From the NCBI GenBank assembly GCA_014378195.1, contig JACMOC010000084.1, positions 1 to 64,000 of the forward strand: a stretch of DNA of 64,000 nt, given 5' to 3'. Origin of the DNA: Oligoflexus sp. (GTDB lineage Bacteria > Bdellovibrionota_B > Oligoflexia > Oligoflexales > Oligoflexaceae). Positions 1 through 64,000 of the stretch are shown here, piece by piece; the first letter of the stretch is position 1, and the number at the start of each line of letters is the position of its first letter. The notes under the pieces were generated by a model, which was not told the DNA's origin, did no database searches, and was given only the letters and a program-made list of their open reading frames with translations. A program made the position numbers and the translations under genes.

Positions 1-300
1 AGGAATTCTAAGGTTATGAATCGATCATCATATTTTGAATTATACGGTCTTTGCGATGTATGATTCAAGTGATCAGGATAATACGTTCAAAATATGTATG
101 GCTATACGCCTTTGAAGAGTTCAAGTTTTCTATCGCTTTGGTTGAGAAAGTCCTGGTTCCAAAGGCAATGCTTTGTAGGAGAAGGGCATCTCTTTGAGGT
201 CTTGCGTTGGGGCGCGCAAGAAAAATGAGGGGAAAGCAAGATAAAGAATTTTTATGCACGTTTAATGCTGAAGCTACTCGATAAAAAAGCCCCCGGGCAC
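1..300. other. Left edge, no gene recognised
   Basis: No convincing coding region is visible. A 64-codon minus-strand frame (65-259) has no recognisable domain and is probably chance. From about 284 to 300 the motif AAAAAAGCCCC precedes a second copy at 301-311, so the minus strand carries two T-tracts behind GC-rich runs. This looks like duplicated termination signal downstream of groEL. Confidence 0.5.
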
Positions 301-330
301 AAAAAAGCCCCGGCCCAAAGGGGCCAGGGC
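301..330 (-). terminator. Rho-independent terminator of groESL
   Basis: Read on the minus strand, GCCCTGGCCC and GGGCCGGGGC pair around a CTTT loop (330 down to 307) with one bulge or mismatch, followed by six T (306-301). It lies about 165 bases past the groEL stop, and no gene lies between, so it most likely ends the groES-groEL transcript. Confidence 0.85.
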
Positions 331-494
331 TTAAAGTAACTTAGTCCAATATCAACTAACTCATTTCAAATTTCTAATATCAGACTTCAGCGCAGTCAAA
401 ACAGATAGCAAACACAAGTAGTAAACCGGCAAAGCCGATTCTTACTACAGAACACGCTACGCGTACCCTGCATGGTAATCCCTTGGAGGGATTA

Positions 495-2162
<1,668 letters not shown>

Positions 2163-2209
2163 TCACGTATTTTGAATATCTAAAAAATGTAGGAATCAGA
2201 GCCGAAGAC

Positions 2210-2503
2210 TTAGCGAGCGTCGATAACGCCCAGGATATCGTCTTCACGCATGATCAAGTGTTCTTGACCATTTACTTTGACTTCTGAGCCAGAGTATTTG
2301 CTGAAGAGAATGCGGTCGCCAACTTTAACGTCTGGCTTGGCAACAGTTCCGTTGTCGAGGACTTTGCCATTGCCGATAGCAATGACTTCGCCTTCTACTG
2401 GTTTTTCCTTAGCAGCGTCAGGAATGATGATGCCGCCAGCAGTTTTTTGTTCTGCTTCAACCCTTTTGACAAGGATCCGATCCTGTAAAGGTCTAATTTT
2501 CAT
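2210..2503 (-). CDS. groES: Co-chaperonin GroES (Hsp10)
   Basis: 97-residue lid of the GroEL chamber. It has the family N-terminus [16 protein letters not shown], the mobile-loop region with [13 protein letters not shown], the central GNGKVLDNG stretch and the C-terminal [16 protein letters not shown] Shine-Dalgarno lies seven bases before the ATG. First gene of the groESL operon. A sigma70-like promoter lies about 145 bases upstream. I looked for the CIRCE palindrome recognised by HrcA and found none, so heat control, if present, would use another route. Confidence 0.98.
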
Positions 2504-2646
2504 GCTAAGTCTCCAAGCATACTAGGTAGAAAATGCGATTACTTTTTTCGGTCGTACAGCAGACTCTACTCAAAACGCTGGCCAGATCGAGAGAATCTGG
2601 GCGGCGGTTTGGCTCGCAAGCCACCAACAACCATTAATTCGATTGA

Positions 2647-2674
2647 AAGATAAGTAGCGCTTTTCGCTTGTCAA
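2647..2674 (-). promoter_or_regulatory. Probable groESL promoter
   Basis: On the minus strand TTGACA (2674-2669) and TATCTT (2652-2647) are separated by 16 bases, a good sigma70 -35 and a fair -10. The -35 sits within CCCTTGACAAG, which also resembles the CTTGAC half of some sigma32 promoters, but no CCCCAT-type -10 follows. The predicted 5' leader to the groES start is about 140 bases. Confidence 0.55.
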
Positions 2675-2703
2675 GGGAAGGGTAAAAAAAATTCGGGAGT
2701 GGT

Positions 2704-3492
2704 CTAAAAACGAAGATGATTTTTGAGGTTCACAACAATCTGACTGGAGGCGTCGTGCTGTACGTTGGGAAAATGATCACGGACTTCCGCAAGGAGATGG
2801 CGGCGTGCGCGTACGGCTGAGGAATGATCGGTAATATCGATCGAGATCGAGGGCATTTCTTTGTTTTTCGGAAGAATGACCAGCTGAAGGCGCGATGTTT
2901 CCAAGTCAGCAGAATGAGCCAAAAGTATGCGGTCGATCTCTTGCCAGGAAAGTATCGTTTTTTTCATACGTGTCGCAACTGTCACACTGTCTGTCGTGAG
3001 GCTGATAGAGTTCAGTGCACTTAGCCAGGTGTAAACGATAGCAAACCAGGGTGCGATTACGGTCGCCAAAAAAGCCGAAAAAACCATAGTCGTTTGTTTC
3101 GCAAAGTCTTCTCCACCAGCCTTTACAAGCCCCAGAAAAAGCATGCAGCCGCAGATTCCCAAAAAGGATGTATTGATGATGGCGCGGGAGTACGCCAGAT
3201 AACGTCGTCCTCCAGACGGAAGCGCATCGGTAAAATAATAGTGTTCGCGGTCTTCCAGCTGAGCGCGTTGGTAGAAATCGATTGCATCTTCGTCTTCATT
3301 GTCGATGTCAATGATGCGGCGCCAGGCTAGTTCTTCATCATCAAACCGACCGACATGCGCAAACAGAGCCGCCTTAAGCTTGATGGCTTCAACATTACTC
3401 GGGCCCATTTCAAGAAGATTCTCCAAAGCCAAATGCGCTTCTTCGAAGTGGCCGTCGTCTACTATTTTTTGTATGGCATTTATATGTTTCAT
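2704..3492 (-). CDS. Two-TM membrane protein with TPR-like N-terminus
   Basis: Unrecognised 262-residue protein. The first ~75 residues are helical and TPR-like (HLALENLLEMGPSNVEAIKLKAAL contains the pattern). Two hydrophobic segments follow (around AIINTSFLGICGCMLFLGLV and TTMVFSAFLATVIAPWF). The C-terminal ~95 residues, beginning SLTTDSVTVATRMKKTILSW, look like a small beta-rich cytoplasmic domain comparable to bacterial PH-type domains, which is inference. I chose the ATG at 3492. The frame extends to a TTG at 3582, but that would start right at the stop of the upstream lipoprotein gene and gives an unconvincing N-terminus. It lies 90 bases downstream of that gene. Confidence 0.75.
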   Translation of the reverse strand: MKHINAIQKIVDDGHFEEAHLALENLLEMGPSNVEAIKLKAALFAHVGRFDDEELAWRRIIDIDNEDEDAIDFYQRAQLEDREHYYFTDALPSGGRRYLAYSRAIINTSFLGICGCMLFLGLVKAGGEDFAKQTTMVFSAFLATVIAPWFAIVYTWLSALNSISLTTDSVTVATRMKKTILSWQEIDRILLAHSADLETSRLQLVILPKNKEMPSISIDITDHSSAVRARRHLLAEVRDHFPNVQHDASSQIVVNLKNHLRF

Positions 3493-3582
3493 AGAGTGCG
3501 TATCGGCAGGACGGCGGAAGGCTTTAGAAGCGTGGTAAAAACTGCTTAGGGGATGAATCCCAAGCAGTTTATAAAATATCAA

Positions 3583-4149
3583 TCATTTTATAGGCATAGG
3601 GGGAACAGAGGTCTTGGGAAACGGGAGGTAATGCGCCCGAAATCCTTCGGGACATAATTTGGGTGCAATCTGAAACGGTTCTTTCCCGCAGGTGGTTATA
3701 TTGCAGTCCTTCGTTACATAATACTCGAGAAGGTTTTTGGAATCGTTCATCCACGCGGCACACACGAGCGTGATCTGCCCTTTGTCATTTTCCACGAGGC
3801 TTGCGTCACAAGTGCAAGGAGTCGGGCTAGGCTTCGGGTATTCTTGACCCGGATAGGCCCACATCTGCATGCGCTCACACACCGAGCTGAAGTTTTTGCT
3901 ACAATCATCAGCCGAGCAGCTCGCCTGTTCCTTCGAGGCAAATGCGTTGTGCAAGACATCGAGCCTTTTTCGGTCAGCCCATATTCCACAATAGGACCGA
4001 TTGTCAGGCCCTTTCATAGCTCCGCAATAACAAAACTCGTAGGGCTTCTTGGGCGGGCCTTTGCTGGTAGTCGTACAGGACAAAAGCACCAAGCTCGCTA
4101 AAAATAACGTGCACAGAAAAGACAGAGGGGAATGGGCCTGAGCTCTCAT
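3583..4149 (-). CDS. Cysteine-rich lipoprotein
   Basis: Unrecognised 188-residue envelope protein. A signal peptide with a hydrophobic core ends in a lipobox (VLLSC, Cys about residue 25), so export and lipidation are expected. The mature part has 12 cysteines, several in CYCG, CSADDC and CTC arrangements in two similar halves (each starts with a CxC and includes a later Cys pair). This suggests a duplicated disulfide-bonded module. It ends Pro-rich. It lies upstream of the two-TM protein gene on the same strand and may be co-transcribed with it. Confidence 0.75.
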   Translation of the reverse strand: MRAQAHSPLSFLCTLFLASLVLLSCTTTSKGPPKKPYEFCYCGAMKGPDNRSYCGIWADRKRLDVLHNAFASKEQASCSADDCSKNFSSVCERMQMWAYPGQEYPKPSPTPCTCDASLVENDKGQITLVCAAWMNDSKNLLEYYVTKDCNITTCGKEPFQIAPKLCPEGFRAHYLPFPKTSVPPMPIK

Positions 4150-4402
4150 ACTTTCGTTCTCTCTTTTTCCTGATGATTTGCAATCTAGGCAATGTTATCT
4201 GTGCCTTCAATCTAGAGCAGGCCGAAGCAGACTTTACTCGATGGTGTGCCATGACGCCATGCAAAAGAAGAAGTTCGTTTTTGCCCTGCCTATAGTAGCG
4301 TGTTTCTACTAATGTCCTCAAGCTTCGTCAACCCGGCAATCCGGACTTGATTAGCCCCGAAAAAGGGAAGCGCACGGCAGACCTGGCACCAGACATTGAA
4401 GG

Positions 4403-6160
4403 ATGGATATGATGACAGCAAAAAAAAACCTACCCGAAAAATTTTTCGAACAGGCGGCTCTTAAGCAAGAGGCAACCGCTTTTTTCTATTGCCGCCCGCA
4501 GGATGATCGATGGGTGACGATGAGTTGGAATCGGTACCGGGATGAAGTGGCAACATTAGCCTCATGGCTTTTATCCCAGGGTGTAGGCCGCGGTGCAAAG
4601 GTCGCTTTGATGTCATCAAATCGTCCAGAGTGGATTATCTCCGACCTTGCGATTCTGTCCATCGGCGCAATAACAGTGCCTGTTTACACCAGTGCGTCGG
4701 CGCATGAAATTAACTATATTCTCAACCATTCGGAGTGCGAATGGATAATCGTCGATACGATCGATCGCGTGTCTCCACTGGATCGCAAAGGGCTTCGGGG
4801 TCTTGTCAGCTTCAATAAATTCGCCGAATCCACAGCTCAGGAACTCGGTATTCCCGCGTATGCTTACGCGGCTACTGTCCATGATACCGTCACGCCCATT
4901 AAGGCTCCAGTCCAGATGAACCAGGACGAGATCGCAACCCTTGTCTATACGTCCGGCACAACAGGTTTGCCCAAAGGCGTGATTCACACGCACGGAACGA
5001 TAGCGGAAGCGATTTATTCAAGCCAGCAGCTGATTGAAAGCCCTGAAGGCACCATCGATCGGTTCTTTTCTTTTCTTCCACTTTGTCATGTGGCAGAACG
5101 CTGTCTTGTGGAAACGGGTTCTATCGGTATGGGGGCTGAGGTCGCCTTTGCACGCAATATCGATACGATCGCGCAGGATCTTCCGATCTGTCAGCCGACG
5201 ATGTTACTCTGTGTCCCGCGCCTTTGGGAAAAGATGCAGGAAGGCATACTCGCGAAACTTCACTCAGCCAGCCCTGTGAAACAGATCGTGTTCCGCATAG
5301 CGAGTTTTATGGGCGGTAGCCGTGTTCAGGGCAACCATATCGATGCCTCCGCAAATGGCGGTATATTTCCAGCTCTTTCCGATGTTCTGGTCGGCAAAAA
5401 ATTGCGGGAGGCCCTAGGACTGAACCGGGTGCGGATGTTTATTACGGGCTCAGCGCCGACCCGGCCTGAGGTTCAGAAGTTTTTTATATCGTTTGGAATG
5501 CCTATCCGCGAAGTGTACGCTCTCACAGAAAACTTCGCCTGCGGTGTTGTCAGCCTTGAAGACGATATCCTGACAAATTCTTGCGGTAAGCCTTTTCCAG
5601 GTGCCGAAGTGAAGATTGCGGAAGACGGCGAAATTTTATTTCGAGCCCCTTGGAATTTCAAAGGTTATTATAAAAACGAACAGGCAACGGCCGAGGTCCT
5701 TTCCTCCGACAATTGGTTTGCGACGGGCGACCTGGGAAGCCTGGACGCAGCTGGCCGACTTTTCATAGTCGGCCGAAAAAAAGAACTGCTCAAAACATCC
5801 AACGGAAAATACGTAGCACCAGTGCCCATCGAAGATAGCATCAAGGCGAATCCTCTGGTAAAAGAAGTGATGATGGTCGGGGACTCGCGAAAGTACTGCG
5901 TGGCACTCATCGCCCTGGAAAACCCGGTGGTTGATGACAAAGCCCGGGAGAGTTTGGTCGCTTGGTTCGACAAAGTGAATAAGCCGCTCGCGAGTTATGA
6001 AGCAGTCAAACGCGTGGGGATCCTGAAGGAAGGGTTCACGATCGAGAATGGCAGCCTGACGCCAACGATGAAAGTGAAACGCAATGCCGTCGTGAAAGCG
6101 AAAGAGCATTTTATCGACGAAGTTTATGCCTCAAAAGACTTCGTTGTTGTGGAACGTTAA
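4403..6160 (+). CDS. Long-chain acyl-CoA synthetase (AMP-forming)
   Basis: 585-residue ANL-superfamily enzyme that activates fatty acids through an acyl-adenylate and transfers them to CoA. The AMP-binding P-loop is LVYTSGTTGLPKGVIHTH, followed by the FLPLCHVAER segment, the adenine motif YALTENFACG, and the ribose/hinge motif WFATGDLG with GRKKELLKTSNGKYV. The catalytic C-terminal lysine is expected in TPTMKVKRNAV. FLPLCHVAER and the hinge resemble long-chain synthetases (FadD15/ACSL type) more than acetate-type enzymes. The start has GAAGGA directly upstream. The stop overlaps the next convergent gene by four bases. It could support fatty-acid use together with the hydratase and dehydrogenase genes near 60 kb. 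Confidence 0.93.
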   Translation: MDMMTAKKNLPEKFFEQAALKQEATAFFYCRPQDDRWVTMSWNRYRDEVATLASWLLSQGVGRGAKVALMSSNRPEWIISDLAILSIGAITVPVYTSASAHEINYILNHSECEWIIVDTIDRVSPLDRKGLRGLVSFNKFAESTAQELGIPAYAYAATVHDTVTPIKAPVQMNQDEIATLVYTSGTTGLPKGVIHTHGTIAEAIYSSQQLIESPEGTIDRFFSFLPLCHVAERCLVETGSIGMGAEVAFARNIDTIAQDLPICQPTMLLCVPRLWEKMQEGILAKLHSASPVKQIVFRIASFMGGSRVQGNHIDASANGGIFPALSDVLVGKKLREALGLNRVRMFITGSAPTRPEVQKFFISFGMPIREVYALTENFACGVVSLEDDILTNSCGKPFPGAEVKIAEDGEILFRAPWNFKGYYKNEQATAEVLSSDNWFATGDLGSLDAAGRLFIVGRKKELLKTSNGKYVAPVPIEDSIKANPLVKEVMMVGDSRKYCVALIALENPVVDDKARESLVAWFDKVNKPLASYEAVKRVGILKEGFTIENGSLTPTMKVKRNAVVKAKEHFIDEVYASKDFVVVER

Positions 6161-6813
6161 AGTTTGGGGGCCGCAGCGTTCCCTGGAACCGCGGCTCCTG
6201 CAGTCCCGCTAGAAGACTTTTTGGGGACGAGAGCTTTGTACTCAAGTTTGATTTCCACAAAAGTCCCTTGTTTGTCGGTGATGCTGAGAGTTTTGTTTTC
6301 AAGTCGTACTGCGTGTGGGAGGCTTTCGGGAATGATATCAAAACTCACCTCACCGACTTTTATATCGGTACCTATCCAACCAAATTTTTTGTTCATTTCG
6401 TACATCGTTACAACGCAGATCAAAGAGGTCTGATCCTCGGAGACATTTTGCGTACGCATGGTTTCCGCGACTAGGGCGCGCATTTTATCGCCCGCGATCG
6501 TGAGCTGGGTGTTACCTGGCTTTTTCTCGGGGGCCCAGTATTTGAGGCTGTCGATTTTGATTTCCGCAAACTTACCGAGATCCGACTCGCTTTTTTTACG
6601 GTCGGCCAAAGGTTTTTTAATCTCCTCCTTCAAAACGGGGAGACCGTAGAGTTTCGTCTGAAAATAATAATTATTTGTGCCGCTGGAATCGTGATTGCCA
6701 GCACGGAGGGAGGTCAGCGCGAGAGTGAGGTCAAGCGTCTGGTAGTCGATAGGTTTGTCTTCCGCAAAAACGGTCGTCGCAGCGAATAAGAGCCACGGAG
6801 CCATCCATTTCAT
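6157..6813 (-). CDS. Secreted hypothetical protein
   Basis: Unrecognised 218-residue protein. I chose the ATG at 6813 because it gives a clean signal peptide (MKWMAPWLLFAATTVFAED, cleavage after FA). The frame could extend 11 codons further, without improving the start. The mature protein is mixed alpha/beta with no motif I recognise. It ends in an Ala/Gly/Pro-rich tail. It converges with the acyl-CoA synthetase gene with a four-base overlap, and no terminator hairpin separates them. Confidence 0.7.
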   Translation of the reverse strand: MKWMAPWLLFAATTVFAEDKPIDYQTLDLTLALTSLRAGNHDSSGTNNYYFQTKLYGLPVLKEEIKKPLADRKKSESDLGKFAEIKIDSLKYWAPEKKPGNTQLTIAGDKMRALVAETMRTQNVSEDQTSLICVVTMYEMNKKFGWIGTDIKVGEVSFDIIPESLPHAVRLENKTLSITDKQGTFVEIKLEYKALVPKKSSSGTAGAAVPGNAAAPKL

Positions 6814-6942
6814 AAACGCGTCCTCCACTTCCCTTACTATCGGCAAAAACTATCAATCATTGAGGGGTGTTGCAATTTCGCATGGAATGGCGATGTTGGG
6901 CATATTCGCAAGTTTGGGCAAGCCGTTCATAACTTCCAGGGC

Positions 6943-7638
6943 TTAAGGCTCGGCCGGGACTGGAGCGTTCCAAAGGTTAAGCCAAGCTGCGTCGAGCGGA
7001 GCTCGCAAAGGGAGGGGTTCTTTCAAGACGGGATGCTGGATCTCAAGCGTTGCAGCATGCAGGGCTATACGCCCCTCCCAGCCTTCGCTCGCCCCGTATT
7101 TCACATCGCCATAGATCGGTGTCCCAAGCGATGCAAGCTGCACGCGGATCTGATGACTACGACCTGTTTCCGGGAAGACCTCAACCCATGAGAGTCCATT
7201 TTCAGAGGCAAGCACATTATAAGTGAGCACGCAAAGCTTGCCTTCTGGATGGGCTTTGCCGACGATACGAACGCGATTGTCGCTTTTTTCTTTAGCAAGA
7301 TAGTGCTCAAGGCGGGCACTCGCGATCTTGGGAGTGCCTTCGAGCAATGCGAAATAACGCTTTTTCAAAGAGCGATTTCGAAATTGTTCGTTTAGTCGAG
7401 TCGCTGCCTTGCTGCTCAGGGCGAATATGATCACGCCCGAGACCGGACGATCGAGAAAGTGTATCGGTACGCAGTAGCCTTTGCGACCTTCGATCTGCCG
7501 TGTGAGGTTCCAGTCGCGAATCATTGTGAGAAGAGTTGTATCGCGGCTTGCATCCGAAGCAACGGGTATGCGCGCGGGCTTCAGCACAGCGATGAGATGG
7601 TTGTCTTCAAAGATTATTTTTAAGTGCGGTGTGTCCAA
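6943..7638 (-). CDS. RluA-family pseudouridine synthase
   Basis: Converts specific uridines of rRNA or tRNA to pseudouridine. The 231-residue protein lacks an S4 domain, so it resembles the short TruC/RluA members. The catalytic motif is HFLDRPVSG, with the Asp that attacks the base (canonical form HRLDRxTSG). Downstream come the family segments KKRYFALLEG, FPETGRSHQIRVQLA and PIYGDVKYG. The start is a TTG at 7638 preceded by AAGGG at suitable spacing. The exact target uridine cannot be read from sequence. Confidence 0.9.
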   Translation of the reverse strand: MDTPHLKIIFEDNHLIAVLKPARIPVASDASRDTTLLTMIRDWNLTRQIEGRKGYCVPIHFLDRPVSGVIIFALSSKAATRLNEQFRNRSLKKRYFALLEGTPKIASARLEHYLAKEKSDNRVRIVGKAHPEGKLCVLTYNVLASENGLSWVEVFPETGRSHQIRVQLASLGTPIYGDVKYGASEGWEGRIALHAATLEIQHPVLKEPLPLRAPLDAAWLNLWNAPVPAEP

Positions 7639-7825
7639 CCGATGTTTCCCTTCGAAATGCCAAGAATGACGGCTGAAAACTAGGGCAAGGCAGACGACTT
7701 GTCAAAGCAAAGTGAGTCGCTTGGACGAAATTGCTCTGCAGCTTCATTCCGTGGAGCATTTTTGGTTCAAGCGGTGCTATAAATCATGTCAAGCCAAGTG
7801 CGCTGCCACATAAGGAGTTTATCGT

Positions 7826-8170
7826 TTGGATATAGACAGTCTACGCAAAGCCATTAAGGTCTTTTCGCAGGAAAGGGATTGGGAGCAATTCCACTCGCCC
7901 AAAAATCTCGCAATGGCCGTGAGTGTCGAAGCTGCCGAGTTGCTGGAGATTTTCCAATGGCTCACACCAAAGCAAAGCGAAGTCCTGCCCGACGACGTTC
8001 TAAGTCATGCAAAGGACGAAATCGGAGACATCCTTCTTTGTCTTCTCAACCTTTGCAATCGCCTTGGCGTCGATCCAGTGCAGGTTACGGCCGATAAGCT
8101 TGAAAAGGTAAAACTCAAGTATCCTGTCGACAAAGCCAAGGGCCTTGCGCTGAAATATTCGAAACTGTAG
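7826..8170 (+). CDS. MazG-like nucleotide pyrophosphohydrolase
   Basis: 114-residue all-helical NTP pyrophosphohydrolase of the MazG-like/RS21-C6 (dCTPase) type, expected to cleave non-canonical or surplus (d)NTPs to monophosphates. The metal-binding EXXE...EXXD signature is seen as EAAELLEIFQW and KDEIGDILLC. The start is TTG with a strong TAAGGAG eight bases upstream, which decides it over internal codons. It stands alone between a divergent pseudouridine synthase gene and a lipoprotein gene. Such enzymes also occur as house-cleaning proteins near mobile DNA, but nothing here suggests that. Confidence 0.88.
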   Translation: MDIDSLRKAIKVFSQERDWEQFHSPKNLAMAVSVEAAELLEIFQWLTPKQSEVLPDDVLSHAKDEIGDILLCLLNLCNRLGVDPVQVTADKLEKVKLKYPVDKAKGLALKYSKL

Positions 8171-8358
8171 GAAAATGGCCACTCGAGCCAATCCAAAGGT
8201 CTACGGCTTTTTGGGAAGAGGAATTTCACTGATTGTTTAGCTTCTCTAATGTCTCTCTTTTATTCTTCGCATCTCACCAGCTTTCGTCCATAAGTTAGGA
8301 AGTTGATCAGACCAGATATTCTGAGGTGCTTTTGCGCCGCATTAAAAAAGAGTTACGT

Positions 8359-9066
8359 ATGAAACCAAACTTTGGACTTACTGTGTCTCTCGGGCTGCTT
8401 GTGGTATTAAGCGGCGCTTGCAATGGAAGCAGCTCAAAAAAGGCTTCGGATGGGCCAAGCCCGACGCCTTCATCAGCCTCCGCACCGGCTAACCCTGGGG
8501 TCCACTCGGGCAACGCCGGCAATAGTGGGGCCGGGCTAGGTGCAACACCCACTGGCGAGGGGGCACCTGCGCCTTCGACGGATGGATCCAGCTCTCCCCC
8601 GGCAGGCTCCGTAGGTAGCTCCGTGCGTGGAATATGGGGAACGGGTCTCGCACAAAAACCGCGAAGCTGCAGTACGTTCTATGATCTGCGCGACACGAAA
8701 TCAGCGGCTATACATATTCTTTGTCCGGGCGATTTCGGGAAATTGGTTTCCCTTCAGACCGATCAATTCTCGATTGTTTCGGATGACGGAACCAAAATAA
8801 CTCTGCAAAAAACTGCCTCGACATGTGTGCCCCTGGCTTCCACTCAAGTCGTCTTGAATTATACAGTTACGCCTCAACCGACGGCCGTTTTGGTTTTATC
8901 CGATGCAAACGGTAAGAGTCCTGAGCTTCGGAACATCGACGGTGCTGCCCTCGCTGGTGATCTCACGACGGGGGCAACACTCAATTCCCGTCCTGTGGTG
9001 CGTGGTTGTTTTACCGGTGGTCAACTCGCTAAGTTCGCAGCGCAAGCGACAGGAGCAGCTCTATGA
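8359..9066 (+). CDS. Lipoprotein with low-complexity linker
   Basis: Unrecognised 235-residue envelope protein. The ATG at 8359 gives a normal signal peptide ending in lipobox LSGAC. The earlier TTG of this frame would add 11 residues ahead of it. Residues ~25-90 form a Ser/Pro/Gly/Ala-rich spacer. The C-terminal ~140 residues are a compact beta-rich domain with four cysteines (RSCSTFYDL, ILCPG, STCVPL, RGCFTGG) that may form two disulfides. The stop overlaps the next start as ATGA, so it is translationally coupled to the protease-LRR gene. The two products probably work together in the outer envelope. Confidence 0.8.
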   Translation: MKPNFGLTVSLGLLVVLSGACNGSSSKKASDGPSPTPSSASAPANPGVHSGNAGNSGAGLGATPTGEGAPAPSTDGSSSPPAGSVGSSVRGIWGTGLAQKPRSCSTFYDLRDTKSAAIHILCPGDFGKLVSLQTDQFSIVSDDGTKITLQKTASTCVPLASTQVVLNYTVTPQPTAVLVLSDANGKSPELRNIDGAALAGDLTTGATLNSRPVVRGCFTGGQLAKFAAQATGAAL

Positions 9067-11729
9067 AAATTCTACTTCGTTCTCTCGTTGTTATGACACT
9101 TTTCGCCGCCGGATGCCATCGTTCGACTGCAGGATCCACAAGCGAAGAAAAGATAGTTCGCGGACGTGAAGTGAAAGAAGGCAGTCCAGCTTTTCTTTCG
9201 GCCGTTCGAGTTGAAATGGGCGGCGGACTCTGCACGGGCAGCATCATCGGACCTCGTCTGATCTTGACTGCCGCCCATTGCGTCGGCGGTGTGAGCGCCG
9301 ATCAGATTAAGGTCTTTTTTGATAAATTTCCTATAGGCGACAAAAACAACGTGCGTAAGGCTGTGAAGCTCGACACGTTCAAACCTTTTGGTGCCGATCT
9401 ATTCCCCAACTTCGACGTTGCCTGGATACAGTTGGACGAAGACGTCCCTGCACCTTACACACCTGCCGAAATCCTTCGCGACCCAGGCATTCTCAGCACA
9501 ACGACACCTATCCTCCTTGCTGGTTATGGAAAACAAGCGGATGTGTGTGTTTCTGCCGATTGTGTTGGGCAATTGCGCGAAGCCAACACGGCTTTTGAAA
9601 ACTATTACGATAAAGCCCACATCATGAGTCTTCTCGTTTTTCACGGTCCGGCCGAGCTCGGGCTTGGGGGTGCATGTAATGGAGATTCCGGCGGTCCCGC
9701 TTATGCACAAGTTGGGACAAAGTGGTATTTAATCGGTGTAACCAATGGAACACGTAGTGATATTACGCCGCAATCGGACAATCTATGTAACAGCGGCTGG
9801 GACATATACACCTATGCCGGCGCTTATGTGTCCTGGCTTGAAAAAGACACAGGCACAAGTTTAAAACATGATGATGTTACGACGAATCTTGATCCAGCCG
9901 TGCAACCTCTCGTTGTTCGCGGTCTATCGCAGACAACAAAACCGACGAGTTGGGCTGAATGGATTAATTACGCGAATCACTCTGATCCCGCGTATTATAC
10001 CGTCGATAGCATTGTGCAATATTTGGCCTATGATTCAGGTATTCAAGGCGCAGGCAAAACCGCAGTCCTATACGATCCCGCGTTGACCATTGAAAAAGCC
10101 GCAACAACGACGAGTCTTTATCTCTCGGGCACAACAGTTACCGATCTTACGCCTCTCAATGCGTTTTATTCGCTGAAGGATTTGACTCTTGACACAACGG
10201 GCGTCACCGATCTTTCGGCTTTGAGTAATAAAAGCACGTTGACTTCGATCGGCATCCGCAAATTCGGAGACGCTGCACCCGATACCGTTATCAACACTTT
10301 AGGGGCTGCCCGCAAAAACATCGAAGACTTTGTTGTCGAATCGATATCGGCAACTGTTCTCGGTGGTACAGACTGGAGCACATTTTCGAAACTGAAAAAC
10401 TTGGCTTTCGGGAAAACGGTCGGAACGTTGGATCTGAGCAAAATCAAGCCGCGCCTGATCCCCAATGATTCCGAGTTGGCTATTACAGATACTGCGGTCA
10501 CCGGCCAGTTGAAGCTAGACAGGTTTTTCAATTCGACCCTGACACTTCAGTCTTTGATTTCAGGCGATGCTACGGGTCTCGGGGACAAGTTTGATTGGCT
10601 CTCTCTTGCAAGTCTGAAGGCTTTGACGCTTGATAATTTTGATGCTGCGGCTCTCCCGAACTTCCAGACTTTTGCAGGTTTGAAAAGCCTCACGCTTCGT
10701 AATAACGGTCTGACGACTCTCGCCAACATAGCTTTGCCAACCCTGGTCGATACTGTGGATGTTTCGGGCAATAAGCTTTCAACCCTGGATTTTGAGGCGC
10801 CGACGTTAGCCACGCTGAAGGCCTATGACAACCCCTTGCAGACGAGTCACTGTCCCGCGAAGAACTGCCAGATCGATATCTTTATCGCGCCCAACTCATT
10901 CGATCAATACTGCGCAAATGCTTCAGCCGCGTTTAAAAATCAATATGAAGAACCATTCTACGGTCTGCTGCTGGCGGTTCAATCCAAGGTCGTCGCAGCT
11001 GAGGGGCTTGATTGTACAGCCCTTTCAGCAGGTGTTGCAGGATTGGCGGCTTTGAACCTAAGCTCTTCCCAACTGAAAGACATTCGTCCTTTGGGTTATT
11101 TGACTTCGCTGCGCATTCTCTCTCTCGATGTGAACGCGATCGAAGATTTTTCGCCTCTAACGAATCTCAAAATGCTCGAAACTCTGTCGATGGAAAGCAA
11201 CAACCTACGGACGCTCTCATCGCTTGCCGGCATGACCAAACTCTCCAGCCTCGATGTTTTGGATAACCCTATCACAGCAGTCGTTGCTGACGGACCGGCA
11301 CTGAAACGCCTTTTTGTGGGCCCCCTCCAAACGCCTCCTGAGGGCCCAATGGCGTTTGCCCTTTCCATCGGCAAAGATACGCCTCTCGACGGCCTCTATG
11401 CGGCGAATTTGAACCTCTCAGCGGAATCTCTGCAGGCGATTCATGCAACGCAAACACTGCGGGTTCTTTACTTCATCGACAATCGCATCATAAACAGTGC
11501 GGATTGGGGTGATATGGTAAACCTTGTTCTGGTCGGTGGATCCTTCAGTACCCCCGACACCTGTCCAATCGTCAACGGCAACTGCATTGCGGAGGCTGGT
11601 CCAGGTGGCGAAGTCTCCCTGCTTGGCCCACTGCTCGGCGCGACGACGGGCACACGTACGAATACACCGGGTCCCTTGGTGTATCTGCCAGGTACTTCGT
11701 CTCCGATTCAAATCGGGACAACGCTTTAA
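9063..11729 (+). CDS. Lipoprotein: S1 trypsin-like protease fused to leucine-rich repeats
   Basis: 888-residue exported protein. The signal peptide ends in lipobox FAAGC (Cys18). Residues ~31-262 are a chymotrypsin-fold protease with IVRG at 31 (like an activated trypsin N-terminus), catalytic His72 in TAAHC, Asp118 in NFDVAW and Ser209 in GDSGGP, so the triad is intact. From ~345 to ~865 come leucine-rich repeats of the SDS22/internalin type (LxxLxLxxNxIxDFSPLxxL), interrupted around 610-660 by a Cys-containing insert. The LRR part probably binds a protein ligand and presents it to the protease; this is inference. It is coupled by ATGA to the upstream lipoprotein and followed by a terminator. 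Confidence 0.92.
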   Translation: MKILLRSLVVMTLFAAGCHRSTAGSTSEEKIVRGREVKEGSPAFLSAVRVEMGGGLCTGSIIGPRLILTAAHCVGGVSADQIKVFFDKFPIGDKNNVRKAVKLDTFKPFGADLFPNFDVAWIQLDEDVPAPYTPAEILRDPGILSTTTPILLAGYGKQADVCVSADCVGQLREANTAFENYYDKAHIMSLLVFHGPAELGLGGACNGDSGGPAYAQVGTKWYLIGVTNGTRSDITPQSDNLCNSGWDIYTYAGAYVSWLEKDTGTSLKHDDVTTNLDPAVQPLVVRGLSQTTKPTSWAEWINYANHSDPAYYTVDSIVQYLAYDSGIQGAGKTAVLYDPALTIEKAATTTSLYLSGTTVTDLTPLNAFYSLKDLTLDTTGVTDLSALSNKSTLTSIGIRKFGDAAPDTVINTLGAARKNIEDFVVESISATVLGGTDWSTFSKLKNLAFGKTVGTLDLSKIKPRLIPNDSELAITDTAVTGQLKLDRFFNSTLTLQSLISGDATGLGDKFDWLSLASLKALTLDNFDAAALPNFQTFAGLKSLTLRNNGLTTLANIALPTLVDTVDVSGNKLSTLDFEAPTLATLKAYDNPLQTSHCPAKNCQIDIFIAPNSFDQYCANASAAFKNQYEEPFYGLLLAVQSKVVAAEGLDCTALSAGVAGLAALNLSSSQLKDIRPLGYLTSLRILSLDVNAIEDFSPLTNLKMLETLSMESNNLRTLSSLAGMTKLSSLDVLDNPITAVVADGPALKRLFVGPLQTPPEGPMAFALSIGKDTPLDGLYAANLNLSAESLQAIHATQTLRVLYFIDNRIINSADWGDMVNLVLVGGSFSTPDTCPIVNGNCIAEAGPGGEVSLLGPLLGATTGTRTNTPGPLVYLPGTSSPIQIGTTL

Positions 11730-11749
11730 ATCTTTTGAGTCCTGCTCAC

Positions 11750-11776
11750 GGCCGCCCTCAACAGGGCGGCCTTTTT
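11750..11776 (+). terminator. Rho-independent terminator after the protease-LRR gene
   Basis: Perfect nine-base stem GGCCGCCCT/AGGGCGGCC with a CAAC loop, followed by five T. It starts 20 bases after the stop codon at 11729 and closes the two-gene lipoprotein unit. Confidence 0.95.
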
Positions 11777-11886
11777 ATTATGCGAAAGAGTTCTGGCGAC
11801 TTAGCTGCCTTCATGTCCTTGTGGCCGTTGTGCAAGGTATGAGAGGATGGTATGGGATGAATCTGACCCTGAATGAGGAAAACGCC

Positions 11887-12324
11887 ATGACAAAAATGAA
11901 GACTTTCCTTTTCTTTCGTACTTTTACGACCTTGGGCCTCGCCCTTGCATTGAGCCATACTGCTTTAGGTGCTGACGCAGCGAAATCGACCGCAAAAGCC
12001 AAAACAAAGGCCGAAGCAAAAGCGAAAGTCGCCGAGACCTCGCTTCCAAAGGAAAAAGTCGAAATTAAATCCGATTTTGCTGTTCAAGATATGCCAGCTC
12101 CCGAACCCATTAAAGGTCAGCTCGGCGAACCAGGGGCACCGTCTCTGAAGGATCAGCAGGATGCGCTTGCCAAATCCCTTCTTGCCAAAGGCCTTTGCAA
12201 TGAATCGTATTATGGCGCGGAGTTCTGCGAGAAGCAGCAGAAGCGAACATTTAAGGTGAACAGTGAAGTCGGAATAGTGACACCGGACAGTGATCTAGTA
12301 GGGGCAAAAACCGAAGACTTTTGA
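11887..12324 (+). CDS. Small secreted Lys/Ala-rich protein
   Basis: Unrecognised 145-residue protein. The ATG at 11887 is preceded by GAGG and opens a signal peptide whose core runs FTTLGLALALSHTALGADA with likely cleavage after LGA. The same frame is open further upstream (from 11524), but that part lies inside the LRR gene and its terminator. The mature N-terminus is a Lys/Ala repeat (KAKTKAEAKAKVAE). The rest is hydrophilic with two cysteines (GLCNESYY, AEFCEK). The end of the coding region forms one arm of the minus-strand terminator at 12306-12340. Confidence 0.7.
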   Translation: MTKMKTFLFFRTFTTLGLALALSHTALGADAAKSTAKAKTKAEAKAKVAETSLPKEKVEIKSDFAVQDMPAPEPIKGQLGEPGAPSLKDQQDALAKSLLAKGLCNESYYGAEFCEKQQKRTFKVNSEVGIVTPDSDLVGAKTEDF

Positions 12325-12340
12325 AGGCAAATGTCTTCGG
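12306..12340 (-). terminator. Terminator of the mevalonate operon
   Basis: On the minus strand CCGAAGAC and GTCTTCGG pair perfectly (8 bases, 14-base loop) and run into TTTTT at 12310-12306. It begins seven bases after the mevalonate kinase stop. It overlaps the last codons of the convergent small secreted protein gene. Confidence 0.8.
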
Positions 12341-12346
12341 TCCCAT

Positions 12347-13333
12347 TTAAAGGCTGGAATTCAAGGTCACGCGATAGACGCCGTGGCCTTTAAAATGATC
12401 GACGATACGCTTGTGATGCTCATCACAATGATTGGGGTCGAGAAGGCCTATGATCATGCCGCCTCCGCCCGCGCCCGTTGATTTTACGGCCAAAGCGCCC
12501 AAGGCCCGTGTTTGAATAATCATATCGAATAAATTTGCAGGTACTACCCCGGCATCTTCCAAAAGGTGTCCAGCTTCGTTCATGCTTGCTGCTAAGCCGA
12601 GTGTGTTGCCCGATTGCAGGCTTTGATAGGCTGCGAGTGAAAGTTGATCAAAGCGATCAATGTGGCTATCGCCGTTTGCGCCTGTAAAATAAGGCTGAGC
12701 TATTCTTATCATCGACATGGTCGAGGCGCGAATATTACTGTCAATCAATACAAACTCAAAGGATTGCCCGGCGTCGATCGAAATCATTTTGATCTCGCGT
12801 TTTTTCGCGAACAACACCGGTTTCTCAAAAGCAACTACGGCCGTGTCGAGTCCCGAAGGATTCCCATGAAAGCTTTTTTCGAGTTCATTCGCGAACGTGG
12901 CAAGCTGCGTGTTGCTCAGTGTGATCGCATGCGATTGGGAAAGGGCCCGCAAGACGGCCACACAAAGTGTTGCGGACGAACCGAGACCGGCACCGATTGG
13001 CAGAGATGAATGTGTCTCGCCGTCGAGCGAAAAAGCATCGATACCAAGCAGCTGCATCGCTTTGATAACGACCGCTTGCAAGCGTGGCGAGCCCTCATGG
13101 CCCGCTAATTTTAGATGAACTTCCGGGGCATGACCATTACGCGAAGGTTTGGGTGTCATATGAAACCGGAACCGCATCTGATGCAGAGGAATCGCTACTG
13201 CATGTGCTCCGTATACAACCGCATGTTCGCCTACGATAATCGCTTTGCCACAAGCCGTTGTTTCTATGGAAGGAACAATCAGCTTGGATGTTCGAAAGTC
13301 CGGATATTGAGTTTCGCTTTCTCTATCTTTCAA
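12347..13333 (-). CDS. mvaK1: Mevalonate kinase
   Basis: GHMP-family kinase phosphorylating mevalonate to 5-phosphomevalonate. The 328-residue protein has the family motifs in order: substrate motif GEHAVVYGAHAVAIPL, ATP-binding PIGAGLGSSATLCVAV, and the C-terminal motif KSTGAGGGGMIIGL. The start appears to be a TTG at 13333, overlapping the mvaD stop as TTGA, with GAGAGG six bases upstream. It is last of four mevalonate genes and is followed by a terminator. An in-frame later start cannot be excluded, but the coupling pattern of the operon favours this one. Confidence 0.93.
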   Translation of the reverse strand: MKDRESETQYPDFRTSKLIVPSIETTACGKAIIVGEHAVVYGAHAVAIPLHQMRFRFHMTPKPSRNGHAPEVHLKLAGHEGSPRLQAVVIKAMQLLGIDAFSLDGETHSSLPIGAGLGSSATLCVAVLRALSQSHAITLSNTQLATFANELEKSFHGNPSGLDTAVVAFEKPVLFAKKREIKMISIDAGQSFEFVLIDSNIRASTMSMIRIAQPYFTGANGDSHIDRFDQLSLAAYQSLQSGNTLGLAASMNEAGHLLEDAGVVPANLFDMIIQTRALGALAVKSTGAGGGGMIIGLLDPNHCDEHHKRIVDHFKGHGVYRVTLNSSL

Positions 13334-14349
13334 TTCAAACCTCTCTCAAGTCTTGGGCCTTCTCCGACTCGATCCTGCAGCAGCTGGAGGGTTGGATAGT
13401 GTTCAGCAGTCCATGTGGTAAGCGCACTTGTCTCGGAGGCTTCATGGATGATGTGAACATTCGGTCCGGCATCGATAGTAAAATAGGCTTCAAAAAGCCC
13501 ATCCTGACGAGCCCGGCGAAAGGCAGCAATGAAGGCAACAGCTTCTGTCGTCAGATAAAACTGAGGCGGCCTTGTGGTCATCATCACAGCATGCATTTCC
13601 AGGGCTTCAGTTTCGAGTAGTGGCCCCAGTGTGGCAATCGATTGGGAGTGCACGGCTTTCAGCATGGCGTTCATTCGCTCAGGAGCACCAGCCACACGTG
13701 GCTCGAACAGGATACTGCTCCAGGCATCGGCGTGAGCTGCTGTTGAACTTTTTGATTTTTCGCTGTGAGAAAAAAGCGCGACCGTATCGTGGAGGGGCCA
13801 ATGATTTGCATCGTAGAGCCCGATAATTTTTTGTTTGTCGGCATGGGTGCCGGCCTGCCACTGCACGAAACCCCCGAACAGCGAACGTCCGGCGCTGCCT
13901 GAACCCATTCGTGCAAAGTGTGCAAGGCTTTCGCGGGAAAAGCCTTTTTCGCTCAACTCCGAGAAACTTCCTGATTCCGTCCAGCATGCGAGAGCGGCAA
14001 TCGTAAGCGCCGCAAGCCCACTGGCGCTGCTCGCTATGCCCGCGCCGGTCGGGAAGGAGTTGGTGCTTGAAAGAGAGAGCTTTTCTTGAAAGCCGCAGAT
14101 CTCAGAAAGGTAATCCAGATGTTTATAAACTTTGTGAAAGCTTCCATGATCGCGCGGCAAGACTTCGCCCTGGAATTGAAAACGATGATCCTCGGTATCA
14201 TGGCGATAAGCCGTCGTCCGGCTTGCCAGCTGATTGAGAGTCATCGACAGAGAGTCGTTCGCAGGCCACTGAAGCAACGGATCCTTCTTTCCCCAGTACT
14301 TGAGGAAAGCGATATTGCTTGGAGCGCTGACGCTATAAATGTCGGTCAT
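13330..14349 (-). CDS. mvaD: Diphosphomevalonate decarboxylase
   Basis: Converts 5-diphosphomevalonate to isopentenyl diphosphate with ATP and loss of CO2. The 339-residue product starts with the family signature SAPSNIAFLKYWGKKD, carries the substrate segment NDSLSMTLNQL, the phosphate loop FPTGAGIASSASGLAAL, GSGSAGRSLFGGFVQW and the late TIDAGPNVHII. Start chosen at ATG 14349, which overlaps the mvaK2 stop as ATGA and has GGAAGG upstream. The six extra residues from an upstream TTG would include that Shine-Dalgarno. Confidence 0.96.
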   Translation of the reverse strand: MTDIYSVSAPSNIAFLKYWGKKDPLLQWPANDSLSMTLNQLASRTTAYRHDTEDHRFQFQGEVLPRDHGSFHKVYKHLDYLSEICGFQEKLSLSSTNSFPTGAGIASSASGLAALTIAALACWTESGSFSELSEKGFSRESLAHFARMGSGSAGRSLFGGFVQWQAGTHADKQKIIGLYDANHWPLHDTVALFSHSEKSKSSTAAHADAWSSILFEPRVAGAPERMNAMLKAVHSQSIATLGPLLETEALEMHAVMMTTRPPQFYLTTEAVAFIAAFRRARQDGLFEAYFTIDAGPNVHIIHEASETSALTTWTAEHYPTLQLLQDRVGEGPRLERGLN

Positions 14350-15341
14350 AAGCCGAAGTCCTTCCAACTGACGAGGCTACCCTGAGTTGACCACGAGCTT
14401 TTCAAACGAGACCAGCCTCGATTTTTTAAGGCCTGGTCAGGTTCTGCCAGTAGGGAGCGCGGGCCGATCAGCAGTATCGCATCCTCACCGCCGGCACCGG
14501 TCGTTTTAAAGGTCCAAGATCGATCAAATCCACTGAGTTGTGCAAGCGATTTGTCGAGTGCTTGCGGATAAAAAGGCGCGCTTGCAAAAAGAGTTCGGTG
14601 GGCACGGATCGTATTGAGAATAGTCTCAGCATTTTGACTGAGTATAGCTTCGATCAGGTGCTCAGTTTTTAGGGTGAGGTCGGGCCACATATGGTGCTCA
14701 TCGAGCCAGGAACGCACGCTTCCTCCCACTTTTTTCGTAGGAGCACCCGCGCCGCCGACGTAGGGATGGACCCATTTGTTCAACCAGTCCATCGACAAAG
14801 ATCGAACAACGCCAGGCCACCTCTCGTAATCGGCAGTCCATTCTACAAAACCACCCTGCATTTGCGTTACGAGATCATAACCCGAAGCAAACCCTTGTTG
14901 CGCTTTTTGCAAACGCCACGCCGCACGGGCTGCATCCCATCTCTCGTCATCGCTAAGGTTTACGGTTTGCTTCGCAAAAGCGGCGAGGGCAAGGTGCGCA
15001 GCAAGGCGCACTGCGGACGAACTGCCGAGTCCTGCTTTGACGTCGAGATCGGATTGCACATGGATATGGGCTTTTGTCACCTGGTGCTGGCGAGCTGCGA
15101 ACTGAACGCTATCGAGTAGTGGTTCGTCCCTGGACGTAGATGAGGGGGATAGAGGCGCGGACCATAAATCCGAGTAAATCGCAAAATCGGAGGCAGGGGC
15201 AATCTCAAGTTTGAGGCGAGTCTCCACAGTTGCGGATAGGGTTCGTCCCCCTCGGAGTATAGCGTATTCACCAGCCAGTAAAATCTTCCCGGGGACACTG
15301 ACGTGTAGACTTCTTTTTGAAGGTGGCTCTCCGTGTTTCAT
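14346..15341 (-). CDS. mvaK2: Phosphomevalonate kinase (GHMP type)
   Basis: Phosphorylates 5-phosphomevalonate to 5-diphosphomevalonate. The 331-residue protein begins with VPGKILLAGEYAILRGG, has the ATP loop VKAGLGSSSAVRLAAH, a central segment QQGFASGYDLVTQMQGGFVEW typical of phosphomevalonate kinases, and the C-terminal KTTGAGGEDAILLIG. The ATG at 15341 overlaps the mvaA stop in TGATG; a TTG one codon earlier is also possible. It sits between mvaA and mvaD. Assignment as phosphomevalonate rather than another GHMP kinase rests on the operon and the central motif. Confidence 0.92.
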   Translation of the reverse strand: MKHGEPPSKRSLHVSVPGKILLAGEYAILRGGRTLSATVETRLKLEIAPASDFAIYSDLWSAPLSPSSTSRDEPLLDSVQFAARQHQVTKAHIHVQSDLDVKAGLGSSSAVRLAAHLALAAFAKQTVNLSDDERWDAARAAWRLQKAQQGFASGYDLVTQMQGGFVEWTADYERWPGVVRSLSMDWLNKWVHPYVGGAGAPTKKVGGSVRSWLDEHHMWPDLTLKTEHLIEAILSQNAETILNTIRAHRTLFASAPFYPQALDKSLAQLSGFDRSWTFKTTGAGGEDAILLIGPRSLLAEPDQALKNRGWSRLKSSWSTQGSLVSWKDFGL

Positions 15342-16600
15342 CAATGTCTATCTCGTTGGGCGGCCAGACGCAGATTGCCTTCATGCAAGCTCATATGACC
15401 TCGCTGTATACCTTCGGAAGCTAACGCGCGAAGCGCTGATAGATTCTGAGCCAGACCTACCGACACGATAATCTCGGCAAGAGCTTGCGCATTGGGACTG
15501 CCGAGCAGCTTTAAGGCAGCCTGGGCTGTTGGATGAAGCGTAGTTACGCCACCCACTGTGCCCACGGCCATTGGCAATTCGATTTCGCCTTCCAGATCAC
15601 CCTCTGCGTTTTTCGACCAATGTGTCATCGGTTGATAAACACCTGAGCGGCAGGAATAGGCATGAGCGCCCGCTTCAACGGCCCGCCAGTCATTGCCGGT
15701 CGCTATCACAACAGGATCGATACCGTTCATCACACCCTTGTTGTGGGTCGTCGCGCGATAGACGTCATGCGCTGCAAAAAGGTAGGCATTAACTATGCGC
15801 TCCACTACTTCTGGGCCCGAGAATTCTTGGTTGCTTAACGCTTCCTTGGGAACGCGGCACCGTGCACGCGCCATACGTTTGTCGCAAAGGTTGGTGAGGA
15901 TGCGGAGGCCCATTTCACAGGGAATGAGCTCGGCTATACGTTTGCTGAGTTTTTCGCAAATCGTATTGATAAGGTTGGCTCCCATCGCATCACGCGTATC
16001 GATGTCGACGTAAATGACAAGAGAAGAGATCGCATCGATAAATCGCCAGCGGATGTCACGCACACCGCCACCACGCGCGAGTAGTCTTTGCTGCCCGTCA
16101 TGCGCGTGCGCAATCAGTTCTTCGGTGTGTTCGGTAAGGATCTTGTCGTAATCGAGGTCTTTAAGGGGATAGAGCTGGATCTGCCCTGTCCCGATTGGAG
16201 CGGTGCTTGATGTGATGAAACCGCCACCGAGTCGGGCGAGTTTTGCGCCATGACTTGCGGCAGCCAACACGCTGGTTTCCTCAACGGCCATAGGTACAAG
16301 GACATCGCGACCGTTGATATGGAAATTGGTGGCGACACCCAAAGGCAAAGCCATTGTTCCGATACCGTTCTCAATAAAAACATTCACAAGCTCAGCGTTG
16401 AGCGTGGAGAAGTCTCCAAAGCTTTCGCTCGTGCTGGATTGCTTTGGATCTATCTGCGCCATATCTTGAATAATTTCACGCCGTTGACTGATCCCAAGCT
16501 CATAAAAGCCGGGCAGTCGCGAACTGAATCGTAGGGCCGGAGAATCGCTGCGCTGTGGAAAGTGAGTACTCGTGTCGCCGGTCATATCTTTTTCACTCAT
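15341..16600 (-). CDS. mvaA: Hydroxymethylglutaryl-CoA reductase, class II
   Basis: Reduces HMG-CoA to mevalonate, the committed pathway step, or runs in reverse in degraders. The 419-residue protein has no membrane domain and matches the bacterial class II form. It carries ENGIGTMALPLGVATNF, the catalytic Glu segment MAVEETSVLAAASHGAKLAR, the nucleotide-binding DAMGANLIN, the Lys/Asp region ATGNDWRAVEAGAHA and the late GHMSLHEGN with the likely catalytic His. Forward, biosynthetic use is inferred from three kinases/decarboxylase genes coupled behind it. The ATG at 16600 is preferred; a GTG three codons upstream is possible. Confidence 0.95.
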   Translation of the reverse strand: MSEKDMTGDTSTHFPQRSDSPALRFSSRLPGFYELGISQRREIIQDMAQIDPKQSSTSESFGDFSTLNAELVNVFIENGIGTMALPLGVATNFHINGRDVLVPMAVEETSVLAAASHGAKLARLGGGFITSSTAPIGTGQIQLYPLKDLDYDKILTEHTEELIAHAHDGQQRLLARGGGVRDIRWRFIDAISSLVIYVDIDTRDAMGANLINTICEKLSKRIAELIPCEMGLRILTNLCDKRMARARCRVPKEALSNQEFSGPEVVERIVNAYLFAAHDVYRATTHNKGVMNGIDPVVIATGNDWRAVEAGAHAYSCRSGVYQPMTHWSKNAEGDLEGEIELPMAVGTVGGVTTLHPTAQAALKLLGSPNAQALAEIIVSVGLAQNLSALRALASEGIQRGHMSLHEGNLRLAAQRDRH

Positions 16601-16936
16601 GTTGGGCACTTAACGGTCTTTACAGCGAGCTTAGAATGCCTCAATCCGTGGGCGAGTTCAAGCTTTCTTGAACAAAGGGGAGGAAGAGTTCCTCAAGCAT
16701 CGATTGCGACCATGATTCAAGGATTTTGCCGCTGATAAAGCTGGGGTCAGCCATGTTGAAAAGACTGGTTTGTGCGCTGGCTTGCCTGCATTTGACGAAA
16801 AGACGGTCAGTGCCTGAACTCTGGTCGGTAAATCGCTCTGTAATGATTTGAATTTATTTGATAAAATCTGGGGCACCCCTGGCTTGATTCCTGCAGCGTA
16901 AGCACTATGTAGCAAGGTTTACTCATTGAGGTCCCT
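16601..16936. other. Intergenic region between mvaA and a divergent lipoprotein gene
   Basis: 336 bases with no supported gene; an 85-codon minus frame here (16658-16915) has no family features. The region holds the promoter area of the mevalonate operon and of the divergent YceI-like lipoprotein. The clearest element is the palindrome listed separately at 16656-16673. The plus-strand gene has GAGG before its ATG. Confidence 0.5.
16656..16673 (-). promoter_or_regulatory. Palindrome overlapping a possible mvaA promoter
   Basis: GTTCAAG-CTTT-CTTGAAC is a perfect seven-base inverted repeat ending 56 bases upstream of the mvaA ATG. On the minus strand TTGAAC in its downstream arm could serve as a -35 with a weak CATTCT -10 17 bases later. 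A site overlapping the -35 is where a repressor would act. Operator function is inference; no regulator gene adjoins it. Confidence 0.4.
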
Positions 16937-17623
16937 ATGAAACTCTATCTGTTGAGTCTCATTCTCATCCTAAGTTCTTGTAAACAATACGTTCCGCCAG
17001 GTGCGATCGCGAGCTCGACGAAAAGCACGACGTCTCTGGCTACGAGCAGGTGTGATAGTAAAAATGTTGTATTTGCTTTGCAGGAAGCGTCTAGTGTCGC
17101 CTGGTCTGTTGCCCAGATCGATACCAATGCCAAAGGCCCCCTGAGCTCCAAAAATCCGGCGAGCGGACAAATTTCTCTCGTTAAGGGTCAGCTCAATCAG
17201 GCCAAAGGTCTTATCACTTTTAATATTGGAAGCACCTCAACGGGGGACCCGATTCGTGATCGATTGCTTCAGGAAGTGCTTTTCGGGATGAGCACACTCA
17301 ATCCGTTCCGTGTGAATATCAACCGGCTGATAGGCTCCTCGACCTCGGTCGCGACCGGCGCTACGGTTACGATGCAAGCCGACGGAACCCTGGAACTTGG
17401 TGGTCGCAAATCGTCATTGCTGTTTCCTATTTCGATCACGGAATCAGGCGGAATTTACCTTTTGAAAGGGACGATAGTCGTCAACGCGCGGGATACCCGC
17501 CCTGCGCTCAACACTATTTCGCTTAACGACAAATTTCAAACGATCGAAACGACTTTGAACTCCAAGTTGGGTTCAACATTAACGCTGACTTTCGATCTTC
17601 ATATGAAAAACACCTGCACATGA
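16937..17623 (+). CDS. YceI-like lipoprotein
   Basis: 228-residue envelope lipoprotein with lipobox LILSSC (Cys about residue 15) and GAGG ahead of the ATG. The mature part resembles YceI proteins, which form a lipocalin-like barrel that can hold long isoprenoid lipids. It begins with a VAWSVAQIDTNAKGPL strand and glycine-rich turn, has the IRDRLLQEVLFG stretch where YceI proteins have RDxHL-type residues, and ends in a string of beta strands. The match is by pattern only. Its position between the isomerase and mvaA genes fits a link with polyprenyl lipids, but it is on the opposite strand. Confidence 0.6.
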   Translation: MKLYLLSLILILSSCKQYVPPGAIASSTKSTTSLATSRCDSKNVVFALQEASSVAWSVAQIDTNAKGPLSSKNPASGQISLVKGQLNQAKGLITFNIGSTSTGDPIRDRLLQEVLFGMSTLNPFRVNINRLIGSSTSVATGATVTMQADGTLELGGRKSSLLFPISITESGGIYLLKGTIVVNARDTRPALNTISLNDKFQTIETTLNSKLGSTLTLTFDLHMKNTCT

Positions 17624-17649
17624 GTTCAAAAAGCCGTCGCCTGACAACT

Positions 17650-18969
17650 TCAGCGATGGGTTGGTATCAATCGCTCGAAGTTTGACTCGTAAGGTCGGCC
17701 GCGAATGATCTTGGTTTTGAGATCGTCAAGTGTGCGGGCGCCACTCGCCAGCATAGTCAAACGAAGTCCCCTCATAAAGCCTTCAATCGTATCCTCGACC
17801 GCTTCTTCACTCTGTAACGCCGCTTTTAATAGTGGCAATCCAATGCCTGCAAATTGAGCGCCGAGAGCACAGGCTTTGGCGACTGTCAGGCCGTCCCGCA
17901 CTCCGCCGGTGGCGATAAGTGGAAATTGGGGCAAAGCTTCACGCACGGCTGTCAAACTATAGGCTGTAGGAATGCCCCAATTTCTAAAGCTTAAGCCGAG
18001 CTGACTCACGATCGGCGAAGAGCTTCTCAAGCCTTCGATATGAGCCCACGAAGTGCCTCCGGCCCCTCCGATATCTATCGCCGAAACACCGCATTCCTGT
18101 AGCATGAGGGCCGAGGACGGCGAGATTCCGGAACCAACTTCCTTGGCGATCACAGGGACATTGAGTCTTTTGCAAATCGTCTCAAGGCCCTTCATGATGC
18201 CGGCAAGATTGCGGTCGCCTTCCACTTGAATATGTTCTTGAACCACATTGAAATGAATAGCCAAAGCATCTGCCCTGATCATATCCACTGCGCGGGCGCA
18301 GCGGTCGAGGGCATCGTGATCGGCAAGTTGGGCGATACCGATGTTGCCAATCAAAAACACGTCGGGGGCCGTGTCCTTAACGGAAAAAATAGGAGCGTAT
18401 TCTGCGTTATCCAGAGCGATACGCTGAGATCCGACACCCATTGGTATTTGGTACTTCTGCGCTGCCAGAGCAAGGCGTTTATTGATTTCGATCCCTTTTT
18501 GAATCCCGCCCGTCATCCCCGTGATGAGTATCGGCAAGGCAAATGTCCGGCCTAAAAATTTGACCCGCGTGTCGATCTCCGAGTGGTCGAAAAGGGGCAG
18601 GGCTTCGGGCAGGAAGGAAAGTTCGCCGAACCCGGTGAAGCGGTCTTCTGCTTCCACATCCTGAGACCGACAGATTTCGATATGCTGGTCTTTTCGAATC
18701 TGACCAAGCAGTTCTTGAAGTGTCTGACGTACTTCGGGAGCGATTATAAAGTGAAAGGGATAGAGCTCGGTTTCGAGTCGCCCTTTGAAATGAAAATTCT
18801 GGTCGTTTTGCAAAGAAACGGTAATATGGGTCAGACGGACAGAAAAGCTTTTCTCCCGCAAAGCACTTTCGAGGATGAGTCGATCGGGAGCGCAGGCCGT
18901 CACAAGTCCTGCGTGTCCTTGTCCGGCAATCCAGGGTAAAGCTGGGCTAAGTTTGATGAATTCGGCCAT
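17650..18969 (-). CDS. fni: Type 2 isopentenyl-diphosphate isomerase with N-terminal extension
   Basis: FMN- and NAD(P)H-dependent enzyme interconverting IPP and DMAPP. From about residue 92 the protein follows the type 2 family: RKDQHIEIC, FLPEALPLF, LPILITGMTGGI, MGVGSQRIAL, HFNVVQEHIQVEGD and later KEVGSGIS, DIGGAGGTSWAHIE and ATGGVRDGLTVAKA. The family is normally ~340-350 residues. Here ~90 residues precede it, mixed alpha/beta with no domain I recognise. Start set at ATG 18969; ATG 19011 would add 14 more. It supplies DMAPP for the pathway encoded just downstream on the same strand, beyond one inverted gene. Confidence 0.93.
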   Translation of the reverse strand: MAEFIKLSPALPWIAGQGHAGLVTACAPDRLILESALREKSFSVRLTHITVSLQNDQNFHFKGRLETELYPFHFIIAPEVRQTLQELLGQIRKDQHIEICRSQDVEAEDRFTGFGELSFLPEALPLFDHSEIDTRVKFLGRTFALPILITGMTGGIQKGIEINKRLALAAQKYQIPMGVGSQRIALDNAEYAPIFSVKDTAPDVFLIGNIGIAQLADHDALDRCARAVDMIRADALAIHFNVVQEHIQVEGDRNLAGIMKGLETICKRLNVPVIAKEVGSGISPSSALMLQECGVSAIDIGGAGGTSWAHIEGLRSSSPIVSQLGLSFRNWGIPTAYSLTAVREALPQFPLIATGGVRDGLTVAKACALGAQFAGIGLPLLKAALQSEEAVEDTIEGFMRGLRLTMLASGARTLDDLKTKIIRGRPYESNFERLIPTHR

Positions 18970-19071
18970 GATGCTCGATCCTTTCTTCGCGTCAGAGTAT
19001 GGGTTTAGCATGGGACTTCAAAAAAAGGCGAGTCTTTTGGACAAGCCATGTCATGAGCAAAGGAGTTTTTT

Positions 19072-19392
19072 ATGAGAGTTTTAGTACTAGTTTTAATGAC
19101 ATGCTTTATGGCTTCACAGGCGATGGCAAAAACCATACTTCTAAAGACGGAAGTCGTCGAAGAACAAGAGAAATCCGAGTCCAAAGTGTTCTGCTCAAAA
19201 AACAGCGCCAGCGAAGCAGCCGCGCTTTGCGAAAAGTGGCTCGATCGCCAAAGTAAATCGCTTGGGCAAAGACTCTTGACCAGTTCGTGCAGCCAAGGCG
19301 ATCAGACCGCGGAAGCCGCCTGTCTTTATCGGGCAACGGGTGATTTGAAATATGCTTTGAAAAAATATCGCACTGACACAGAGAGAGAATAA
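19072..19392 (+). CDS. Small secreted protein
   Basis: Unrecognised 106-residue protein. AAAGGAG precedes the ATG at ideal spacing, and the signal peptide (hydrophobic core VLVLMTCFMASQAMA) cuts before KTILL. The mature protein is helical and charged with four cysteines (VFCSKN, ALCEKW, SSCSQG, AACLYR). The last part, AEAACLYRATGDLKYALKKY, resembles a single TPR-like hairpin. The stop codon is followed immediately by the ATG of the epimerase gene, so the two are co-transcribed. Confidence 0.7.
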   Translation: MRVLVLVLMTCFMASQAMAKTILLKTEVVEEQEKSESKVFCSKNSASEAAALCEKWLDRQSKSLGQRLLTSSCSQGDQTAEAACLYRATGDLKYALKKYRTDTERE

Positions 19393-20238
19393 ATGCCGAA
19401 GCTCCTCATCGCCGGCGCGGGCTACCTTGGACTCGCTTTAGCCGAGAGTCTCCGCGGATCTGATACCAAATGTTATCTTGCGCGCCGTTCGCCGCTCGAG
19501 GTCGAGGGATGCATCACCGTCGCCTGCGATTTTACGGATCCTTCGACCCTGGTTCAGCTCCCCATGGTCGAAAGCATTTATTACGCCGTCGCTGCCGACA
19601 GCCGCAGTGAGGAGGCTTATGAAAAAGCCTATTTTATAGGCCTGCAAAACCTCATTCACCATTATCAGCAGCGTGGCCTTGCGCCTCGTTTTTATCTCAG
19701 TTCAACAACGTCTGTGTATGCCGCCTCCAACGGAGAACGGGTGAGCGAAAACGAACGGAACCTTGTTTCCGCAACGCCAAGCCGACATATGGTGCGAGGG
19801 GAGCAGCTTCTCCTTCAATCCGGTTTTCAGGGTGCTATTTTACGATATGGCGGAATCTACGGGCCGGAGCGCACGGGTATGCTGAGACGTGTCCGCGATA
19901 AATTAGAAGTTTTGGCGCCAAACGCGCCCCAATATACCAACCGTATTCATCGGGACGACGCGGTAGGCATCGCGAAATTTCTTATGGGAAAACCGACCGA
20001 CGGGATGATGATACTGAATGCGGTCGATCAAGAGGCTTCGCTGCGTGATGATGTCATACGCTATGTGCTGAAAGCACTCCAGATGAAGGAGGATGATTAT
20101 CCTTTCGATCTGACCCAGGTCTCTGCATCGCATAAGAGAGTTGATTCAACGAAGCTTCAGTCCCTGGGTTATCGCTATATATTTCCAAGTTATCGCGAAG
20201 GTTATGCTTCGCTCCTACAGCTCGTTAAGGAGTCGTAA
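19393..20238 (+). CDS. NAD(P)-dependent epimerase/dehydratase, YeeZ-like SDR
   Basis: 281-residue extended/atypical short-chain dehydrogenase. The N-terminal Rossmann motif is AGAGYLGLALAESL. The active-site region reads YLSSTTSVYAASNGE, with the expected Tyr in SVYA, and RYGGIYGPER matches the substrate-side loop of UDP-sugar-type epimerases and YeeZ proteins. The substrate is not predictable. It starts right after the stop of the small secreted protein gene and overlaps the end of the convergent lipoprotein gene by 14 bases. Confidence 0.85.
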   Translation: MPKLLIAGAGYLGLALAESLRGSDTKCYLARRSPLEVEGCITVACDFTDPSTLVQLPMVESIYYAVAADSRSEEAYEKAYFIGLQNLIHHYQQRGLAPRFYLSSTTSVYAASNGERVSENERNLVSATPSRHMVRGEQLLLQSGFQGAILRYGGIYGPERTGMLRRVRDKLEVLAPNAPQYTNRIHRDDAVGIAKFLMGKPTDGMMILNAVDQEASLRDDVIRYVLKALQMKEDDYPFDLTQVSASHKRVDSTKLQSLGYRYIFPSYREGYASLLQLVKES

Positions 20239-20761
20239 GAGGAATAGGCTCGGGAGTTGTCACCGACGTCCCAGGATCCGAGGGTACGGCCGAAACGGGC
20301 GCTGCGCCTGCACAAAGAGTCATTTTGAGATCATTGAAGCCGCTTTTTGCTACAAACTCCGTACTCGTTTTGCACGTTACATTGGAATACGTTGCAACCT
20401 CACCCGCAAAAGTCTGGACGATTAAACTGTAGGTCTTGCCGGGCACTAGATCCATCGTATCACCCAAGGTGTAATCATAAATGTCTTGGGTCGCTTCGCC
20501 ACTCGAACTCAGAGTGAGTGCGATTCTGTCGTAAGCCTTTGGATTTGCTGGGAAAGTGAGGTCGTTGACACGGAGTAGAGTCGCCTTTGACTCGTCAGTG
20601 CCACGAACGGCCGCGGCTTTTGCGGAGGCAGTGGCGACGGGCGGCGGCGTAATGGGAACTTCAGCTACATCGACAGTTGTACGACGCGTTTTGCAGGCGA
20701 TGACTGTGAAAGACGAGGAGACCGTGAGCGCAAGCGTGAATGAGATCTTAAGGAGTTGCAT
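20225..20761 (-). CDS. Lipoprotein of unknown function (downstream of a pair)
   Basis: 178-residue exported protein with lipobox FTVIAC. The ATG at 20761 has GGAG upstream and begins 14 bases inside the preceding lipoprotein gene, so translation is coupled. After the anchor comes a Pro/Ala-rich spacer (TPPPVATASAKAAAV), then a beta-sandwich-like region (LLRVNDLTFPANPKAYDRIAL...YDYTLGDTMDLVPGKTYSL) with two cysteines, and a Pro/Thr-rich tail. No family recognised. Its end overlaps the epimerase gene by 14 bases. Confidence 0.75.
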   Translation of the reverse strand: MQLLKISFTLALTVSSSFTVIACKTRRTTVDVAEVPITPPPVATASAKAAAVRGTDESKATLLRVNDLTFPANPKAYDRIALTLSSSGEATQDIYDYTLGDTMDLVPGKTYSLIVQTFAGEVATYSNVTCKTSTEFVAKSGFNDLKMTLCAGAAPVSAVPSDPGTSVTTPEPIPLTTP

Positions 20762-21236
20762 CTTGGGCTCCACATTTTACGGTAAAAACAGCCATAAGGG
20801 TATCAAGGGCAGGATTGCCGAGATCATTGTTCGGACGACGAAATCTCATCTTCTCACTCATCTCTGAGACCAGGATCTCTTCGCCATTCTTATAAGCGAA
20901 GTATTGGATCGAGGGTATCTGCGCACGAAAAATAAATGCGTCCGCTAAGGCTTGGTTCTTAATGGTCGTAATAGCTGTTTCGACCACAGAGAGGTTCGTG
21001 ACATCACTCTTAAGAATGACACATTCCGATATGCGGTTCTCAGGAGAACTCTGCGATAAGGCTCCCACGGATTTCCGAAGGATGCGATCAGAATTGCCTG
21101 CCCCTCCCGCTCCGGTGAGTGTTACGGCCGGAGGTGCTGCTTTGGTGTCGGGTTCACCGGATGTCCGGCATCCCATAAATGTCGTTAGGGTAACGAGTGT
21201 GGAGAGTACTATAGAAAAAAGTCGATGAATCCGCAT
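20748..21236 (-). CDS. Lipoprotein of unknown function (upstream of a pair)
   Basis: 162-residue exported protein. ATG 21236 is preceded by GGGGAGG, which rules out the upstream frame extension to 21287. The signal peptide ends in lipobox TFMGC. The mature part has a Gly/Ala-rich spacer (TLTGAGGAGNSDRIL) then a domain with two cysteines (SECVIL and VKCGA) at its edges. It overlaps the downstream lipoprotein gene by 14 bases. The two share the plan anchor, flexible spacer, small disulfide domain and probably act in one complex. Confidence 0.75.
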   Translation of the reverse strand: MRIHRLFSIVLSTLVTLTTFMGCRTSGEPDTKAAPPAVTLTGAGGAGNSDRILRKSVGALSQSSPENRISECVILKSDVTNLSVVETAITTIKNQALADAFIFRAQIPSIQYFAYKNGEEILVSEMSEKMRFRRPNNDLGNPALDTLMAVFTVKCGAQDATP

Positions 21237-21334
21237 AAGACCTCCCCCTGGCAAAGTCCCTTCGATTTTAACACAGAAAATGTCCATCGTAGAACCTGAT
21301 CTGGCCTGTTAAATCATGACATCGGAGGCTTGTC

Positions 21335-21703
21335 ATGCTTTTGCGACTTTATTTACCAGTCCTTGTGCTGATTCTTCTTAAGAATATTTCTGTTTTGGAT
21401 AGAGGCGCGGACGCGCTGATGCAGGGGTTTCAAACGGACTATCAAAACCTGCTGTGTGCCCGTGCTGACGTTTACCAGCGCAATCTAGCGGATAGTTGGC
21501 AGTTTCTAGAGGCGCGTTATCCCTATCTCAACGAGAGGGCGATGCTCCTGCCCGAAGTGGCGCAGGAGGACTGTTCCGAGGCCCACTTTGCGGTCTATCG
21601 CGAAGTGAATCCGAAGCTCCCCCTGATCTACCCGAACTGGTTTGGAATTGAGACCCAGCCGGGATCCGACGGGTCACAAGGAACAAAAAACGATGAATAC
21701 TGA
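21335..21703 (+). CDS. Small membrane-anchored protein of the secretin cluster (first)
   Basis: Unrecognised 122-residue protein. One N-terminal hydrophobic segment (LLRLYLPVLVLILL) without a cleavage site is followed by a helical stretch (DALMQGFQTDYQNLLC) and a mostly polar domain with two cysteines. The plan, one TM helix then an extracytoplasmic domain, is that of minor pilins or TadE-like proteins, but no TadE motif is present. It opens a run of four overlapping plus-strand genes ending in a secretin-like protein. Confidence 0.6.
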   Translation: MLLRLYLPVLVLILLKNISVLDRGADALMQGFQTDYQNLLCARADVYQRNLADSWQFLEARYPYLNERAMLLPEVAQEDCSEAHFAVYREVNPKLPLIYPNWFGIETQPGSDGSQGTKNDEY

Positions 21704-22010
21704 AGCCGGAGATGTGGATTTGATCCTCATGTTTTTCCTCGTGGCGAGTGTTCAGATCGTTCAGTTTTCGGTCCTCCATGCGATGGCGCTTGCGTGGCAA
21801 ACATCTTACCAAAGCCTCGAAACCGAACTCAATCAGGCTCAGGAGAATCCAGAGCCTACATTCCGAGCCTTTGGCCTAACCTTGAAAACGCCGCTGCCTC
21901 GCATCGACTACGGCGCTTACTACCAAAAAAACCGTGATGCGGAGGCCCTATGTATCATCGGACGCGAGAATTTATTACCAGCAGATTTCGCGCGCTTTCG
22001 TTGCGAATAA
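21693..22010 (+). CDS. Small membrane-anchored protein of the secretin cluster (second)
   Basis: Unrecognised 105-residue protein. The chosen ATG at 21693 lies 11 bases inside the previous gene and starts just before a hydrophobic helix (LILMFFLVASVQIVQF). The segment after it, HAMALAWQTSYQSLE, matches DALMQGFQTDYQNLL of the preceding product in position and pattern (A, QT.YQ.L), and both have a later FG(I/L) strand. They may therefore be diverged paralogs. TadE/TadG-like roles are possible but unproved. Confidence 0.6.
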   Translation: MNTEAGDVDLILMFFLVASVQIVQFSVLHAMALAWQTSYQSLETELNQAQENPEPTFRAFGLTLKTPLPRIDYGAYYQKNRDAEALCIIGRENLLPADFARFRCE

Positions 22011-22381
22011 AGTGTTTTAACCTGCCGCCGGTAGCGACCCACCTGGCTTGCTTTATTTTAGGAACCTTGCTTTTTGAGCCGGATACCTCGGGGCGGGTGC
22101 CGCCTGGGATACTCGTGCCGTGGACGCCGCAAAGGATCGAAGGTGGGATCGAACGCACCAAGGATTATAGCGTCGTGTCCAAAACCAAACATTGCCTGCT
22201 CCTCGACGTCCCGGTGAGGGTGTGGCCCGCCGAGGAAAAAAAGCTTTATGCCGTGCTTCCTAAAACCAAAGACATAGGCGCGGCGGTAGCCGCCTTACAC
22301 AAAATAGAGACTGTTTTGGTCGTGCAAACGGCTCAATCCTTGCCGCATTGTGAGATTTCGAATGCCATCGTTTATCCGTAA
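21950..22381 (+). CDS. CpaB/RcpC-like periplasmic protein (tentative)
   Basis: 143-residue protein. The ATG at 21950 lies 61 bases inside the previous gene; a TTG at 22001 would shorten the overlap and place the start near the hydrophobic segment THLACFILGTLLF. After this anchor come a Pro-rich stretch and an alternating domain (HCLLLDVPVRVWPAEEKKLYAVL...TVLVVQTAQ). CpaB/RcpC proteins have one TM helix followed by beta-rich domains and sit directly upstream of the secretin gene, which is the case here. Sequence support by itself is weak. Confidence 0.4.
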   Translation: MYHRTREFITSRFRALSLRIKCFNLPPVATHLACFILGTLLFEPDTSGRVPPGILVPWTPQRIEGGIERTKDYSVVSKTKHCLLLDVPVRVWPAEEKKLYAVLPKTKDIGAAVAALHKIETVLVVQTAQSLPHCEISNAIVYP

Positions 22382-23654
22382 GCTGAGTCTTTTCGCCTTG
22401 GTCTCGTTTTTTGGAATCGCACAAGCGGGGCAGACCGAGCCCAAAATCACGATGCAAGCAGGGCAGACTCAGGTTCTGGCCATTCCATCAGGCTCAACTC
22501 TCGATCTAAACCCACGAAAGATCATCGAAATCGAAGCTTTTGGCAAGGGCCAGGTGCGCCTTCTCGCTTTGAAATCGGGCATAGTCCTTCTTAAAGCTAA
22601 AAACTCAGAAACGGAGAAGACCTGGCTCATAGAAGTTTTGGGCCGGGATCAACAAAGCGATTGGCTACTTCGAAGTGAATGGCAAAGTTTCTTCTGCGCC
22701 CGAAGCGGAGTGCACTGTGATCTCGAAAACAAGGTGATTTCGGGCACGACAGATGATTTGAGTTGGTTTTACGAGGCGCGGGACACATGCAAAAAAAAGA
22801 TGCCGTGCTCGTGGCAGGTCCTACTCTCCGATGCAGCAGCCGCGAAAGCGAGTGTGAATCTCGGGCCTTTGCTTGCTCATTTTCCTTTTAAGTTGACGCC
22901 AGACGGCCAAATTCGTTTGGAAAGTTTTTGTGACGAAACAGACAAAAAGTCTCTGGAAAAGGTCGTGGCGAACCTGGCGGAGACCTACCATATCGCGCCA
23001 CAGATTAGTTGCGCTCTGAGAGCTCCCGACCTATGGGCCATCGATGTTCTGGTCACCGCTGAGAGAAAGGGGCAAGGCGAAATCTCAAATCCACTGCAAT
23101 GGGAGAAAATAGAAATCCCCGAGCGCCAACCGCTAAGAGCCACCCTTGCCGGCTTATCCCAGACTTCGGGCATGCGCATCCTAGCTCAGCCGGCGTTGAG
23201 TTTGAGTCTTGGAGGAACGGCGATCCTTCGCGATGGGCAGGAGATTCAGACTTTGGCCGTGCAAAAGGATACCGAAGAAATTTTATGGAAAACCTCTGGC
23301 TTTCGTCTCGAGCTGAAACTCATTGAAATCAAAGACGAAAAGGCGCGGGTGCAGATTCATATGAACCTGAGTCAACCGCAGGCGGGCCTCAGAACAATTG
23401 ATGCCAGCGAATTTGTGAGTGAACTGTGGCTTCCCTTATCCGTGTTGCAAAAGGTCGGGCGACTGGAGGCGACGCTCGATGGGAGCGAAACGCACAAGGT
23501 CCCCTGGCTCAGTGCTATCCCTTTTCTGGGTGTACTGTTTCGTTGGGACGGTGACACGCACGCCAAAAGCCAGGTCGATATTTTTCTTAGGATTCGTCCA
23601 GGTGCTCTGAACGAAGACTCGCCTGATACGGAGCATTCGCCCGAAACGGGATAA
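22362..23654 (+). CDS. Secretin-like outer-membrane protein (CpaC/RcpA type)
   Basis: 430-residue exported protein. ATG 22362 opens a signal peptide (LSLFALVSFFGIAQAG); a GTG four codons earlier is possible. Residues ~30-95 match the pilus-secretin N-domain (MQAGQTQVLAIPSG...IIEIEAFGKGQVRLLALKSG). The C-terminal ~190 residues carry secretin features: LGGTAILRDGQE, GFRLELKLIEIKDEKARVQIHM and the closing VPWLSAIPFLGVLFRW with VDIFLRIRPG. In Tad systems this multimer forms the outer-membrane gate. The gene overlaps its upstream neighbour by 20 bases and the convergent epmA gene by 68. No ATPase, platform or prepilin peptidase gene lies nearby. Confidence 0.8.
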   Translation: MPSFIRKLSLFALVSFFGIAQAGQTEPKITMQAGQTQVLAIPSGSTLDLNPRKIIEIEAFGKGQVRLLALKSGIVLLKAKNSETEKTWLIEVLGRDQQSDWLLRSEWQSFFCARSGVHCDLENKVISGTTDDLSWFYEARDTCKKKMPCSWQVLLSDAAAAKASVNLGPLLAHFPFKLTPDGQIRLESFCDETDKKSLEKVVANLAETYHIAPQISCALRAPDLWAIDVLVTAERKGQGEISNPLQWEKIEIPERQPLRATLAGLSQTSGMRILAQPALSLSLGGTAILRDGQEIQTLAVQKDTEEILWKTSGFRLELKLIEIKDEKARVQIHMNLSQPQAGLRTIDASEFVSELWLPLSVLQKVGRLEATLDGSETHKVPWLSAIPFLGVLFRWDGDTHAKSQVDIFLRIRPGALNEDSPDTEHSPETG

Positions 23655-24588
23655 CAGAGCCAATACCCTTGAGACCAAGGAGCAAAGCGAGGAGTCGGTC
23701 AAAGCCAAGGGCGTTTCCGCAGCAGGCTTTAAGGCCACTGCGTAGGGCATTCAAAAAATCCTGATCTTCTGGGAGTGGATAGGTCCCGTTTTGAACGCGT
23801 TGTGTATTGCTGGCTTTGAGTCGCTCCCGATTTTCCTCTGGCGAGAGGAGTTCGTCAAACGCGTTGCACAGTTCTACGCCTCCTATGTAGAGTTCGAACC
23901 GTTTGGCGCGGCCTTTTTCAAGCTTCGCGAGGGCGGCTTGTGACGGCGGATAGTCGGTGACAAAAATAGCCGGATAGCCGGCCAGTCTTGGTTCGATGAG
24001 GTCGAGCAGGATCTTAAAATAGGCCGTTTCAAAATCATCGCCTTGATTAAGCGAGACATAACCTTTGGCAATGCCTTTGGCGGCAAGGTCCGGATCGTCA
24101 TCGATAAGCGTGATTCCTGCCCATTGTTCAAAAGCGTCGTACATGGATATGCGGGTGAACGCAGCGGGGAGTTTCAATTTCGCCTGGGTCCCAAGTGCCT
24201 CAGCTGAGGACCTGATGAATTCTTCGGTCAAAGCCATAAAATCAGAGAGGCTGATGCCCGACTCATAATATTCGAGCATCGTGAATTCGGGGTGGTGCCA
24301 GGCGCTGATTTCCCCGTGATTGCGAAAGCTTTTACCGAGATGGTAGACGCGATCGATACCGAAACTGAGCGCCTGCTTCAGGTGCAGCTCGGGACTTGAA
24401 CGCAGATAAAGCCGATGATTATGGAGGCGATGATCCTGCCAGTCAGTTGCAAAATAATTGAGGTGGACTTCGGTGCCTGGTGCAACCACGAGGGTAGGGG
24501 CGTCGATAGAAAGATAAGAGCGGGTTTGGAAAAATTGGTGGATATGATTTTGGAGAAGCTGCCTTGCTTTGAGCTTTTCGATATCCAT
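23587..24588 (-). CDS. epmA: Elongation factor P lysine ligase EpmA (GenX/PoxA)
   Basis: 333-residue paralog of the class II lysyl-tRNA synthetase catalytic domain, lacking the anticodon domain. It attaches (R)-beta-lysine to a lysine of EF-P so that ribosomes pass polyproline. Motifs: APGTEVHLNYF, LYLRSSPELHLKQAL, the motif 2 region FRNHGEISAWHHPEFTMLEYY and motif 3 GNALGFDRLLALLLG. The family starts with the same short helix. GGGAG precedes the ATG. The partners EpmB and EF-P are not in the window. The last 68 bases overlap the secretin gene on the other strand. Confidence 0.93.
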   Translation of the reverse strand: MDIEKLKARQLLQNHIHQFFQTRSYLSIDAPTLVVAPGTEVHLNYFATDWQDHRLHNHRLYLRSSPELHLKQALSFGIDRVYHLGKSFRNHGEISAWHHPEFTMLEYYESGISLSDFMALTEEFIRSSAEALGTQAKLKLPAAFTRISMYDAFEQWAGITLIDDDPDLAAKGIAKGYVSLNQGDDFETAYFKILLDLIEPRLAGYPAIFVTDYPPSQAALAKLEKGRAKRFELYIGGVELCNAFDELLSPEENRERLKASNTQRVQNGTYPLPEDQDFLNALRSGLKACCGNALGFDRLLALLLGLKGIGSVIPFRANAPYQASLRSEHLDES

Positions 24589-24642
24589 GGCGACTCCCAG
24601 CGAAAAAGAGGCTGTTTCCAGCCCCTTTTGGGAGAGCTGGTT

Positions 24643-27261
24643 TTAGAAGCGTTTTTTATCACTGTCGATCGAGTCAAGCCAGTGAACTATCCGGCCGACG
24701 GCCGAATCTCGCGGCGCCTTGACGGGTTCGTGCACGTCTGTCACGCCAAGTGGTACACCTGTGGCCACTTCAAAGGCCTCTGAGATGTGACCGACCGGAA
24801 TGATTTTAAGACGGCCATCTTCCACGGCTTGCCGTGTATGACGATGCAGCATGAGGTTCGTGGCGTTCGCTTTGGGGATGATCGCGATGTATTCATCACT
24901 GCTGCCGATCATGTCGCAAATTTTGAAAAAGCCTTCGATTTTTTCGTTCACGCCACCGATCGTCTGAACATCACCAAACTGGTTCATCGAACCGGTGATG
25001 CAAAGGTTTTGTTTGATCGGGATACGCGCAAGCGAACTGACGATAGCAATAACTTCGGCAAGCGTCGCACTGTCGCCATCGATAGGACCGTAGCTCTGTT
25101 CAAAACACACACTCGAGGTAAACGAGTAAGGCTTGTCACGCGGTAGCATCGCTTTGAAAAAACCGGCGATGATAAGGACGGCTTTATCGTGGATCTTGCC
25201 CGACAAACGAACGGTTCGCTCGATGTTGAGAATACCGCTTTTATTGGGTGAGGTGGTGCAGGTGATGCGGTTGATTTTGCCGAACGAATAATCGGCATAA
25301 TCGTAGACGGCCAAGCCATTGATCTGACCGACTCTTTCGCCATCAACAGAGACGAGGATATCTTCCTGTTTCATCAGGCGAAGCAGATACTCCTCCTGCA
25401 AATTCAGGCGATAGGTCTTCATGTCGAGCGCGGTTTCGACGTCGGCCCGCGTGACAATTTTGTTGCCTTGCTGTTTGGCGATGAAATCCGATTCAATGGT
25501 GAGGTCTTTGATTTCACCAAAGCGGGTCGAAAGAAGCTTTTGGTCTTCTACCATACGCGACCCGTGTTCAACGATGGCGGCGACGGCTGAGCGATCGAAG
25601 GGCGCGAGCTTCTCGAGGTTTACGCGGGTAGCGATAAACGAGACATAGCTCTGGATGTTGATTGGGTTCCTGTCCATCTTGAAATCAAAGTCGGCTTTGA
25701 CTTTGAAGATCTTGTGGAACTCCTCGTCCTCTTGAAACAGGACGTGATAAATCTCGTCCGTTCCGATCAGGATGACTTTCAGTTCGAGCGGCATAGGCTC
25801 GGGACGAAGGCCCGAAGTCGGAAGCAGGGAGTATTGCTCGCCCATGTCTTCGATAAAACCTTTGCGCGCACGAAGGATGCGTTTGAGAGATTCCCAGGTC
25901 GAGCCCGTGCGAAAGATATCGAGGGCATTCAGGACGAGGTACCCACCGTTGGCACGATGGATCGAACCCGCTTTGATCATAGTAAAGTCGGTGAGGTACA
26001 TGCCGTGTTCGACGTTTTTTTCGATTTTGCCGAAGAGGTTGTAATACGTAGGATTGTCTTCAATGATGACCGGCGCGCGGTCGGTCTTCGAATTGTCGAT
26101 GAAAACGTTCACTTTGTACTTATTGAATTTGTCTTTGGTTTCCTCAGGAAACGCCTGTTCCTCAGCCGAGGGCGAATCCTCTTCGACAAACTCAAGAAGA
26201 TTTTCTTTCACGTCTTCCCGAACCTGCTCGAGATAATCAGCGATATCAGGCAGGTCACCATATTCTTCGAGTAGAGGGACAATCAAGGCCGAGACGATTT
26301 GTTCGCCTATGCTGTCGCGTAGCTTTTCCAGCTGCTCCGCTGTTTCTTTGTCAATATTTCGGACTTTACGCGCGAAATCGAGGACCTCCGGCTCAAGTTC
26401 CGAACGTTTGCCTTCGATACTGGTGCGGTCGGCTTCGGCGAGTTTGGAGTAATCCCGTTCGGTGAGCGAGCGGCCATCAAGAACAGGAATCGTTTCAATA
26501 CCCATACGGGTCGATTTGATTATGAAGTCTTTGCTTTTGGCGAGCTTTTCGAGGTCGCTGTAGAGCTTGGATTTATAGTCGTTTGCAGATGAAATGTAGG
26601 TATTGACAGCGTTCTCGTAGTCTTCGCTTTGAAGCGCAACGGGAATCTCCGAGCGGAGGGATTTGACCAGATGCTCCATGCTCTTTTTAAATTTTTTGCC
26701 TTCGCCACGCAGGACCTTGAGGCAGCGGGGATTTTCCGGCTCAGAAAAATTGTAGAGATAGATCCAGTCAGGTGGCGCTTCAGAATTCGCCGACCAGGTC
26801 TGGAGAAACTGGCGGATGACGCTGGTTTTGCCAGTGCCTTCAATACCCGCGACATAAATGTTGTAACCGGGTCGTTGTATGCTCAGGCCCATGTTTATGG
26901 CCTGAATTGCCCGATCCTGAGAAATGATTTCGTGCGAGCTCGGAAGGTCCTTGGTCGTCTCAAAGTCAAACTGCGACGTCGTACAATTGGCGAAGACCTG
27001 ACTGAGCTTGAGCGGTTTGGGAAGGCGGGCCGATGGGCCTCGAAGGGCAGGTTTCGCAGCCGAGACGGCTTTTGAAACGAGTTCTACTTCTGCCTTCACT
27101 TTCTTTTTGGGTGCCTTGCTTGCGGAACTCTTAGCGGGCTTTGCTTTGCTGGCCACGGACGAGCTTTTTTTTGGGCTTTTCACGACGGGCTTTTTGGTTC
27201 TGCTCAAGTTGGGTTCCACTCCAAAAGGTCCCGAAGGAGGAACTCCAAACTCAGAGTCCAA
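24643..27261 (-). CDS. Lon-type AAA+ ATP-dependent protease (YcbZ/LonB-like)
   Basis: 872-residue soluble protease with AAA+ and Lon peptidase domains but no classical Lon N-domain. Residues ~20-85 are a Lys/Ala/Ser-rich basic tail. Walker A is GIEGTGKT (139-146). Walker B-like and sensor parts surround GSIHRANGGYLVLNALDIF. The C-terminal peptidase has catalytic Ser731 in GDSATLAEV and Lys774 in GGVNEKIEG. The apparent start is a TTG at 27261; a GTG 14 codons later is possible. The gene follows a 236-residue helical protein gene after a nine-base gap. The target proteins are unknown. Confidence 0.92.
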   Translation of the reverse strand: MDSEFGVPPSGPFGVEPNLSRTKKPVVKSPKKSSSVASKAKPAKSSASKAPKKKVKAEVELVSKAVSAAKPALRGPSARLPKPLKLSQVFANCTTSQFDFETTKDLPSSHEIISQDRAIQAINMGLSIQRPGYNIYVAGIEGTGKTSVIRQFLQTWSANSEAPPDWIYLYNFSEPENPRCLKVLRGEGKKFKKSMEHLVKSLRSEIPVALQSEDYENAVNTYISSANDYKSKLYSDLEKLAKSKDFIIKSTRMGIETIPVLDGRSLTERDYSKLAEADRTSIEGKRSELEPEVLDFARKVRNIDKETAEQLEKLRDSIGEQIVSALIVPLLEEYGDLPDIADYLEQVREDVKENLLEFVEEDSPSAEEQAFPEETKDKFNKYKVNVFIDNSKTDRAPVIIEDNPTYYNLFGKIEKNVEHGMYLTDFTMIKAGSIHRANGGYLVLNALDIFRTGSTWESLKRILRARKGFIEDMGEQYSLLPTSGLRPEPMPLELKVILIGTDEIYHVLFQEDEEFHKIFKVKADFDFKMDRNPINIQSYVSFIATRVNLEKLAPFDRSAVAAIVEHGSRMVEDQKLLSTRFGEIKDLTIESDFIAKQQGNKIVTRADVETALDMKTYRLNLQEEYLLRLMKQEDILVSVDGERVGQINGLAVYDYADYSFGKINRITCTTSPNKSGILNIERTVRLSGKIHDKAVLIIAGFFKAMLPRDKPYSFTSSVCFEQSYGPIDGDSATLAEVIAIVSSLARIPIKQNLCITGSMNQFGDVQTIGGVNEKIEGFFKICDMIGSSDEYIAIIPKANATNLMLHRHTRQAVEDGRLKIIPVGHISEAFEVATGVPLGVTDVHEPVKAPRDSAVGRIVHWLDSIDSDKKRF

Positions 27262-27270
27262 CTTTCGGGA

Positions 27271-27981
27271 TTACACAAACACATCCATAACTTCTGTCAA
27301 TCTAAAATCGCTGGCTACTTCGTTCAACTTCGGTGACAAGTCCCATTCCATAGCAGCTGGTTTCAGCCTTAGCAAAAGATTGGTGAGGAATTTTTCGCCC
27401 TTACCATTCGCTTCTGTAAGAAAATAGTCTCCATAGGCCTCGAGAAAGTCAAGGGCGTCTTCAACTGCATCGCGACCCGGGTGTTCCATTACGTGCTGAA
27501 TGCCACGTTGAAGCCACTGCGAAAGCTCCTGGAAGTTGATGCCTTCCTTGATGCCAATGCGAAGGCAGTCGCTGCATATACTGGTTTTGATCTCGGCAGG
27601 GAGGAGATCAAGGTAGTTGCCGTAAGTATAGTTGAGTGTGCGGTAGGCACCGCGGCGATTTTTGGTGAGTTCCATGGTGCGGACTTTGTCCATGACCTGC
27701 TCGTAGGACTCAACAGCTTGTTGAACAGCCTGACGACCCTGGTCCATGAGTGCTTCCAGAGCTGCACGGTTACGATCGCGAAGGACAACGTAAGCCTTTT
27801 GGACTTCGTTATAGCTTAAGGGATCGTGGACATCAGGATTTTTGGTTAACGCGTCCATGAGGTATTCGACAACGTGCGGAACTTTCGTTCTGGTCTGCTC
27901 ACCAATCTGGACGAGACTCCATTTAACGCCATCTGGCCAGATTTTAAGAACGCGTTCCAGTTCGAGTATAAAATTCAGCAT
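27271..27981 (-). CDS. Helical protein of unknown function upstream of the Lon-like gene
   Basis: Unrecognised 236-residue cytosolic protein, predicted almost all helical and rich in charged residues. No signal peptide or membrane segment. A CSDC pair (TSICSDCLRIG) in the middle could bind metal but lacks a second pair. GAGAGG precedes the ATG. It lies nine bases ahead of the protease gene, so the two are very probably one operon and it may be a substrate adaptor or regulator; that role is inference. Confidence 0.75.
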   Translation of the reverse strand: MLNFILELERVLKIWPDGVKWSLVQIGEQTRTKVPHVVEYLMDALTKNPDVHDPLSYNEVQKAYVVLRDRNRAALEALMDQGRQAVQQAVESYEQVMDKVRTMELTKNRRGAYRTLNYTYGNYLDLLPAEIKTSICSDCLRIGIKEGINFQELSQWLQRGIQHVMEHPGRDAVEDALDFLEAYGDYFLTEANGKGEKFLTNLLLRLKPAAMEWDLSPKLNEVASDFRLTEVMDVFV

Positions 27982-28328
27982 TGTCGCCTCTCGGTACGAA
28001 GGGGGAAAACAATGAAATACCGTCGAACGAAGACGATCGTTCTACGTCAGTGTCTCTGTCAGTTGTGTTTTGCTTATTCACATAGCTTACTGAGGACCGA
28101 GGCGAATTGCAAAGCATTTGGAAAAGATTGACGCAGTGGTGGGACGACTGGACGCACTATGGTCGCAGAAAGAAAGGAGCTCTCTTAAGAACTTAATTTT
28201 TATCTAAGGGGATATTTTGGGGGAGGAAGACAAGACGGACGAGCGTTTTGTATAAACAAACGGATCAAGCGGCACCCGACTGACGTCATGGTGCCGCATA
28301 AACCCAGTCCCTAACGAGGCGTCAGAGA
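27982..28328. other. Intergenic region between the Lon operon and a small basic gene
   Basis: About 347 bases without a supported long gene. The right part contains the stem-loop at 28269-28297. The left part probably holds the promoter of the helical-protein/Lon operon (minus), but I see no clear -35/-10 pair. A plus-strand 85-codon frame from 27874 lies partly in the adjacent gene and has no family features. Confidence 0.5.
28269..28297 (-). terminator. Stem-loop after the small basic gene
   Basis: On the minus strand GCGGCACC and GGTGCCGC form a perfect eight-base stem with a 13-base loop. The following bases (TTGATCCGTTTGTTT) are only moderately T-rich. It lies 31 bases beyond the stop of the 38-residue gene, as expected for its terminator. 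Confidence 0.55.
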
Positions 28329-28445
28329 TTACTTGGTGCGTAGTGATCGGCGAAGACGCATCATACGACGCTTCTTACGACCAACCTTACGACGACCTTT
28401 GGGATGCTTTCTTCTGTGTCTTGAACCGTGCAATTTCGACTCCAC
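28329..28445 (-). CDS. Very basic 38-residue protein, possible small ribosomal/AURKAIP1-COX24-like
   Basis: Short frame read directly from the minus strand: GTG start at 28445, TAA at 28331-28329. More than half of the residues are Arg, Lys or His (the core includes GRRKVGRKKRRMMRLRR), giving an estimated net charge above +18. Short Arg/Lys-rich proteins of this kind include the bacterial AURKAIP1/COX24-domain proteins and small-subunit ribosomal extras, which bind rRNA. The match is by composition and spacing only. No clear Shine-Dalgarno is seen; a TTG two codons upstream is an alternative. The stem-loop just downstream supports a real transcription unit. Confidence 0.55.
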   Translation of the reverse strand: MESKLHGSRHRRKHPKGRRKVGRKKRRMMRLRRSLRTK

Positions 28446-28600
28446 GAGCAAAAGTTGTCGATGAGAGCTGGCAGACTAAATGTGAGTTACCGAAAACGCA
28501 AGATTTTTCTTGCCGGTTTTGGTCTGTCCAGGGCACACTGTCATAGTACCCTATATAAAATGTGCGAAACTTACCAAATAAGAGTGAGGAGAGGCCCATA

Positions 28601-29092
28601 ATGGCAGTGGATACACGAAAAGAGAATGGTCGGAAGTTGGGGCCTTTGATCCGAGAGTTCTTCTTGGCCACTCAGTTTGGCGTGCAGTTGATCGTTGTGA
28701 CCCTCATTTTTCTAGGTGTTGCCGGTTTTTTCGCGTTTCGGGCCTTTACGGAGCAGTACGCTCAGATCCAAGAAATTTTTAAGGTCGTGGACGCCAGCCT
28801 TCAGCACGAACTGGTCATGAACGACATTGTTCAGCGGAACATGATAGGACTGATCGTCTCGGTCTTCGTCTATATAGGGGCCATGATCTTTTTCATCGTT
28901 AAGTCCCATCATAAGTACACGGGCCCTCTCGTGGCCGTCACGAAGTTCACTCAGTCTATGACAAATGGGTACTACAGCGCGCGCGTGAACCTTCGTAAAA
29001 AAGACACGCATATGCGGGATCTCGAAAAAGCTTTGAACGAGATGGCAATGGAACTCGAACGTCGCCACGGAACGCCTGATAAACCGGCGTAA
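28601..29092 (+). CDS. Two-TM membrane protein with HAMP-like linker
   Basis: 163-residue inner-membrane protein. ATG 28601 follows GAGGAGAGG, which decides it over the frame extension to 28562. Two TM helices (LIVVTLIFLGVAGFFAF and MIGLIVSVFVYIGAMIFFIV) flank a ~45-residue periplasmic loop. The cytoplasmic part starts HHKYTGPLVAVTKFTQSMTNGYYSARVNLRKKD and ends in a helix, the pattern of a HAMP domain after TM2. No output domain follows, so it may pair with a separate partner. Confidence 0.8.
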   Translation: MAVDTRKENGRKLGPLIREFFLATQFGVQLIVVTLIFLGVAGFFAFRAFTEQYAQIQEIFKVVDASLQHELVMNDIVQRNMIGLIVSVFVYIGAMIFFIVKSHHKYTGPLVAVTKFTQSMTNGYYSARVNLRKKDTHMRDLEKALNEMAMELERRHGTPDKPA

Positions 29093-29171
29093 AAGCCGTT
29101 CTTTTGGCTTGCAAGTCCTTCTTCAAATCTCTACTGTGAGGCTGCTTTTTGGCAGCACCGCGAGGGACGAG

Positions 29172-30272
29172 ATGAAGGACTTTTTTGATACGACCTATGC
29201 TGAGCTCATCGAGCTTTGCAGGCCCTGGTCCGTCCAGCACGCCAAGGCTATTTTTCGCTCACTTTACAAAGATTATTCCCTCGAGCCTCTCAATGCTCCG
29301 AGTCTTCCACGCGAAATGGTGGCTCGCTTTTCTGAGCAATTTTACCTTAATACCGCTGATATCTATCAAGAATCTGTCTCGCGTTATGATGGAACCGTAA
29401 AGTTTCTCGTGCGTTTAGCTGATGGCGCCTTGATCGAAGCTGTCCTGATGCCCGAGCGCTCGCGCATTACGCTTTGCGTATCAAGCCAAGTCGGATGTGC
29501 GCAGGCTTGTAGTTTTTGTCATACTGGACGGATGGGCCTGAAACGCCAACTGACGGCCGGGGAGATCGTCGCGCAACTCATGCTGGCTCGGCGCTGGATC
29601 AGAGCTCACCCGCAGTGGCGGGAAGAACGCGGATTCCATGAAAAAATCACAGTCAACAATATCGTTTTCATGGGCATGGGCGAACCTCTCGACAACGTTG
29701 AGGCTCTTAAACGCAGTCTCACCATACTCTGCGAAACCATAGGGCCGAACCTCTCCCTGCGCAAAATTTCGGTATCCACCGCGGGCCACCTTGATGGCAT
29801 CAAAAATCTCCTGGAAGCTTTCCCGAAGGTCTCCTTAGCCTTAAGTCTCCACGCCACGCAGAATCGTGAGCGTTCGCAGTTGATGCCGATCAATCGCCGG
29901 TGGCCGATTGCCGACGTGATTGCCTATTTAAAAGAATTTTATGCGCGGGCAAACGATGACGATCGTTCGGTTTTGATTCAATATACGGTGATTTCCGGGG
30001 TAAATGATGCCGAGGAGCAGGCGCAGGGCATTGTCGATCTGCTTGTGGGGCTGCCCGTAAAGATCAATATTATTCCACTCAATGTCGTGGGACCGAGTCA
30101 GTTCAAAGGTCCCGAGCCTGAGGCTCTCGAACGCTTCCGTGACTATCTGCATCGCAGTGGATTTCGAGTGATGGTGCGGTATAGCAAGGGGCAGGATATC
30201 GATGCCGCCTGTGGGCAACTCGTGGTTCAGCACGAGAAACAGGCGGCCTCAGAGAGTATCAGTCGTGCGTGA
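29172..30272 (+). CDS. rlmN: Dual-specificity RNA methyltransferase RlmN
   Basis: Radical SAM enzyme forming 2-methyladenosine in 23S rRNA (A2503) and certain tRNAs (A37). The 366-residue form starting at ATG 29172, after GAGGGACGAG, has the family length. The 4Fe-4S motif is CAQACSFC (CX3CX2C), with FMGMGEPLDN, the SLHATQNRERSQLMPINRRWP segment and the C-terminal methyl-carrier Cys in KGQDIDAACGQL. The family radical-SAM order is complete. It converges with the receiver-PilZ gene, whose stop lies four bases beyond. Confidence 0.96.
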   Translation: MKDFFDTTYAELIELCRPWSVQHAKAIFRSLYKDYSLEPLNAPSLPREMVARFSEQFYLNTADIYQESVSRYDGTVKFLVRLADGALIEAVLMPERSRITLCVSSQVGCAQACSFCHTGRMGLKRQLTAGEIVAQLMLARRWIRAHPQWREERGFHEKITVNNIVFMGMGEPLDNVEALKRSLTILCETIGPNLSLRKISVSTAGHLDGIKNLLEAFPKVSLALSLHATQNRERSQLMPINRRWPIADVIAYLKEFYARANDDDRSVLIQYTVISGVNDAEEQAQGIVDLLVGLPVKINIIPLNVVGPSQFKGPEPEALERFRDYLHRSGFRVMVRYSKGQDIDAACGQLVVQHEKQAASESISRA

Positions 30273-30275
30273 GCC

Positions 30276-31001
30276 TCAGAGGTAATAGACGAGTTTCGGA
30301 TCGTCGATCTGAGTTTTTGCGACATATTTTTCCAGACGTTTTTGGGAATCTCCGCTGAATTCTTCAAAACGAATGCCTAGACCTGCAGAAATGTCACGGC
30401 GAGAATCGCCTGCTATGCGGCGGATGACTTCGCCTTCCACTTTGATGGCTTTTAGATAACCAGGCAGTTCGAAACTAAGGCTTAGCTTGGTGCCTGGGTC
30501 CAGAGTCAGATCGGTTGCGAGAAGGATGCCGGAGCGGGAGATATCTTGGATCGGGCACTCGATGGTTTTGCCATTCAGTTCAAAGACCGCAAACCCTTCA
30601 TGAGTCACACGCGCTGTCTCGCGCGTTTTTTCTTCCAGGAGGTTCCGAATCTGCTCGATGAAATATTCGCGCGGTACGGGGGTCTCAATGAAAAGGTCAG
30701 GACCAAGGTCACGCCCCGAAATCTTACGCGGCAGAGCTTGAACGCTTGTGAAAATGACCGGTATCTCTTTGGTGGAGCTGTGGGACTTAAAGTGCTCACA
30801 GATGCTCACAGCATCGATGGACGCATAATCGTAGTTGATGACGATGACATCAATATGGCCTTTCTTCAGAACGTCTTTCGCTTGAGGAAAGTTAAGTGCC
30901 TGGTGAATCTGGGCTCCGATTTTGCGATAACCCGCTTTTTCGAGTTCGGAGGTGATTCGCTTTTCATCTATGAAAAGGATTTTAAGAGTAGTCTGTCCCA
31001 T
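30276..31001 (-). CDS. Receiver-like/PilZ domain protein
   Basis: 241-residue cytosolic signalling protein. Residues ~5-125 resemble a response-regulator receiver (LKILFIDEK with acidic residues at the strand 1 end, DVIVINYDYA with the phosphorylation-site region, IPVIFTSVQA as the Thr/Ser strand). Residues ~140-230 are a PilZ domain with DISRSGILLA and GLGIRFEEF. The basic RxxxR normally required for c-di-GMP is not obvious, so ligand binding is uncertain. CAGGAG precedes the ATG. It probably connects phosphotransfer or second-messenger signals to motility or surface processes. Confidence 0.85.
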   Translation of the reverse strand: MGQTTLKILFIDEKRITSELEKAGYRKIGAQIHQALNFPQAKDVLKKGHIDVIVINYDYASIDAVSICEHFKSHSSTKEIPVIFTSVQALPRKISGRDLGPDLFIETPVPREYFIEQIRNLLEEKTRETARVTHEGFAVFELNGKTIECPIQDISRSGILLATDLTLDPGTKLSLSFELPGYLKAIKVEGEVIRRIAGDSRRDISAGLGIRFEEFSGDSQKRLEKYVAKTQIDDPKLVYYL

Positions 31002-31071
31002 ATGGATCTCCTGATGTCTTCACCACGGTTCTTTTGACCGCTTAGGAGTGATCGGCAGGTTGCGAAAAACA

Positions 31072-31108
31072 TTGAGACCTTTCTGGATAAGTTTCGAAAA
31101 GGTCTCAA
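31072..31108. repeat. Perfect 11-base inverted repeat between divergent genes
   Basis: TTGAGACCTTT and AAAGGTCTCAA (31072-31082 and 31098-31108) are exact complements around a 15-base spacer. On the minus strand TGTTTTT follows, giving terminator-like geometry, yet the nearest minus-strand gene starts downstream of it. It could block antisense transcription, be a regulatory site for tlyA or the receiver-PilZ gene, or be a leader structure. Confidence 0.7.
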
Positions 31109-31154
31109 AATGATTTAGAAATATCCTCGAGCTTTGGCTCGCGGTCCGTGAGCT

Positions 31155-31919
31155 TTGGAAATTGCAGTGAAAAAAACCAAATTGAGACTCGACGTAAAGA
31201 TTGTGGACGAAGGCCTGGCGAAGGACCTCCTGGAAGCCCGCGCCTTAATTATGGCAGGCGATGTGTTTGTCGATGAACAACGGCAGGACAAACCTGGAAC
31301 GCTCATTAAAAATATTCAAAAGGTAAGAATCAAGTCCCGTTCCCGTTTTGTAAGCCGCGGCGGGGACAAACTTTGGGGAGCCGTTGAAGATCTCGGAATC
31401 GCTGCCTATTTTGAAGGGGCAACGGTCCTCGACTGCGGCGCGTCAACAGGTGGATTTACGGATTGTTCCCTGCAGCTGAAAGCGGCAAAAGTCTACGCGC
31501 TTGACGTTGGGTTCAACCAACTCGATTGGAAGCTCCGGACCGATCCGCGCGTGGTGTCGATGGAGAGCACCGACATCCGCGCACTTGAACATTCCCTCGA
31601 TGCCGCCATCACAATCGTGTTAGCGGATATCAGTTTTAACTCTCTGGACAGAACGCTCAAAGCCATGCGTACCGCGGTACCTGGGGCCTCAGTATATTTT
31701 CTCCTCTTAGTCAAACCCCAATTTGAGCTCGAGGCCACAATCGTTCCGGAAGCCGGTGTTGTGAATGATCCTTTGTTGCTTGAGGCCGCACTTGGCAAAG
31801 CGAAAACGGCGATCGAAAGAGAAGGCATGGAATTACTCGCAGCGGTCGACAGTCGTGTTCGCGGACGCGAAGGAAACCAGGAAATCTTCGTGTGGGCGCG
31901 CTCTTTAAGGATAAGCTAA
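31155..31919 (+). CDS. tlyA: TlyA-family rRNA 2'-O-methyltransferase
   Basis: 254-residue protein with an N-terminal S4 RNA-binding domain (LRLDVKIVDEGLAKDLLEARALIMAGDVFVD) and a FtsJ-like SAM methyltransferase domain. Motif I is VLDCGASTGGFTDC; VYALDVGFNQLDWKLR and LADISFNSL follow; the late KPQFE carries the catalytic Lys of the family tetrad. It methylates 16S and 23S rRNA ribose in species where studied. Annotated elsewhere as hemolysin A. The start is TTG 31155 or GTG 31167; neither has a strong ribosome site. Confidence 0.92.
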   Translation: MEIAVKKTKLRLDVKIVDEGLAKDLLEARALIMAGDVFVDEQRQDKPGTLIKNIQKVRIKSRSRFVSRGGDKLWGAVEDLGIAAYFEGATVLDCGASTGGFTDCSLQLKAAKVYALDVGFNQLDWKLRTDPRVVSMESTDIRALEHSLDAAITIVLADISFNSLDRTLKAMRTAVPGASVYFLLLVKPQFELEATIVPEAGVVNDPLLLEAALGKAKTAIEREGMELLAAVDSRVRGREGNQEIFVWARSLRIS

Positions 31920-32000
31920 GCCCCATTCCATCACGGATCCGAACTTGACTCCCAAAGCGCAGCTGTTATGCTCTGAATATAGGATCATAACGGAGGCCCT

Positions 32001-33053
32001 ATGAAAGCTCTGCGGACGCTGCCGCTTGCGACAGTACTTTCCTTATGTGCCTTGTTTCTCACTCTATCATGCGGTTCAGCCGACAGAACCAGCGGCGATG
32101 GAACCACCAATCCAGACCTGCCATTCACGGCTATCGCACCGGCGATTCCTCTTACATCAGTACCGCTTCAGGATTATCTCGTTTATTCAAACGCCTTATC
32201 CAGCGATTATATCGACACTCTGCGTAGTGATCTGGCTGTCTTTGATAACTGGAATGGAGCAATGACCGGCGCTGAAAAAGCCACTCTGCAGTCTCTGCTC
32301 GGAATCCAGGATGCAACGCCATCGACTCTGAGCATGTGGTTCAAAGAACGCATGAAATATATCGTTGCCAACGACTTGGGTCTTTATAAACTGGGCTTGG
32401 TGTTTGGTAGCCAAAAACAAGTGGGATTGCAGGTTCTAGGCTCAAGTTCCAATACGGATCCGGCGAATACCGGCGGTGGCAACATGGGGAGTGCTATTTA
32501 CCTCACGACTCTCGACGAACAAAAATCTCGTCCCGAATTGTCTTATCTCATTCTCCGTATCAACGATGAATGGGTCCCTGTGCTCTCACCCCGCGCCGGT
32601 CTTATGCGTGTTGGACCCGCTCTGTTCAGCAATGAGTTTCAAATCAATCATACCAATATTCAAGCCCTCTCAAATTCTCTCCAGCGACTTGAGGTGCTTT
32701 TTCATGAGGCTCGTCATTCGGATGGGAATCGCGCTGCCAATAGCGTTGGGTTCTCGCACATCAATTGTCCTAACGATGGCTCGGTGCCTGCCGAATTGGT
32801 AGGCGTGCCAGCCTGTGATGACACTGTGAATGGTGCCTACAGTGTGGGTGCAGCCGTTCTGAAACCCTTGCTGCACCTTTGTGATGCGCATTGTACGGCC
32901 CAAGAACAAACAATCTTACGCGGCATCTACCTTGATCGTCTGTCACGCGTAATACCAGCTGCCAACGGCACGATGAAGACTCTTGATCCGACACCGGAAA
33001 CAGGATTTAATGGGATTGATATCAGCACTTTTCAGGCCTTTAATCTCAGGTGA
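32001..33053 (+). CDS. Lipoprotein with HEARH motif, putative metallopeptidase
   Basis: 350-residue exported protein. GGAGG precedes the ATG. The signal peptide ends in lipobox LTLSC. The mature protein contains VLFHEARHSDGNRAAN, an HExxH-type zinc motif with the extended aspartate-containing tail seen in several metallopeptidases. Three or more cysteine pairs follow (INCPND, VPACDD, LCDAHC). No known family fits end to end. It ends four bases ahead of the next gene on the same strand. Confidence 0.75.
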   Translation: MKALRTLPLATVLSLCALFLTLSCGSADRTSGDGTTNPDLPFTAIAPAIPLTSVPLQDYLVYSNALSSDYIDTLRSDLAVFDNWNGAMTGAEKATLQSLLGIQDATPSTLSMWFKERMKYIVANDLGLYKLGLVFGSQKQVGLQVLGSSSNTDPANTGGGNMGSAIYLTTLDEQKSRPELSYLILRINDEWVPVLSPRAGLMRVGPALFSNEFQINHTNIQALSNSLQRLEVLFHEARHSDGNRAANSVGFSHINCPNDGSVPAELVGVPACDDTVNGAYSVGAAVLKPLLHLCDAHCTAQEQTILRGIYLDRLSRVIPAANGTMKTLDPTPETGFNGIDISTFQAFNLR

Positions 33054-33056
33054 ATT

Positions 33057-33632
33057 ATGCGTCGTCCTGTCTTTGTTGGTGCAATGTTACTCATCGCTTT
33101 GATCGCCGTTATCTACGGCAAGATCCATTTGGATTCTCTTATCAAAGAAGGACGATTGGAAACATCAATAGCCAAAGTTCCCGTTGGGGACGACTATAAA
33201 CAAAATACGATAGATCTCGGTGTCCAACCCGATCCGAACCAGACTCAATTGCAAGACGCACCGCCTCACGCGACAGGGTCGGCTCATCAAGACGTGATGG
33301 CTGCTCTGGTCGAAGCGCGGCAGAGTTTCAAAAATAAAGAGGCTGTGACAAGTGAAGCTGCGGCCGATCCGCATCAGACTCCTAACGCCGTCATCCATTC
33401 AGCCGAAAAGCTAGGTGAGATTGTGACTTTGGAGCAGGCGCATCCCGAATATTCGCCTGAGTTTCAGGCCTTTTATCTGGAATGTGCAAAGGACCCGGAT
33501 GTCATCACGGTCACACGTGTGCAGTGCGTGGAAAAATATGTGAAAAGCAAAAAACTCAATGCGAGCGAAGAGACGCAGCTCCTCTCCGAAGTCGATCCAG
33601 TCGTTAAAAGGCTCTATCTCCAGATCAAATGA
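33057..33632 (+). CDS. Membrane-anchored periplasmic protein
   Basis: Unrecognised 191-residue protein. One N-terminal TM helix (VFVGAMLLIALIAVIYG) with no cleavage site leaves ~165 residues in the periplasm. This part is disordered and Gln/Pro/Asp-rich for the first half, then helical with two cysteines (LECAKD, VQCVEK). It follows the HEARH lipoprotein gene by three bases, so the two form an operon and may work together. Function unknown. Confidence 0.7.
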   Translation: MRRPVFVGAMLLIALIAVIYGKIHLDSLIKEGRLETSIAKVPVGDDYKQNTIDLGVQPDPNQTQLQDAPPHATGSAHQDVMAALVEARQSFKNKEAVTSEAAADPHQTPNAVIHSAEKLGEIVTLEQAHPEYSPEFQAFYLECAKDPDVITVTRVQCVEKYVKSKKLNASEETQLLSEVDPVVKRLYLQIK

Positions 33633-33669
33633 CGGTGAAACACACTTAACGTAAGCGTAGGAACCGTTT

Positions 33670-34545
33670 ATGAGTCGCACTTGGAACCATGTGAGGCTTA
33701 TCTGTCTCACCCTCGTTTTCGCACTTCATCTGGAAGCCTGTAGTCACCTCTTTTATTTTCCAGATGCAAACTCCTATCGGGACCCCAGAACTTATCCTTT
33801 TCCGGTCGAAACTCTTTCTATACCGAGAGATCATGATGGCCCAATCCATGCGTGGCTCATGAATGATGACCCGGCTAGTAAAGGCCTCGTTGTTCATTTT
33901 CATGGAAACGCCCAGAATCTGACAGCGCACGCGGATTTTTCTGCCTGGCTTGCGCAGTCGGGGTATACAGTTTTGATTTTTGATTATAGCGGATACGGAA
34001 AAACCAAAGGGCGGCCGACTCAAAAGCAGTTGATCGACGATAGCGCAGATGTGTTTCGCTGGGTTTTTGCGCAGAAAAAATGGGCAAAAAAAGGAGCGCC
34101 TCTAATCGTCTTTGCCCAAAGTCTCGGGGGTGCGGTAGCGACAACAACGCTCGCAGAACATTCTGAAATCGCTGATAAAATTGATTTTATCCTCGTAGAG
34201 TCTTCGTTTGATTCCTATCGCGCTGTCGCCTACGAAAAACTTTCGGAGAGTCCGGTCACCTGGCTTTTCAGTCCTTTGGGATTGTGGGCCGTTTCGGAAT
34301 ACCGAAAGCCAGCGGATGCCGTTCACATCCTGACCATGCCGAAGCTTTTTGTGCACGGAAACCACGATCAGGTTGTGCCGTTTGTAAACGGTAAGGCTCT
34401 TTATGAAGCCGCTCGTCCTCCCAAAGAGTTCTGGGAGATTCCCTACGGGGATCATACCCAAGCCTTCGTTCCCGGCTCGCCTTACCGCGCGCAACTACTC
34501 GAGATGCTCGCTCATATTAAGGACCCTGGTTTCCAGTTACGGTAA
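33670..34545 (+). CDS. Alpha/beta-hydrolase lipoprotein
   Basis: 291-residue lipoprotein of the alpha/beta-hydrolase fold. The signal peptide ends in lipobox LHLEAC. The oxyanion strand reads VVHFHGNAQN, the nucleophile elbow is FAQSLGGAVA (Ser), the acid is Asp in VHGNHDQVVPF, and the base is His in YGDHTQAFVPG. The triad is complete. The order matches the YfhR/BEM46-like serine hydrolases, often esterases of unknown substrate. It follows the previous gene after 37 bases. The gene converges with the truncated surface-protein remnant, overlapping it by 29 bases. Confidence 0.9.
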   Translation: MSRTWNHVRLICLTLVFALHLEACSHLFYFPDANSYRDPRTYPFPVETLSIPRDHDGPIHAWLMNDDPASKGLVVHFHGNAQNLTAHADFSAWLAQSGYTVLIFDYSGYGKTKGRPTQKQLIDDSADVFRWVFAQKKWAKKGAPLIVFAQSLGGAVATTTLAEHSEIADKIDFILVESSFDSYRAVAYEKLSESPVTWLFSPLGLWAVSEYRKPADAVHILTMPKLFVHGNHDQVVPFVNGKALYEAARPPKEFWEIPYGDHTQAFVPGSPYRAQLLEMLAHIKDPGFQLR

Positions 34546-35286
34546 CATCATCGATCGTACAGTTATTCACGCCGTTGGAATGGAGGAACGTTCTCACGTA
34601 GAGTGTTCCCGATCCGACTTGGGGCCGGAAAGTGGCGGCATTGGATGAAATAAGCGCCGCTGTTGCTGCTTGCGTATAGGTTCCGTTACTTGTCGTCCAC
34701 GCCGATCCATTCCAATAATACCAGCTCGCATTGTCGCGTGATAATGCGTATTTTGCTGTATCTGCGCAAACAGACGAACCTGTCTCTGCAAAGGTCGCGA
34801 CGTTGTAATAACTCACCGCTGTGGCAAGCGCCGTGGTGATCGGCGGATTGTTTGCTGGGTAATGCAAGGGTGTCCCGAGAGCGACCGTTTTGAGTTCGGG
34901 CGAGCAGTTGGCTGCCGCGGAAGCATAAGTACACTGTAAGTTATATTCGTCGGACTCCATAAACACGCGATACTGGAAGTACTGCGCAGCAGGAACAGAG
35001 AGACCCAGCCCCGTGTAATCGGTAAAGGTCATGTAAGGCGCCGTCGCCAAGACGTTGCCGCTCATGTCTGAGGGGACGGAGTTAGTGTTCAGTTCCGAGA
35101 AAGCCGTGAGAGATGTGTTGTCGGAGCCTCTCCATAGACCGTCCGAGCAATTGGCTAGTGCGCAGGTTCGGATCTGATAATGAAGGCGATTCGCGCCCCG
35201 GCGGTAGAGTTCTCAGATATCCGTTGCAACGTAAGCGCCCCATAATCACGCGTATTGCAGCATTCCCCGCCTGCCCCTATCCTGCC
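34517..35286 (-). pseudogene. Frameshifted 3' remnant of a surface-protein gene
   Basis: The longest frame (34517-35212) has no start near its left edge other than an internal ATG at 35065, and it stays open upstream of that ATG until a TGA at 35215-35213. Homology-like content crosses into a second frame at 35155-35286, which reads GECCNTRDYGALTLQRI and then GARIAF. The first frame takes over with QIRTCALANCSDG, so a frameshift near 35175-35195 is likely. The tail is Ser/Thr/Asn-rich with paired cysteines and repeated YFQYRV- and WYYWNG-type strands, as in large exported beta-repeat proteins. It ends at a natural stop. Confidence 0.65.
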
Positions 35287-35351
35287 TCATCGCCCCAAAG
35301 GTCGGCGATCATTTAACTATTGAATTTGGACCGGACAGAAACAGAAACAGC

Positions 35352-35669
35352 GCTTACCGAAATCTTGCCAAATATCCTCCTGCGCTCGGTATGACCGGCA
35401 CAGTTATGGGGCTCGTCTCCCTTTTCTCCATACTCGGTGACAATAACAAAACAGCGCTGGGGCCTGCTTTGGCTCTCGCGATAACCGCTACTTTTTTCGG
35501 CCTTATCCTTTCTAACTGTTTTGTCACCCCGCTGGCCGACCATCTGCATATCAAACATATGCAGGACGAAAAGGTTTACACCGGTGTTTACCAGATACTT
35601 ATTTTGATCAACCGCAACGAACCCGCTCGCCTGATCAGTGATGAGGTCAAAGGCCGTGAAGCCGCATAA
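35352..35669 (+). pseudogene. motA: 5'-truncated motA fragment
   Basis: The frame from about 35352 reads AYRNLAKYPPALGMTGTVMGL, the conserved start of the third TM helix region of MotA (PaLGMiGTviGL), then the fourth helix GPALALAITATFFGLILSNCFVTPLA. A full MotA is ~250 residues; only ~105 remain. The first two TM helices and the cytoplasmic charged loop that contacts the rotor are missing. An ATG at 35391 could still be used. The frame stays open upstream without MotA similarity. motB starts inside the 3' end. Confidence 0.8.
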
Positions 35670-36372
35670 TAACAACCAGAAAATCATCGATCCTAGAGCC
35701 TCGGTGAGGCACGTTCGAATCGAACATAAACGGGTTGAGCTCTCGACCGATGACTCACAGAGCTGGGCCGTTTCCTATTCCGATATGCTCATGGTGCTCA
35801 TGAGCTTTTTTGTGCTGTTTTTCTCCTACGACGAGAAAAAGCGGGATTCTATGATTTCCGACATTGCGCTCGACATGAAAGGGAAGATTTCGCAGGTAGC
35901 GGATGCACCCACCTTTGGGCACCAAGATTTCAGCTCGCCTATGATCACAAACGTCAAAGCTTCGATACTCTCGCTCCCGATCAATGCCAAACTCTCAGAG
36001 AGGGAAGAGTCACTGACAATACAGCTATCCGGCGGCCTCTATGCTCCAAAACAATTCGATTTGACGGATAATGCAAAATCAGAGGTGACAAAGATCTTAG
36101 AGACCTTAAAACCCTACAACGCAAAAGTCCGTATAGTCTTTATCGGACATACGGACTCGAGTGTTTTTACAAATTCTAAAAACAAATATCTGGAAAACAA
36201 CTTCGATCTGAGTTCGCTGCGGGCTTCACGCGCAATGAGCCTCGCCGTCGAGACAGGATTTGATCCCGCTTTTCTTGCGATTGAAGCGGCGGCATCAAAC
36301 CTTCGTAACTCCCGCACACTCTCTATCAAAATCGAGCCGATTCCTGTCAAAGTGCAAGCCCTTGGCCACTAA
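35641..36372 (+). CDS. motB: Flagellar motor stator protein MotB
   Basis: 243-residue stator subunit. The single TM helix carries the proton-binding Asp in SYSDMLMVLMSFFVLFF, the clearest MotB mark. Residues ~145-240 are an OmpA-like peptidoglycan-binding domain with IVFIGHTDSS, NFDLSSLRASRAMSLA and a final NSRTLSIKIEP. The start is ambiguous: ATG 35641, GTG 35638 or GTG 35656. It overlaps the motA fragment, as in normal motAB pairs. Without intact motA this copy cannot form a stator unless another motA exists elsewhere. Confidence 0.88.
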   Translation: MRSKAVKPHNNNQKIIDPRASVRHVRIEHKRVELSTDDSQSWAVSYSDMLMVLMSFFVLFFSYDEKKRDSMISDIALDMKGKISQVADAPTFGHQDFSSPMITNVKASILSLPINAKLSEREESLTIQLSGGLYAPKQFDLTDNAKSEVTKILETLKPYNAKVRIVFIGHTDSSVFTNSKNKYLENNFDLSSLRASRAMSLAVETGFDPAFLAIEAAASNLRNSRTLSIKIEPIPVKVQALGH

Positions 36373-36373
36373 C

Positions 36374-37825
36374 TTACAGATATTCACGAGCGAGTCTGGT
36401 GATCAGCTGTATGCCATAGCCAGTGGCTAGGCCTGCCGCTGTACTGGACGGTCCTGCCATATCAATGTGCAGCCAGGGGATATCCAAATCATCAATATGA
36501 CTATAAACGAATTGAGCAGCACACGACGTCTGCGCATTCGAGCGGTTTTTCACCGAATTGCACATGTCTGCAACCAGGCTCTTAAATTCGTTTTGGTAAA
36601 GCTCGGGAGCAAATGGCAGGGAATTGACGAGATCGCCACTTTCCCGCCCGATCTTTTGTGCCATGATTTCGAGATCGCTGCGGTTTGAGATGATGCCGGC
36701 ATGCACGAGGCCGGTCGCTACCAACTGCGCACCGGTAAGAGTCGCGGCATCGATCAGGAGTTGTGGTTTGTATTTGCGCGCACAGTACGACAAACAATCG
36801 GCGAGTAATAAACGGCCTTCGGCGTCCGTGTTTGTCACTTCCACGGTTTTCCCGGAGTGCATCGTAATGATGTCATCGTTACGATAAGCCGTGGGTCCGA
36901 TGGCATTTTCCACAAGCGCCACAGCCACGATGAGACGATGTGGGTATTTGTTTTTCACCAAGCAGTTGAAAGCCCCGACTACGGCCGCCGCGCCTCCCAT
37001 ATCGCCTTTCATGCCGACCATGCTGCCGCCGACCTTCAGGCTCAGACCGCCGGAATCAAAACACACGCCTTTGCCGACAAGGACAGCCGTCTTACTCGCG
37101 CCGCGCGGTTTGTAATCGAGTATGACCATGCGGGGTTCTTCTTCGGCGGCTTTCCCAACGCTGTAGATACCGTTGAGGCCTTCCTTCACAAGATTTTTGC
37201 CGACAATTTCTGTGCACGTGACCGTCGTGCTGCTTTTAAATTTGCCGATGATCTCTTTCGCAAAGACCTTTGGGTTGAGGTGATTCGGCGGGAGATCCAC
37301 GACCTTACAAGCCCATGCGGTTTCTTGCGCAAGCACTTTAATCACGTTGTCGATTTGGATAGGATTGCCTTTGGGATCAACGGCTAGGATATCGATCTGT
37401 TTGCTTTTGGCATTTTTTTTGAAATTTACTTCGCGAATTCTGCGCACTATGCCGGTGATTGCGCCTCCGAGATAAAGTGCGTCTTCAACGGCAATGATCA
37501 CGAGGCCCCGTTCTTCGGCTTCCATGGCTTCCATTTGCTGGAAGATCCATTCGCGGCGTGAGGGGCTGTTGTCCTTGGATACACGGTCGGGAAGTATAGA
37601 GAGGATGATTTTATGAGGCTCAGCGACACCCGTCACGGAATTGAACGATGTGGGTGACTTGCCGAGTTGAGGGCTCTTCAGGCTCTCTTTAAAGTTGTGG
37701 AGCAAAGGAGCCGGAATGAGGGTTTTGTGAAAGCCCTTTTGATAGGATTTCCAAGTCCCGATAACAAAAATCGCGCCTTTGCGAGGAAACAGGTCTTTAG
37801 CGGAGTCGAGGAAGTTAATCTGCAT
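36374..37825 (-). CDS. Leucyl aminopeptidase, M17 (first copy)
   Basis: 483-residue M17 metallo-aminopeptidase, hexameric and cytosolic, removing N-terminal residues from peptides with two metal ions. The metal-site motifs are VGKGVCFDSGGLSLK, MKGDMGGAAAVVGAF and the signature NTDAEGRLLLADCLSY. The N-terminal macro-like domain is present. AGGACC precedes the ATG at 37825. It is convergent with motB with one base between. A second M17 gene of different N-terminus lies at 56.5 kb, so the organism has at least two. Confidence 0.94.
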   Translation of the reverse strand: MQINFLDSAKDLFPRKGAIFVIGTWKSYQKGFHKTLIPAPLLHNFKESLKSPQLGKSPTSFNSVTGVAEPHKIILSILPDRVSKDNSPSRREWIFQQMEAMEAEERGLVIIAVEDALYLGGAITGIVRRIREVNFKKNAKSKQIDILAVDPKGNPIQIDNVIKVLAQETAWACKVVDLPPNHLNPKVFAKEIIGKFKSSTTVTCTEIVGKNLVKEGLNGIYSVGKAAEEEPRMVILDYKPRGASKTAVLVGKGVCFDSGGLSLKVGGSMVGMKGDMGGAAAVVGAFNCLVKNKYPHRLIVAVALVENAIGPTAYRNDDIITMHSGKTVEVTNTDAEGRLLLADCLSYCARKYKPQLLIDAATLTGAQLVATGLVHAGIISNRSDLEIMAQKIGRESGDLVNSLPFAPELYQNEFKSLVADMCNSVKNRSNAQTSCAAQFVYSHIDDLDIPWLHIDMAGPSSTAAGLATGYGIQLITRLAREYL

Positions 37826-37876
37826 AGAGGTCCTAGGCTTAGGGAAAAAGTTGCGTCAGAGTTGGTCTATTATAAG

Positions 37877-38689
37877 CTATAAAACGTGGATGAGATCTCT
37901 ATGATCATGAAAAATTGCCCCGTGAAGATGGGGTAGGAGTACTTTTTTCGGAAAATAGCCTATGGCCGCGCCGGACGCCTGCATCATGAGCAAATCGTTT
38001 GCCCCGTCGCCAATAGTTAAGGTGTCGTTCAAGTGTATATTGAGCCGTGCGCAGGTTTCTTTGAGAAACAGGGCCTTGGATTCGGCATTGATGATAGTGC
38101 CTCTGAGGTTCCCTGTGAGGACTCCGTTTTCGCTGTCGAGCTCATTGGCTATAAAGCCTTCAAAACCGAGTGTGCGGGCGATCCCGGAGGCGAGCGCGTT
38201 GAAGCCGCCGGACACGAGATAAAGTTTGATGCCTTTTTGCTTCGCGAACGCACCGAGTTCGGTCATTCCACTATTGATCGTCAGCCTTTTGGAGACAGCT
38301 GCGATGACCGAATCCGGAAGACCGGAAAGCATGCGAACACGTTCTCTTAGGGCCGATGTGAAATCGAGGAGACCGGCCATGGCCTGCTCGGTAATAAGTG
38401 CGACTTCGTTTTCCTTACCTGCGGCCTTGGCGAGTTCGACAATCGATTCCTGAGCGATAACGGTCGAATCCATATCGAAAAAAGCCGCTTTCCACTCTCG
38501 AACAGGCAAATAAAAGGCCGTGTGGCCTCCCTCTGTCACCCTCAGGATGCGACCTCTGATGTCGGGAGCGATTTCGTCAGCTTCCCAAACATAACGTGTG
38601 AGGCGGGGGCCATCGACACGAGCAGCCGAACCCAGATCAGCAAAAACCTTGGCGTGTTTGCTATCCACTAAAAGCTTGAAGGTTGTCAT
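37877..38689 (-). CDS. serB: Phosphoserine phosphatase SerB
   Basis: HAD-family phosphatase for the last step of serine synthesis. The 270-residue protein has motif I FFDMDSTVIAQE (nucleophile Asp, acid/base Asp), the cap segment AMAGLLDFTSALRERVRML typical of SerB, motif II LVSGGF and motif IV TIGDGANDLLMM. The N-terminal ~80 residues are an ACT-like or SerB regulatory extension. GAGGAATCTC precedes the ATG. It sits alone between the aminopeptidase and a LysR gene, all on the minus strand. Confidence 0.95.
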   Translation of the reverse strand: MTTFKLLVDSKHAKVFADLGSAARVDGPRLTRYVWEADEIAPDIRGRILRVTEGGHTAFYLPVREWKAAFFDMDSTVIAQESIVELAKAAGKENEVALITEQAMAGLLDFTSALRERVRMLSGLPDSVIAAVSKRLTINSGMTELGAFAKQKGIKLYLVSGGFNALASGIARTLGFEGFIANELDSENGVLTGNLRGTIINAESKALFLKETCARLNIHLNDTLTIGDGANDLLMMQASGAAIGYFPKKVLLPHLHGAIFHDHRDLIHVL

Positions 38690-38928
38690 GAGATTCCTCG
38701 CGGGATAAATCGATGACTTATGAATGGCAGATAAGGATGGATAGGATCAAGCAAAAATACACGGAAAGGAGGGGAGGGAGCTAAGGGATATATCATGGGA
38801 CGAAAACTGTTGGGGGGTAGCACCGACGCATGGGATTTAAGGTGACCGCCTCCAGGCCCGGGTATTTGTAGAGCAAGAGTATAGTCTTCATGCTTTTTTC
38901 TAAAATTATTTACACTGACACACTTCGA

Positions 38929-39873
38929 TTAGTCGGGCTTATTTTTATTCGGCGATTCCTTGTCCCTATCCAGACTCTGCTGGAGCCATTGGATGCAGAA
39001 TTTTGCGGTTAGGCCCATCGTGCGTTTTTGCAGGAAGGCGACGCGAATGCGGTTGGAGACAGGGGCTTTAAGATGTATGGCCTGAAGAGTCGGATCCGCT
39101 TTCACCGCTTCCCGAATATAAGAATCGGGTACCAGACCTACGCCGATTCCCTGGCGGATGAAATTTACGCAGCTTTGAATATCCATGACTCGAGCCCTGA
39201 CATTGATGTCTTTAGGCAATCGTCCCCAGTTCTTTTTGAACCAGGCGTTCATAAGTTCCTGGGCCTCGAGGTATTGGACAAAGGGCAGTTTTGTGAATTG
39301 CTCGTAACTATCCGCATAATGTGGAAACTCACGGAGAAGACTGTCATGGCCAACCATGACATAGGGATCTGAGGCGATCTCTTCGTAGTCTAAGTTCGGC
39401 TCGTTCACAAACGCGTCGACGAGAGCAAAGTCAATTTTGCCGTCTTCAAACCATTCTGTGATGTCAGCTGCGGGTCCAAACTTGAACTCAAATTTGACTT
39501 TGGGATGCTGATGGGCAAAATCCGCGAGGAGTTTAATCAAGGGACGACCATGGAGAGTCGGTGAGACGCCAACTTTAATTCGTCCGAGAAGCTCGCCATC
39601 CTGTTTGGAAATCTGGTGAAGAGTGTCTTCCAGGTCATCTAAACGACGCGAGCATTCCGCGTAAAGCAGATCAGCTTCGGATGTAGGGAGTATTTTGCGA
39701 TTGATGCGATCGAAGAGAATGATGCCGAGGGTATCTTCGAGGGATTTTATTTGCTGACTTACACCCGATTGAGTGAGGTGAAGTTGCTTGGCTGCCAGAG
39801 TCATGCTGCGCGTGCGGTATACAACAAGAAAGATGCGGAGGTAGTTCAGATTTAAGCGAGCCAGCAGCGACAT
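38929..39873 (-). CDS. LysR-family transcriptional regulator
   Basis: 314-residue regulator. The N-terminal winged helix-turn-helix spans residues 5-65 (NYLRIFLVVYRTRSMTLAAKQLHLTQSGVSQQIKSLE...LFDR). Residues ~90-300 form the periplasmic-binding-protein-like effector domain (GRIKVGVSPTLHGRPLIKLLADF). GAGAGG precedes the ATG. It is followed by a small gene in the opposite orientation upstream, and its targets cannot be inferred; LysR proteins usually act on the divergent neighbour or themselves. Confidence 0.93.
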   Translation of the reverse strand: MSLLARLNLNYLRIFLVVYRTRSMTLAAKQLHLTQSGVSQQIKSLEDTLGIILFDRINRKILPTSEADLLYAECSRRLDDLEDTLHQISKQDGELLGRIKVGVSPTLHGRPLIKLLADFAHQHPKVKFEFKFGPAADITEWFEDGKIDFALVDAFVNEPNLDYEEIASDPYVMVGHDSLLREFPHYADSYEQFTKLPFVQYLEAQELMNAWFKKNWGRLPKDINVRARVMDIQSCVNFIRQGIGVGLVPDSYIREAVKADPTLQAIHLKAPVSNRIRVAFLQKRTMGLTAKFCIQWLQQSLDRDKESPNKNKPD

Positions 39874-39977
39874 AGAGGCCTCTCGGTGCAGAGCGGACTG
39901 GAATGATAACGGAACGGATGCAAGATATAGCTCAAAAGTGCGACCTTGTCAGCATATTTTGCTTCCGTTCCGTGATC

Positions 39978-40244
39978 TTAGACTTTGAATATCTGCTGCT
40001 TGCTCAAATGACAGTAGTAGAAGTGGGCGGCATCCAGCGCATCCATCCAGATCGTGTCATTAAAGTAGTCGTAGTGTGCAGGTATTTCTTTTAGGTCGAT
40101 GGCATTCAAAACGAAGTCTGGGTCGAGCTCATAAAGTTCACACATGCCATGAAAAGACAAACGTTTGCCTTCATAACTCATGGGGTCATGGCCCAGCTCA
40201 AGCAAGGCTTGTTTGAAAATGCTTTTATCGACTTGCGGTCCCAT
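39978..40244 (-). CDS. Small conserved-looking protein
   Basis: Unrecognised 88-residue cytosolic protein with acidic, aromatic content (HYDYFNDTIWMDALDAAHFYY). GAGGAG lies eight bases ahead of the ATG, so the start is good. No signal peptide or metal motif is complete, though two His-rich stretches occur. It lies between the LysR gene and a DUF4301 gene on the same strand with gaps over 100 bases on both sides. It is likely a separate short transcript. Confidence 0.65.
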   Translation of the reverse strand: MGPQVDKSIFKQALLELGHDPMSYEGKRLSFHGMCELYELDPDFVLNAIDLKEIPAHYDYFNDTIWMDALDAAHFYYCHLSKQQIFKV

Positions 40245-40435
40245 TCAAATCACTCCTCAAAAGAAGTTTCTCTTCTTAATATTTATTTTGTATTCGTCTG
40301 CATTGAGTTTCAACGGGTAAAGCTTGCTTGGTAAGGCTTTGCTGGGTAGGGAGTGGGCAGAAAAAGGTTCGATATCTTGACGGGAGGGCGCTCTGGGGCG
40401 CTGGAAATTTGACAGAAGGCGGAACGTTATGAGGC

Positions 40436-40469
40436 TAAAGGAAAAGGGAGAAGCAAAGCTTCTCCCTTT
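40436..40469 (-). terminator. Terminator of the DUF4301 gene
   Basis: AAAGGGAGAAGC and GCTTCTCCCTTT (40443-40454 and 40458-40469) form a perfect 12-base stem with an AAA loop. On the minus strand TTCCTTTAG follows. It lies six bases beyond the stop of the 513-residue gene. The stem is almost symmetric, so it may work in both directions. Confidence 0.85.
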
Positions 40470-40474
40470 GATTT

Positions 40475-42016
40475 CTATTTCTTAAGACCATCCAATAGCG
40501 ATTTGTGCGGTTGGAAGAGCCGTCTGGGAATCTCGGGAAAAAGCACATTCGCTGTATAACTATTGCCTAGCACTTCATACAAAACGATCTCGTGATAAAC
40601 CACCGGCGTGCCATGAATATTTTTCTCGGCGAGAATCCAGAAGGGGCATTGCTCCAGATCATAGACCTCAATATCCTCAGGGATCTCAGCCGCTACAAAA
40701 ACGGGGTTGAAGTGGGTTGCGACTTTAGGGTCTTCCAGAAAGTGTTTCCTGTCCTCAGGGCTCGCGTGCGGGAGCTCCAGACAGATACTCACTTCACCAT
40801 TCTCATGAACCGCCCGCACGGGACTACCACCCACATCTTTGCCGTTGTTAGGAACCTGACCCAAGGCGTTGAGAGGGCGATCGTAGAGTTTGCGCAAAGC
40901 CGAAAGCTCATCGCCCCGCGCGCGAAGCTCCTCAGCTAAAACCGCAGGACAATGAAACAGCTCGAACAGGAGCCGCCAGAGCGACTCGTAAGCGGATGCA
41001 AGGTCTGCGATCCAAGTCGGGCTTCGTTCACGGCCCTTTGTAAAGTCACTGCGAAGGCGATCGGCTTCTTTGCCTGCTTCCTCGGTCTTTCCGGCCCGGA
41101 GAGCATTTCTTATCCGATGAATCCCACCGAGGGCTGCCTGATGCTGAGCCAGAAAGAGCTGAGTATCACGCAAACACAGGTCGGCTTCGCCATCTTCAAT
41201 AACGTTGTCAATATTTCGAATGAAGAGCGAGTGGGCTTTGGGATAATTTTTCTTAATCTCGGGAAAAAGCCGGACCAGCATGCCATGGCCCGCCGGCACG
41301 AGAGAGAGATTCCCTGCTTCGTCCCGATAAGGGAGTCCATCACGCGTAAATCGAAGAGTTGAGAGCTCGGGGCCTTGCTCTAAAAAAAGCAAAGGATTGC
41401 TTTTGCTTGGATTTTTACCGTCAATTTTAGTGTTGAGATGTTGAGAAAAAGTTTCTGAACAACCGAGCGGAGCAACATAGACCTCGGCGATCAGACCTTT
41501 GATTTTAGCGTGCTCACTGCGTTTTTTCTCGAGATAACTGCTGCCATTCACGCGGGAAGGCAAAAGTGCCTTGGGCGAATCGATCGACTTGATAGCGTCC
41601 CGCAAAGTCTGTTCGGTAAAGCTCATTGGTATCGAACGAATAAGCTTCGCGAGATTTTCGGGGAGAGGCCAAGCGTGTCCACCTTGCGCATACAAGTTTT
41701 TGAGCTGCTCATTGATGGCCTTGCCATCGTTGTCTGCAAGCGCTTGCCGAAGCGTCTGCAACGGCTGGAAATATCGACTCGCGGCTCCAGCTGCCGGTAC
41801 GAACGCAACAAAACCATCGACAGGCACCTTCTCGTCAATCTTGAAATACCGCTGCGGAAGTATCCCCTGATTATCCAGGCGCCAGGTATCGAGAATTTTA
41901 ATGGTGCTTGTCATGTTCTTCTGAAGGCTACTATGAATGCGGCGTTGATGGATCCCTATATCCCGAGCATTGAGGCCATGTTTTTGAATTTCCTGCTCGC
42001 TTAAGCCCTTTAGCAT
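40475..42016 (-). CDS. DUF4301-family protein
   Basis: 513-residue protein matching the DUF4301 family, first noted in Bacteroidetes. An N-terminal helical segment is followed by VAFVPAAGAASRYFQPL, the glycine-rich nucleotide-sugar-like loop of the family (VPASGAATRMF form), and LVPAGHGMLVRLFPEI with IRNIDNVIED further on. The fold is probably that of a nucleotidyltransferase (GT-A-like); the substrate is unknown. It is followed by a strong terminator and has a 430-residue gene 29 bases upstream on the same strand. Confidence 0.85.
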   Translation of the reverse strand: MLKGLSEQEIQKHGLNARDIGIHQRRIHSSLQKNMTSTIKILDTWRLDNQGILPQRYFKIDEKVPVDGFVAFVPAAGAASRYFQPLQTLRQALADNDGKAINEQLKNLYAQGGHAWPLPENLAKLIRSIPMSFTEQTLRDAIKSIDSPKALLPSRVNGSSYLEKKRSEHAKIKGLIAEVYVAPLGCSETFSQHLNTKIDGKNPSKSNPLLFLEQGPELSTLRFTRDGLPYRDEAGNLSLVPAGHGMLVRLFPEIKKNYPKAHSLFIRNIDNVIEDGEADLCLRDTQLFLAQHQAALGGIHRIRNALRAGKTEEAGKEADRLRSDFTKGRERSPTWIADLASAYESLWRLLFELFHCPAVLAEELRARGDELSALRKLYDRPLNALGQVPNNGKDVGGSPVRAVHENGEVSICLELPHASPEDRKHFLEDPKVATHFNPVFVAAEIPEDIEVYDLEQCPFWILAEKNIHGTPVVYHEIVLYEVLGNSYTANVLFPEIPRRLFQPHKSLLDGLKK

Positions 42017-42045
42017 CCATCGCTCCTTTAAATTCTTCGGTTCGG

Positions 42046-43338
42046 CTACCGCCCTGCGGCCTGGGGCTGGTTCGTCCTGCTTTGTCGCCTTTGTCTTTGG
42101 AGAGCCGCACGAGCCGCACTTCGTACCATAGGAGATGGATCTTCATTTAACAAGCTGTCTAAGAGCGCTCCGGCGAGGCAATCGCCGTTGGGAAGCGGCA
42201 AAGCCTGACAAATCTCGACTCGAATCCATGCGTGAGCTTGATTATGCAAAAGTTTTAAAAATATTTCGAGCAAACTCTTTTCGCCACCGTGGCGCTTCAT
42301 ATGGTCAATAACAAAGCGTAAAGCGACAGGGCTTAGGTATTGACCTTCTTTTTCGATAAGGTTTTGGAGCTGCGGGGACGACTCTTTGGCCAGGATTTGC
42401 AAGGACGTCGCTTGATAGGGTGATGGGAGGTCCTGCAAATGCAGACTCTCACCAAGTTCCTGCCATCGACTGAAGGCAAACTGCATGCACGTCAGCTCGT
42501 AGCCTTTATTGCTGAGGCGGAAGAGGGGGCCCTGGCTGCGGCGCGCCTGAGGTTCTTCATAAATCAAACCATTACGGGAAAGCAGCCGGAGATCGGCGCC
42601 GAAGAGTTCGGACGTCGCGAATGCCTCGAGGTCCTTAGCTGATTTCCCATCAGGGAAACAAGCAGTAAGCATCGTGCTCAGAGAAATGAGGTAGTCTCGA
42701 TTGAGTTTGTTTTTAGAGGTGGAGGGATCACGTTGCAAAACATTTTTGAGTCGATAGAGATCCATGTTGGCTGGGGATTCGTCGAGCTCCGCAAAGATAC
42801 GCTCCATGATTTTATTGAGCTGTTGCGTGAGCTCTGGGGCAAATTGAAAAACGTCCTCATCACTGCCGACGTTGAGAGCGTTTTTTAGCAAAGTAAGAAC
42901 GTTCTGGCCGAAGCCGAGGTCGATCGCGAGACTCTCTTCATCGAGGGAAATGAGCGAGCATACGATGAGATGTTCCAAAAACTGCTCTTCATAATCATCG
43001 GCCGACCAATCCAACTCGCGCGGTGTATAGCTATGTAAAACGTCCAGGGCTGATTCAACCATTTGAGCGCTGAGCGATCCCGGGATATGATACTCGCTGT
43101 TGAGAAAATCAATGGCCAGTTCAGGAAGAAGCGCGGCATGGTGCCACTGCCTGTGCCGAATTAAAAGATAACTCAGATCAAAACACGCGCTGCGGACGAG
43201 GGCAGGGCTGAGGCTCCGCGGATCGGTCTCCTGCAATAGCATAGAATATATCGAGTTTTGCAGCTTTTTTACGATAGGCTGTAGGCTCTCTTGATTGAGG
43301 GCTTGTGATTTGCGTGTGAAGCTATTCAGGATATCCAA
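42046..43338 (-). CDS. Helical-repeat protein of unknown function
   Basis: Unrecognised 430-residue protein. TTG 43338 is preceded by GAGG at six bases and gives a plausible N-terminus (LDILNSFTRKSQ...). The frame stays open to 43611, but that part overlaps the start of the divergent 1846-residue gene and has Cys-rich, unlikely sequence. The product is almost all helix; the C-terminal ~130 residues look like HEAT/armadillo-type repeats (LAGALLDSLLNEDPSPMVRSAARAAL). It is upstream of the DUF4301 gene in the same direction and divergent from the giant TPR gene. Confidence 0.7.
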   Translation of the reverse strand: MDILNSFTRKSQALNQESLQPIVKKLQNSIYSMLLQETDPRSLSPALVRSACFDLSYLLIRHRQWHHAALLPELAIDFLNSEYHIPGSLSAQMVESALDVLHSYTPRELDWSADDYEEQFLEHLIVCSLISLDEESLAIDLGFGQNVLTLLKNALNVGSDEDVFQFAPELTQQLNKIMERIFAELDESPANMDLYRLKNVLQRDPSTSKNKLNRDYLISLSTMLTACFPDGKSAKDLEAFATSELFGADLRLLSRNGLIYEEPQARRSQGPLFRLSNKGYELTCMQFAFSRWQELGESLHLQDLPSPYQATSLQILAKESSPQLQNLIEKEGQYLSPVALRFVIDHMKRHGGEKSLLEIFLKLLHNQAHAWIRVEICQALPLPNGDCLAGALLDSLLNEDPSPMVRSAARAALQRQRRQSRTNQPQAAGR

Positions 43339-43494
43339 AGGACGCCTCGTCTCTGCCGCAGGCCGCGGCCGTCTATAATTTCGTAAACTTCCCTTATATT
43401 GTACCGACAAGACACACGATGAAAGAAGACTTGATTCAGCAAAATTGATGACGGGACTCTGGAAACGAGTGTCAGTGCGAAAAAGGTTGATCCC

Positions 43495-46400
43495 ATGACT
43501 GCAAGAAACCTGCAAAATTTGAATACGGACCTGGAAGAAACGGGCTTTGTCCAAACGGACGGCGATCGCTTCCGCTGGGAGACGCTGCGTGGTAAAAGTG
43601 CCAAACGGCATGAATTGCCATGGGAAATCGTTGGTTGGGAGCTTGAAGCGCGGGGGACCGAACTTTATCAGACGAGTTTCGCAGCGCGGCTAAATGCCGA
43701 TCATTTCCTTCAGAATTGCGAAGATCTCCTAAGGGATCGATTCCCGGCCTTCCGTAAGGTGGCCTTGCAGGACGACAAGAAGGGTGGACACTGGATCCTG
43801 ATCGAATTTCTCGATCGCGGACTGGACGCCGACCAAAGCCGTCTGATCGAAAGCGATGACCCGATCACCGGCGACCTTCCCCACGGGCTTGCAGCCGTTC
43901 ACCTCTCTGTGATTCAAGCAGTTGGTCAACTTTCTTTGTTCATGACCAAACACTGTTTCATCGGCAATACCCCCGGCTCCTTGTTTATCGAGCTGCCTAA
44001 GCTTTTGAATTTAGCGCTTTTTGGGACCGCCCTTTCAGACAAAACAAATTTCAACGCCTATCTTCTGACACTTCGTAGCGAAGAATTGCGTTCGTCACTC
44101 ATAGAATTTTGCCAGCTTCCCGAATTTGTTCATAACCTTCTCATCGACAAGGGAACTGCTGAAGCCGGGTTTGGGCAGATTCGCCTTGGGTTTGAAGGTA
44201 AGAATTGGCATTTGAGCTGGTCGCATGGCGAGGAAGTTCCCGAGCTCCTCGTTCCGCCAATGGAAATCCTGGAGCAAAAAGAAGTCGCCCGGCGGTTCCA
44301 ACGGCTCGATGAACTTATCCTCCTCGAAGATTTCGCGGGTGCCTTAAAACAATGTCAGGAGTACCTCGAGAAAAACCCTCAATCGCTTTACCTCATCCGT
44401 CGATGGGCGTTTCTGAGCCTTTGGGCCGGTATCGATTTTGACCAAAAATACCTCGACCTGATGATGAAGTTTGACCCTACGAACTACATGACTCTATCCC
44501 TTTGGGTCCGCCATGGCCTGAAGTCGATCAACACCGATGTTTTGCTCGAAAATCTCTCAAAACTGGGCTCAAGCCTCGGGCAGAATATCGTCGATTTTGA
44601 AGTCCTCGATATCACAAGCCTGACCTTGCCCGAGATGCTGGGCGACGCATGGAACCAAAAAGATGATCAACGCGCGGTGAGTTGTTACGAACGCGTACTG
44701 CTTGCGCGCGGCGAGATCCCCCGGATTCTTGTAAAGCTCATTCGTCTCATGCGCGATACCGATGATGCGTCCGCTGAAGAATCGTATATGGACAGACTCC
44801 TCTCGTGCGAAGTTCCAACCCGAACGCGGGCAGCGATTTATTTTCGGCTTGCCGAAATCAAACAGAAAATGGATCCGGCTGATGCTTGTCAGTGGGCTTT
44901 AAAGAGCTGGCACACCAATCGCGGGCATGTTCGTTACGCTATCCTTGCCGCAGATCTCCTCATTCAGTTGGGCCGCTCGCAGGACGCGGCGCATGTCCTT
45001 GTTGAAACGTCCGAGCTGCTCGAAGGCAAAGCAGGTGAGATGCGTCTCGAACTCGAAATAAAAATCGCCGGTATCTGGCTTGAGCATATGCAAAGGCTTG
45101 ATTTGGCCGCTGAACGCGTGACGCGCGCTTTGGAACTCATCCAGGATGAGGTTCAGGTCTACGATGAAATTATTCGCCTCGTCCAAAAACTCGACGACGC
45201 ATCCCTCCTTTTGAATGTCACAAAACGTGCCTTGGTACTCGCTGATAGCAAGCGTGATTATGAACGGATGGCACTGTACGTGCAGGTCCTCATCGACCTT
45301 GGCGATGCTGAAAAAGACGTTGCCGTTGCCACAGATATATTTACTGTTGTTCTGAAAAACTCACTTTTGCCACCATCCACTATTCAGACCCTTTTCAAAC
45401 GGGACGATTTGCAGCTTCCCTTCGCCGAGATCGTGGAGGCTTTGGAGGCACACATTGTGCTTCTCAGTCCCGAAGAGCAAGGGATTTATTTGCAAATGCT
45501 CGGGGATATGAGCCAGGATCGGCTTGAAGTTCCCGAGCGTGTTCTTGGCTATTATGAAGGTGCACTCAACCTCAATTCGATGCACGCGCGTAGTTTTGAT
45601 TTCCTCGACTCGTATTATTCGCGTATGGGAATGAACGCCCAGAGATTCACCTTGCTGCAGAAAAAACTCACACAGGCTACGGGTGGAGAGCGCGCAGTTC
45701 TTCTGCGGGAACTTTACTACTTTGATGAAGGCGTCTCGGACGCGGACAAAGATTCTTATGCGCTGCAAATATTGTCTGCGGATGCGGATGATGTTGGTCC
45801 CGTTGAAGAACGACTTTCCGTTTACGAACAAAATCATAACGGCGAAGCCATCCTGCATTTAACGACTCTATTAAAAACGCATAACGTGGATGAGGGCGTG
45901 ATATCAGGCTTTGTGCGCAGCGCCCTTAACTCAGTGCAAAGCATACAGAGCAGTAATCGCCACCTTTGGTTGATTCAACTTTTGGGACGCCTTCGGGAAA
46001 TGGGGGAAGATGCGCTCGAAATCGCGCGTCTGACAGTTCAATATCTTTGGGATGCTGACGAGAAGACCTGGGTGCGCGGCCCCTTGGCTCTACTGATCAG
46101 TCGTGGCGAGATCCCTGACATCGCGCCGGGTGAAATGCTGACCATCATCGAGGATGATAATCTCAAAGTCGATCTTTTGCTGCAGCTCGCGGATCGAGCC
46201 ACTGATTTTGAGGAAATAATTGCTTACGAACGCGAAGCTTTGCGCTTGGCACGCGAGATTCCTGGCTTTGTCAAAGTCAAACTCGATATCCAACGCCGCC
46301 TGGCCTTGAAATCGGAGTTCACTGTTGCCGAGCTTGACCAGTTCCTGAAGGAGGGCAAAAGCCTTGGTCAGGAAAGTGATAGTATTCAATACCTTACAAG

Positions 46401-49035
46401 CCAATTGCGGCATAGTACCCACGGTGATCTCCGGACCTATGTCTTGGAGCATATCCAGGACACGATAGCCAAGGGGTCGATAGCTGCGGATGACGGCACG
46501 CTGCTCGTGCAAACCTTGCTCGAGATGCCCGACGCTGATTCCCTGCCTCTGCGGCTCACATGGTTAACCCGATTTGGGATCCAAACATCTCTCCATGATT
46601 TGGCTTCACTTGAACTTATTCTGGGCGATAGTCTCTACTGGGAAAATGAAGACCTGCTGCTCATTCTCATAACCCACGTCCTTGAGACGACAGGTCGAAG
46701 TGAAGAGACGAAAGGCCTTATCAACACCTTCCTTTTGCGCATTTTGAGCCAGAAAAAAGATAAGCTGCTTAAGGTCTTTATCGAACACGATCTCATAAAA
46801 CCAGTTCTTGACAATGCGACGCTTCGAGCGGCAACGGATTATTTTCTCGCAAGCCGGGACTCGCACTCCTTCCTGCAGTATTGGTCGCAGAATTTGCTCG
46901 CACTGGAAGAACGCCAGGAATCCATTGAGTTCCTACACTATTCTCGCCGTGCATTTGCCACGCTTGAACTCAGCCGAATATTCTTTGAGAAGATCGAGGC
47001 CGTAATCGACAGTGCAACGCACACGCTCGATCCACACGTTCTTTTCGAAGTCAAACTCTTTTTCGCTGATTATTTGATCGAAACCAACAGTTCGTCTCGC
47101 AAAGCGCGCAATCTGCTGGAGAGCATGTATGCGGAGCGTCCAACCGAGTCACGCGTATGGGGCGGACTCATTGCCCTTTATCGTGAGGCAAGAGCCGACT
47201 CGGATCTCTATGAGCTCCTGCACAAAGTTTTGCCTTCGCTCAAGGACGATCCGCGACCACTCAAGGAATATCAGTTGTCTGTCGCGGGGCTCGAACTTGA
47301 GTTCAATGAACTGTCAGCTCGTATGGCAATGCAAAAGGACAGCTCTATCCAGGAGCTTCCCATAGGCTTTGATTTTTCGCACCTGGAGACCGTCGCGAAA
47401 CAAACGAGGGCTGAAGCGATAACCGTTCTTTCGATGCCAGTGCACGAGGCTCGCGATGCTGAAAGACCAGACGTGCAAGCACCTGTGTTTGAGTTGGGCG
47501 ATATGAGTTTGACATATGAACGGTCGCGTATGGTGCTCGAGGAGGAAGCCGACCGTAGAGATGAAGAAAGCCACCAAAAGTCGGATTTTGATCCGAGCGG
47601 TTTTTCCATGCAGAACGAGTCAGCTTTTGCATTTGGGAATGATACAAGGTTTGATGCGATGACGACCAACCAGCCGCCATCAGCTCTTCCCATGCATACG
47701 CAAGTAGCTGAGCTGCCTGATTTCAACTCTCAGTTCCGACTTGATGCGACCGAAACCGGAATGAAGCTCAAACTTGAACTGGATTCCGTGTCCTTGTACG
47801 AACACACAAACGTTTATACACCAAATCCGGACCTGCGCAGTAAACTGACGATTCCGCCCCCATTGCCTCCATCTCCTACGGCCCTTCGCCTTGAGGATGA
47901 TGAGGAGGAAATGATGTCCTCTGAACCGATCGCTTTCGAAAACGGTCCGGAGTCTGTCATGCCCGAGTTGGGCCAGACTCATATTGCACCTGAGCCGGCT
48001 AAAGCCCGAGGTGACCTCTCGGCTGCATGGCGACATAGTGCGCGCACCCACACGCCGGACGTGGGGCTTTTGAAGGAGCTTTTGAATAATCCTCTCGCCA
48101 ACGGTGTGGAGCAGATTGTGGCGGTCCAGGCCGCGGCTCTGATCGAAGATAAAATCGCCCTGCTGGACACGTTCCCGCAACGCGTGTGGCGGGACCCTGA
48201 GTCCATACGATTTGAATTGAAATGGACGGATCGCATGACGCGTGAAATGTTCCACCCCGGCGTCAAGAGTCCTCTGGCTCGACTACTCAAGGCTCTTTAT
48301 CCCCTCTTTATTCAAGCTTTTGGTCAGGAAATGGGACTCTCAGGCGTAGCCGATCGTCTCAAGATGCGTTCCGATGAAGTTCTCAAAATCCGTCGTCCTA
48401 TAGAATTTATGGACGAAGTCATACAAAGAACGAATCTTCGCTATTACGTGGCATCGCTCCAGGAGAATGGCTACCATCTTTATCATTTACCGTCGATAGG
48501 CGATCGATTCCAATTCGACTTCGAAAAACGCGACATCTATATCGACCGTTCGCATTATATGGCAGCACCTCCCTCGCATATTTTTCATCGCCTTGCATTT
48601 CTGCTCAGGGCCGTGAGTCTCGACTACTTCCCGTTTCTTCACCTGAGTCCCGGTGGCGAGATTTTCCCGTTCCTGATGAAGTGCAAACGTTCTCTCGATC
48701 AGACCGATGGCGTAAAACGTGTGCTTGGACTTGAAAAAGATCCACTGAAGGCTGTGCTGGCGCAAGCTAAGGACCGCGATTACATCGCGCATCTTTTTGC
48801 CGAACTGGGCAGTTTAAGTGCCGATCGCATCAGTCAGACGAACTCCCATTTCATCGAGCAGATTTATCGCTTGAACCTTGCGGAAACTCTTGATCTGATT
48901 GGTGTAATCGAAACGATTTCAGGAGTGGATCTCTGCAATCCGCGCGCGAACCCTTTCCAGCGCATCAGCCAGTCAAGCTCAGCGAAGAGCATCCTGGCGT
49001 TTGCGGGGGATTTAAAGTTCGTTCAGAAGTTTTAA
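43495..49035 (+). CDS. 1846-residue TPR protein
   Basis: Unrecognised giant cytosolic protein. Residues ~1-260 are a distinct N-terminal domain resembling degenerate kinase-like or conserved myxobacterial/Bdellovibrio modules (GHWILIEFLDRG, FIELPKLLNLALFG). Residues ~270-1290 are TPR-like helical repeats (RLDELILLEDFAGALKQCQEYLEKNPQ and others). About 1300-1500 is an acidic low-complexity linker. About 1500-1846 is a compact C-terminal domain (WRHSARTHTPDVGLLKELLNNPLANGVEQ...). No membrane segment. AAGG lies eight bases before the ATG. The coding frame is unbroken over 5.5 kb. Partner and role are unknown. Confidence 0.9.
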   Translation: MTARNLQNLNTDLEETGFVQTDGDRFRWETLRGKSAKRHELPWEIVGWELEARGTELYQTSFAARLNADHFLQNCEDLLRDRFPAFRKVALQDDKKGGHWILIEFLDRGLDADQSRLIESDDPITGDLPHGLAAVHLSVIQAVGQLSLFMTKHCFIGNTPGSLFIELPKLLNLALFGTALSDKTNFNAYLLTLRSEELRSSLIEFCQLPEFVHNLLIDKGTAEAGFGQIRLGFEGKNWHLSWSHGEEVPELLVPPMEILEQKEVARRFQRLDELILLEDFAGALKQCQEYLEKNPQSLYLIRRWAFLSLWAGIDFDQKYLDLMMKFDPTNYMTLSLWVRHGLKSINTDVLLENLSKLGSSLGQNIVDFEVLDITSLTLPEMLGDAWNQKDDQRAVSCYERVLLARGEIPRILVKLIRLMRDTDDASAEESYMDRLLSCEVPTRTRAAIYFRLAEIKQKMDPADACQWALKSWHTNRGHVRYAILAADLLIQLGRSQDAAHVLVETSELLEGKAGEMRLELEIKIAGIWLEHMQRLDLAAERVTRALELIQDEVQVYDEIIRLVQKLDDASLLLNVTKRALVLADSKRDYERMALYVQVLIDLGDAEKDVAVATDIFTVVLKNSLLPPSTIQTLFKRDDLQLPFAEIVEALEAHIVLLSPEEQGIYLQMLGDMSQDRLEVPERVLGYYEGALNLNSMHARSFDFLDSYYSRMGMNAQRFTLLQKKLTQATGGERAVLLRELYYFDEGVSDADKDSYALQILSADADDVGPVEERLSVYEQNHNGEAILHLTTLLKTHNVDEGVISGFVRSALNSVQSIQSSNRHLWLIQLLGRLREMGEDALEIARLTVQYLWDADEKTWVRGPLALLISRGEIPDIAPGEMLTIIEDDNLKVDLLLQLADRATDFEEIIAYEREALRLAREIPGFVKVKLDIQRRLALKSEFTVAELDQFLKEGKSLGQESDSIQYLTSQLRHSTHGDLRTYVLEHIQDTIAKGSIAADDGTLLVQTLLEMPDADSLPLRLTWLTRFGIQTSLHDLASLELILGDSLYWENEDLLLILITHVLETTGRSEETKGLINTFLLRILSQKKDKLLKVFIEHDLIKPVLDNATLRAATDYFLASRDSHSFLQYWSQNLLALEERQESIEFLHYSRRAFATLELSRIFFEKIEAVIDSATHTLDPHVLFEVKLFFADYLIETNSSSRKARNLLESMYAERPTESRVWGGLIALYREARADSDLYELLHKVLPSLKDDPRPLKEYQLSVAGLELEFNELSARMAMQKDSSIQELPIGFDFSHLETVAKQTRAEAITVLSMPVHEARDAERPDVQAPVFELGDMSLTYERSRMVLEEEADRRDEESHQKSDFDPSGFSMQNESAFAFGNDTRFDAMTTNQPPSALPMHTQVAELPDFNSQFRLDATETGMKLKLELDSVSLYEHTNVYTPNPDLRSKLTIPPPLPPSPTALRLEDDEEEMMSSEPIAFENGPESVMPELGQTHIAPEPAKARGDLSAAWRHSARTHTPDVGLLKELLNNPLANGVEQIVAVQAAALIEDKIALLDTFPQRVWRDPESIRFELKWTDRMTREMFHPGVKSPLARLLKALYPLFIQAFGQEMGLSGVADRLKMRSDEVLKIRRPIEFMDEVIQRTNLRYYVASLQENGYHLYHLPSIGDRFQFDFEKRDIYIDRSHYMAAPPSHIFHRLAFLLRAVSLDYFPFLHLSPGGEIFPFLMKCKRSLDQTDGVKRVLGLEKDPLKAVLAQAKDRDYIAHLFAELGSLSADRISQTNSHFIEQIYRLNLAETLDLIGVIETISGVDLCNPRANPFQRISQSSSAKSILAFAGDLKFVQKF

Positions 49036-49048
49036 GGGCGAGTGAGTT

Positions 49049-50713
49049 TTACTTGGGGTGGTACTGAATGACCCTGGCTTTGATAGTCTCGCTGAGATCA
49101 GCGGGAGGATTGAGGTCCAGGGTTTGTTTATAAAAGTTGTAAGCCTCTTTTTTATTTCCCATCCGTTCATAGATAGTCGCCAGGTTATAAGGCGAACTCC
49201 ATACCTTAGGATTGACTTCCATCACTTTCCCATACGTGATTAGAGCCTCTTTTGTTTTGCCCAGGTCAACTTCACATGCGCCGCGCATCTGCAATAAGCT
49301 TGCATTGAATTTGGGGAGGTAATCTTTCCCCCGTTCCATAGCTGTCAGGAGTTGCCCACACTGCTTGGACTTCGAGAGGGCCCGAATGAGTCGATACCAA
49401 AGGTTGGGATCAGTCGGAGAAAATCGCAATCGCCGCATGTAGATGGGAGGGAGCAACTGCGATTGATCACTTTTTTCCATCGATTCAATTGTTTTGTCTA
49501 GCGTATCGTCAGCTAAGATGGCCGCTACCTGGGTCTTACGGTTGTTGTAATAGTCGTGAATGAGATTTTTTGAAAATACGGAATTGATCCAGGCCATGAG
49601 CAGGTAGTTTTCAATCGCGTGCGGCCATTCCTCGAGGGCGCTAGCGACGTTAAGGTAGAGTGCTTCCTGCTGCCCCTTCGGCAATTTCTCTTCGATTTCC
49701 AAAAACAACTTAAACGTAGTTTCCTCAATATCAGGCGTATTGATCTTAGCTGGCTTGCCGAGCATCTTGGCAACCATCGCGAGCGCTTCCTGACACCGAA
49801 GGTCCAAAGTTTTGACCTTGGCACACTGCGTCGCCATGAGGTTTGCTTTAGTCACGTCGCCCGGAAGTTGAAGTTGAAACGCCCAGTAAGTGATTGATGG
49901 ATCCGGATTTTTGAGCCCCGCCGTTACAATTTCATCACGCAGCTTCTGATTGTTCTGCGCCTCTGCGCATACTGCCATATGCAAGCGAAGGCTGTTTACA
50001 CGATCAAAAGATTGCAAGGCATCGGTATACACAGCATTGACACGCGGACAATCTCCTAGCAAGAGACTATGAAGGGAGAGTAGCTGAAACGCAGACATCT
50101 GCGTGGCGTGTTTTGTATAAAAATCTTCGATCGCCGGAGTCGACTCAGGTTTTTCAATACTGGCTAGCAAGCTGCGAAAGACATTGAGTTCCCCGTTTTT
50201 TTGATACTCACGGAGGTCCATGCCTTTAAAGAGAACGTCATCGGCGTAAAAAATATCGTCGAGATAGGTGATGCGGTCACAATACAGTTTGTCGTTCGCT
50301 TTGCTTTGATACCAGGCGCAAATGCTGGCCTTCTTCTCGAGTTTCGCCGGATCAAATTTTTTGAATGTTGATTTCCAGCTAGCCGGGGCAACTTCGTGCT
50401 TTGTTTTCACGAGATCGGCGTTAATGATTTTCTTTTTGCCTGGCTCAAGCCAGAAACGAAGCTTTCGCGTCGTATACTCGGGAGCGGTGACGGTAATTTC
50501 GTTCCAGCCTGCTCTACCGTTCATTTCAATATTTATCCCCGATCCCATGATACCGTCCTGGAGGACACCGAGACCTTTAATCGGGGACTGAATTTCGAAA
50601 GTTGATTCCGGTTTTTTTGCGGCCGACACGGCAGGAGCCGCGATCATCGATGACGACGCACATATTGAAAGCGATAGGAAAAGGGACTTTAATGCTGTGG
50701 AGATGGAATTCAC
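49049..50713 (-). CDS. Secreted TPR protein
   Basis: 554-residue exported protein. The GTG at 50713 is chosen because AAGGAAC precedes it closely and it opens a signal peptide (ALKSLFLSLSICASSSMIAAPAVSA). An extension from a TTG to 50755 is possible. After a beta-rich segment (residues ~30-90, GINIEMNGRAGWNEITVTAPEY) come helices. At the C-terminus are two clear TPRs (ALITYGKVMEVNPKVWSSPYNLATIYERMGNKKEAYNFYKQTLDLNP). Its stop is 13 bases from the convergent giant TPR gene. Function unknown. Confidence 0.8.
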   Translation of the reverse strand: MNSISTALKSLFLSLSICASSSMIAAPAVSAAKKPESTFEIQSPIKGLGVLQDGIMGSGINIEMNGRAGWNEITVTAPEYTTRKLRFWLEPGKKKIINADLVKTKHEVAPASWKSTFKKFDPAKLEKKASICAWYQSKANDKLYCDRITYLDDIFYADDVLFKGMDLREYQKNGELNVFRSLLASIEKPESTPAIEDFYTKHATQMSAFQLLSLHSLLLGDCPRVNAVYTDALQSFDRVNSLRLHMAVCAEAQNNQKLRDEIVTAGLKNPDPSITYWAFQLQLPGDVTKANLMATQCAKVKTLDLRCQEALAMVAKMLGKPAKINTPDIEETTFKLFLEIEEKLPKGQQEALYLNVASALEEWPHAIENYLLMAWINSVFSKNLIHDYYNNRKTQVAAILADDTLDKTIESMEKSDQSQLLPPIYMRRLRFSPTDPNLWYRLIRALSKSKQCGQLLTAMERGKDYLPKFNASLLQMRGACEVDLGKTKEALITYGKVMEVNPKVWSSPYNLATIYERMGNKKEAYNFYKQTLDLNPPADLSETIKARVIQYHPK

Positions 50714-50842
50714 CGTTCCTTGGCTAACCTCGCTGATTAATTCCAGATTAACCAAGTATACGTCAACGGAAAGGGGATTGCGTGGTTAGAAACAGAAAGA
50801 CAGGTATCTTTTAGGATGAATGCGACAATATGACTGTATTGA

Positions 50843-51391
50843 TCAGGCCTCTTCGACTTCTTCTTCGTGATAACTAATTCCTGTTTCACCTAGGATCTTT
50901 GCGATATCAAGTATTCCGTTCACTTGATCGCCTCGTTTGCTGATCATAGAAATCAGTTCCGAACCCGATTTATTGTGGAGGCTCTGGACTTGAATTTGGT
51001 CGTGGTTCAAGGCCACGACATAGGTGATACCGTCGACTATGAGTCCTACGGTTACGTTCTCACAGCGGGCGATGATAATACGTGATTGGCCGTTGAATTG
51101 GGTAGTCGGGACCCCCAACATCTTTCTGAGGTTGATGGCAGGGAGTATAGTCCCACGCAGGTTGATGACACCTTCGATAAAACGCGGAGCCCTGGGAACG
51201 AAGGTGAGCTGATGCATCATAATAATTTCATTCGTAACTTCAATAGGAAGCAGAAACTCCTCCCGGTCAATCATCAGTCCTATAAATTGACGGACGGCGC
51301 TAAATTCAGTACTTTCGGGACTGCCGCCAAGCTCACCTCTTATGGTAAACATGCTGATTTCATTATTAAAAATCTCTACTGAGTTCGACAT
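50843..51391 (-). CDS. cheW: CheW-like scaffold protein
   Basis: 182-residue coupling protein. From ~35 to 165 it is a CheW domain (RQFIGLMIDREEFLLPIEVTNEIIM, FVPRAPRFIEGVINLRGTILPAINLRKMLG, GLIVDGITYVVAL). It joins chemoreceptors to CheA. The short N-terminal part and the acidic end (HEEEVEEA) are unusual additions. It lies nine bases downstream of cheA on the same strand. Confidence 0.93.
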   Translation of the reverse strand: MSNSVEIFNNEISMFTIRGELGGSPESTEFSAVRQFIGLMIDREEFLLPIEVTNEIIMMHQLTFVPRAPRFIEGVINLRGTILPAINLRKMLGVPTTQFNGQSRIIIARCENVTVGLIVDGITYVVALNHDQIQVQSLHNKSGSELISMISKRGDQVNGILDIAKILGETGISYHEEEVEEA

Positions 51392-51400
51392 GGGGTCTCC

Positions 51401-53743
51401 TTAGGCTGCCTGGAAACGACTTCGTCCGCGGCCCATTGCTTCAATTTCTGGTACATCAAGAACAAGGACCACTTCGCCTTGGCCGAGAACTGCCCCGCCC
51501 GAGACGCAGGGAATGTTGCGCATCAGCGGGCCCATAGGTTTAATAACCATTTCCTGCTGATTGAGGAGCTGATCGACGACGATACCTGTGGGGCGATCGG
51601 GATGTCCCACGACCACAACAAAAAGGCGATCGTTGTTTCGAGCGCGTGCGCGGCTGGCCCGCGGTGAGAACTGGTCGTCTCGGGTTGAGAGCGACATGGC
51701 CTCCTCAAGGTAAACAAGAGGCAATACGGTATCGCGTAATTTGTAAACAGCACTGTCGCCAACTTTTTGAATATCTTTTGGCGAAATGCGTATCGATTCG
51801 ATAACCGAATTAAGAGGTACAGCGAAGGTCTCACCTTTGGTTTTGACGAGTAGGCTCTGGACGATGGCCAAGGTTAGGGGAAGGCGGATGGTGACCGTCA
51901 TGCCCGCACCAGGAACGCTTGCGAGATCGATAGTACCCTTGAGTTTCATGATCTGACGTTTTACGACGTCCATGCCGACTCCACGGCCGCTCAGGTTCGT
52001 GACTTTCTCGGCAGTTGAAAAACCGGCTTCAAAGATAAGGTTGAGGCTGTCTCGATCGTTCAGGTTGGAGTCTTCCTTGATCAGGCCCTTTTCGATTGCT
52101 TTCTTGCGTATCATGGCGGGATCGATGCCTTTGCCGTCATCGATGATTTTGATGACGATAGCATTGCCTTCCTGAGACGCTGAGAGACGAATGGTGCCCT
52201 GCGGATCTTTACCTTTTTGCTGACGCACGTCCGGCATTTCAATGCCATGGTCGCAACAGTTTCGAATCAGGTGGATCAAAGGATCCCCGATCTGTTCCAC
52301 CATGGTTTTGTCGAGCTCGGCATCTTCACCTACAATTACCAAGTCAATCTTTTTATCCAAAGAGCGCGATATATCCCGTACGACCCGCGTGAATTTATTA
52401 AATGCATTCCCGATGGGCACCATGCGCACTTTCATGATGATGTCTTGAATTTCATTCATGTGGCGACCGAAAAGCTGCACCGTCTCAGAAAAGTTACTGC
52501 CCACTTTGATCTGCGGATAGTTCGTTCGCAGCTCGCTCTCGATGCTCGCAAAACGGGAACGATCGATCACGAGTTCGCCCACGAGATTGACGAGGACATC
52601 GAGACGTTCGAGATCGACGCGAATCGTTGATTGCTCCTTTGCTTCCTTCTTTTTACCCTTAGGCTCTCCTTCGGCGGCGTGAGCTGGGGTCGGCTTCGGG
52701 AGGCTATCTGGTTTGGAGCCTCCGCCCGAATCGCGACCCTGGGCCTGTGTACCCGGATATTTGCCCTTGGCAGCGAGCCCAAGTGCTTTTACGGTCGGAA
52801 CAGTGGCAGCCCCGCAAGGGCCCCCATCTTTAATTGCCTGGAGGAGTGTTCTGAGGAGATCCAGGCCTTGGAAAACGACGTCGATAGTCCGTGAATCCGT
52901 CGCAAGCTTTTCTTTGCGGATCAGATCGAAGAGATTTTCCATGCGATGCATAACGCGCTCAATGCCCTTAAAGCCAAACATGCCGGCAGCGCCTTTGAGC
53001 GTATGGGCTGAACGAAATATTTCTTCTATGATGTTTTTGTTATTGGGATCCTGCTCCAGTTGGAGGATGGTGGCATCCAAGGTCACCATAAGCTCATCCG
53101 TATTCACGACGAAATCCACGAGCATTGAGGGATCGCTCTGAAATTCATTCGCTTCCCACTCGGGAATTTCGGAAAGTTGACCTTCATCATCTTCGCCTTC
53201 ACTCGCATCGGCTGCATGTTCTTCTGCAGTATGCCCGGCGGGAGGCAGGTTTGAAGCGCTTGGAAGCGGGGCGTCCATCTCCGCGAGGAGGCGTAGGGCT
53301 TCATCTTCATGCATGTCGCCTGTATCATTCGCGGGAGCAGCCGAGATCGCTGGAGGGTCCATGTTATCCATCTCGGCGAGCAGCGCGTAGGCCTCGTCGT
53401 CGCTCAAAAGACCGTCCCCAATTTTCGCTAGCTCTTTTGTCGAATCCTCTGAAACCCTTTCAATACAAGGTGTTGCAGATGTCTCTTTAGGATTTTTTGC
53501 GTCTTGGCGCTTGCTATCTAACGTGCTTACGCTATCCTGAATAGAGGAAGTGCCCGATTCAAGATCTTTAAGACTTGCTTCAATGAGCATACTCAATAGT
53601 TCGCGGCACTCACCTAGGTTATAGAGGACGTCGCTATCGTCCAGCGGTAGACCGGAATGCAGAATAAGGAGCAATTGCTCCTGAAGCTCGGGAAGTGATT
53701 TTTTGCAGAGCGATTCAATGGTGGCTTTGACGAGAGCGTCCAT
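51401..53743 (-). CDS. cheA: CheA-type histidine kinase with N-terminal extension
   Basis: 780-residue sensor kinase of a chemosensory array. The Hpt domain has phospho-acceptor His247 in EIFRSAHTLKGAAGMFGF. P3 dimerisation follows, then a HATPase (LIHLIRNCCDHGIEMPDVR N-box, IKIIDDGKGIDPAMI, LSGRGVGMDVVK) and a CheW-like tail (GETFAVPLNSVIESIRI). A P2 domain is not visible. The first ~200 residues are atypical: two copies of a short motif, DEAYALLAEMD (116-126) and DEALRLLAEMD (147-157), in acidic low-complexity sequence. No receptor, CheY, CheR or CheB gene is adjacent. Confidence 0.95.
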   Translation of the reverse strand: MDALVKATIESLCKKSLPELQEQLLLILHSGLPLDDSDVLYNLGECRELLSMLIEASLKDLESGTSSIQDSVSTLDSKRQDAKNPKETSATPCIERVSEDSTKELAKIGDGLLSDDEAYALLAEMDNMDPPAISAAPANDTGDMHEDEALRLLAEMDAPLPSASNLPPAGHTAEEHAADASEGEDDEGQLSEIPEWEANEFQSDPSMLVDFVVNTDELMVTLDATILQLEQDPNNKNIIEEIFRSAHTLKGAAGMFGFKGIERVMHRMENLFDLIRKEKLATDSRTIDVVFQGLDLLRTLLQAIKDGGPCGAATVPTVKALGLAAKGKYPGTQAQGRDSGGGSKPDSLPKPTPAHAAEGEPKGKKKEAKEQSTIRVDLERLDVLVNLVGELVIDRSRFASIESELRTNYPQIKVGSNFSETVQLFGRHMNEIQDIIMKVRMVPIGNAFNKFTRVVRDISRSLDKKIDLVIVGEDAELDKTMVEQIGDPLIHLIRNCCDHGIEMPDVRQQKGKDPQGTIRLSASQEGNAIVIKIIDDGKGIDPAMIRKKAIEKGLIKEDSNLNDRDSLNLIFEAGFSTAEKVTNLSGRGVGMDVVKRQIMKLKGTIDLASVPGAGMTVTIRLPLTLAIVQSLLVKTKGETFAVPLNSVIESIRISPKDIQKVGDSAVYKLRDTVLPLVYLEEAMSLSTRDDQFSPRASRARARNNDRLFVVVVGHPDRPTGIVVDQLLNQQEMVIKPMGPLMRNIPCVSGGAVLGQGEVVLVLDVPEIEAMGRGRSRFQAA

Positions 53744-53766
53744 GCTCTTGTCCCCTTTGTTAGCAA

Positions 53767-54276
53767 CTAGCCGGCTTTTGGTAAGCTGGTTAGGAATTGG
53801 AAATAAGTCTCTTCCAAAGCGTCGAATTCGAGGGATTTACCGCAGTGCTCACAAAGGAAATGAGGGGCTTCGTTTCGCCTCAGTTCTTGCTCGTGATCAT
53901 GCACGTTGATAAGTTTGACGGTTTCTTGTCCGCATTCGCAGTAGTACGGAGCGTAAAAAGACTCGACTGTGCCGCCGCCTAGGGAATGAGGAACCATATT
54001 GATCTGATCGATGGATGATACGCTACATTCGTGGAACGAGAGTTTGCTGTGTTGCGAAAGGTCGGCTATGAGCTGTATCCATTCACGGATACCCACAGAG
54101 TTGAAATTTCCAACATCCTTCAAATGAAGGTGGAGTTCGGGCGTTCGTAAGCGGGGGATTTCTTTCTGCCTGAAATTTTCGTCGACGTCGCCGGCGATAA
54201 TATAGTGGGCAGCTCCCGGAGCTTGGACGATTTCGATCTTTAAGTTGGCGAATTTTATGACTTTTCTGCTATCCAT
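53767..54276 (-). CDS. STAS-like/zinc-ribbon protein
   Basis: 169-residue cytosolic protein. The N-terminal ~115 residues resemble a STAS (anti-sigma antagonist) fold: HYIIAGDVDENFRQKEIP strand-loop and LHLHLKDVGNFNSVGIREWIQLI with a Ser after GNFN, near the usual phosphorylatable site. The C-terminal part has CECGQE and CEHCGK pairs, a likely zinc ribbon. First gene of a three-gene unit ahead of cheA and cheW (23- and nine-base gaps), so it probably tunes that kinase or its array. This linkage is inference. Confidence 0.8.
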   Translation of the reverse strand: MDSRKVIKFANLKIEIVQAPGAAHYIIAGDVDENFRQKEIPRLRTPELHLHLKDVGNFNSVGIREWIQLIADLSQHSKLSFHECSVSSIDQINMVPHSLGGGTVESFYAPYYCECGQETVKLINVHDHEQELRRNEAPHFLCEHCGKSLEFDALEETYFQFLTSLPKAG

Positions 54277-54560
54277 AGCAGCACCCCAATCTAGACAGAG
54301 AGTTGAGTCTTCTATGGGGCTATCGGCGGCGGGGATACAGAACTTGAGGGGGATCTCATACTCCCCTGTAATTTGTCTGGAATCGCGCCAAGAATCAGGT
54401 TTTTTGGTCCTTTTCTCCTGAGAATGGCCTCGTTTTCTTTAACTTAGGGATTTGATTACGTACTTACAATACAGGTCATTCCCTTCGTGTTTGGTAGTTG
54501 GAATAACTGTGCTAATGTTTTGATGAAAGAGCTTTTTTTCTTTCGGAAGTTGAGGGAAGA

Positions 54561-54899
54561 ATGGATAAATCCCATGCAAAAGAAGCAACTGGTTGGACGT
54601 TTCTCACTAACCATGCTCATGTGCTGATTCTCCTGGCCCAGAATCCAGAACGCGTTTTGCGAGAAGTCGCGACCGCGGTTGGAATCACTGAGAGAGCTGT
54701 TCAGAGGATTGTTTCTGAGTTGGAACATGAAGGCTACATTCAGCGAAGCAAAGAAGGGCGAAAAAATAATTACACCCTCAATTTGAAGCGGCCCTTTCGT
54801 CATCCGATCGAGAGTCATTGCAGCATTGGCGAGCTAGTAAAGCTGGTTCAACGACCAGAGTTGCGCCCGACCGAACACACGGAAATGGCAGCCCAGTGA
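54561..54899 (+). CDS. Winged-helix transcriptional regulator
   Basis: 112-residue DNA-binding protein. Residues ~12-75 form a winged helix-turn-helix of the MarR/ArsR type (HVLILLAQNPERVLREVATAVGITERAVQRIVSELEHEGYIQRSKEGRKNNYTL). A short C-terminal part (RHPIESHCSIGELVKL) may dimerise. GAGGGAAG precedes the ATG. It lies in a 740-base gap between the STAS gene and enolase terminator with no divergent partner overlapping, so its target is unclear. Confidence 0.85.
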   Translation: MDKSHAKEATGWTFLTNHAHVLILLAQNPERVLREVATAVGITERAVQRIVSELEHEGYIQRSKEGRKNNYTLNLKRPFRHPIESHCSIGELVKLVQRPELRPTEHTEMAAQ

Positions 54900-54981
54900 A
54901 CTGAATGGAGCTAGAAGTGAACCACCAGGGAAAGCTTCAGTGACGAGAAAGTTACCAGAGAGTTATGTTACGAAAAGAGAA

Positions 54982-55007
54982 GGCTCGCAGGTGAAAACCC
55001 GCGAGCC
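54982..55007 (-). terminator. Enolase terminator
   Basis: GGCTCGC and GCGAGCC pair (7 bases) around a 12-base loop that adds a GGG/CCT-type inner stem, 21 bases after the enolase stop. On the minus strand TTCTCTTTT follows the stem. The plus side (TTTGCTTT) is also T-rich, so termination from either direction is possible. Confidence 0.8.
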
Positions 55008-55027
55008 TTTGCTTTGTGGCAGAGATT

Positions 55028-56299
<1,272 letters not shown>

Positions 56300-56521
56300 C
56301 TATGCGTGTTTTGCCGTTACCGATTCGCTGGCTATTTTGGATCTTTCGGAATAAAAACGCAATTCTTCTTCAAAGTTTTGCGCTTTCGTCTCTGCCACAA
56401 TCACGGGCTTAATGCTCTTATTGGACAGTGGCCTCGGCCCATGGTATTGCTTGGGGTTGCCGCTCCTAGATACGATCTTGGGCACACACGCGCGCAAGGT
56501 TTTAACCGAAAGGATAGATGG

Positions 56522-58021
56522 ATGCTCAACTACAAATCCTGGAAAGATTACCTTCCTCAGGCGCATATTTGGTTGGAAACACTTAAAGTCGAACAGTCAA
56601 AAGGACTGTCTGCAGAGGCTTGGAACCTTGTCGGCGTGAAAGCTCAAGGCGACGACTTGATTCTCAATAGTTCGCTTCTCGATGAGGCTCTTAAGTCCAA
56701 AGTTCAGGGCGAGATCAAGACTCATCAGTGGTCTTTGGCCGAAAAAACCCTGCGTCTGGTTATCGAAGGCAAAAAGTTTCTGCTCGTTGCTCAAAGCTCT
56801 GTGAAAACCACAACGCCTCAGTTGTCTCGCCAGCTTGGAATGGATGCAGCTGCCCACCTCAGCAAAAGCAAACATAAAGATATTCATATACCAGAGCTGA
56901 CGGACCTCACGGCGCTCGATGTTTTGGAAGGCTTTTTGTTCAGCATGGACGACGGCGGCCCTTTCAAGTCAAAGTCAACCTTTGAGACTCCGAAAAAAGT
57001 CTCGATTGTTTCTGCTGATGCCGATGAATTGCATCGCAAACTCGAACTTGTGAAAGCTTTGAGTTTCACACGCTGGCTTCAGGAAGCCCCTTCGAATTTC
57101 CTGAACTCCGAACAGTTTGCTACGATCGCCACCGATCTGTTCCATAAGAGCAAAGCCGAAGTTGTTGTCCTTGGCCGTAAAGATATGGAAAAGCTAGGCA
57201 TGGGGCTTTTCCTTTCTGTAGCTCACGGAACCGATGTTGATCCCAAGTTGGTCTGCATCAAGATCCCTGGCGTTGACACCAAAAAAACCGTGGCCCTCGT
57301 TGGCAAAGGTGTGACCTTTGATGCCGGCGGTATCAATATCAAGCCTTCGGCTGGTCTCGAAGAAATGAAGTACGATATGTCCGGCGCCGCTGCGGTGTTT
57401 GGCTCAGCTCTCTATTTCAATGCGGTTAAACCACCTGTTAACGTCATCTGCGCCCTAGGTGCGGTTGAGAATATGCTTGGGCCAAGAGCGACGCGTCCTG
57501 GCGATGTTGTGAAGTCTTATAGCGGCAAAACCGTAGAGATTCTCAACACTGATGCCGAAGGCCGTTTGGTTCTTGCCGATGTGTTGAGTTATGTCATCGA
57601 CAAACACGACCCGGATCTTATTCTCGATATCGCGACTCTTACCGGAGCAGTGATTTTTGGTCTCGGTCATGCCGGGGCTGGATTTGTCGCCAAAGAGCAG
57701 AAAACAGCTGATTATTTGAATCACATCACCGCGAAAGTCGGCGAGCCTATGTGGCAATTGCCATTCTGGCCCGAACTTGAAAGTGAGATCACCAGTACAT
57801 TGGCCGATTTGAAGAATATTCCGAGTCCTAGCGTCAAAGCCGGGCCGATTATGGGGGGGTATTTCCTTCGTGATTTCGTCAAAGACGCCAAATGCCAATG
57901 GGCGCATTTGGATGTTGCAGGGACTGCATGGAGTTGTGGGGCTACGGGATTTCCGAAGGTAGGGGGAAGTGCCTACGGCGTTCGGTCTATGATTGGTGCG
58001 GTGGAGATGTTTGAAGGGTAA
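56522..58021 (+). CDS. Leucyl aminopeptidase, M17 (second copy)
   Basis: 499-residue M17 aminopeptidase. The ATG at 56522 is preceded by GAAAGGA; the open frame upstream to 56306 belongs to the intergenic region. The metal motifs are VGKGVTFDAGGINIK, MKYDMSGAAAVFGSAL and NTDAEGRLVLADVLSY. Its N-terminal domain (MLNYKSWKDYLPQAHIWLE) differs strongly from the 36.4 kb copy. It lies 48 bases before convergent mutY with a bidirectional terminator between. Two aminopeptidases of one family suggest heavy peptide use. Confidence 0.94.
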   Translation: MLNYKSWKDYLPQAHIWLETLKVEQSKGLSAEAWNLVGVKAQGDDLILNSSLLDEALKSKVQGEIKTHQWSLAEKTLRLVIEGKKFLLVAQSSVKTTTPQLSRQLGMDAAAHLSKSKHKDIHIPELTDLTALDVLEGFLFSMDDGGPFKSKSTFETPKKVSIVSADADELHRKLELVKALSFTRWLQEAPSNFLNSEQFATIATDLFHKSKAEVVVLGRKDMEKLGMGLFLSVAHGTDVDPKLVCIKIPGVDTKKTVALVGKGVTFDAGGINIKPSAGLEEMKYDMSGAAAVFGSALYFNAVKPPVNVICALGAVENMLGPRATRPGDVVKSYSGKTVEILNTDAEGRLVLADVLSYVIDKHDPDLILDIATLTGAVIFGLGHAGAGFVAKEQKTADYLNHITAKVGEPMWQLPFWPELESEITSTLADLKNIPSPSVKAGPIMGGYFLRDFVKDAKCQWAHLDVAGTAWSCGATGFPKVGGSAYGVRSMIGAVEMFEG

Positions 58022-58027
58022 GTGCTT

Positions 58028-58061
58028 GCCTGTTTTTTCGTTGTAATGCGGAAAAACAGGC
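58028..58061. terminator. Bidirectional terminator between the M17 gene and mutY
   Basis: GCCTGTTTTTTCG (58028-58040) pairs with CGGAAAAACAGGC (58049-58061) through an 8-base loop with one extra T. It sits between convergent stops at 58021 and 58069. Both arms contain a T or A run that would form part of the terminator. Confidence 0.8.
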
Positions 58062-58068
58062 CATCAAC

Positions 58069-59193
58069 TTAAGAAAAATAAACATCCAACGGAGTTTTCT
58101 CTCGAACCTTCAAAAACAATCTCAAAGCCTTTCTATCCATATTAGATACTAAGGCCTCCTCTACTTCATCTTCCCCAAACCACCTCATCCCTGGATAATC
58201 CTCATCCACATCAACTTTGGAAACCACCACTTCCAACTTATGCTTAGTAATCCCATGTTTCACAACACCCAGACGCTTTGCGTCACCTACACGAATCCTA
58301 TCCGTTTCCCATAATAGGGATTGATCACTCGCTTCAATCGCATTCGGAAAACTCCAACTGCCCTTTAAAAACTTGGCTGAAGGCTTTCGCTGAAGCAATC
58401 CCAAACGCCCGCGCTTCTCGACGATAAAAAGATGAATACGCAGCTCCTCGAAGACCATTTTGTTTTTCGCAGCAGGCGCTAGCGCCTGCGTGCCCTTTGC
58501 ATACGCTTCGCAGAAATTTTGCACAGGGCAGATGCTGCATTTGGGATTTTGTTTGATGCAAATCGCCTGCCCAAGCTCCATGAGTCCTTGATTGAAATCG
58601 CTCGGAGCATCGTGAGGAATAAGAGTATCGCCGACACCTTGAAAAACTTTTTTCCACTTTTGATCGGGAACTACCTGCAGGTTGAATAGCCGGCAGAAAA
58701 CTCTCTCAACGTTACCGTCGACAACAGCTTTCGGAACACCAAACGCAATACTCGCAATCGCAGCGGCCGTATAATCACCGATGCCCGGTAAGGCCTTCCA
58801 ACTGATGAAATCACGCGGCCACGGAACAGGATCCTGTTCAGAACGCATTCCGGCCGTCAAAACCTTAGCGGCTTCGTGAAGCATACGGAAACGCCGATAA
58901 TAGCCAAGTCCACGGCAGGCTTGCCGGATTTGGTCTTCTGTCCCCTGAGAGAGACGGAATAAATTGGGAAAGTTATCGAGAAAACGATGATAGGCCGGTA
59001 AAACAGCCTGGATCGTGGTTTGTTGAAGCATGATCTCGCTGACCCAAACGTAGTAAGGGTCCCCATGCTCAACAAATTTGGTGCGCCAGGGCCAGTCGCG
59101 ACGATGGCTTCGGTACCATGTAACGAGTGCTTCGGCAAACTGACTGCCTGTGCGCTTCCAGGGGCTTAGGAGGTCTTGGGCTGATTTACTCAA
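58069..59193 (-). CDS. mutY: A/G-specific adenine DNA glycosylase MutY
   Basis: Removes adenine mispaired with 8-oxoguanine. The 374-residue protein has the catalytic Glu segment SEIMLQQTTIQAVLPAY, the helix-hairpin-helix LPGIGDYTAAAIASIAFG, the catalytic Asp in VDGNVERVF, and the iron-sulfur ligands CX6CX2CX5C in CIKQNPKCSICPVQNFC. The last ~120 residues are the MutT-like domain that recognises 8-oxoG. The start looks like TTG 59193, three bases after the histone-like gene stop, with AAAGG upstream. Confidence 0.95.
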   Translation of the reverse strand: MSKSAQDLLSPWKRTGSQFAEALVTWYRSHRRDWPWRTKFVEHGDPYYVWVSEIMLQQTTIQAVLPAYHRFLDNFPNLFRLSQGTEDQIRQACRGLGYYRRFRMLHEAAKVLTAGMRSEQDPVPWPRDFISWKALPGIGDYTAAAIASIAFGVPKAVVDGNVERVFCRLFNLQVVPDQKWKKVFQGVGDTLIPHDAPSDFNQGLMELGQAICIKQNPKCSICPVQNFCEAYAKGTQALAPAAKNKMVFEELRIHLFIVEKRGRLGLLQRKPSAKFLKGSWSFPNAIEASDQSLLWETDRIRVGDAKRLGVVKHGITKHKLEVVVSKVDVDEDYPGMRWFGEDEVEEALVSNMDRKALRLFLKVREKTPLDVYFS

Positions 59194-59196
59194 TAA

Positions 59197-59601
59197 TTAA
59201 GCCTTTTTAGATGCTTTCTTTTTCGCTTTTTTACCGCCGCCGACGGCTGACTTGGCCGTGTCTTTGACTTTAGTCGTCGCCTTTTTGGCTTTCGCTGTCG
59301 TCGTTTTACCAGCTTTTTTTGCTGTCGAACGGACTTTTTTCTCGATTTTTTCGATGTTTACGCCGTATTTGCCAGCGGTCGATTTCACTTCAGTATAGAA
59401 TTTTTCGAAAGCAGGCTCGAGTTTGGAGATCTGTGTTTCCACGAGTTTTTCGAGCTCTTTGCGTTTTTCGATCACGTTTTTGTTGGTTGTCGCTTTGTTC
59501 GCGGCGGACATGAGTTTGCCGAGCAGGACCTCGCCTTCGCGTTCGATCGTCGATTGCAGCTTGCTCAGATCTTGTTGAACTTTTTTGAAAATATCATTCA
59601 T
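59197..59601 (-). CDS. Histone H1-like Lys/Ala-rich protein
   Basis: 134-residue protein. Residues 1-85 are amphipathic helices with a coiled-coil feel. From ~85 to the end it is a Lys/Ala/Thr/Ser-rich tail with KK pairs (KAKKATTKVKDTAK), as in bacterial histone H1-like and AlgP-type proteins that compact or coat DNA. GAGGACACAC precedes the ATG. It lies three bases before mutY in the same direction. DNA binding is inferred from composition. Confidence 0.75.
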   Translation of the reverse strand: MNDIFKKVQQDLSKLQSTIEREGEVLLGKLMSAANKATTNKNVIEKRKELEKLVETQISKLEPAFEKFYTEVKSTAGKYGVNIEKIEKKVRSTAKKAGKTTTAKAKKATTKVKDTAKSAVGGGKKAKKKASKKA

Positions 59602-59741
59602 GTTTGTGTGTCCTCGGGAAATGAGTTGGTCAAGCGATACCTACAGCGTCTCGATATATGCTGTATCATACGAAAGGATCATGCAGATTTCCACACAAAC
59701 TCGCGGGCGACCGGGAGTTCATGTGGTTTTGCAAATCTTCC

Positions 59742-60515
59742 TTAAAATTGGGCTTTTCGTTTTTCGAGAAACGCTTGTATGCCTTCGCGTGACTCTTCGC
59801 CCGCAAAGCAGGTGGCAAATGCAGTGGCTTCAGCACTTAGCCCACTTGATAAAGGTTGCTCCAAAGACGCTCGTGCGAGGCGTTTTGTCTCGGCGATGGC
59901 ATGGGGTGCAGCTTTAAGAATGTTTTTGATAATCTTGGCAATGGCGGCGTCGAGCTCGGCGGCAGGCACCACGGTCGATGCGAGGCCATGTTGCACCGCT
60001 TCCTTGCCGTTCAATTTGCGACCCGCGCAGAGCATTTCCATTGCCATGGGGAGGCCGACGCGTCTTGCCAGACGTTGTGTTCCCCCAAACCCAGGAATAA
60101 GCCCCAGATCAACTTCCGGTTGTCCAAACAGAGCTGTCTCACTCGCTACTACAAAGTCACAAGCCATAGCCACTTCGCAGCCGCCGCCTAAAGCATAACC
60201 CTGCACACGCGCGATCGAGATGAAGGGTTGTTCTTCGAGTTTGACCGTAAAATCCTGGCCTAAACGCGCAAACTTGAGGGCCTGAACTGGAGTCAGGCTT
60301 TGCATCGCAGCAATATCCGCGCCGGCGATAAAGGCTTTTTCGCCAGCTCCTGTGATAATCAATGCACGGAGTCCCTGAGTCGCTGTTTTGTCATCAAGAA
60401 AATGCATCATCTCCTGAAAGACCTGCGCACTTAATGCGTTGAGTACGGCGGGGCGATTGATTGTGAGAGTGGCAACATTCGCTTCGCGCGTGATAAGTAG
60501 AGTTTCGTAGCCCAT
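59742..60515 (-). CDS. Enoyl-CoA hydratase/isomerase
   Basis: 257-residue crotonase-fold enzyme hydrating trans-2-enoyl-CoA. It has the CoA-binding and oxyanion loop AFIAGADIAAMQS, the middle GYALGGGCEVAMACDF with catalytic Glu, and the second catalytic Glu segment FGQPEVDLGLIPGFGGTQRL with both expected acidic residues. AAAGGAC precedes the ATG. It lies 29 bases downstream of the 3-hydroxyacyl-CoA dehydrogenase gene on the same strand, so both belong to one beta-oxidation or butyryl-type operon. Confidence 0.94.
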   Translation of the reverse strand: MGYETLLITREANVATLTINRPAVLNALSAQVFQEMMHFLDDKTATQGLRALIITGAGEKAFIAGADIAAMQSLTPVQALKFARLGQDFTVKLEEQPFISIARVQGYALGGGCEVAMACDFVVASETALFGQPEVDLGLIPGFGGTQRLARRVGLPMAMEMLCAGRKLNGKEAVQHGLASTVVPAAELDAAIAKIIKNILKAAPHAIAETKRLARASLEQPLSSGLSAEATAFATCFAGEESREGIQAFLEKRKAQF

Positions 60516-60544
60516 GAAGATGTCCTTTTATTCGATTGCAAACA

Positions 60545-61405
60545 TTAATAAGTGTAAACGCCGCGTCCGGTTTTGCGGCCGAGATAGCCAGCTTCAACGT
60601 ATTTTACGAGGAGCGGGCAGGGGCGATAACGAGGATCACCGAGACCTTCGTGAAGGACTTTCATGATAGCAAGGCAGGTATCTAGACCGATGAAATCCGC
60701 GAGTGTCAGTGGACCCATGGGTTGATTGGTGCCGAGTTTCATGCCTTTATCGATATCTTCGGCGGACGCGACGTTTTCCATCAGAGCAACAAACGCTTCG
60801 TTAATCATGGGCATTAATATGCGGTTCACAACAAAACCAGGGTAATCCTGCGATTTGGACACCTCTTTGCCGAGGCCATTCGCCAGGGCAATAATACGAT
60901 CGGTGACATCCGGAGCAGTGGTCATGCCGGGAATGACTTCAACCAGTTTCATCAAGGGCACGGGATTCATAAAATGCATACCGATCACTTTATCGGCCCG
61001 TTTGGTCGTTGCTGCCAGACGTGTGATGGGAATTGAGCTGGTATTACTTGCCAGGATGCAGTGCACCCCCGTCACTTCATCGAGCTCGCGAAAGAGTTTG
61101 GTTTTTAAGGCTTCGTTTTCGCTGACGGCTTCGATGACAAGGTCACAGGCCTTGAGGCTTTGAACACTCGGTTCAAATTGCAGACGAGCTGCAATGGATG
61201 AGGCCGTGGCCCCAGGAGGCAGAGCGCCTTTTGACTCGAGTTTGGCGAGAGACGCTAGGATGCCTTTCTGAGCTTTGTCTAATTGTACTTGCTGTATATC
61301 GACTATTATGACATCGAGTCCAAAGCTTGCGCAGACTTGAGCAATGCCGCTCCCCATCTGGCCTGAACCGATCACACCGACCTTTTGAAATCCTGCGATT
61401 GCCAT
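60545..61405 (-). CDS. hbd: 3-hydroxybutyryl/3-hydroxyacyl-CoA dehydrogenase
   Basis: 286-residue NAD-dependent dehydrogenase. The Rossmann motif is [17 protein letters not shown]. The catalytic part has [12 protein letters not shown] and [15 protein letters not shown] (catalytic His), and the C-terminal dimer domain includes [31 protein letters not shown] and [11 protein letters not shown]. The length matches short-chain specific enzymes. It runs directly into the enoyl-CoA hydratase gene. A thiolase and an acyl-CoA dehydrogenase are not in view, so pathway direction is open. Confidence 0.95.
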
Positions 61406-61510
61406 AGGTGGAATCCTATTTTAAGTTAGAAGGCTCTAAGTGGTCCTCATGATACTCAGACCAGTGGAAAAAGCAATCGAAGGCAAAGCTTAGCAAAGGG
61501 AAATCAATAG

Positions 61511-62788
61511 GTGGAATCACAGCTAAACTGCGAGCGCGTTGAGAGCTTTGACGGACTCTCGCCCTGGGATGTACTGGCCCGTGTTCAGACGCACGAACCC
61601 CTTCTGTTTCTAGGCTCGGAACAATCGCCCTATAGTATGCTCGCCTTGAGTTTTGACGAAGAGGGACGCGACGAATTCATGCTTGAAGAGGCCCGCGGGA
61701 CCGTCGATTCCAAGCGCCTCGATGGACTCCCCATGACTCTGGGGCAGATAGCACTCTTGACCTATGACGCCTATAATCCATGGTGCGGACGGGCGAGCGC
61801 ACCCTCACGGTTTTTCAGAGTGACCCGTTCACTGGTATGGTCAAGTCTCACAAAAAAGGCCTATCTCTGCTCGGAGCATGGATTTGAAAAAGCACAGTAT
61901 CAAGTGCAGTGGCCCATTCGGGCGGCGGCGTCTCACGTAACTCTGCCTCCTCAATCCGTGGACTGGAAAAGCACGTGGACGGATTCCCAGTATCTTGAGG
62001 CCGTCGCGCAGTCCCTGGAAGACATACGTGAAGGGCGTTTTTACCAAATCAATCTTCTTCGATACTGGCAGCATCAAGGCGATATATCACGCGCCTATCT
62101 CCTTAGGCGGCTCAAAAAATTCGCAGGTCCGTTTTCGGCTTTTATCGATCTTCCCGATCTCGGTCTCGTCTCCTGGAGCCCTGAGCGTTTTGTCCGCATA
62201 TTTTCAGCCGAAGAGAAGCTTTTTATCGAAGCCGAACCCATCAAGGGCACCCGTCCAGTTTCCAGCGACAAGGTCCACGATGCAGCGCTTATGGAGGAGC
62301 TTAAAAATAGCGCCAAAGATAAAGCTGAGCTGCATATGATCGTCGATCTCATGCGGAATGACCTGCAAAGACTGGCGGTTCGAGGAGGCGTAAGTGTTTT
62401 GGATTCCGGCACCTTGCATAGCTTTCCCAATGTGCACCACCTCGTCGCAACTGTCCGGGGTGAGCTGAAGCCGGGGCTGCGGCTTGATGAGGTGTGCCGT
62501 GCTCTCTGCCCAGGGGGTTCGATTACGGGGGCACCGAAACGCGAAGTTATGGACGTCATTCACAGTCGTGAGGAACGCGAGCGCGGTTATTTTATGGGTA
62601 ACCTCTGGTACAAAGACGCTTATTCCGGCCATATCGATAGCTCGATCCTGATTCGGACGGCCGTTCGGCAATCAACGGCTTCCTGGGAATACGCAGCAGG
62701 CAGCGGGATAACGGTCAAAAGCCATGCCTACGAAGAGCTCCAGGAGGTTCTGACCAAAGCTCGGATCGTGCTTGAGAATCCTTGGTGA
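61511..62788 (+). CDS. pabB: Aminodeoxychorismate synthase component I (PabB)
   Basis: Chorismate-binding enzyme that makes 4-amino-4-deoxychorismate for folate. The 425-residue protein keeps the pocket motifs PIKGTRPVSS, LMRNDLQRLA, FPNVHHLVATVRGEL and LCPGGSITGAPKREVMDVI. FYQINLLRYW, YFMGNLWY and AAGSGITVKSHA also match PabB/TrpE, and the short N-terminal domain and PIKGT Lys favour PabB over TrpE. No amidotransferase (PabA/TrpG) or lyase gene follows. The start is a GTG at 61511 with AAGGG upstream. TrpE remains a possibility. Confidence 0.88.
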   Translation: MESQLNCERVESFDGLSPWDVLARVQTHEPLLFLGSEQSPYSMLALSFDEEGRDEFMLEEARGTVDSKRLDGLPMTLGQIALLTYDAYNPWCGRASAPSRFFRVTRSLVWSSLTKKAYLCSEHGFEKAQYQVQWPIRAAASHVTLPPQSVDWKSTWTDSQYLEAVAQSLEDIREGRFYQINLLRYWQHQGDISRAYLLRRLKKFAGPFSAFIDLPDLGLVSWSPERFVRIFSAEEKLFIEAEPIKGTRPVSSDKVHDAALMEELKNSAKDKAELHMIVDLMRNDLQRLAVRGGVSVLDSGTLHSFPNVHHLVATVRGELKPGLRLDEVCRALCPGGSITGAPKREVMDVIHSREERERGYFMGNLWYKDAYSGHIDSSILIRTAVRQSTASWEYAAGSGITVKSHAYEELQEVLTKARIVLENPW

Positions 62789-62810
62789 ATCCTAGGTATC
62801 ACGCTATAAT
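62782..62810 (+). promoter_or_regulatory. Promoter of the receiver-like/TPR gene
   Basis: TTGGTG (62782-62787) and a perfect TATAAT (62805-62810) are 17 bases apart. The -35 overlaps the pabB stop codon. The downstream gene starts ~75 bases later with GGAGG before its TTG. Confidence 0.7.
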
Positions 62811-62883
62811 GGGCCGTTGAAAGATCGTGGCGGCGCTCAGGCGCAGCGCTCGGTTTCACCCTTATCCTCCCTCGGAGGCTCTC

Positions 62884-64000
62884 TTGGCCGATTCATCAAG
62901 TGCTGTCATTCTGACCAAAAGACCGGAGATTCGTGACGTTGTTCGTCAGGCATTGAAGGCTCGTGGCGTTCAAGCCGATCACATTTTTCCTGTGACGGAT
63001 GAAAAAGAGTGCTTGAAGAAATTGAGTGAAATCGAATACGGGCTCCTCATACTCGACTGGGAGTTTGCCCCTGATAAAGTTCAGGCGATACTCGGCGATA
63101 ATCGCAAGGAATACCGCCTCGAGTCGCACCTGGTTTTTTTGATCGCGGCCCGCGACGAAGATGCCATTATCAAGGTTGCTCAGGAATATTACGTGAATTA
63201 TGTGGCTATCGGTGAGATCACGACCGATACCATCCGTGATCAGATCAAGGGTCTGGTCAAAGAATTTACCAGTACGGGGCCTTTGCGCAAGATGCTTTTG
63301 GCCGTTGATAGCTGCCGCAAGAGTGGAGACCATCTTAACGCCCTTGAGATGCTCGAAAAGCTCTACGCAAAACAAGGCGATAACGAGAAGATCGGGATGG
63401 AGCTGGCCGAGGCCTACATCCTCGATGATCGCTGGCAGCTGGCCGAGGATATCCTCAGAAAACTCCTTACCGCCGAGGATGTCTCGCCGCGCGTCAAACA
63501 TCTTTTCGCACGCTGTCGCCTGAAGGCGGGGGATTATAATACCGCCGTTGCCTCGCTCAAAGGCGCCCAACTCCTGAGTCCTTATAATATCGAGAGGCTC
63601 CTCGAGATCGGCAATCTTTTTCTAAAACTGGATCGCCCGGAAGAAGCGGAAGACGCCTTTTCAGAAATCCTCGATTTTGCGCCGGGCAGTAAACCGGCGA
63701 TCTTTGGCCAAAGCACGAGCAAGCTTTTGATGGGCGAACTCAACGAGGCACTTCAGATCCTCAATGGTGTCGCAAATCCTCGAGAACTCAGCGCAATTTT
63801 CAATACAGCTGCCATTATGGCTATTAAGCAACAGCGCTTTGATGCCGGTTTCGGGCTTTATCAAAAGGCTTTGCAATTGCTTTCGAAAAAGCCCAAACTC
63901 GTGTCCCGTATTCTTTACAATATGGGCATCGGTTATGTGAAGATGGGAAAGAACGATAAAGGCTTGAAATGTTTCGAGAAAGCATCTGAGCAGGACCCGA
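62884..64000 (+). CDS. Receiver-like/TPR protein (runs off the window)
   Basis: Open from a TTG at 62884 to the window end (372 codons, no stop). GGAGG lies six bases ahead of the TTG. Residues ~5-125 resemble a response-regulator receiver (VILTKRPEIRDVVRQALKARG, GLLILDWEF with an Asp at the phosphorylation position, LVFLIAARDE). From ~140 on TPR-like repeats follow (SGDHLNALEMLEKLYAKQGDNEKIGMELAEAYILDDRWQLAEDIL). Because a stop is absent, the complete length and any output domain are unknown. Confidence 0.8.
   Translation, partial: MADSSSAVILTKRPEIRDVVRQALKARGVQADHIFPVTDEKECLKKLSEIEYGLLILDWEFAPDKVQAILGDNRKEYRLESHLVFLIAARDEDAIIKVAQEYYVNYVAIGEITTDTIRDQIKGLVKEFTSTGPLRKMLLAVDSCRKSGDHLNALEMLEKLYAKQGDNEKIGMELAEAYILDDRWQLAEDILRKLLTAEDVSPRVKHLFARCRLKAGDYNTAVASLKGAQLLSPYNIERLLEIGNLFLKLDRPEEAEDAFSEILDFAPGSKPAIFGQSTSKLLMGELNEALQILNGVANPRELSAIFNTAAIMAIKQQRFDAGFGLYQKALQLLSKKPKLVSRILYNMGIGYVKMGKNDKGLKCFEKASEQDP

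Follow-up and report, generated by a model that had tools for sequence, protein, structure and literature searches.

Our analysis of the window, the whole 64,000-nucleotide stretch of Oligoflexus sp. DNA, indicates that three small membrane proteins and a secretin, encoded by four overlapping genes here called A to D, form a module that is a core system across the order. A, B and C are three new protein families, and D and a short ATPase encoded on another contig belong to known families. In the reading that we favour, and to which we give about an even chance, A–D are the envelope-spanning core of a reduced, order-specific machine related to the Tad system, and its motor is the short CpaF/TadA-type ATPase encoded elsewhere. 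Among open-licence papers, no account of the A–D cluster was found. The genes, the parts of D and the ATPase are as follows.

21335-21703, plus strand: gene A, 122 aa
21693-22010, plus strand: gene B, 105 aa
21950-22381, plus strand: gene C, 143 aa
22362-23654, plus strand: gene D, secretin, 430 aa
N-terminus of D: signal-peptide-like sequence MPSFIRKLSLFALVSFFGIAQA
22434..22652, plus strand: N-domain of D, residues 25-97
22659..23006, plus strand: cysteine-containing middle domain of D, residues 100-215
23154..23591, plus strand: secretin beta-barrel domain of D (PF00263)
G000:C80:8081-8977, a contig other than that of A–D: short ATPase, 298 aa, two genes downstream of dprA

An earlier note on this DNA had described four overlapping plus-strand genes that end in a secretin, and this was confirmed: successive genes overlap by 11 bp (A/B), 61 bp (B/C) and 20 bp (C/D), and D matches PF00263 with 39 bits against a cut-off of 27.5. 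The 61-bp overlap is identical in two congeners, which supports the start of C at 21950. Codon comparison with two congeners gave pN/pS values of 0.42-0.55 for A–C and 0.26-0.31 for D, and therefore all four are protein-coding genes under purifying selection. Scans for promoters and terminators found nothing exceeding chance, and the cluster contains no small pilin gene. The host genome, a MAG, spans 4.66 Mb with 82% completeness. The earlier note had also stated that no ATPase, platform protein or prepilin peptidase lies nearby, and this was confirmed: neither PF00437 nor PF00482 matched on the contig carrying A–D, and the sole prepilin peptidase detected in the genome is on a different contig.

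The closest known kin of D, as supported by sequence comparison, are the CpaC/RcpA secretins of Tad pili. PF00263 was matched by 28 of the 29 members of the D family. A profile of the N-domain matched (E<1e-3) only CpaC-type secretins that adjoin CpaB/RcpC, and nothing significant was found for PilQ or GspD. The profile of whole D scored mostly 57-87 bits, in a few cases about 30, against CpaC-type secretins, and 26-29 bits against the genome's own GspD and PilQ. In both comparisons CpaC was a closer fit than PilQ or GspD, in agreement with the CpaC/RcpA-like assignment proposed before. Against PDB chains the secretin domain scored slightly higher with PilQ (75 bits) than with RcpA (62 bits), so the kinship with CpaC rests chiefly on the N-domain and whole-profile comparisons. 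No separate Pfam N-domain was detected in the 29 family members. The middle domain had no match among the other secretins tested, and it is missing in one genus (L169-L173).

A, B and C matched no Pfam or NCBIfam model, and their homologues (23-27 members each) had no consistent Pfam match and none to PilN/O/P or GspL/M/C. The AF2 model of A (pLDDT 88.6) has a single long N-terminal helix with a hydrophobic start (residues 2-61), followed by a small two-strand region; C41 and C80 are conserved (near-invariant), N50 is invariant, and the C-terminus carries the motif NP.LP..[YW]PNW. B has one TM helix and a periplasmic tail with the signature [LP]PR.D.GA...ALC...C. C also has one TM helix, with PP.ATHL.CF.LGTLL, and in its AF2 model (85.8) the helix is followed by a beta-rich periplasmic domain with five strands and a single helix; G38, C82 and C134 are invariant. 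Neither the A model nor the C model matched a PDB fold, including PilN/PilO/PilP, in a searched set from which the RcpC entry 9GZR may be absent. By eye, the order of strands and helix in C resembles that of CpaB/RcpC. This candidate identity was rejected, since profile–profile comparison with about 30 CpaB sequences gave no match (hhalign probability <1%). The earlier note regarded two of the small proteins as look-alikes with a common pattern, A....QT.YQ.L. The pattern is present in A and B of the window, except that A and QT are separated by five residues and not four. The resemblance did not hold beyond the window, since QT.YQ.L occurs in 0 of 22 relatives of each protein and the two profiles are unrelated (hhalign probability 2%); A and B were therefore rejected as paralogues.

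D was found in about 42 of the 43 genomes of the order in a search first with D itself and afterwards with a profile built from 29 members of its family; the clear exception, G042, is 66% complete. The C profile detected homologues in 37 of the 43 genomes of the order and in 0 of 15 genomes elsewhere in the class. At most loci, homologues of A, B and C lie directly upstream of D; those of A adjoin D in 26 of 38 D loci, and those of B in about 26 loci. D is relocated in four genomes (G009, G012, G020 and G024), in which C still lies together with A, and sometimes B, elsewhere in the genome. A–B–C therefore behave as a unit, and D is retained even when unlinked.

The short ATPase belongs to a family of about 300 aa that was detected in 39 of 43 genomes of the order; it was not found in G002, G023, G028 and G040, all of which have D. 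Its profile scored 188-198 bits against CpaF and 47-56 against PilB/PilT/GspE, the best matches in a PDB search were to CpaF, and the best NCBIfam model was of the TadA family, below cut-off. The short ATPases form one clade (support 98/99) and retain the motifs G.tg.GKt, lRlrpd..v.GE.r and T.H. Our data indicate that this is a CpaF-type ATPase of single origin, present order-wide, and it appears to be restricted to the order. In 22 of 30 short-ATPase loci dprA lies upstream on the same strand, directly adjacent in 9 and with a 4-bp overlap in G022, G009 and G008; of the 8 loci that lack dprA, four come from short contigs. In the host genome, dprA, a DUF494 (smg-like) gene and the ATPase form a conserved cluster (G000:C80:6353-8977, L042). 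The coupling of the ATPase to dprA looks new in its own right, and the place next to dprA could also be an inherited position alone.

A functional link between D and the short ATPase is likely from the covariation of their evolutionary rates. The ATPase and A–D never shared a locus among the loci read, and presence and absence have no power here because both are near-universal in the order. Controlling for the housekeeping neighbours of the ATPase, DprA and TsaD, the partial correlation with the ATPase was 0.79 for D, 0.66 for C and 0.47 for A. Controlling instead for the neighbours of D (speA, coaD or EpmA), that of D with the ATPase was 0.56-0.78, and with fast-evolving controls (a LysM protein and two lipoproteins) and a DEAD helicase it was 0.41-0.84. 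With the ATPase itself controlled, D gave -0.18 to 0.09 against speA, coaD, EpmA or DprA, and 0.32 against TsaD. The protein distances in this test are saturated, with medians of about 3 substitutions per site, and for this reason we grade the link as likely and not as proven.

This link bears on the first alternative, in which D and A–C would be a gated outer-membrane channel for import or export that works without a dedicated cytoplasmic motor, and the short ATPase serves another process. Such a stand-alone exporter is possible, if rather unlikely. The three inner-membrane periplasmic proteins beside the secretin could gate D, the locus itself contains no ATPase gene in the genomes read, and four D-bearing genomes have no detected short ATPase. 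However, the rate covariation of D with the ATPase exceeds that with every control gene, and both proteins are of Tad type and apparently restricted to the order.

Operons in which three small membrane-anchored proteins precede a secretin also encode PilNOPQ of type IVa pili, MshJKL of MSHA pili and HofNOPQ of competence. A–B–C–D share this layout, but A–C have no detectable sequence relationship to the counterparts, the N-domain of D is not of PilQ type, and no pilM-like gene precedes the cluster. The T2SS pair GspC/GspD is similar in that an inner-membrane protein with a periplasmic beta domain is encoded beside a secretin; it differs in that A–D have no GspE/F homologues nearby, and the genome's GspD is encoded separately on contig C20. 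It is improbable, in our judgement, that A–D are an auxiliary secretin module and second outer-membrane exit run by the T4P or T2SS with borrowed PilB/PilT/PilC or GspE/GspF. In favour of such a module, nearly every genome of the order has exactly two full-size T2SSF proteins, in the host those of the T4P and the T2SS, whose secretins the host also has, and in one genus (L066-L068) D is some 5 kb away from pilB/pilT/pilC-like genes. The CpaC-type N-domain of D, with no significant PilQ or GspD match, and the Pfam scans, in which A–C had no homology to PilN/O/P or GspL/M/C, argue against it.

With the Tad (Flp, type IVc) pilus the likenesses are a CpaC-type secretin with a matching N-domain, a CpaF-type ATPase in the host genome, and a gene for a TM-anchored periplasmic protein (C) immediately before D, as cpaB is before cpaC. 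The differences are that the host lacks TadB/TadC, TadE and RcpC, that its ATPase is unlinked and about 300 aa long whereas CpaF in related genomes has 480-580 aa, that none of A, B and C shows detectable homology to any Tad protein, and that the middle domain of D differs. In the host genome the T2SSF proteins are of PilC and GspF types only, with no TadB/TadC, and PF16976 (CpaB/RcpC) and PF07811 (TadE) are absent; we are therefore not dealing with a complete Tad system divided between two loci. Across the order, PF07811 was found in 3 of 41 genomes, a third T2SSF domain pair in five (G006, G014, G016, G025 and G039), and RcpC in G006, G014, G025, G039 and G041; the loci read from four of the RcpC genomes look like Tad. 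Genomes with an RcpC/Tad locus keep the A–D module too, and the Tad locus has its own CpaB. The module is therefore neither a remnant of Tad nor the missing half of a Tad locus. In G016 the third T2SSF domain pair occurs with no RcpC or TadE match, and it may be an additional PilC-like platform or a divergent Tad system. The CpaF proteins of the order's Tad loci have an extra N-terminal domain that is FHA-like by eye (L204:6237-7901, L206:5047-6798 and L207:4434-6188).

The earlier note had suggested a split Tad locus and a genome search for cpaF, tadB and tadC. This search did find a distant short CpaF-type ATPase, whose rate co-varies with that of D, but no TadB/TadC; TadE and RcpC are likewise lacking, and in relatives the Tad loci are separate. 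A true split Tad pilus, with TadB/TadC-like, pilin and prepilin peptidase genes that escaped detection through divergence or fall in an unassembled portion of the genome, could draw on the 82% completeness of the host genome. However, of 26 genomes with completeness of 90% or more and contamination of 5% or less, almost all lack a third T2SSF protein, and TadE is present in just three; the sensitivity of the T2SSF and TadE profiles is adequate because the same profiles match in relatives with Tad loci; we regard this reading as very unlikely. Least probable of all is that the module is what is left of an ancestral Tad locus in decay: a CpaC-type secretin and a CpaF-type ATPase are retained, and TadB/C, TadE and RcpC are gone in most genomes, but decay is largely refuted by the purifying selection on A, B, C and D and by the presence of a Tad locus alongside the module in five genomes (counted from RcpC, four loci read), and it also sits poorly with order-wide retention and with three conserved families that have no detected Tad counterpart.

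In the reduced Tad-related machine that we prefer, D would form an outer-membrane channel of CpaC type, and A, B and C, each with one helix in the inner membrane and reaching into the periplasm, would jointly bridge or align the inner membrane to D. By analogy, this job would make A–C the counterpart of RcpC (CpaB) in Tad and of PilN/O/P in T4P. RcpC of the Tad pilus is a dodecameric, TM-anchored conduit that touches the secretin (PDB 9GZR; PMC12307814). The short CpaF/TadA-type ATPase would power the machine. No TadB/TadC platform, pilin or prepilin peptidase gene was found at the module loci, so the machine would be filament-free or would borrow the T4P platform (PilC). If this is right, the machinery of type IV filaments can be reduced to a channel, a bridge and a motor and kept as the core equipment of a whole bacterial order. 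A, B and C also represent three new families whose role is directly testable.

For the substrate of the Tad-related machine we infer DNA, and uptake as its function. This is the most likely job because of the linkage of the ATPase to dprA, the presence of ComEC (39 of 41 genomes of the order) and a precedent for CpaF in Liberibacter, where DNA uptake requires it (PMC8513845). A candidate motor coupled to dprA together with ComEC resembles the competence machinery (ComEC, DprA and ComGA/PilT-like traffic ATPases), but the motor is of TadA/VirB11 type and not of PilB/PilT type, and no competence pseudopilus genes were identified. The full proposal, a pilus-free DNA-uptake machine that evolved once at the base of the order from Tad parts, with the CpaC-type channel D, a new three-protein bridge of A–C and a minimal CpaF motor coupled to DprA, is put forward tentatively and is, taken whole, unlikely. 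If DNA uptake is indeed the function, natural transformation would have a second solution, one made of Tad and not T4P parts.

Some neighbouring genes may be mentioned. Two small lipoprotein-like genes (window 20225-21287, minus strand) lie 5' of gene A and divergent from it; the pair is kept in most genomes of the same family despite other changes (L050:7176-8247, L052:6724-7754, L054:6269-7218 and L057:10475-11493), and its products are candidate pilotins for D. In several families of the order, an exported protein of ~715-880 aa, absent from the window, lies beside D between the module and coaD (L194:7201-9840, L221:3757-6159, L062:8155-10554 and L202:7426-9573); it has weak PKD/TPR matches and a C-terminus that is barrel-like by eye. 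Window positions 12347-19011 hold what by eye is a mevalonate-pathway cluster, with genes for mevalonate kinase, diphosphomevalonate decarboxylase, a further GHMP kinase, an HMG-CoA-reductase-like protein and a type 2 IPP isomerase-like protein.
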